DNA from: Oligoflexia bacterium
Lineage (GTDB): Bacteria > Bdellovibrionota > UBA1018
NCBI GenBank assembly: GCA_014376785.1
Contig: JACMQW010000072.1
Location: 1-33,140, forward strand
Direction: 5' to 3'
DNA length: 33,140 bases
How positions within the stretch are numbered: position 1 is the stretch's first letter; every line of letters starts with the position of its first letter. The notes under the pieces were generated by a model. It saw only the letters and a program-made list of their open reading frames with translations, ran no database searches and had not been told where the DNA came from. Below, one piece after another: positions 1 through 33,140 of the stretch. The position numbers were made by a program, and so were the translations under genes.

Positions 1-1700
<1,700 letters not shown>

Positions 1701-1708
<8 letters not shown>

Positions 1709-2426
1709 GGTCACGAAAAAATTCTCCCTATTCTTTCTAGCTTCTCTTTCTTTTTTCGCATCGGCCGGATCGAGTCCAGCAACGGATACGCCTCATTTTC
1801 ACGTGGGAGACGAATTCAAATATCCCATCCTCCTCGTCAGACCCACCCAAGCGACTGTCGGAATGCGAGCCGTGAGGGAGAGAGTCGAAAAACTGAACTC
1901 CATGGACCACGATTCCCTCAAGCACTACCTCGAGAAGCATCCGATTCCGGTGGTCATCGCTCCGAGCGGACGGTTCTACCAAATCGACCACCATCATCTC
2001 GCGCTAGCGGCACTGAGGGCAGGACGAGAGAGTGCCTTTTACCGAGTGGCCTGGGACTACGGGTCGTTGCCGACAATGACCGCATTCTGGGCTAAAATGA
2101 CAGAAAATCACCTCGTTTGGGCGGAAGACGAATGGGGTAAACCTATCCCGATCCCAAGCGGACTGCCCGCGGATGTTCGGGATTTACGGGATGATCCCTA
2201 CCGCAGCCTTTCCGCTTACGTCCGAGAAATGGGTGGCTTTGAGAAGTCCAAAATCGAGTTTGCCGAATTTCTGTGGGCGGATTTTTTCCGTCAAAGGATC
2301 GATCTTGGTAGGTCTGACCGCGATTTCGAAATCGCCGTACGAATATCCACCGAATTAGCGCATTCACCTGAAGCCAAGGACCTCCCCGGTTGGTTTCGTC
2401 AACATTCCGCCGACGACTCTCGTTAA
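1701..2426 (+). CDS. Exported ParB/Srx-like (ParBc_2) protein
   Basis: This 241-residue protein starts at the ATG at 1701, which overlaps the stop of the upstream gene and begins a good signal peptide (MNKVTKKFSLFFLASLSFFA). A longer in-frame start at 1638 would bury that signal. The mature part matches the putative ParB-like nuclease family (ParBc_2, PF08857): RPTQATVGMRAV at residues 47-58, then HPIPVVIAPSGRFYQIDHHH at 80-99 with the Asp-His-His-His cluster at 96-99. Family members are often exported, and their biochemical role is poorly known; ParB here refers to fold and not to chromosome partitioning. Overlap with the 479-1708 gene suggests that the two products act together in the envelope. 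Family confidence is good, function is open. Confidence 0.8.
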
Positions 2427-2500
2427 GGTTCTCGCCTCGGGTGCCGATGGGTAGGGAGAGACACAGGATCAATGGATGAATCTGTGATCCGAAAGGCGTT

Positions 2501-2944
2501 ATGGAAAGACCCGAATCTTCATCTCCAGACCTCCGTTTGCATCTTTGGAAAGTGGCGCTCACCCTAGCGCTTACCGCTTTCAGCGGCTTAGTGCCGCGGT
2601 CCGCACTCTCCTCAGAAACGGCGATCGTTTACAGCGTTTTCAAAGGGATCGATCTCGGAAATCCCAATGAGTCAGTCGAAAAAGATTTTTTCGTCAACCT
2701 CGGTACGGATCAGGGAATTCGGGTAGGAACGTTGCTCGAGGTTGCCCGAAAATCACCCAGCTATGACCTGACGACTGAAAAGCTCTACAAAGACCTTGTC
2801 TTTCCATTCGCCCAAATTCGCGTGATCCACACCGAGAAAGACGCCTCGATCGCTCGAATGGAAAAAATCTATCCGACCGATAAAACTCCAGTACTCATTC
2901 CTCGGACCGTCATCGTGGGAGACATGGTTCGAATTGCGCGATGA
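2501..2944 (+). CDS. Small exported protein with FlgT C-terminal-like domain
   Basis: This 147-residue protein begins at an ATG preceded by GAAAGG four bases upstream. A hydrophobic segment at about residues 16-36 looks like a signal peptide. The mature part contains FFVNLGTDQGIRVGTLLEVA, then a Phe-Ala-Gln-Ile-Arg-Val strand and a final GDMVRIAR. This pattern (Gly-rich turn, 'GxxxG' strand, closing 'GDxV') resembles the small beta domain at the C-terminus of FlgT and related periplasmic proteins. The resemblance is by eye only. It lies 74 bases after the ParB-like gene on the same strand and may belong to the same unit. Confidence 0.7.
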   Translation: MERPESSSPDLRLHLWKVALTLALTAFSGLVPRSALSSETAIVYSVFKGIDLGNPNESVEKDFFVNLGTDQGIRVGTLLEVARKSPSYDLTTEKLYKDLVFPFAQIRVIHTEKDASIARMEKIYPTDKTPVLIPRTVIVGDMVRIAR

Positions 2945-2948
2945 AGTC

Positions 2949-2994
2949 GACTGAATGAATGAGAGAGCCCATGATTCTTTCACAGGCCCTCTCC
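2949..2994. terminator. Weak hairpin between convergent genes
   Basis: Between the converging 2501-2944 gene and ssb, GAGAGAGCCC (about 2961-2970) can pair imperfectly with GGCCCTCTC (about 2985-2993): five base pairs, one mismatch, three more pairs, with a 14-base loop. There is no strong T-tract on either side. It may serve as a bidirectional terminator, but the evidence is weak. Confidence 0.25.
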
Positions 2995-3000
2995 AACGAT

Positions 3001-3417
3001 TTAGGCTAAAGCGCGCTCCATAAGCTTTTCTTCTCCCTCTTTCTCCGAAAGAGAAGTTTCCGATCGATTTCCCCCTAGAAAACTAACGGTCTCCGCAATC
3101 ACTTCAAACGAAGTTTTTTCACTCCCGTCTTTCGCCTCGTACCGCCGACTTAAAATCGTGCCCTCAACGTAAACTTTTTGCCCTTTCTTCAAGTATTGGG
3201 CGCAAGTTTCACCCTGACGCCCCCAAGCAACGATGCGGTGCCACTGCGTTTCTTCCGCCATGGGTTTTACCTCTTCATTCTCAGTGGGTTCAGTGCTCTT
3301 TATTCGACGCGAAGTTGCGACCGGAAAGTGAACAACCACTCCTCCGGTTTTCGTTTCGCGGAGAATAGGATCCGCACCGAGACGACCAATTAAAATCACT
3401 TTATTCACATCTTTCAT
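3001..3417 (-). CDS. ssb: Single-stranded DNA-binding protein
   Basis: This 138-residue OB-fold protein belongs to the SSB family and coats single-stranded DNA in replication and repair. It starts MKDVNKVILIGRLGADPILR and contains the typical WHRIVAWGRQGETCAQYLKK stretch and the KVYVEGTILSRRYEAKDG strand pair. A CAGGAG ribosome-binding site precedes the start. Unlike the main bacterial SSB, it has no Gln/Pro-rich tail and no acidic DDDIPF-type tip; the C-terminus is KLMERALA. It may therefore be an accessory SSB, or one that recruits partners differently. It is divergent from pal. The family call is secure; its status as the main SSB is not. Confidence 0.95.
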   Translation of the reverse strand: MKDVNKVILIGRLGADPILRETKTGGVVVHFPVATSRRIKSTEPTENEEVKPMAEETQWHRIVAWGRQGETCAQYLKKGQKVYVEGTILSRRYEAKDGSEKTSFEVIAETVSFLGGNRSETSLSEKEGEEKLMERALA

Positions 3418-3457
3418 CCGACACTCCTGGTTCGTGGTTAGGATTCAAAGCTTAGCG

Positions 3458-3463
3458 AGTATA
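3458..3463 (-). promoter_or_regulatory. Candidate -10 element upstream of ssb
   Basis: On the minus strand TATACT lies about 40 bases before the ssb start and matches the sigma-70 -10 consensus at five of six positions. The hexamer 17 bases further upstream (CTATCC) is not a good -35. Only the -10 box supports this call. Confidence 0.3.
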
Positions 3464-3623
3464 GTGCCAGTTCCTTAGCCGGATAGATGATCTCTTGGCC
3501 AATTTTCCAACCGATATTCAGACGAAATGGGTCGATGCTGGACTCGTTTCGCGAATTCGGAGGTCTTTCGAGTTTCTATTTCAGAATGTCTGATCTATCC
3601 TTCATTAAAATTCAGGAGGATTC

Positions 3624-4130
3624 ATGCTACGTAAAATTTCTTACGCTTTGGTTACCGTCTCGCTTGCTATTGGAATTTCCAGCTGTAAATCCGCTAAAAC
3701 GATGGATGAGACGGAAGTGCCAACCGGCACCGGCTCTACCGAAATGACTGGCGGAGATGACAACACAATGGGTGATTCCGACTCTGGAAAAGCCATGGGG
3801 CTCCAGACCATCCACTTCAAATACGATTCTTTCGATATCGACTCCGAAGGAAAGCAGGCGTTGAACACGAATGCTGAAATTCTGAAGTCGAATTCGACCG
3901 CAAAAGTTCAAATCGAAGGTCATTGTGACCAACGTGGCGGAATACAGTACAACATCGCTCTGGGCGAAAAACGTGCAAACCGAGTCCGCGATGCATTGAA
4001 AAAACTCGGCATTTCGGCTGACCGAATTGCAACGATCAGTTACGGAAAAGAACGTCTCCTCGACACGGCGATGGACGAATCGGCCTTTGCTAAGAACCGC
4101 CGCGCTAATTTCGCAATTACTTCGAAGTGA
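3624..4130 (+). CDS. pal: Peptidoglycan-associated lipoprotein Pal (OmpA-like)
   Basis: This 168-residue outer-membrane lipoprotein has a lipobox ending ISSC with acylated Cys21, then a low-complexity acidic linker, then an OmpA_C peptidoglycan-binding domain at about residues 60-168. Visible signatures are IHFKYDSFDID, VQIEGHCDQRGGIQYNIALG and KRANRVRDALKKLG, with NRRA near the end. Pal ties the outer membrane to the cell wall as part of the Tol-Pal complex. An AGGAGG site lies just before the ATG. It is followed by a 4-base overlap with a lipoprotein gene and then cpoB, which supports a Tol-Pal assignment. No tolB, tolQ, tolR or tolA lies in this window. Confidence 0.95.
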   Translation: MLRKISYALVTVSLAIGISSCKSAKTMDETEVPTGTGSTEMTGGDDNTMGDSDSGKAMGLQTIHFKYDSFDIDSEGKQALNTNAEILKSNSTAKVQIEGHCDQRGGIQYNIALGEKRANRVRDALKKLGISADRIATISYGKERLLDTAMDESAFAKNRRANFAITSK

Positions 4131-4681
4131 ACCGCTCGATCTTTATAAAAAAACGAGAAAAGAGAGCAGGACTTAAGGTCCTCGCTCTCTTTTTCTTTTT
4201 AATCGCCAGTGGTCTCCTTCTCTCAAGTTGCTCTCTTTTCAAAGCACGGCCCCTCCAGCTAATGTCCGATACGTCATCTGCTTTAAAGGCAGCGAGAGAA
4301 GTCAGTGCGGACACCCTTGCACCGGAGAAATACCGCCGCGCAAGTGAAGCCTATTTTCGCGCTCAAAATGAATACCGGATGAAAAATTTCGTCATCGCCG
4401 AGGATTATGCGCGCCGAGCGAAAATGCTGGCCGAAGAAGCCGAATTCGAGGCCCTGAACCAAGGTTCAAGCCGAAATAGCCTTTTACCCCCCGAAGTACT
4501 GGTCGGACCGCCCGCCCCTTCGACCTACACACCTCCTGCGGGTGAACTCGCGACTGAAGCCATGAAAAGGCCGATCTCCCCATCCAATCCAAACGGAGGC
4601 GGAGCAGCATCAGGGAGTAGCTCCGGAACTTCGACCTCCCCGACGAGCACTTCGCCCACTGCCCCTACCTTCTCGCCCTAG
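4127..4681 (+). CDS. DUF4398-type lipoprotein
   Basis: This 184-residue protein starts at a GTG overlapping the pal stop codon by four bases, so translation is coupled to pal. It has a basic N-terminus, a hydrophobic core and a lipobox LLSSC with Cys35. A short helical region follows at about residues 45-105 with the alternating Ala/Glu heptad style of DUF4398 (KYRRASEAYFRAQNEYRMKN, then AEDYARRAKMLAEEAEFEAL). The remaining tail is Pro/Ser/Thr/Gly-rich and probably disordered. DUF4398 lipoproteins are often found near OmpA/Pal genes. A scaffold role in the Pal-peptidoglycan layer is an inference. Confidence 0.85.
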   Translation: MNRSIFIKKREKRAGLKVLALFFFLIASGLLLSSCSLFKARPLQLMSDTSSALKAAREVSADTLAPEKYRRASEAYFRAQNEYRMKNFVIAEDYARRAKMLAEEAEFEALNQGSSRNSLLPPEVLVGPPAPSTYTPPAGELATEAMKRPISPSNPNGGGAASGSSSGTSTSPTSTSPTAPTFSP

Positions 4682-4731
4682 CATGGCGCGTGGGCGTTGA
4701 GATAATCAGTGACCAATGCGAAGATCAGAGG

Positions 4732-5487
4732 ATGAAACTGACCCTTCGATCTTCTCTCCTCTTCGTGATCCTTCTCCTCTCTTTCGGCGCCAGCAGCTGC
4801 CTGAAAACTCGGTCTGGCCTCCGTGAAGAGACTGAAAATCCGGACTCCGGCTATTCAAACAAAGTAACCGAAGTTTCAACCACCGAGAATCAACGGGTGG
4901 CGGAAGAACTTCGTGGGGAAATCAACCAGCTGAACGGTCGAATCGATGAGCTCCAAAAGAAGAATGAAGCATTGGCCGGGGACCAAGCAAAAAAGGGAGA
5001 GCGCGATAATCAAATGCGCGACCTCGAAAGCAAGATCCAAGAAATGCAGGCTTCCCAAGCCGCGATGATCGACGCCCTCCAGAAGCGCGAAAAAGAAAAA
5101 GAGAAAGAAAAAGAAATTCCGAAATCTGATCCTGCGACTGCCTATGAAAAGGGCCGCGCTGCTTACCGTGAAAAGCGCTACGACGCCGCGGTGGATCTGC
5201 TGACCCAATACTTGAAATTCCCGAAGGGCAAATTCACTGAAGAAGCCCTTTACCTACGGGGAGAATCGCACTACGCAAAGGAACAATATAAGAAAGCAAT
5301 CTTGGACTATTCCACTTTGCAGGAGAAATTTCCGAAATCTAAATTCATCTCGAAGGGACTTCTGAAAATCGGCATGTCTTTCGACGCGCTTGGAATGAAG
5401 TCCGATGCGAAAGCGTTCTATCAAGAAATTTTAGACAAACATGCGAAATCTCCTGAAACGAAAGCTGCCAAAGCGAAACTGAAGTAA
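4732..5487 (+). CDS. cpoB: Tol-Pal accessory protein CpoB/YbgF-like lipoprotein
   Basis: From the ATG at 4732 the product has 251 residues. A GTG at 4690 is in frame, but the ATG gives a clean lipoprotein signal ending GASSC (Cys23). A long charged coiled coil follows (about residues 50-125, with a KEKEKEKEK run), then TPR-type repeats (AYEKGRAAYREKRYDAAVDL, LYLRGESHYAKEQYKKAILD, LKIGMSFDALGMKSDAKAFY). Coiled coil plus TPR downstream of pal is the YbgF/CpoB layout, a periplasmic protein that coordinates the Tol machine with cell-wall synthesis at division. The E. coli protein is soluble and periplasmic; lipidation here is a difference. Confidence 0.88.
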   Translation: MKLTLRSSLLFVILLLSFGASSCLKTRSGLREETENPDSGYSNKVTEVSTTENQRVAEELRGEINQLNGRIDELQKKNEALAGDQAKKGERDNQMRDLESKIQEMQASQAAMIDALQKREKEKEKEKEIPKSDPATAYEKGRAAYREKRYDAAVDLLTQYLKFPKGKFTEEALYLRGESHYAKEQYKKAILDYSTLQEKFPKSKFISKGLLKIGMSFDALGMKSDAKAFYQEILDKHAKSPETKAAKAKLK

Positions 5488-5490
5488 TCG

Positions 5491-6411
5491 ATGTTCGCTC
5501 TCGCCTTTGGGTTTTTCATCACGACGCTTCAGTCGGCTCACGCAACCACCATTCTCTACTCGAATGATGTGCTGGGTGACGTCGAGCCGTGCGGGTGTCG
5601 GGTGGATCCGATGGGTGGAGTGGTTCGACGTTCGGGGTTTTTGAAGAGCTTGGCTAAAGAGGGAAAAGGTCCCTTTCTACAGCTAGATGCGGGAAACTTT
5701 CTTTTCGAGACGATCGATTTTCCCGAATCGCTGAAGGCTTCTCGAAAGCTTCAAGCCGAAGCCCTGCTGGACGCCCATGATCGCATGGGACTCGCGGTAA
5801 CCGTTCCCGGAGATAAAGACTTTGCTCTCGGGGTCGATACTTACCGATCCCTTTTGGCCAAAACAAAAATCAAAATTCTCTCAGCCAACCTCACCTTAGA
5901 CGGCAAGCCGCTTTTCCCAGGATCAGCGGTCTTCGATGAAAAAGACGCCTCGGGAAAAACCACTCGCATCGGAGTGATCGGCTTAGTCGGAGAGGGCGTG
6001 ACCTATCCGGCGCCGTTGAAAGTAGAACCAAGACTTCCCGCATTTGAGCGAGAGAAAAAATTGCTCGAGGGGAAGACCGATCTGCTCATTGTGGTGAGCC
6101 ATTCCGGATTAGAATCCGATTTAGAACTCGCGAAGAAAATTACCGGTGTGGCACTCATCATCGGTGGTCACACCCAGAGCTTTACCCAAGAGCCGGTAAT
6201 GGAAAACAACATTCCGATCGTTCAGTCCTCTTACCGAAACCAATACATCGGCGTCGTGCCGCTCGAAACCATCAGTAAACCGGAGTCTTTCCAACTCGTC
6301 GGACTGGACCTCTCCTATGAAAAAAAACCGGATCCCGAGATGGTGAAAATCGTGTCCCGCCTAAAAAAACACCTCGCTCAAGATGAGAAGAAATTGTTGA
6401 AAATTCGATGA
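5491..6411 (+). CDS. Exported UshA-like metallophosphoesterase, divergent active site
   Basis: This 306-residue protein has a short signal peptide ending SAHA and the order of motifs of the 5'-nucleotidase/UshA metallophosphatase domain. Several ligands differ from UshA. The first motif is YSNDVLGDVEPCGC (residues 23-36) with Leu where UshA has His. The second is LDAGN (65-69) where UshA has GD. GNHE is replaced by GDKD (107-110). The late motifs are intact: SHSG with His204, and GGHTQ with His227 and Gln229. The 5'-nucleotidase C-terminal substrate domain is missing. The EPCGC cysteines (34, 36) recall a known subfamily of exported phosphoesterases. It follows cpoB after three bases and overlaps tsaD by ATGA. 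The substrate is unknown. Confidence 0.8.
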   Translation: MFALAFGFFITTLQSAHATTILYSNDVLGDVEPCGCRVDPMGGVVRRSGFLKSLAKEGKGPFLQLDAGNFLFETIDFPESLKASRKLQAEALLDAHDRMGLAVTVPGDKDFALGVDTYRSLLAKTKIKILSANLTLDGKPLFPGSAVFDEKDASGKTTRIGVIGLVGEGVTYPAPLKVEPRLPAFEREKKLLEGKTDLLIVVSHSGLESDLELAKKITGVALIIGGHTQSFTQEPVMENNIPIVQSSYRNQYIGVVPLETISKPESFQLVGLDLSYEKKPDPEMVKIVSRLKKHLAQDEKKLLKIR

Positions 6412-7493
6412 GCATCATCCTTGGAATTGAATCTTCTTGCGACGAATGCAGTGCTTCGGTGGTTCATTACTCTGCCGATGCGGTCGAAGTGCTTTCATGT
6501 GAAACGTTTTCACAAATTGCCATTCACCGTCCGTACGGTGGAGTCGTTCCGGAAATCGCTTCGAGAAACCACCTCGAAACCGTGAACCCCATGATCGAAG
6601 CCGCGTTGAAATCCTCCGGCGTCAATGCGCGCAACCTCGATGCGATCGCCGTGACGAATCGACCGGGTTTAGTGGGCGCTCTGCTCGTGGGGGTGAGTGC
6701 GGCAAAATCGATGGCTTACGCACTCGATAAACCTTTGGTCCCGGTTCATCACCTGGAAGGCCACGCGACTTCTATTTTTTTAAACACTCAGGGCAAGCCC
6801 TCCGTCCCTCGAAATGAACTCCCCTATCCGATGCTCCTTGCGATCGTCTCGGGTGGTCACACAAACCTTCATTTGGTACCGGCAGCGCCCGAACTCTGGC
6901 CGCTCGATTTTCTAAAGCGCTCTTTAGTGGGTCGCTCCCGAGATGATGCCGCCGGGGAGGCTTTCGATAAAACGGCCAAACTCCTCGGATTCCCCTATCC
7001 CGGGGGAAAGTGGATCGACGAAACGGCGGCACTGGGCGGAAATCCGAAAGCCTTCGACTTTCCGCGCGCCCTCCCCCAAAAAGCCACGCTCGATTTCTCT
7101 TTTAGTGGACTAAAAACGGCGGTCGCCCTAAAGGCGGAAGCGCTCCGAAAAAAAGGAGAGCTCCAGGCAAGTTTGCCCGACCTTTGCGCCTCCGTCCAAG
7201 AAGCGATCGTCGACGCCCTTTTCTTGAAAATTTCGCTCGCAGTTCGCGAGTACGGTTGTCGCAGTCTTGCCATCGTCGGCGGAGTCGCCGCCAATTCTCG
7301 ACTGCGCGGGCGGCTAGAAAACGAATGGAAATCCATCGGCCTTACGCGCCCACCAATTCTTCCAGAAATGCGGTACTGCACCGATAATGCAGCTATGATC
7401 GCCGGTGCGGGTGCTTTTCGCTTTCGACAAGGTCAGTTCCTGCAGGGAACGGATTACCTCACCTTAAACGCTTTTGCCTCTCCGGAATTTTAA
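6408..7493 (+). CDS. tsaD: tRNA N6-adenosine threonylcarbamoyltransferase TsaD
   Basis: This 361-residue enzyme transfers the threonylcarbamoyl group to A37 of ANN-decoding tRNAs (t6A), working with TsaB, TsaE and TsaC. It shows the family start LGIESSCDECSASVV, the iron-binding HLEGH (His115, His119), LAIVSGGHTNLHLV, and the C-terminal GGVAANSRLRGRL and YCTDNAAMIA motifs. Length is slightly above the usual 335-345. The ATG overlaps the previous stop by ATGA, so translation is coupled to the phosphoesterase. tsaB and tsaE are not nearby. rsmA follows after nine bases, forming an RNA-modification pair. Confidence 0.97.
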   Translation: MSIILGIESSCDECSASVVHYSADAVEVLSCETFSQIAIHRPYGGVVPEIASRNHLETVNPMIEAALKSSGVNARNLDAIAVTNRPGLVGALLVGVSAAKSMAYALDKPLVPVHHLEGHATSIFLNTQGKPSVPRNELPYPMLLAIVSGGHTNLHLVPAAPELWPLDFLKRSLVGRSRDDAAGEAFDKTAKLLGFPYPGGKWIDETAALGGNPKAFDFPRALPQKATLDFSFSGLKTAVALKAEALRKKGELQASLPDLCASVQEAIVDALFLKISLAVREYGCRSLAIVGGVAANSRLRGRLENEWKSIGLTRPPILPEMRYCTDNAAMIAGAGAFRFRQGQFLQGTDYLTLNAFASPEF

Positions 7494-7502
7494 AGGAATA
7501 TC

Positions 7503-8369
7503 ATGACAGCTACGCGGAGACGCAGGGCCTTCGGCCAACATTTTTTAAAAGACCAGTCGGTGATCGATGCGATCGTCCGCACCACGTTTGAAGAAGTGGA
7601 AAGATCAGCGGCAAAAGCACTCTTAGAGGTAGGGCCAGGCAAAGGCGCCATCACCCGGGCGCTCCTCGAACAAGTGGAAAAAACTCCTTCTCTCGGCCGT
7701 TTCCTCATCGTGGAGAAAGACACTCGCCTCGCTGAAGTTTTTGACGAAGAGTGCAAAGGCCGAGCGGGCGTCGAAGTGGTGACGGCAGACTTTCTCGATG
7801 TGAAAGCCGAAGTTTACCTCCGCGATGAGCCACTCGTCGTCGTTTCGAATCTCCCCTATTCCGCGGGCACCGCCATCCTCCAAGAGCTCGCCGTTTATCC
7901 GGGAAAAATTCCGGCGATGATCCTGATGTTCCAAGCCGAAGTCGCTGCGCGCTTGCGCGCAAAGCCGCGTGAGAAAGCCTGGGGATCGCTCTCCCTTTGG
8001 ATTCAGAATCGTTGGGAAGTAAAAAAACTTCTCGCCGTCCCTCCGCGTGCCTTTATCCCTCCTCCAGACGTGAATTCTGAGGTGGTCGTCTTAAAAGCGA
8101 GAGAAAAGATTCTGGTTCCACCTCCCGAGGGAGCAAGTCCCGAAGAAATCGCTCACTGGAATACAAACTGGGAAAAATTGATTCGCATCCCGTTTTTACA
8201 CCGAAGAAAAATGCTCCGTTCCGGCCTTCCCCAAAACTCCGTTTGGAAAGAAGCGCTCGAAAAAGCAGGAATCGAAGGCACGCGCCGCGCGGAAGAGCTC
8301 GATTGGCAGGATTGGACCAATTGGATGCACGCCCTCCACACCCTCACTTTCAAGTTTAATGATTCTTGA
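7503..8369 (+). CDS. rsmA: 16S rRNA dimethyladenosine transferase RsmA/KsgA
   Basis: This 288-residue SAM-dependent enzyme dimethylates two adjacent adenosines near the 3' end of 16S rRNA during 30S maturation. Signatures are FGQHFLKD at residues 10-17, the SAM-binding LLEVGPGKGAITRAL around 40-54, the EKD acidic loop at 71-73, and the catalytic NLPYSAGT at 116-123. The later region has the family's FIPPPDVNSEVV motif. An AAGGA site precedes the ATG. It sits between tsaD and a FadL-like gene. Only the C-terminal helical domain is somewhat unusual in sequence. Confidence 0.97.
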   Translation: MTATRRRRAFGQHFLKDQSVIDAIVRTTFEEVERSAAKALLEVGPGKGAITRALLEQVEKTPSLGRFLIVEKDTRLAEVFDEECKGRAGVEVVTADFLDVKAEVYLRDEPLVVVSNLPYSAGTAILQELAVYPGKIPAMILMFQAEVAARLRAKPREKAWGSLSLWIQNRWEVKKLLAVPPRAFIPPPDVNSEVVVLKAREKILVPPPEGASPEEIAHWNTNWEKLIRIPFLHRRKMLRSGLPQNSVWKEALEKAGIEGTRRAEELDWQDWTNWMHALHTLTFKFNDS

Positions 8370-8390
8370 AAACCAGATATTCCTCACGGG

Positions 8391-9764
8391 ATGTCGACGA
8401 GCCGAGTTCTATTCCTCTTTCTGATGATAACCCGTTTCGCTTCCGCTTCGGTGGGAGACCGCTTCGGCTATTCTTCGGAAACCGCCTCTCTAGGCGGGGC
8501 ACGCGCCGGATCTTCGGAATTTAGTTCGTCAGCTGCTTTCGAAAACCCCGCGCGATTAAGCTTAGATCTGGACGGAGTGAGCCGTTTACGCGTTCAGTGG
8601 TCGTTCCTTTATTCAGAACCTCACTTTAAAGACATTCACAATGTCGTCGTTGAGAACCCCGTGAATTCAGATTCGACTCGAATGGGAAATGTCGACACCC
8701 ACTATCCCGCCACGTTTGGCCAGAGCATCGGATTTTCTGTTCAATCAAAGGACCGCTTGCGAAAATGGGGGCTCGGCGCCGTTATGTACCTGCCTCTGGA
8801 CCGGCTCGCACTCATCGACTCGGGGGAATCTTTTGTACCCGAATACACCCTGCACAGAGGATCCACCCATAAACCCGAATTTGAAGTCGCATTTTCTGGA
8901 CGCCTCAGTTCTGAATTCGCACTGGGAGCAGGAATTCATTTCGGTGCAAAACTTGATTCAAACACCAGTGTGTTTCTCAACCAAGGCGCCGGCACGTCGT
9001 CCAGCATGCGAATTTCGGCGGGATTAAAAACTCAGGCGTCTCCCTATTTCGGCCTCTCCTATGTTCCATCAGACACCTTATCTCTGGGACTCACTTTTCG
9101 GACGGCCTCTCCCCAAGCCCAAACTCTCCAAGTCCAGTCCAGTGCTCGAGCCATCGGTACCGTTTCCGCGTTGGACTTCTCTTTCCCCGCACTTTCGACT
9201 TTGTACTACGATCCGCTTTCCCTGGAGCTCGGGACGGAATGGAAATATTCCTCCCAAGCGGTCATTTACGCGCAGGTCGATTATCAGGCCTGGTCGAAAT
9301 TCGAATCTCCGAACATCACGATCCTGGACCCCCAGACTTCGACATGTGCACCGAACTGCGGCGTAAAGTTCTCGGAAGGAAGAAATTTATCCGGTCAGAC
9401 GCGCGATACCTTTATTCCCCGAATCGGCCACGTCTGGAAAACCTTAAACGGATCTTTTCTCACGGGCTACACTTACCGTCCGAGTATTTACCGCTCGCTT
9501 CCCACTGAGGCGGGAAACGCGATCGATCCGGACGAGCACCGCTTCAGCGCCGGCTACGGTTTCGGCTTTGATTCGTTGTTGGTTTTTGACGCTCCCGGCA
9601 GACTGAATTTCCATGCGGCTTATTCGATTTATCCGAAGCGCTCCGTTCAGAAGACGTCCGGAGACGAAAGCGGGAATGCGGCAAACTTAAAGGTCGGCGC
9701 GCCCGGCTATGACATCGGCGGGTCAGAATGGGGCGGCGGATTGACGCTCGAACTCGCGCTCTAA
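8391..9764 (+). CDS. OmpP1/FadL-like outer-membrane transporter
   Basis: This 457-residue protein has a signal peptide ending ASAS and the FadL/TodX N-terminal signature: TASLGGARAG then AAFENPARLS, equivalent to the family's SlGgA...yNPAgl plug region. The rest alternates amphipathic beta strands, as expected for a 14-strand barrel that carries long-chain fatty acids or other hydrophobic compounds across the outer membrane. The C-terminus ends in alternating residues (LTLELAL) rather than the usual Phe. A long-chain acyl-CoA synthetase lies three genes downstream in the same run, which fits fatty-acid uptake and activation. The substrate is inferred. Confidence 0.85.
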   Translation: MSTSRVLFLFLMITRFASASVGDRFGYSSETASLGGARAGSSEFSSSAAFENPARLSLDLDGVSRLRVQWSFLYSEPHFKDIHNVVVENPVNSDSTRMGNVDTHYPATFGQSIGFSVQSKDRLRKWGLGAVMYLPLDRLALIDSGESFVPEYTLHRGSTHKPEFEVAFSGRLSSEFALGAGIHFGAKLDSNTSVFLNQGAGTSSSMRISAGLKTQASPYFGLSYVPSDTLSLGLTFRTASPQAQTLQVQSSARAIGTVSALDFSFPALSTLYYDPLSLELGTEWKYSSQAVIYAQVDYQAWSKFESPNITILDPQTSTCAPNCGVKFSEGRNLSGQTRDTFIPRIGHVWKTLNGSFLTGYTYRPSIYRSLPTEAGNAIDPDEHRFSAGYGFGFDSLLVFDAPGRLNFHAAYSIYPKRSVQKTSGDESGNAANLKVGAPGYDIGGSEWGGGLTLELAL

Positions 9765-9821
9765 TTTCGCGAACTTTCCCTGTATAAAAGGCTCTTTCCG
9801 CTGCATTCTAAAGAAACTCCC

Positions 9822-10487
9822 ATGCGTCGATACTTTCGCTCCCCTGCAGATTTCGCCTCTCTCTTTCGTCGCCACTTCTTAACCGGAGTCTTCGTTCTAA
9901 TTCCTTTCGGAGTCGTGGCCTGGCTGCTTGCGAAAGTTTTCGCCGCGATGTGGACGCTCCACCTCCTGATTCCCGAAGAATGGAAACCGATCTACCACTT
10001 TGATGAAGTGACTGCGCAACTCTTGAACTTTGGGATTACGATCGGGTTGACGATCCTTTTCGCATTTTTCGTATCGGTGCTCGGTTGGTTCTCGAAAAAT
10101 ATTTTAGGCGCTCGAATCCTGCGCTTCTTTGGATCCCTCATCCAACGCATTCCCGTGGTCCGTGCGATCTACTCCTCTCTGAACCAACTCCTGAAAACAA
10201 TGGCTTCCGGAGATAAACAACAATTCTCGCGAGTGGTTTACATCGAGTATCCTCGGAAGGGTTGTTATGCGCTCGCCTTTGTCACGAGTGTGGCGCGGGC
10301 TCCAGTCGCCGACCCTCGCGAAGGTTATTTAAACGTCTACGTACCGACCACGCCGAACCCGACTTCCGGCTTTCACCTCATCCTGGCTGAATCGGAAGTG
10401 CGCGATAGCCAGCTTTCTGTAGAGGAAGCTTTCAAGACCATCCTCTCGCTCGGAATTGCGCAGAAAGAAGAGCTCATTCGTGGCTAG
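9822..10487 (+). CDS. DUF502 family membrane protein
   Basis: This 221-residue protein has two predicted transmembrane segments, about residues 18-44 (HFLTGVFVLIPFGVVAWLLA) and 66-90 (LNFGITIGLTILFAFFVSVL). The DUF502 hallmark follows: IPVVRAIYSSLNQLLKTM, then a cytoplasmic or periplasmic beta-rich part containing YVPTTPNPTSGFHLIL. DUF502 proteins are widespread in Gram-negative bacteria and have no firmly assigned function. The end overlaps the start of smpB by eight bases, so the two are cotranscribed. Confidence 0.9.
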   Translation: MRRYFRSPADFASLFRRHFLTGVFVLIPFGVVAWLLAKVFAAMWTLHLLIPEEWKPIYHFDEVTAQLLNFGITIGLTILFAFFVSVLGWFSKNILGARILRFFGSLIQRIPVVRAIYSSLNQLLKTMASGDKQQFSRVVYIEYPRKGCYALAFVTSVARAPVADPREGYLNVYVPTTPNPTSGFHLILAESEVRDSQLSVEEAFKTILSLGIAQKEELIRG

Positions 10488-10968
10488 GCCTCAAGGAGAC
10501 GAAGAGCAGCTCATCGCGACGAATCCCAATGCGAGGTCTGACTACTTTATTACGGAGGTCGTGGAAGCGGGACTCGTGCTCACCGGTACGGAAATAAAAA
10601 GTATTCGTGCGACTTCACCGAACATTCGCGATGCTTTCGTCGACATCCAAGGCAGATTAGGAAAGAAGCTCGAAGCGTACCTCCAGAATATGCATGTCGG
10701 ACATTATTCCCACGGCAACATCTGGAACCACGAAGAGAAGCGGAAGCGGAAGCTCCTTTTACATCGGCACCAGATCGAAAGACTTTACGGGGCACTCGTT
10801 CGGGATGGAATGTCGATCATTCCCCTTCGCATGTACTTCAAAAAAGGTAAGGCAAAAATCGAAATCGGCCTTGGAAAAGGAAAACGAAAATCCGACAAAC
10901 GAGACGATGTGAAAAAGAAATCCGCGGATCGCGAGATTGAGAAAGCGATGAAAAGAGGGCGGAAATAG
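10480..10968 (+). CDS. smpB: SsrA-binding protein SmpB
   Basis: SmpB binds tmRNA and delivers it to stalled ribosomes in trans-translation. The GTG at 10480 is preferred (162 residues, MARPQGDEEQ) because AAGAAGAG lies at good spacing; an in-frame TTG at 10456 would add eight residues and overlap DUF502 further. Signatures are NARSDYFITEVVEAGLVLTG, then TEIKSIR, the HVGHYSHGNIWNHEEKRKRK stretch and RMYFKKGKAKIEIGLGKGK. The basic C-terminal tail that reaches the decoding centre is present. No ssrA gene is visible in this window. The stop overlaps the next GTG by one base. Confidence 0.96.
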   Translation: MARPQGDEEQLIATNPNARSDYFITEVVEAGLVLTGTEIKSIRATSPNIRDAFVDIQGRLGKKLEAYLQNMHVGHYSHGNIWNHEEKRKRKLLLHRHQIERLYGALVRDGMSIIPLRMYFKKGKAKIEIGLGKGKRKSDKRDDVKKKSADREIEKAMKRGRK

Positions 10969-12818
10969 TGGCATTTGTCGTTGAAAAAACGATCGGCGCC
11001 GCACTGCTGGAGCGAGTCCGCCGGACTCCCGGAACCGTGGGATTTCGGTACCGCTCTAAAAACGATGTGATCTATCCGAGCGGCCAGTGGCGAGAGGTGA
11101 GCTTTCTCTCTTTCAGCCAAGAATGCGAACAGCTCGCTCTCGGCTTGAAAGCTTCGGGACTCCAGCGCGGCGAGCATGTTGCGATTATTTCCAAGACTCG
11201 TTACGAGTGGACTCTCGCAGATTTAGCAATTCAGGCGAATGCCGCGATCACGGTGACCCTTTATCCTTCCACGACGGCCGCCGAAACGTTCGAACTCCTC
11301 CTACACAGCGAAGCAAAAATCGCATTTGTGGAAAATGAGGAGCAGCTGATGAAGATTCTCCCTCGTTGGTCAGATCTCCCAGAGCTGAGAAAAGTCATCG
11401 TCTTCGAATCGGACCGACCGAGCTTTCCAGCGCGGGTGACCTCTCTGTTTGAGATGCAGAATGCGGGCGAGATCGAGCGGCACCATTCACCGCACTTTTT
11501 CCGGGAAACGTTGGAAAGCCTTCAGCCTGAAGATGTGTTCACGCTTTGCTACACTTCCGGAACGACCGGAGCGCCAAAAGGGGTTCTGCTCAGTCATGAG
11601 AACCTCATGAGCGTCTTAAACGATTGCGCAAAGGTCTATCAAGACCACGTGCGCGATGGGAAAGAAGTGCTTCTGACCTTTCTTCCTTTTTCCCATATCA
11701 TCGGGAGAATCGAGTCGATGTCTCCATTCGTTTTCGGATGGCAGTTGAATTACGCGGACTCCGTAGAAAAAATTCCAGAAAACCTTCTAGAAATCCGCCC
11801 TACGGTTTTTTTCTCGGTACCACGCATCTTCGAAAAGGCGCTTGCCGAGTTAAAAAATCGCGTGGAAAAAGCCCCGTTACTGGAACGTCAGGCCTACCAA
11901 CTGGCGCTTTCAGTAGGAGAAAACTTCTTCTGGAAAAGAAGGCGGGGGAAAAACCCTGGCCCAGTCAGAGGGCTTGGTTACACGGTTTTACGACAGACTG
12001 TTTTAAAGCGGGTGATCGAAGCTTTCGGTGGACGTCTTCGATTCGCGATCTGCGGTGGCGCTCCGCTTTCTCGAGAAATCGCCGAAGCATTCGAGGTCTT
12101 GGGGATTTTAGTGCTCGAGGGCTACGGGCTCACCGAAACCTGCGCGCCCGTCGCGCTGAATACCGTCGAGCATCACCGATTCGGAACGGTAGGACGGCCA
12201 CTGCCTGACGTAACCGTAAAAATACAGATGGACGGAGAGATCTCGATTCGTTCGAAAAAGGTTTTCCGCGGCTATTGGAAAAACGAGTCAGAAACTCGGG
12301 ACGCTTTCGATGACGATGGATGGTTTCGCACGGGCGATATCGGGTTTATCGATCCCCAGGGTTACCTGCACATTACTGATCGTAAGAAAGACCTCATCAT
12401 CACCAGTGGTGGAAAAAACGCCTCCCCCCAAAAGATCGAGACGCGAGCGAAAGCGCTCTCTCCCCTTATCTCTGACTTCGTTGTTCTCGGAGATCGACGG
12501 AAGCATTTATCAGCACTCATCACGCTCGAACGAAAAGCGCTTCACGAATTCGCCCGGCAACGGAATATCCTCTACAGTGATCCAGCGGAATTCACGCGGA
12601 ACCAAGCCGTCCTGCTCGAGGTCGAGCGAGTGGTGGCTGAACTGAACGTTGGGCTCGCACGCTTCGAAACCATTAAGAAATTCGTCATCCTTCCGAACGT
12701 TCTCTCCGTGGAAGCTGGCGAACTCACCCCCTCTCACAAAGTAAAACGATCAGCCATTCAGAGAAAATACCTCGCGCTTATTGATGCGATGTATCATGAG
12801 GATGCCAGCAAATCTTGA
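10968..12818 (+). CDS. Long-chain acyl-CoA synthetase (AMP-forming, FadD15/FAA-like)
   Basis: This 616-residue adenylate-forming enzyme activates fatty acids to acyl-CoA through an acyl-AMP. Motifs are the P-loop-like YTSGTTGAPKGVLLSHENL starting at residue 195, EGYGLTETCAPVALNT, the WFRTGDIGFID hinge region followed by ITDRKKDLIITSGGKNASPQ, and the closing lysine in SHKVKRSAI. Length and the 'KKDLIITSGGKN' form match the long FadD15/eukaryote-like class rather than E. coli FadD. Translation begins at a GTG overlapping the smpB stop. Its position downstream of the FadL-like porin suggests a shared role in fatty-acid use. Confidence 0.93.
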   Translation: MAFVVEKTIGAALLERVRRTPGTVGFRYRSKNDVIYPSGQWREVSFLSFSQECEQLALGLKASGLQRGEHVAIISKTRYEWTLADLAIQANAAITVTLYPSTTAAETFELLLHSEAKIAFVENEEQLMKILPRWSDLPELRKVIVFESDRPSFPARVTSLFEMQNAGEIERHHSPHFFRETLESLQPEDVFTLCYTSGTTGAPKGVLLSHENLMSVLNDCAKVYQDHVRDGKEVLLTFLPFSHIIGRIESMSPFVFGWQLNYADSVEKIPENLLEIRPTVFFSVPRIFEKALAELKNRVEKAPLLERQAYQLALSVGENFFWKRRRGKNPGPVRGLGYTVLRQTVLKRVIEAFGGRLRFAICGGAPLSREIAEAFEVLGILVLEGYGLTETCAPVALNTVEHHRFGTVGRPLPDVTVKIQMDGEISIRSKKVFRGYWKNESETRDAFDDDGWFRTGDIGFIDPQGYLHITDRKKDLIITSGGKNASPQKIETRAKALSPLISDFVVLGDRRKHLSALITLERKALHEFARQRNILYSDPAEFTRNQAVLLEVERVVAELNVGLARFETIKKFVILPNVLSVEAGELTPSHKVKRSAIQRKYLALIDAMYHEDASKS

Positions 12819-12843
12819 CTCAGCTTCTCCAGTTCGTTAGTTA
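12815..12843 (+). promoter_or_regulatory. Candidate rpoZ promoter
   Basis: TTGACT at 12815-12820 matches the -35 consensus at five of six positions and overlaps the stop codon of the acyl-CoA synthetase gene. A 17-base spacer leads to TAGTTA, a poor -10; a slightly shifted TTAATC is no better. rpoZ may have its own promoter here, but only the -35 supports it. Confidence 0.25.
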
Positions 12844-12876
12844 ATCAGTTCTCCCCCAGACTAAAGAGGTATTCCT

Positions 12877-13104
12877 ATGGCACGCGTCACGATCGAAGAT
12901 TGCTTGAAGACTGTTGATAACATGTACGAACTCGTTCACATCGCGACTAAACGCGCGCGCCAACTTTACAAAGGTTCGAATGCGCTCGTGAAAAGCAAAA
13001 ACCGCGTGGTGGTGACCTCACTTCGTGAAATTGCTGCGAATAAAGTTCGCGCACAGTACGGCGCTGCGAACAGCGAAAACGATATGCCGCCAGTGGCGAA
13101 CTGA
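12877..13104 (+). CDS. rpoZ: RNA polymerase omega subunit
   Basis: This 75-residue protein is the omega subunit that chaperones beta-prime in the core RNA polymerase. The family start [20 protein letters not shown] and the KRARQL...[10 protein letters not shown] pattern are intact. An AGAGG site lies about nine bases before the ATG. It ends the plus-strand run and is closed by a strong hairpin beginning 24 bases after its stop. The spoT/gmk neighbours common in gammaproteobacteria are absent. Confidence 0.95.
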
Positions 13105-13126
13105 GCTTCGCTCGCTAAAGACCGAC

Positions 13127-15724
13127 TTAAGAAACGCGCTTCGTCCCAGACGGAGCGCGTTTCTTCGCTTTAGGGACTTTGGAGAGCGCTTTAGCTGGGA
13201 CCTTTTTCACCTTTTGGCTGACTCGAATCACTTTTCCTCGAGGAGCTTTCACGCGAAGGATGTCACGAGGCTCGAGCGCAATTTCCAATACTTCGTCGAT
13301 GTGTCGAACGTAGTGAATTTTCATTCCCTTCCGCACGTACGCGGGAAGTTCATCCGCATCTTTTTCATTCAACTTCGGAAGGATGACTTCCACGATTCCG
13401 GCCCGTTTCGCTGCGAGGATCTTCTCTTTAATTCCGCCCACCGGCAGCACTTTCCCTATGAGCGAGAGCTCCCCGGTCATTGCGAGTTTCTGTCGAAACT
13501 TACGGCCCGATAGAAGTGAGTACATTGAGGTTGCCATGGTCGTCCCGGCGGACGGCCCGTCTTTCGGAATGGCTCCGGCGGGGATGTGCAAGTGGATGTC
13601 GGTTTTTTTGAAAAATTCAGAATCGAGTTTCAAATCTTTGCCGGCTTTTTTACGAATGTAGCTCCAAGCAATGGCCGCGCTTTCCGTCATCACTCCGCCC
13701 ATTTGTCCGGTGAGTTTCAGCAGTCCCGTGCCGGGAAGATCGATCGCCTCGATAAACAGAATGTCTCCACCCGAAGCCGTCCAAGCAAGTCCCACCACCA
13801 CACCTGGCGCGGTGATTCTCTCGGCAAGCTCATTGTAATAGCGTTTCGGACCCAGCCAGCTGGATAAGTCATCTTCTTTCACGAAGATCGGAGTGACCTT
13901 TGGTTTTTTTGGATTTTCTTCTGCATCCACGATCCTTGTCGCAGCCTTTCTCGCGATGCGAGAAAACAACTGCTGCAAGATTCGCAGCCCAGGCTCCCGC
14001 GCATAATCGAGCATGATCCGCCGAATCGCTGCCTTATCAATTTTCAGCTGGGAGCTGCGAAGGCCATGTTCTTCGAGCGCTTTCGGAAGCACATAACGCA
14101 CGGCGATTTCTTGTTTCTCTTCGAGTGTGTAGCCCGGAATTTCGATGACTTCCATCCGGTCTAGAAGCGGGCCGGGAATCGTAGAGAGTGAATTCGCCGT
14201 CGCAATGAACAGCACTTTCGACAAGTCAAACGGCACGTCGAGGTAATGATCCTCAAAATGACTGTTTTGCTCTGGATCGAGCACCTCTAAAAGCGCAGAC
14301 GCAGGATCGCCCTGAAAACTCGCTCCGAGTTTATCGATTTCATCGAGCATGATGACCGCATTTTTCGAACCCGCGCGGCGAATCGCAGTGATCATCTTTC
14401 CGGGCATGGCTCCGATGTACGTCCGTCGGTGTCCCTTAATCTCGGCTTCATCACGCATTCCGCCGAGGGAGAAACGGTAAAAATTCCGTCCCAGAGATTT
14501 CGCAATCGATTTTCCAACCGACGTCTTACCGACTCCCGGAGGACCGACCAATGCGATGATCGAACCTTTAGGAGGCAACTTTCTCTGGCTCATGAGCTTT
14601 CTCACCGCGAGGAACTCCAGAATTCGATCTTTCACTTTCTCCAGACCGTAATGATCATTCTCTAAAATTGCGCGTGATTTCGCCAAATCGAGAGAATCGA
14701 TTGTTTCGATATTCCAAGGAAGAGAGCAAAGGGTTTCTAGGTAAGTTCGCGAAATATTAAATTCAGGCGAGTTTTCAGAAATGGTTTCAAATTTTTCCAC
14801 TTCCTCCATCGCGATCTTTTTGATGTCTTCGGGCATTCCGGCGGCTTCTATTCGCTCACGAAAGGTCCGAACGGTTTTTTCTTTTCCATCCTCATCCGAA
14901 CCGAGTTCTTTCTTGATCGCTTTCAGCTGCTCTTTTAAGAAAAACTCCCGCTGCATCGTCGACAGCTTCGTATTCACATCGTCGTGAATCCGCTTCTGAA
15001 CATCCGCCACATCCTGCTCACGTCGAAGGTGGATCAAGAGTTTCTCAAACCGCTCGCGGACCCGGAGAGTCTCCAGGAAGTCTTGGGCTTCGTCTTTCGG
15101 GAGCGCGAGTGAGAAAGCCACGAGGTCTGCAATCATCCCCGCACCATGGGCGTTAATCATCGCTAAGCGCATTTCCTCGGTGAAAAATGGATTCGTCTCC
15201 GAAAGTTTTTTCACATGTGAAACCACGGAACGGGTCAGCGCGTCCATCTCGGTCGACTTTTCTATGACGTCTTCTAAATACTCCGCTTCGACGACCAGAG
15301 AGGGGTGATCAGATAGAATTTTTTTCACTTTGAACCGCTTCATACTCTGCAGAAGCAGATTAATAGAACCATCCGGTAAACGAATGCGTTTCAATACTCG
15401 GCCAGCGATTCCGACCGAGAAAAGGTGATCGATGGGGGTGTCTTCGCGGAGTTCCTCCTCACGAGTCACCAGAAGCCCAATGTATCTCCCGCGCTGGAGC
15501 GCTTCTTCCGCGGTCCCAACAAATTTCGGTAAGTTTACCAAAACGGGTGCCATCAGCGACGGATAGATAATCGAAGAATTTGTGGGGATAACGTAGAGAT
15601 TTGGCGGGAGGGCCTGTTCCGGAAGAATGAGCCCGGAGGACTTCACCTCGACTCCCTGATCCCCACTGTTTTCTGCTGACTTTTCGGTGATTGGGTCGCT
15701 ACTAATTTCCGAGTCTTTTGCCAT
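13127..15724 (-). CDS. lon: ATP-dependent protease LonA
   Basis: This 865-residue cytoplasmic protease degrades misfolded and regulatory proteins. Domain order is the N-terminal substrate domain (about 35-230), the coiled-coil linker, the AAA+ module with Walker A GPPGVGKT at 394-401 (Lys400) and Walker B IMLDEID, then the protease domain with PKDGPSAG (catalytic Ser725) and GGIKEKILAAKRAG (catalytic Lys768). A basic, Lys/Pro-rich tail of about 45 residues (KVKKVPAKALSKVPKAKKRA) extends beyond the usual end, and a 25-residue N-terminal extension precedes the Lon domain. The start lies 40 bases downstream of the AMIN-like gene, so it may be cotranscribed or have its own promoter. Confidence 0.98.
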   Translation of the reverse strand: MAKDSEISSDPITEKSAENSGDQGVEVKSSGLILPEQALPPNLYVIPTNSSIIYPSLMAPVLVNLPKFVGTAEEALQRGRYIGLLVTREEELREDTPIDHLFSVGIAGRVLKRIRLPDGSINLLLQSMKRFKVKKILSDHPSLVVEAEYLEDVIEKSTEMDALTRSVVSHVKKLSETNPFFTEEMRLAMINAHGAGMIADLVAFSLALPKDEAQDFLETLRVRERFEKLLIHLRREQDVADVQKRIHDDVNTKLSTMQREFFLKEQLKAIKKELGSDEDGKEKTVRTFRERIEAAGMPEDIKKIAMEEVEKFETISENSPEFNISRTYLETLCSLPWNIETIDSLDLAKSRAILENDHYGLEKVKDRILEFLAVRKLMSQRKLPPKGSIIALVGPPGVGKTSVGKSIAKSLGRNFYRFSLGGMRDEAEIKGHRRTYIGAMPGKMITAIRRAGSKNAVIMLDEIDKLGASFQGDPASALLEVLDPEQNSHFEDHYLDVPFDLSKVLFIATANSLSTIPGPLLDRMEVIEIPGYTLEEKQEIAVRYVLPKALEEHGLRSSQLKIDKAAIRRIMLDYAREPGLRILQQLFSRIARKAATRIVDAEENPKKPKVTPIFVKEDDLSSWLGPKRYYNELAERITAPGVVVGLAWTASGGDILFIEAIDLPGTGLLKLTGQMGGVMTESAAIAWSYIRKKAGKDLKLDSEFFKKTDIHLHIPAGAIPKDGPSAGTTMATSMYSLLSGRKFRQKLAMTGELSLIGKVLPVGGIKEKILAAKRAGIVEVILPKLNEKDADELPAYVRKGMKIHYVRHIDEVLEIALEPRDILRVKAPRGKVIRVSQKVKKVPAKALSKVPKAKKRAPSGTKRVS
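13129..13165 (+). terminator. rpoZ intrinsic terminator inside the lon 3' end
   Basis: AAGAAACGCGCT (13129-13140) and AGCGCGTTTCTT (13154-13165) form a perfect 12-bp stem with a 13-base loop. On the plus strand the stem ends in TTTCTT and continues CGCTTTAGG, giving a moderate T-rich tail behind a strong GC core. It lies 24 bases after the rpoZ stop. The whole stem-loop is also coding sequence: it holds the last dozen codons of lon on the opposite strand. Confidence 0.75.
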
Positions 15725-15764
15725 GTCCTAAAGATGGAATTGAACCGGAAAATGGCAAGCCGGA

Positions 15765-16409
15765 TTACTCGGGAACTTCTTCAGCAGGCGCTAAGTCGAC
15801 CGGGGGATGTGACGCGGGAGTATAATTTTTTACGGGCGCCGATTTTCGATGGTTTACGGAATGAGGGTGTTTTTTCACCAACTGGGCGGTGGCCGGACCG
15901 CTCTTCAAATCAAAGATGATCCGAGTCGGAGCGGAGAGTTCAAAGATTTCGACTGGGGTTGCCGATTTTAAATAGAGCGCGAAGGTCCAGGAGTCTTCCT
16001 CCACCTTCGGAAACAGTTCCACGCGGCTCACGACTAGGCTTTTTCGAAACGCATCGACCACCTTTTTTGCATCAAGCCCGAGACGAGGGCCGCCAAAAAT
16101 CGTTGTGATCATCCGGTGATTCAAAGGCTCCACGGAAACCTGATAATAAGGAGCTTTTTCAGATTCGATATCGATGACAATTCGCTCGTATCCGCCATTC
16201 GACGCGCGACGAATATTTTTAATCAGCCCCGACTGGATTTGGCGGTCTCCCCCGGTAACAAGTCCCTCTTTCAAATAACTTTCCGTTTTCTTCGGCAATG
16301 CTTCCCGAACGTCATTCGGCTCGAGCGCCGCCCCTCCGGAGACAGACCAGAGTAAAAAGAGAAACGGCGTAAGACTAAAAACCCAGCGAGATGGAGTCGA
16401 AAACGTCAT
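15765..16409 (-). CDS. Exported AMIN-like domain protein
   Basis: This 214-residue protein has a signal peptide at about residues 1-28. Its central part (about 60-170) has the beta-rich pattern of AMIN domains: GYERIVIDIES, PLNHRMITTIFGGPRLGLD, then a second half VVSRVELFPKVEEDSWTFAL and FELSAPTRIIFDLKSG. AMIN domains are found in the N-terminal part of cell-wall amidases and secretins and localise them to the envelope. There is no amidase domain here. The C-terminus is a Pro/Ala-rich tail ending EEVPE. It follows the 266-residue gene after seven bases and probably shares its transcript. Confidence 0.8.
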   Translation of the reverse strand: MTFSTPSRWVFSLTPFLFLLWSVSGGAALEPNDVREALPKKTESYLKEGLVTGGDRQIQSGLIKNIRRASNGGYERIVIDIESEKAPYYQVSVEPLNHRMITTIFGGPRLGLDAKKVVDAFRKSLVVSRVELFPKVEEDSWTFALYLKSATPVEIFELSAPTRIIFDLKSGPATAQLVKKHPHSVNHRKSAPVKNYTPASHPPVDLAPAEEVPE

Positions 16410-16416
16410 CTTTAAA

Positions 16417-17217
16417 TCATCGCTTCTTTTTACGGTTTATCAAGAACCAGATCGAACCGATCAAGATTCCCAAGCCCAGAATCATTCGCGAAGAAGGACT
16501 AGAGAGTGGCGCTCGGGCAGGAAATTCTTGGTTACTTTTTAGCTCGGGAGAAGCGGATCCCGTTCGGTTTTCCGGCGGAGTCGCGGTTGGCAGAATTTTA
16601 AGAGAAGCCATCGCCTGCGTCTCGGCTGGATCCGGAGCAACCGGGGAAGGCTCGGTGGCTTGGGCACGAATGATTTCTCGGAGTTGGTCCAATGAAACCA
16701 CAGTCGATTTTCCATCGGCGCTGTTTTCCCTTCGCATGCCAGGAGGAGTGGAAAGTCCGAGACCAGGCCCCTCCAGGATTTCAATTCCGTCTTTTCCTTT
16801 TTCAACACTGTACCGGCCCATCATCATTCCTTGGACCGGGTAGGAGGTTTCCTCGCTACCCGAGGAACCGAGCATCACCACCACGTCATCCCCTGCCGAA
16901 AACTGTGCAGTCCCGCTCACAGAAAGAGTCACCCCGTTTTTTTCACCACCGAGCTCACGAATCTGAACGGTGCTGCCCGCTCTGGGCTCGCCTTTCAAAC
17001 CTTCGCTCACCTTCACATCGTACATGGTGAAAAGACGTCGAGATCCATCGGAACCAGTGACTTCGCGCACCTCACTTTTTCCAACTTTTCCACGAATGAT
17101 GACTGGGGTTTCGCGAACCGTTTCGAAAAAAGGGCGATCGAAGAAGCTCGAGGCGATTGCAAGTGCTGGAAGCAGTAAGATGGCAAGAAACGAGTAGAGA
17201 GGTCTCATCTCCTCCAA
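16417..17217 (-). CDS. Membrane-anchored exported hypothetical protein
   Basis: This 266-residue protein (or 263 if started at Met4) has an N-terminal signal peptide (LYSFLAILLLPALAIASS), an extracytoplasmic beta-rich region at about residues 35-150 (ETPVIIRGKVGKSEVREVTG, TMYDVKVSEGLKGEPRAGST), and a Pro/Ser/Ala-rich linker. It ends in a transmembrane helix (MILGLGILIGSIWFLIN) with a KKKR stop-transfer end. The layout, N-terminal signal and C-terminal TM with basic tail, is that of a type I membrane protein; the LPxTG-like end is absent, as expected for a Gram-negative cell. I recognise no named family. It lies 10 bases after the 47-residue ORF. Confidence 0.75.
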   Translation of the reverse strand: MEEMRPLYSFLAILLLPALAIASSFFDRPFFETVRETPVIIRGKVGKSEVREVTGSDGSRRLFTMYDVKVSEGLKGEPRAGSTVQIRELGGEKNGVTLSVSGTAQFSAGDDVVVMLGSSGSEETSYPVQGMMMGRYSVEKGKDGIEILEGPGLGLSTPPGMRRENSADGKSTVVSLDQLREIIRAQATEPSPVAPDPAETQAMASLKILPTATPPENRTGSASPELKSNQEFPARAPLSSPSSRMILGLGILIGSIWFLINRKKKR

Positions 17218-17227
17218 GCTTAACAGC

Positions 17228-17371
17228 TTATGGACGAGAGAGAGAGCTTAGGCTCTCCAGAGGCCGAGCGCTCAAGGGATTATCGAATCCCACCACCCCA
17301 CTCTGGAAAACAAGAAGGGCGAGTAAAGCGCCAACACCAATCGGCCATGCGAAACGAAAGAGAGAATTCAT
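17228..17371 (-). CDS. Small single-pass membrane protein (47 aa)
   Basis: From the ATG at 17371 the product has 47 residues: MNSLFRFAWPIGVGALLALL, then VFQSGVVGFDNPLSARPL and a short Ser-rich end. It has one clear hydrophobic helix. A purine-rich ACGGGGG lies seven bases before the ATG. It ends 10 bases before the next gene in the same direction, the spacing expected of an operon. The in-frame region upstream to 17431 has no better start. Its size makes it uncertain. Confidence 0.5.
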   Translation of the reverse strand: MNSLFRFAWPIGVGALLALLVFQSGVVGFDNPLSARPLESLSSLSRP

Positions 17372-17465
17372 GTGAGCCCCCGTTGACCATCTAACGCTTA
17401 GCGTTCTAACGGATAAGACTCGGATTGTCAAAATTCTAGGATATTGATTTTACTAAGTTTTAAAT

Positions 17466-18305
17466 TTATCTGATGCGACGATTCAGCTTAAGCAGTTCTG
17501 CGCCCGTAGTCGCATCCACGACGGATTGGACCCCGCGATTCTGAATGACGTAAGCCCGCCTCAGGAGGGTGACCGGAGCGGACTGCGTGACAAACAGGAC
17601 AGGCTCGGACTCGAGCGGAACGGCGATCGACGCCACGTTCTCGACCTGAATAGAGGGATAAACGGAGGAATCGAGCGTTCGGAGCTCTCCATCCGGGCCG
17701 ATTAATACCGAAACCAAACCACCTGGATAAATCGGGACGCCGTCGATGGCTTGTTGAAAAACCACTTGTCCCTGGCCGTGCCCGGAAGGGTCGCCGGGCG
17801 TGGATTTCGGCGCTAAGAACTGGATGTCGTTTGAAATTCCTAGAAGCGCACGGGAGTCCGAAAAAATTTCGCGAGCACGGCCGATTAATTCAGACGCGTT
17901 CGCGGAGTGGAAATCCGACACACGCTGGTTTGCCGTTAAATTTTCGGATCTTCCTGCGATAGCATTCATTCGCACAACCCGAGTGTCATCCCGGGAAAAC
18001 GAAATTTCGTCGCCATATTTCCGATTGAAAGCTTCCTCGTTAAGACCGGAGTAAGTCTTTTTTGTGAGTGGTGGTTCAGACGTTCGCGGGTCAGGTGCAG
18101 ACGCTGGGTTTCTGGCCGATGCACTCGAATGCGGACTGGGAGCCGGAATAGCCTCTTTTGAGGCATTCTTTTCGCGCGTTTTTCTCAAACCTTCTCTCAT
18201 TGCGGCGGCAGGAGCGGGAGCCTCGCGCTCTGGACTGTAAAAGCCCGCAACAATCGCGACCATGAATGCGAAAGCAAAAATAATGAGCGCAAGTTTTTGA
18301 TTCAT
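17466..18305 (-). CDS. Stand-alone membrane-anchored thermolysin-type propeptide (FTP/PepSY-like)
   Basis: This 279-residue protein has one N-terminal membrane helix (residues 5-22), a Pro/Ala/Ser-rich linker (about 25-80), and an extracytoplasmic domain. The latter matches the propeptide half of M4/M36 metallopeptidases: VVFQQAIDGVPIYPGGLVSV then LIGPDGELRTLDSSVYP (181-217), the FTP-type 'Q..dGvPVy....v....dG', followed by RRAYVIQNRGVQSVVDATTG at 249-268, the PepSY-type 'aYvvDAttGe'. No catalytic domain follows. Its ATG overlaps the stop of the metallopeptidase gene by four bases, so the two are translationally coupled. In known proteases this segment is a cis chaperone and inhibitor; here it would act in trans. 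Confidence 0.8.
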   Translation of the reverse strand: MNQKLALIIFAFAFMVAIVAGFYSPEREAPAPAAAMREGLRKTREKNASKEAIPAPSPHSSASARNPASAPDPRTSEPPLTKKTYSGLNEEAFNRKYGDEISFSRDDTRVVRMNAIAGRSENLTANQRVSDFHSANASELIGRAREIFSDSRALLGISNDIQFLAPKSTPGDPSGHGQGQVVFQQAIDGVPIYPGGLVSVLIGPDGELRTLDSSVYPSIQVENVASIAVPLESEPVLFVTQSAPVTLLRRAYVIQNRGVQSVVDATTGAELLKLNRRIR

Positions 18306-20149
18306 TGGATCGTTACCGGAAAGGTGACGCTAGATGTGGCGGAAGTCTTATTCGCCGTATCGACTTCGACGGTGAAGGTGACGGAACTCCCCGTTCCTGC
18401 CCCGCTCGGAATGGATACATAAAGCGCGGTGTCTTGATTCACACCGAACGGAACGACCCCCGCGCCGACTGCAGGTCCGAAATAAGAATTTGTAATTCCG
18501 GTTTGCTGGGCGGCAGAACCCGTGTTCATCGCCGTCACAATGGCGCTCCCATTAATTTTCGAATACCGAACAAATGCAGTCGTTGAATTAATGTAACCGG
18601 GGTTTTTTGCTAAATTGTTTACGAATGTAGCCTTCGTGGAATCTGAAATCGTGACTTTTAAAAGAGGAGCAGCGGCAGTCGTACTCTGAGAGTTCATCAC
18701 ATCAAACCAAAGCATGCCGGTGTCACCCGGGCTCATCTTGTAGTTTCTGACTCCGGAAGTGGATGCCGTTTCGTAGTAAAAAGTTCCGGCTTGGACCGCA
18801 ATTCCTCCCGGCCCCTTAGCAGCCCAACCATCCGCGATCGAAGTGAGGTTCGTCAGCCCTCGAGCGGAAAGGGCGCTCGACATCGCAGTCTGCTCTGAGC
18901 CGCTGAACGTTCCCGCGGTCGAGCCGGACGCCACGCTCAGGAGAGAAGTCGCAAAAAGAGGCATCGTCACAGGGGAGGGATTAGAGACACTGTACTTCGG
19001 AAGCGTCTTAATCGTCTCGACTACTAGACGGATTAAGCGGCGCTTAGTCGCGGGCCCATCCCCACTGGACGCTTTGATGGCTAAAAAGATGTCAAATAAG
19101 GCTCCGCTAAAAACCGGAGCGGCTTGGTGTATTTCTTCGAAACTTGCGTATGGGTCTTGATAGACGGACTTCAGAGTCGCACCCGTTGCCGGACCCGCGT
19201 AGGGCCAGCCCAGGCCATCCGGATAAGAAAAACTGACGTAGCGATTCAGAGAAGAAAACCCGGAAGCGGATTTGTTAAAGTAGGTGCAACCGCCTGAATA
19301 TCCGGCCGCCCATAAAGGACATTTCGAAGCACCACGTTCTGAGTTTGTGGAGAAAAACTGACCTAAAGACCAACGGCTGAAGTCGGTATTCGCAAATGGG
19401 GACACCAACGCTGCATCGGATTGCATCAGGGCAACGAAATCGGAAATCGCTTCATTCATCGTTCCGGCTTCATCGAAATTCAATTTATTAAAATCTTCGC
19501 TCATCGAATACGCATGCCCGGTCACGCCGTGTTGCATTTCATGATAAATGACTTCGGCATCGTCTGAAAAACTCGTCGTAGCTGAATAAGTGCTCGAGTA
19601 ACCCATGCAGAGAAAGGGCGGCTGAGATCCGTAGGGAGGCGAATAGTAGGCGTTATCTTTCACATTACAATTCGCGATCATCAAAAAAGTGCTCGCTGGA
19701 AGCAGGGATGAAGAAGCGGCGAGTTCCGAGCGAAACCGATTCCCGTGGTAATAGCTCATGACTTCCGCGAACCGCTCATCGCTGTGAGGGTAGCGAAAAT
19801 CATTCGAGTCGCTGTAGGATCCGTAACTTTCGTTGCATTTGTCTGAAATGACGTCGACGTAGGTGCCCTTCAGATTCCCGTAACCCTGAAGATTCGCAAG
19901 CGAAACCGATGACGTATAATTTCCGATGAGGCTAGATGCCGGTGAAAGGGTTGCATTTCCGGATGCGATCATCGGATCCAGTTCGAACGCGAGTCCTTGT
20001 CCAGTAGTACCTGCAACGGGGCTAGCCGGAATCGATTCGGGACAGTACTCTGCTCCGGTGGTCGATTTGGTCACAGAATTTTTAGCACAGGAAAATGCAC
20101 TGACTGCGGCTAAAAAGAGGGTCAGCGATCGGGTGAGAAAAAGGTTCAC
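18302..20149 (-). CDS. Thermolysin-like (M4/M36-type) lipoprotein metallopeptidase
   Basis: This 615-residue protein begins at a GTG and carries a lipoprotein signal with lipobox AFSC (Cys21), followed by Ala, which favours outer-membrane sorting. The zinc site is HEMQH at 203-207, with third ligand Glu233 in MNEAISDF, as in thermolysin-like and fungalysin peptidases. The upstream FRYPHSDERFAEVMSYYHGN matches the M36 catalytic-domain entrance. The catalytic domain begins near residue 50, so the long FTP/PepSY propeptide is missing. The C-terminal ~170 residues are Ser/Thr-rich and beta-like (GAGTGSSVTFTVEVD), perhaps a PPC or Ig-type domain. It overlaps the propeptide-like gene by four bases and lies 87 bases after the TPR-barrel gene. 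Confidence 0.87.
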   Translation of the reverse strand: MNLFLTRSLTLFLAAVSAFSCAKNSVTKSTTGAEYCPESIPASPVAGTTGQGLAFELDPMIASGNATLSPASSLIGNYTSSVSLANLQGYGNLKGTYVDVISDKCNESYGSYSDSNDFRYPHSDERFAEVMSYYHGNRFRSELAASSSLLPASTFLMIANCNVKDNAYYSPPYGSQPPFLCMGYSSTYSATTSFSDDAEVIYHEMQHGVTGHAYSMSEDFNKLNFDEAGTMNEAISDFVALMQSDAALVSPFANTDFSRWSLGQFFSTNSERGASKCPLWAAGYSGGCTYFNKSASGFSSLNRYVSFSYPDGLGWPYAGPATGATLKSVYQDPYASFEEIHQAAPVFSGALFDIFLAIKASSGDGPATKRRLIRLVVETIKTLPKYSVSNPSPVTMPLFATSLLSVASGSTAGTFSGSEQTAMSSALSARGLTNLTSIADGWAAKGPGGIAVQAGTFYYETASTSGVRNYKMSPGDTGMLWFDVMNSQSTTAAAPLLKVTISDSTKATFVNNLAKNPGYINSTTAFVRYSKINGSAIVTAMNTGSAAQQTGITNSYFGPAVGAGVVPFGVNQDTALYVSIPSGAGTGSSVTFTVEVDTANKTSATSSVTFPVTIQ

Positions 20150-20236
20150 CTCATGATTGTACCGACTTCGGATTCATTCTTGAAAGGGTAAGAAATGACC
20201 TACCCCTCAACTGGCATCACGTCAGATTTATGGCAC

Positions 20237-21853
20237 CTAGAACCGGTAACCGACTCCAGTGGCGACCGTAAAACGGTCATAAGCATACGTGGTGTTGTCG
20301 CTTGAATTGTTTTTTGTCAGATCTGCGCTTACGACCACTTCCCACCTCGGCCCGATTTTACGTGAAGCGAGAAGAGAAAGAGAATAGAGGGAATCTATTC
20401 TCAGCGACGAAGAGTTTGGGTAATTGGTCTTTTCATAGGCCAGCACCTGGGCAAATTCGAATTTATTCAAAGAGAATGAATTGATGAACTGAATACCATA
20501 GAGACGGGACTTAAACTCATCACCCTCGGTCCTATTTGCTTCAAAGCGGAAGAGGTAAACAGGGTGAAAATAGCGGGCAGTCGATTTCAGTTGGGCAGAA
20601 ATTTTTCCGACGACTCCATTTCCTGAGCGTCTCAGACTCGAGGCCACACTTTCTTCGCCGGTGTAATTCAAAATTCTGTAGCCGACCTCGGCGGAAAAGA
20701 GCCAAGACTTCGAGCCATCCCACTTTGCATAAGGCGCTAGGGTAAGCGCTTTATCATAAAGGCGGTATTTACTGGAACCTATGGCTCCGTCGATTTGATT
20801 TTGGAAAACAAGAGTTCCTTCTGTTTTCAAACCATAGGCGAGAGGCGCTAACGCGTTCTTCGTTAAATAGAGGGATGCGGTGGTGTCTCCAAATTCTCCA
20901 GCCGAAGAATCGTGGTTAAAATTCTTGTTCAAATTGAAGCGAAAGCTTGGAACATATTGGAGACTAGCCAGGGGCGAGCTGGCAAACCCGACCCCAGTAG
21001 ATAGCATCGACTTCAAGGTAGCCTTTCCACTGCTGGTGGAGGAATTTACGGAGTTCGACGGCACGAGCAGGACGTTTGAGTCATATCCCAGCAACGCACT
21101 GAAATTTCCAAACCACTGCGAGTGATCGAATGGTGATAGCGTCGCAACCGCGGCGACTCTTACCTGCTCCGCTAATTTTCGTGATTCGTTGGATGATTCC
21201 TCGCGACCTAAGACATTTTCGGACAACCGCTTCGCTTCGAGAAGATTTTCAAACCCCCGTGAAGGGTAGCCCATTTTGAAATTTACTTGGGCCAGATAGT
21301 AATGAGCGGCCGGCTTAATTTCGTCGATCTTTCCTATAGTCGTTTCTTTTAGGTTAAATTGGGCCCGCGCCCATTCTTCTTCCTGCGAAAGAACAAGCCC
21401 CAGATAGAATCTCGAAAGATCGGTGTTGAATCCATTTTTCGCGGAATAAGAAAAGTAGCTGTCCGCTTGCTTCCATTCTTTATCTTGATAGCGAAGCATT
21501 CCGAGTTCAAAAGCGTAGGGCGCGATTTCCTTTTTATCGCTTCCCGATTTCGTTTTCATCTGGATGAGTTCTCGGTATGCGGCGCTCGCGCCACTGGAAT
21601 TTTTCAGCGCTCGGTAAGAAATTGCGCGAAGCTCTAGAACCTCAACTGAGGTCGGCGCTTTTTTTTGAAGCACTTCCAACATTTTCAGAGTGCTATCGTA
21701 GTTGTGGGCATTGAATTCCAGAACCGCTTCTGAATACTCGGGTTCGAATTCGTTAGGGAGTTCCGCCGTCGCAAAAGACATGGGTATCCAAAGGCCCACC
21801 AGGGTGAGTTCGGAGATACGGAGAAGGCTTGCCTTACTTGGTTTCTTTCGCAT
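20237..21853 (-). CDS. TPR plus beta-barrel outer-membrane protein (Slam-like architecture)
   Basis: This 538-residue protein has a signal sequence (about residues 12-30), tetratricopeptide-type repeats over about 35-205 (YSEAVLEFNAHNYDSTLKML, FELGMLRYQDKEWKQADSYF, FYLGLVLSQEEEWARAQFNL), and a C-terminal region of about 300 residues of alternating strands ending YDRFTVATGVGYRF. A terminal Phe is the classic barrel-insertion signal. Periplasmic TPRs plus a barrel of this size is the plan of Slam (surface lipoprotein assembly modifier, DUF560) proteins. The next gene encodes a lipoprotein, which fits. Other TPR-barrel exporters, such as polysaccharide or FecR-linked ones, are possible. Confidence 0.8.
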   Translation of the reverse strand: MRKKPSKASLLRISELTLVGLWIPMSFATAELPNEFEPEYSEAVLEFNAHNYDSTLKMLEVLQKKAPTSVEVLELRAISYRALKNSSGASAAYRELIQMKTKSGSDKKEIAPYAFELGMLRYQDKEWKQADSYFSYSAKNGFNTDLSRFYLGLVLSQEEEWARAQFNLKETTIGKIDEIKPAAHYYLAQVNFKMGYPSRGFENLLEAKRLSENVLGREESSNESRKLAEQVRVAAVATLSPFDHSQWFGNFSALLGYDSNVLLVPSNSVNSSTSSGKATLKSMLSTGVGFASSPLASLQYVPSFRFNLNKNFNHDSSAGEFGDTTASLYLTKNALAPLAYGLKTEGTLVFQNQIDGAIGSSKYRLYDKALTLAPYAKWDGSKSWLFSAEVGYRILNYTGEESVASSLRRSGNGVVGKISAQLKSTARYFHPVYLFRFEANRTEGDEFKSRLYGIQFINSFSLNKFEFAQVLAYEKTNYPNSSSLRIDSLYSLSLLASRKIGPRWEVVVSADLTKNNSSDNTTYAYDRFTVATGVGYRF

Positions 21854-21886
21854 GAGAATTTTATGCTAACCTGAGACACAGGCTTT

Positions 21887-21933
21887 GCAAGCAAATCGAC
21901 TAGACCTTAGACAGGAAGCATTTGCTAGCTTGC
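21887..21933. promoter_or_regulatory. Interrupted dyad in the divergent fecR / TPR-barrel promoter region
   Basis: GCAAGCAAAT at 21887-21896 is the inverse of ATTTGCTAGCTTGC at 21920-21933 apart from a two-base insertion (AG or GC) in the right arm. The spacer is 23 bases. It sits in the 147-base gap between two divergent envelope genes, and its right arm overlaps a candidate -35 for the FecR gene. An operator is plausible but unproven. Confidence 0.35.
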
Positions 21934-21957
21934 TCAAGTCCTAGAGTCTGGTAAAAT
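21930..21957 (+). promoter_or_regulatory. Candidate promoter for the FecR-domain gene
   Basis: TTGCTC at 21930-21935 and TAAAAT at 21952-21957 are separated by 16 bases. The -10 matches consensus at five of six positions; the -35 matches only at TTG. The GTG start lies 43 bases further downstream. Confidence 0.35.
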
Positions 21958-22000
21958 TTAGGATGTCAGTTTTTTCTCGGTTTCAATGAGGAGTACGTTT

Positions 22001-22999
22001 GTGAACGAATACCGAACCCACGCTTTGATCGCTTTTTTCATCAGCGCCTTCGCATCCATGCTGCCGCCTTCTGCGCACGCGGACGAGACTTACATTGCTC
22101 GCGCGGTGAGCGTGACGGGAAAAGTCCTCGTTCGCGCTGACAACACGACCGGCGGCCAAATGAATTTTTTAAAGCCAGGCGATAAACTTTTCAAAGGGTC
22201 CATCGTAAACACCGGATCTGATGGAGCCGTAAAGCTTTTGATGACCGATCGAACGATCATCGATCTCGGAGCTTCGTCGCTTTTTAAAATGAACGATTAC
22301 CAGCTGAATAATGTGGGCGACCGGAAAGTAGATTTGTCGCTCGATTACGGCCGCATTCGCGCGTCCGTAAATGAGAAGATCACCTCTCAAAAAGGTAAGT
22401 TCACGATTCGCACGAAGGCCGCGACCATGGGGGTTCGGGGAACAGAGTTCGTGGTAAATTCAACGATGCCGAGTCCGGAAAAGAATGCCGCAGGCGAAGT
22501 TCCTCAAACCGCCTTGACCGTGATGCACGGAAAAGTCGAAGTCGCGGACCTCGCCCAGCCTTCTGCTCCGCCGGTTGCAGTCACTCCGGGCTTTCAGTTC
22601 GCAAAAATGGGCGAGGGGGCGGGGTCCGTTTCTCAGCTTGCTCCAGCTCAAGTTGCTCTCGTTAAAGCGGCGGCTTTCCAAAAAGACATGACCTTTCTCC
22701 AAACGGTTTCCTTTGATCCTTCGCCTGCAAAAACTCGGGCCGATGGAGCATCGAAGGACTCCCCTTCTTCTGCTCCCCCTGCGACTGCTAATAGCGGAAA
22801 ACAAACCCTCGAGAACATTTCTAGCAACGTCGAAAATGGAGCAAAGGATGCGGACAAAGCTCCCATCGCGGACCTCAAACTTCCTGGTACGTTTAACGCC
22901 GGGGTCCCTCAGGTTCGGCCGATCGACCAACTGAATGGACGGGTCGTGAACTTGAGGGTTCGGGTCTGTGTGCCGAGTGCAAACGGAGCCGGCTGCTAA
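22001..22999 (+). CDS. Secreted FecR-domain protein
   Basis: The GTG at 22001 is chosen because GAGGAGT lies at proper spacing just before it; an in-frame ATG at 21986 overlaps that site. The product has about 332 residues: a signal peptide ending SAHA, then a FecR domain over about 25-140 (SVTGKVLVRADNTTGGQMNF, KLFKGSIVNTGSDGAVKLLM, TIRTKAATMGVRGTEFVV). A Pro/Ala-rich low-complexity tail follows. It lacks the inner-membrane helix of the FecI/FecR signalling pair and no sigma factor is adjacent, so this is the secreted, non-signalling FecR type. It is divergent from a TPR-barrel gene, a common association. The end overlaps ilvA convergently by four bases. Confidence 0.88.
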   Translation: MNEYRTHALIAFFISAFASMLPPSAHADETYIARAVSVTGKVLVRADNTTGGQMNFLKPGDKLFKGSIVNTGSDGAVKLLMTDRTIIDLGASSLFKMNDYQLNNVGDRKVDLSLDYGRIRASVNEKITSQKGKFTIRTKAATMGVRGTEFVVNSTMPSPEKNAAGEVPQTALTVMHGKVEVADLAQPSAPPVAVTPGFQFAKMGEGAGSVSQLAPAQVALVKAAAFQKDMTFLQTVSFDPSPAKTRADGASKDSPSSAPPATANSGKQTLENISSNVENGAKDADKAPIADLKLPGTFNAGVPQVRPIDQLNGRVVNLRVRVCVPSANGAGC

Positions 23000-23006
23000 A
23001 CCAGCC
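22991..23006. terminator. Small hairpin at the FecR/ilvA convergent ends
   Basis: GGCTG (22991-22995) and CAGCC (23002-23006) form a 5-bp stem around a loop holding both stop codons. No clear T-tract is present on either strand. It could help stop convergent transcription, but support is weak. Confidence 0.25.
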
Positions 23007-24228
23007 TTAAGTCGAGCACTCCTGCTTGAAGTGTCTTAATCACTTCCGCACTATGCTCCGGACCTCGGGTCTCCAGGGTCAACGCCACTTCGGTTCGATC
23101 GATCGTCGTCGTTGGTTCACTTCGATCGTGAATAGCCTGAACGACGTTTGCTCCAGCGGTCGCGATGAGCGCCGTAAGTTTTGCGAGAGAGCCCGGTCGA
23201 TCCGAAATTAAGACATTTACCCGAAGGCGGCGACCCTTTCGGATCAGGCCTCGATCGATCACCCGGTTCAGTACGTTCACATCGATGTTTCCCCCACAAA
23301 CGATGATCGCGACTTTTTTACCGCGAATTTCTTTTTTAATCTGGTCCAATACCGCGATCGAAATCGCAGCCGCTCCCTCTGAGACGACTTTCGCTTTTTC
23401 AAGCAAGGTCAAGATCGCGGCGGCGATCGACTCGTCGTCGGTGGTCAGCATCTTATCAATATTACCGTGGAGAATATCAAATGTGGTTGCACGCGTGGCG
23501 CCCACGGCGATTCCGTCCGCGAAAGTCTCAACTCGGGGAAGGGTCACCGGATGGCCTTTTTTGAGAGACTCAGCCATCGCGGCTGCACCCGCTGCTTGGG
23601 CGGCGTAGAGCTTTGTTCGCGGGCGAAGTTCTTTCATCACCGTGACGATTCCCGCCATCAACCCACCGCCCCCCACTGAACACACGATCGCATCGACGTC
23701 GGGCAATTGCTCCAGGAGCTCTAACGCAACCGTACCCTGGCCCGCGATCACCAACGGGTCATCAAAAGCATGGACCAAAACCTTGCCCGATTTTTTCGCT
23801 AGCTTTTGGGCCACCGCAAAACATTCATCGTAACTATCCCCAGCGAGAATGACTTCCGCTCCGAAGCTCTCCGTATTTTGGATTTTCACCAGCGGCGCGC
23901 CGCGAGGCATAACGATCGTGGCTTTTACTCCGAGCTTTTTTGCACCCCAAGCAACCCCTTGGGCATGGTTTCCCGCACTCGCCGCAATCACTCCTCGTTT
24001 TCGCTCTGCTGCGCTCAGGTTTGCGATCTTGTTTGTTGCACCTCGAATCTTGAAGGATCCGATCGGCTGCATGTTCTCGAGCTTTAAATAAATTTCGCAC
24101 TCATAGGCTGCACTCAACCACGGATTCGCCAGGAGCGGACTGGGTTCGAGGTGTTGGCGAAGAACGTTCGCTGCCGTTTGGACATCTGCGAGCGAAACTA
24201 CTTTCTTCCGACGTTTTGTCTTTTGCAT
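22996..24228 (-). CDS. ilvA: Threonine ammonia-lyase with ACT domain
   Basis: This 410-residue PLP enzyme deaminates threonine to 2-oxobutanoate, the first step to isoleucine. The PLP lysine is Lys60 in LENMQPIGSFKIRGATNK; the family SAGNHAQGVAWGAKKLG and the PLP-phosphate loop SVGGGGLMAG are present. A single ACT regulatory domain occupies about 335-405 (RVNVLISDRPGSLAKLTALI). Length and the single ACT domain match the short biosynthetic/TdcB-plus-ACT form rather than E. coli IlvA with two ACT-like domains, so allosteric control may differ. It follows an SDR gene by seven bases in the same direction. The gene symbol is by family. Confidence 0.93.
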   Translation of the reverse strand: MQKTKRRKKVVSLADVQTAANVLRQHLEPSPLLANPWLSAAYECEIYLKLENMQPIGSFKIRGATNKIANLSAAERKRGVIAASAGNHAQGVAWGAKKLGVKATIVMPRGAPLVKIQNTESFGAEVILAGDSYDECFAVAQKLAKKSGKVLVHAFDDPLVIAGQGTVALELLEQLPDVDAIVCSVGGGGLMAGIVTVMKELRPRTKLYAAQAAGAAAMAESLKKGHPVTLPRVETFADGIAVGATRATTFDILHGNIDKMLTTDDESIAAAILTLLEKAKVVSEGAAAISIAVLDQIKKEIRGKKVAIIVCGGNIDVNVLNRVIDRGLIRKGRRLRVNVLISDRPGSLAKLTALIATAGANVVQAIHDRSEPTTTIDRTEVALTLETRGPEHSAEVIKTLQAGVLDLRLV

Positions 24229-24235
24229 CGTGAAG

Positions 24236-24949
24236 TTAAACCCGTCCGGTGACCGGAATCAGGGCACCGGTAATCGATCGCGCTTTAGATAGAGTCAGAT
24301 CGTAGAGAATATCCGCAAGATCGTCGGGGGACACCCATTTCGATGGGTCTGCATGAGGCATGGCTTTACGATTAGCGGGAGTATCGATCACGGAGGGAAG
24401 AACCGCATTCACTCGAACACCGTCAGCTTTCACTTCTTCGGCAAGTGAAGTAACCATCGCATTCACCGCTGCTTTGGTTGCCGCGTAGGCACTCATTCCG
24501 GCAGCGGGCGAAATCGTCGCTTTCGAACTCACAAACAAAAGCACGCCTGTTTTTCGTTTTCGCATCGCCGGAATCGCGCCGGTCGCGACAGAGTAAGAAG
24601 ATTCAAAATTCACTTCGTTCAAAAATTTGAAATCTTCCGCGCTCATCGCATCAATGTTTCCGAATCGAAATCCACCTGCGCAGTGAATGACCGCATCGAC
24701 GTCTTCGAGCTTCGAAAAGAAGTCGATCACTGACTTTCGCACGGTTAAGTCTAAGCCAAACCATTCGACCCCTTCCGCCGCCGGCACCTTTTGTTTCGGC
24801 GAATGGATGGCGATGATGGAATCTCCCGCTTCGTGGAACCGAGCGAGCACCGACTGCCCTAAACTTCCCGTCGCCCCCGTGATGACGACTCGACGGTGCT
24901 TCAAAGTTCGAGATCCAGCTGCGACATGGGGCGTCATATTTATTTCCAT
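24236..24949 (-). CDS. Short-chain dehydrogenase/reductase
   Basis: This roughly 237-residue NAD(P)-dependent oxidoreductase has the Rossmann glycine motif TGATGSLG (about residues 24-31), the HCAGG motif (equivalent to NNAG), the catalytic Ser in LLFVSSKATIS, and YAATK with Tyr155 and Lys159. All catalytic positions are present. The start may be the ATG at 24949 or the one at 24937. It sits just after a tRNA-Arg gene and seven bases before ilvA on the same strand. The substrate cannot be told from sequence; cotranscription with ilvA is likely. Confidence 0.92.
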   Translation of the reverse strand: MEINMTPHVAAGSRTLKHRRVVITGATGSLGQSVLARFHEAGDSIIAIHSPKQKVPAAEGVEWFGLDLTVRKSVIDFFSKLEDVDAVIHCAGGFRFGNIDAMSAEDFKFLNEVNFESSYSVATGAIPAMRKRKTGVLLFVSSKATISPAAGMSAYAATKAAVNAMVTSLAEEVKADGVRVNAVLPSVIDTPANRKAMPHADPSKWVSPDDLADILYDLTLSKARSITGALIPVTGRV

Positions 24950-24968
24950 CAAAAATGAGCTTTTAAAA

Positions 24969-25045
24969 TGGCGATCCCAACAGGACTTGAACCTGTAACC
25001 CCTACCTTAGAAGGGTAGTGCTCTATCCAGTTGAGCTATGGGATC
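24969..25045 (-). tRNA. tRNA-Arg (anticodon TCT)
   Basis: The minus strand folds as a complete tRNA: acceptor GATCCCA/TGGGATC, D-arm GCTC/GAGC, anticodon stem CTACC/GGTAG around loop CTTCTAA (anticodon TCT), T-arm ACAGG/CCTGT with loop TTCAAGT, discriminator G and an encoded CCA. It decodes AGA. The SDR gene starts 20 bases downstream on the same strand. Confidence 0.96.
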
Positions 25046-25057
25046 GTCTTGCATCGT

Positions 25058-25085
25058 TTTAAACACGAAGCTTTCGGGCTTTCAA
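25058..25085 (-). promoter_or_regulatory. Candidate promoter of tRNA-Arg
   Basis: On the minus strand TTGAAA (25085-25080) and TTTAAA (25063-25058) are separated by 16 bases and place the start a few bases before the tRNA 5' end. The -35 matches five of six positions and the -10 four of six. Confidence 0.4.
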
Positions 25086-25109
25086 GAGACGGACTAGACT
25101 TAGGTCGAG

Positions 25110-25373
25110 ATGCCTCTATTCGACTATCTTTGCAGAAAATGCGGACATCAGTACGAAGAAATCACCGCCAAGGGTGAAGATTCTTCGCTCTTCACCTGTC
25201 CGAAATGCGGCGAAGCGGGCCCAGAGCGCCAAATCGTGCGATTTCGAGTAGGCGGGAGAGGAGACCTCCGGGAGTCGAGTGAACTGCATGGTTGCCACTC
25301 TTCCGAAGCGGAATCCCACTCGCATGACCAATCCCATCACCACGGATCGGAAAGCGGAGACGGCGAGAAATGA
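25110..25373 (+). CDS. FmdB-type zinc-ribbon protein
   Basis: This 87-residue protein starts with the FmdB putative regulatory domain: MPLFDYLCRKCGHQYEEITA, then FTCPKCG. Two CxxC pairs (Cys8/Cys11 and Cys30/Cys33) make one zinc ribbon. The C-terminus is His/Ser/Glu-rich (SHSHDQSHHHGSESG), which may bind metal. FmdB-family proteins are small and widespread with no settled role. The last codons overlap the ATG of the next gene by four bases. Confidence 0.9.
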   Translation: MPLFDYLCRKCGHQYEEITAKGEDSSLFTCPKCGEAGPERQIVRFRVGGRGDLRESSELHGCHSSEAESHSHDQSHHHGSESGDGEK

Positions 25374-26086
25374 AAAACAAGCTCCCACCCTTTCTCGTGG
25401 TTTCAGACCTGGATGACACTCTAAAAATATCCCACACCACGAATCGCCTCCGATTGGTCTTCCGCGGTTTATTTACCCAGCAAACTTACGCGGGAATGGC
25501 CGAACTCTTCCAAGAGTGGACGGGAGATCGTCCCTTCATCCTTCTCAGTTCTTCACCGATTTGGATTCGAAAAAAAATCGCACGGTTCCTCGACTACTAT
25601 GGCTTTCCCGAGCGCGAAATTTGGCTACGGGATTGGATAAAAGAAAAAGACATTAAAGGATTCAAATCCGCCGCCCTGGATAAAATCGAAGCGAGAGGCG
25701 ATTCCGGATTTATTTTTATCGGAGACGATGCCGAGTACGATCCTGAAGTTTTTGCACGCTTTCGGGAACGAAATCCCGATCGGACGCTCGCCATTTACAT
25801 TCGACGGATGCGAGGTCGTCCCCTTCCCGCAGGAGTGATTCCTTTCCACTCTGCGTTTGAAATCGCGATCTCTGAGCTTGATGCGGGTCGCTTGAATGTC
25901 TCTTCGGTAACCAGGGTCGGAAAGGCAATCATCGACGAAAGGGTTCCCGAGCAAGTGATTCCCTATTTCGCTGCGCCACCGATCGATCTCGAATTCAGCG
26001 ACCGATTTCCGACGCTTGAGAAAATCATCGAAGGTCTGAATCTTCAGTATGAAAAAATTCGCCTCGGGCGCAAGATCCGAAAATAG
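25370..26086 (+). CDS. App1-like (DUF2183) HAD-type phosphatase
   Basis: This 238-residue protein has the catalytic signature of the App1/DUF2183 phosphatidate phosphatase domain: DLDDT at 13-17 (nucleophile Asp13, acid Asp15), FILLSSSPIW as motif II, a Lys-rich LRDWIKEKDIKGFK stretch, and FIFIGDDAEYDPEVF as motif IV. The yeast homologue dephosphorylates phosphatidic acid; bacterial relatives are uncharacterised. There is no signal peptide, so it is cytoplasmic or peripheral. It overlaps the FmdB-type gene by ATGA and is followed by a permease gene. Confidence 0.85.
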   Translation: MKNKLPPFLVVSDLDDTLKISHTTNRLRLVFRGLFTQQTYAGMAELFQEWTGDRPFILLSSSPIWIRKKIARFLDYYGFPEREIWLRDWIKEKDIKGFKSAALDKIEARGDSGFIFIGDDAEYDPEVFARFRERNPDRTLAIYIRRMRGRPLPAGVIPFHSAFEIAISELDAGRLNVSSVTRVGKAIIDERVPEQVIPYFAAPPIDLEFSDRFPTLEKIIEGLNLQYEKIRLGRKIRK

Positions 26087-26151
26087 ACTCACTCCATGAA
26101 ATCCTGATTCATCATCCGCTGATTTTCGAAGCATTCGTCACTCTCGTTTCG

Positions 26152-32992: not shown

Positions 32993-33140
32993 TTATGCGG
33001 CGCTACTACCCGACTCGCCGCTTCCACGTCCCTGCGATTTGCGAAGCTGGCGGTTCTCTTCCAGCGTTCGGGCAAGGTCAGCCTGAAATTTTCTCTCCGC
33101 ATCTTGCAGTTCGCGCATTCTAAAATTCGATTTATCGAGC
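32993..33140 (-). CDS. C-terminal end of a coiled-coil protein (cut by window edge)
   Basis: The minus strand from the right edge reads LDKSNFRMRELQDAERKFQA, then DLARTLEENRQLRKSQGRG and a Gly/Ser end before TAA at 32995-32993. The sequence has a heptad pattern with charged residues, i.e. a C-terminal coiled coil with a short flexible tail. About 49 residues are visible. The gene extends beyond the window and cannot be identified. Confidence 0.65.
   Translation of the reverse strand, partial: LDKSNFRMRELQDAERKFQADLARTLEENRQLRKSQGRGSGESGSSAA

Follow-up and report, generated by a model that had tools for sequence, protein, structure and literature searches.

The window, a 33,140-nt stretch of DNA, carries two overlapping genes on its minus strand (Table 1) that we read as a two-gene protease/propeptide module: the first encodes a zinc metalloprotease, and the second a membrane-tethered propeptide that would act on the protease in trans, both as a steric foldase and as a temporary inhibitor. 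We give this reading a probability of about 0.7, there being no binding or activity data. What the analysis itself demonstrates is the structure of the two genes, the homology of the second protein (the partner) to cis propeptides, the lack of a cis propeptide in the protease, the conserved pairing and the type of anchor on the partner.

The initial annotation had described the first gene product as a lipoprotein metallopeptidase with an HEMQH motif and a third ligand at Glu233, and this is upheld by the sequence and by an alignment of 20 relatives, in which the zinc ligands and the lipobox cysteine do not vary. Cys21, H203, E204, H207, D226, E227, E233, D237 and H341 are all invariant in this alignment, and His341 is likely to be the proton donor. 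Pfam M36 (PF02128) matches the window protease with 32.8 bits (cut-off 23.3, E 5.5e-8), the match spanning just residues 160-266, and it also matches 19 of the 20 relatives. The M4 helical domain is matched as well by 13/20 relatives, while the window protein is assigned to M36, not M4. A Foldseek search with the protease model ranks four fungal M36 catalytic domains highest among solved structures (TM-score 0.59-0.61 by target, E 2.9e-10 to 4.9e-8), three of them carrying the title ‘without the propeptide’. The window enzyme is thus nearer to fungalysin (M36) than to thermolysin, and its earlier description as ‘thermolysin-type’ is valid at the level of the clan but not at that of the family.

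The N-terminal cis FTP-PepSY propeptide that is usual in M36 is absent from this protein. In its AlphaFold model (mean pLDDT 83.9) order sets in at about residue 40-45, the stretch before about residue 40 being disordered, and by hhalign the catalytic domain begins at residue 48. Only some 25-30 residues lie between Cys21 and the catalytic domain, therefore leaving no room for a propeptide, as had been proposed from the sequence alone. The distance from the lipid cysteine to the HExxH motif is 182 residues in the window protease and 178-190 in its relatives.

Table 1. Features of the protease and partner genes (positions are those of the window).
Feature	Position	Strand	Remarks
Protease ORF	18302..20149	(-)	615 aa, GTG start; lipoprotein M36-like zinc metalloprotease
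Protease layout			Signal peptide and lipobox Cys21; linker to ~45; catalytic domain ~48-435; C-terminal beta domain ~440-615
Cys21, protease lipidation site	20087..20089	(-)	Cys invariant 20/20; next residue never Asp in window family
HEMQH zinc-binding motif, protease residues 203-207	19529..19543	(-)	From sequence; H, E, H invariant in 20 relatives
Glu233, third zinc ligand (NEAISD)	19451..19453	(-)	Invariant in 20-relative alignment
ATGA overlap: protease stop TGA and partner start ATG	18302..18305	(-)	
Partner (trans propeptide) ORF	17466..18305	(-)	279 aa, ATG start
Partner layout			N-terminal membrane anchor 3-22; low-order linker ~23-88; FTP-PepSY domain ~90-279
FTP-motif stretch, partner residues 177-208, inside VVFQQAIDGVPIYPGG...	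17682..17777	(-)	Pfam E 0.13 alone; profile-profile
C-terminal PepSY hairpin and fixed-length tail DATTGAELLKLNRRIR, partner residues 264-279	17469..17516	(-)	

The four-base overlap with the next gene is evident from the ORF coordinates, and the protein encoded there has, as annotated, its own membrane anchor and no catalytic domain: it shows an anchor helix, an FTP-like stretch (VVFQQAIDGVPIY) and a PepSY-like stretch (SVVDATTG), and no catalytic motif was found in its 279 residues. On its own the window partner stays below the Pfam threshold for FTP (12.6 bits against a cut-off of 21, E 0.13), and a phmmer search with the partner against PDB gave no match, nor were NCBIfam names found for these proteins. 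Among 19 partner relatives, however, Pfam FTP is matched by nine (best 6.5e-5) and PepSY by six (best 5.5e-5), and the family profile searched against PDB has its best matches in the Mcp02 propeptide (E 0.011) and pro-thermolysin (E 0.024). In the AlphaFold model (mean pLDDT 83.8) a helix at residues 3-22 leads into a linker of low confidence, which extends to about residue 88, and the folded part spans residues 90-279. A different predicted fold would have spoken against a propeptide; instead, the sole significant match of the model among solved structures is a PepSY protein, YpeB (C-terminal domain, E 9.3e-6). The FTP/PepSY-like nature first suggested for this gene is accordingly supported by the relatives, the profile comparisons and the predicted fold, with only a weak, sub-threshold Pfam score for the window protein itself. 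Some residues are invariant in the partner, as they are in the protease, and the length of the C-terminal tail is constant across 18 complete partners of the window's family, the tail DATTGAELLKLNRRIR stopping where a cis propeptide would join its catalytic domain.

The relationship is clearest in a one-chain protease of 527 aa (L077) from another family (f2) of the same taxonomic order. When the two families are compared with it in hhalign, residues 49-208 match the profile of the partner (E 9.9e-10) and residues 217-524 that of the protease (E 1.3e-8). In sequence, partner and protease thus correspond to the front and back halves of an ordinary proenzyme, 8 residues apart in L077, with the gene order reversed. 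A second one-chain protease (L112) agrees with this arrangement, in which the propeptide is N-terminal, and the earlier remark that protease first and propeptide second is the reverse of the cis order was correct. The partner profile matches an alignment made from eight cis propeptides at E 6.5e-15 (prob 98.4), and in searches it also picks up, without being directed to them, the cis propeptides of proteases 524-556 aa long. These comparisons also bear on another view of the partner, in which it would be a docking or stability factor like YpeB, binding away from the active site and keeping the enzyme at the inner membrane up to the point where a signal causes the partner to be degraded. The PepSY domain of YpeB is indeed its best solved fold match, and YpeB is a membrane-anchored protein with PepSY domains that is encoded in a conserved operon with SleB and is thought to keep SleB inactive, possibly until YpeB is proteolysed (PMC13393411). 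We nevertheless regard this view as quite improbable, in that the protease, unlike SleB, belongs to a class whose cis propeptide corresponds to the partner, and L077 displays the usual propeptide relation.

The genomes surveyed for the pair are mostly metagenome assemblies. When contigs were scanned, a single protease sequence as query gave no match, while an alignment as query worked. Within the window's GTDB family the protease is present in 22 of 35 genomes, and a profile search places the partner directly downstream in 21 of these 22; none of the 13 genomes without protease has a partner. Two of the 21 partners (G008 and G027) were spotted by position before being entered into the partner profile, and because of this their profile scores are not independent. 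Order and strand are constant in the loci read, with a spacing of -11 to +21 nt. In the 22nd genome (G009), a 78-aa ORF (L148 1755-1991 (-)) has a four-base overlap with the stop of the protease; it resembles a PepSY hairpin, although not significantly, and is possibly a shrunken partner. Three genomes of the family (G017, G027, G033) also hold ordinary cis FTP proteases, and the split form is consequently not simply the way these bacteria deal with such enzymes. In one genome (G025; L041, L042, L104) stop codons interrupt the protease frame, representing either a pseudogene or sequencing error.

Around the pair, a TPR protein gene lies 87 nt upstream of the protease (20237-21853 (-)) and may be co-transcribed with it; the C-terminal part of its product is possibly an outer-membrane domain. 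Divergent from it is a gene for a FecR-domain protein (21986-22999 (+), Pfam E 5.2e-13). An AMIN-like domain protein, slightly below the Pfam cut-off, is encoded at 15765-16409 (-), and a similar ORF near the G009 protease (L148 4488-4979) hints at a conserved neighbourhood. A scan for promoters and terminators gave no signal above shuffled expectation.

The pairing recurs across Bdellovibrionota, a phylum of predatory bacteria. One further pair occurs in family f3 (G048), FTP-type split pairs are found in f7 and f16, and possible further cases, in which the gene for a lipoprotein HExxH protein precedes one for an anchored protein, are seen in f8 (L218), f16 (L219) and f22 (L122, L124, L127). 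A large set comes from f9 (Bacteriovoracaceae-like), where a lipoprotein protease of 775-900 aa, related to that of the window family (hhalign E 1.1e-37), is accompanied by an anchored partner of 165-225 aa with a C-terminal PepSY-like hairpin (consensus SFxAxVDSETGxxxxTWxRT). This reduced partner is directly downstream and on the same strand in 105 of 118 protease genomes (median gap 11 nt), and among the remaining 13, several are truncated by the end of a contig or carry a divergent neighbouring gene that the profile missed. Adjacency in relatives, which had been put forward as a check on the pair, is thus near-universal. The tie of the f9 partner to propeptides is weaker: it aligns with the window partners (A1) at 71.6% (hhalign, E 3.5e-5) but with cis propeptides only at prob 15 (E 0.0018), and Pfam PepSY is found in 3 of 37 sequences (best E 0.003). 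Its clear sequence likeness is limited to the C-terminal hairpin, which means that a complete FTP foldase cannot be the rule.

Given this distribution, it is hardly credible that the two neighbours are functionally unrelated, or that the split is a product of frameshift, sequencing or assembly. It is true that the window genome is an assembly of 103 contigs and that the partner's own Pfam score is weak, but order, strand and tight spacing are kept across the window family, f3 and f9, and both proteins have invariant residues. A frameshift, which would have undone the original proposal, can be excluded, as the pair is conserved in more than 100 genomes and its order is the reverse of that in cis proteins, which no single frameshift could create.

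Cis-type proteases of f11, f14 and f18 are without such a partner and have a different, lipocalin-like protein next to them. They include eight loci (L119, L123, L126, L129, L130, L131, L134, L144) with cis-FTP lipoprotein M4-like proteases, whose conserved downstream neighbour is a secreted, lipocalin-like protein of 160-180 aa (...GEPGFCE...WVNPxN...DPDM...). In one f20 genome (G326, L146; about 1-876 and 1717-2595), an anchored stand-alone FTP protein (over the Pfam FTP cut-off, E 2.4e-7) is encoded upstream of a lipoprotein HExxH protease, the opposite of the gene order in the window. In an unrooted tree, support is firm for two of the split clades, A and C, and lower for B, which has two sequences. 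The union of the three has a support of 62 and breaks up in a second tree; a single origin of the split cannot be taken as established, being neither shown nor excluded.

The lipid cysteine of the protease is invariant in the window family (20/20) and in f9 (25/25), and Asp directly after it occurs in one f9 sequence only. In E. coli, the residue after the lipid cysteine bears on outer-membrane sorting (the +2 rule), and by this rule the inferred destination suggested for the protease is the outer membrane. An N-terminal hydrophobic stretch above 1.6 (Kyte-Doolittle) is present in 17/19 partners of the window family and 30/37 of those in f9; a lipobox was never seen in either set, and an AxA site is rare. 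The window partner does have AxA, and cleavage of its anchor therefore cannot be excluded.

In the proposed mechanism, the upstream gene would give rise to a Sec-exported, M36-like lipoprotein protease without a prodomain, and the downstream, translationally coupled gene would supply the missing FTP-PepSY prodomain as a protein of its own, with the N-terminal helix as inner-membrane tether and a flexible linker reaching into the periplasm. The emerging protease would be bound in trans by the tethered prodomain, in the same geometry as a zymogen after processing; the prodomain would help the catalytic domain to overcome the barrier to folding and at the same time shield the active site. The finished lipoprotein may then move on, to the cell surface or the outer membrane, or degradation of the partner may set it free, the tether retaining the prodomain when the enzyme departs. 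A ‘pre-cleaved zymogen’ geometry is suggested by the fixed length of the C-terminal tail and its ending at the cis junction, and the shrunken f9 partners suggest that hairpin plus tail are the minimum unit. Sequence shows the pairing; physical binding, foldase activity, inhibition, the outer-membrane destination and reuse of the partner are all inferences. M4/M36 propeptides aid folding and inhibit, and the enzymes generally require them in order to fold. A foldase and inhibitor in trans is inferred from these roles and from the likeness to Lif/LipH, CpaB and YpeB (see below).

It may be asked whether folding is involved at all, since the partner could be an inhibitor or safety device only, a tethered FTP-PepSY domain that guards the cell's own periplasm against a protease able to fold by itself. 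We think this unlikely: the protease has no other propeptide, in a class where one is generally needed for folding, and the near-obligate pairing, without lone copies of the partner, suggests dependence. The partners that have shrunk to a PepSY hairpin and tail would, on the other hand, fit inhibition better than folding, and stand-alone inhibitors resembling propeptides do exist, such as SUB1-ProM (PMC6993865). Keeping to the reading of a foldase that also inhibits, we hold it fairly probable, though far from secure, that the pairs represent an undescribed class of steric foldase, in which M36/M4-like lipoprotein proteases of Bdellovibrionota have given their own propeptide to a separate membrane-tethered protein, able to shrink to an anchor and a C-terminal PepSY hairpin, with the consequence that enzyme and propeptide separate as the enzyme exits the inner membrane. 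No description of a trans FTP-PepSY propeptide, or of such a pair in Bdellovibrionota, was found in the open-access literature.

Thermolysin-like propeptides are the textbook case of single-use folding helpers that act in cis. Here, a propeptide has apparently been turned into a separate, possibly reusable, membrane-bound helper and retained in many genomes of a predator phylum, which would unite propeptides and dedicated foldases (Lif, CpaB) as one solution. As the partners range from a full FTP-PepSY domain to a PepSY hairpin, they provide a natural system in which to ask what part of a propeptide folds the enzyme and what part inhibits it. A likely function can also now be offered for proteins without an NCBIfam name.

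Several known systems share features with the pair. SUB1-ProM is a free-standing propeptide-like protein, encoded beside subtilase genes, and a potent inhibitor of SUB1; it differs in belonging to the subtilisin class and in that SUB1 keeps its own cis propeptide, and the abstract reports no membrane anchor (PMC6993865). YpeB is alike in its anchored PepSY domains, its operon with an enzyme and its fold, but has a cortex-lytic enzyme as client, belongs to spore formers and has no demonstrated origin from an FTP propeptide. The mark of the YpeB family, an adjacent gene for a cortex-lytic enzyme, is lacking here, the neighbour being an M36-like protease and not SleB. CpaB of Acinetobacter is a chaperone with a single transmembrane helix, encoded immediately downstream of the metallopeptidase CpaA and required for its secretion (PMC4713064); it has an SRPBCC-like domain rather than FTP-PepSY and a narrow taxonomic range, and CpaA is adamalysin-like and type II secreted, whereas the window protease is an M36-like lipoprotein. 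Lif/LipH foldases are encoded in one operon with their client and consist of an N-terminal transmembrane helix, an unstructured linker and a periplasmic domain, the tether of LipH stopping its co-secretion (PMC13381987). They resemble the partner in this anchor-linker-domain topology and in having the gene beside that of the client, but their fold is unrelated and mostly helical, the client is a lipase and the foldase is not derived from the client's own propeptide; no Lif family Pfam match was found in the partners at E up to 10, the predicted domain being a beta-rich PepSY instead. The proenzymes of fungalysin (M36) and thermolysin (M4) share the catalytic fold and residues of the window protease, and their propeptides are homologous to the partner. 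In these proenzymes the propeptide is fused ahead of the catalytic domain, whereas in the window it is separate, anchored and encoded downstream, and in the protease, a lipoprotein, the catalytic domain comes after the lipid anchor.
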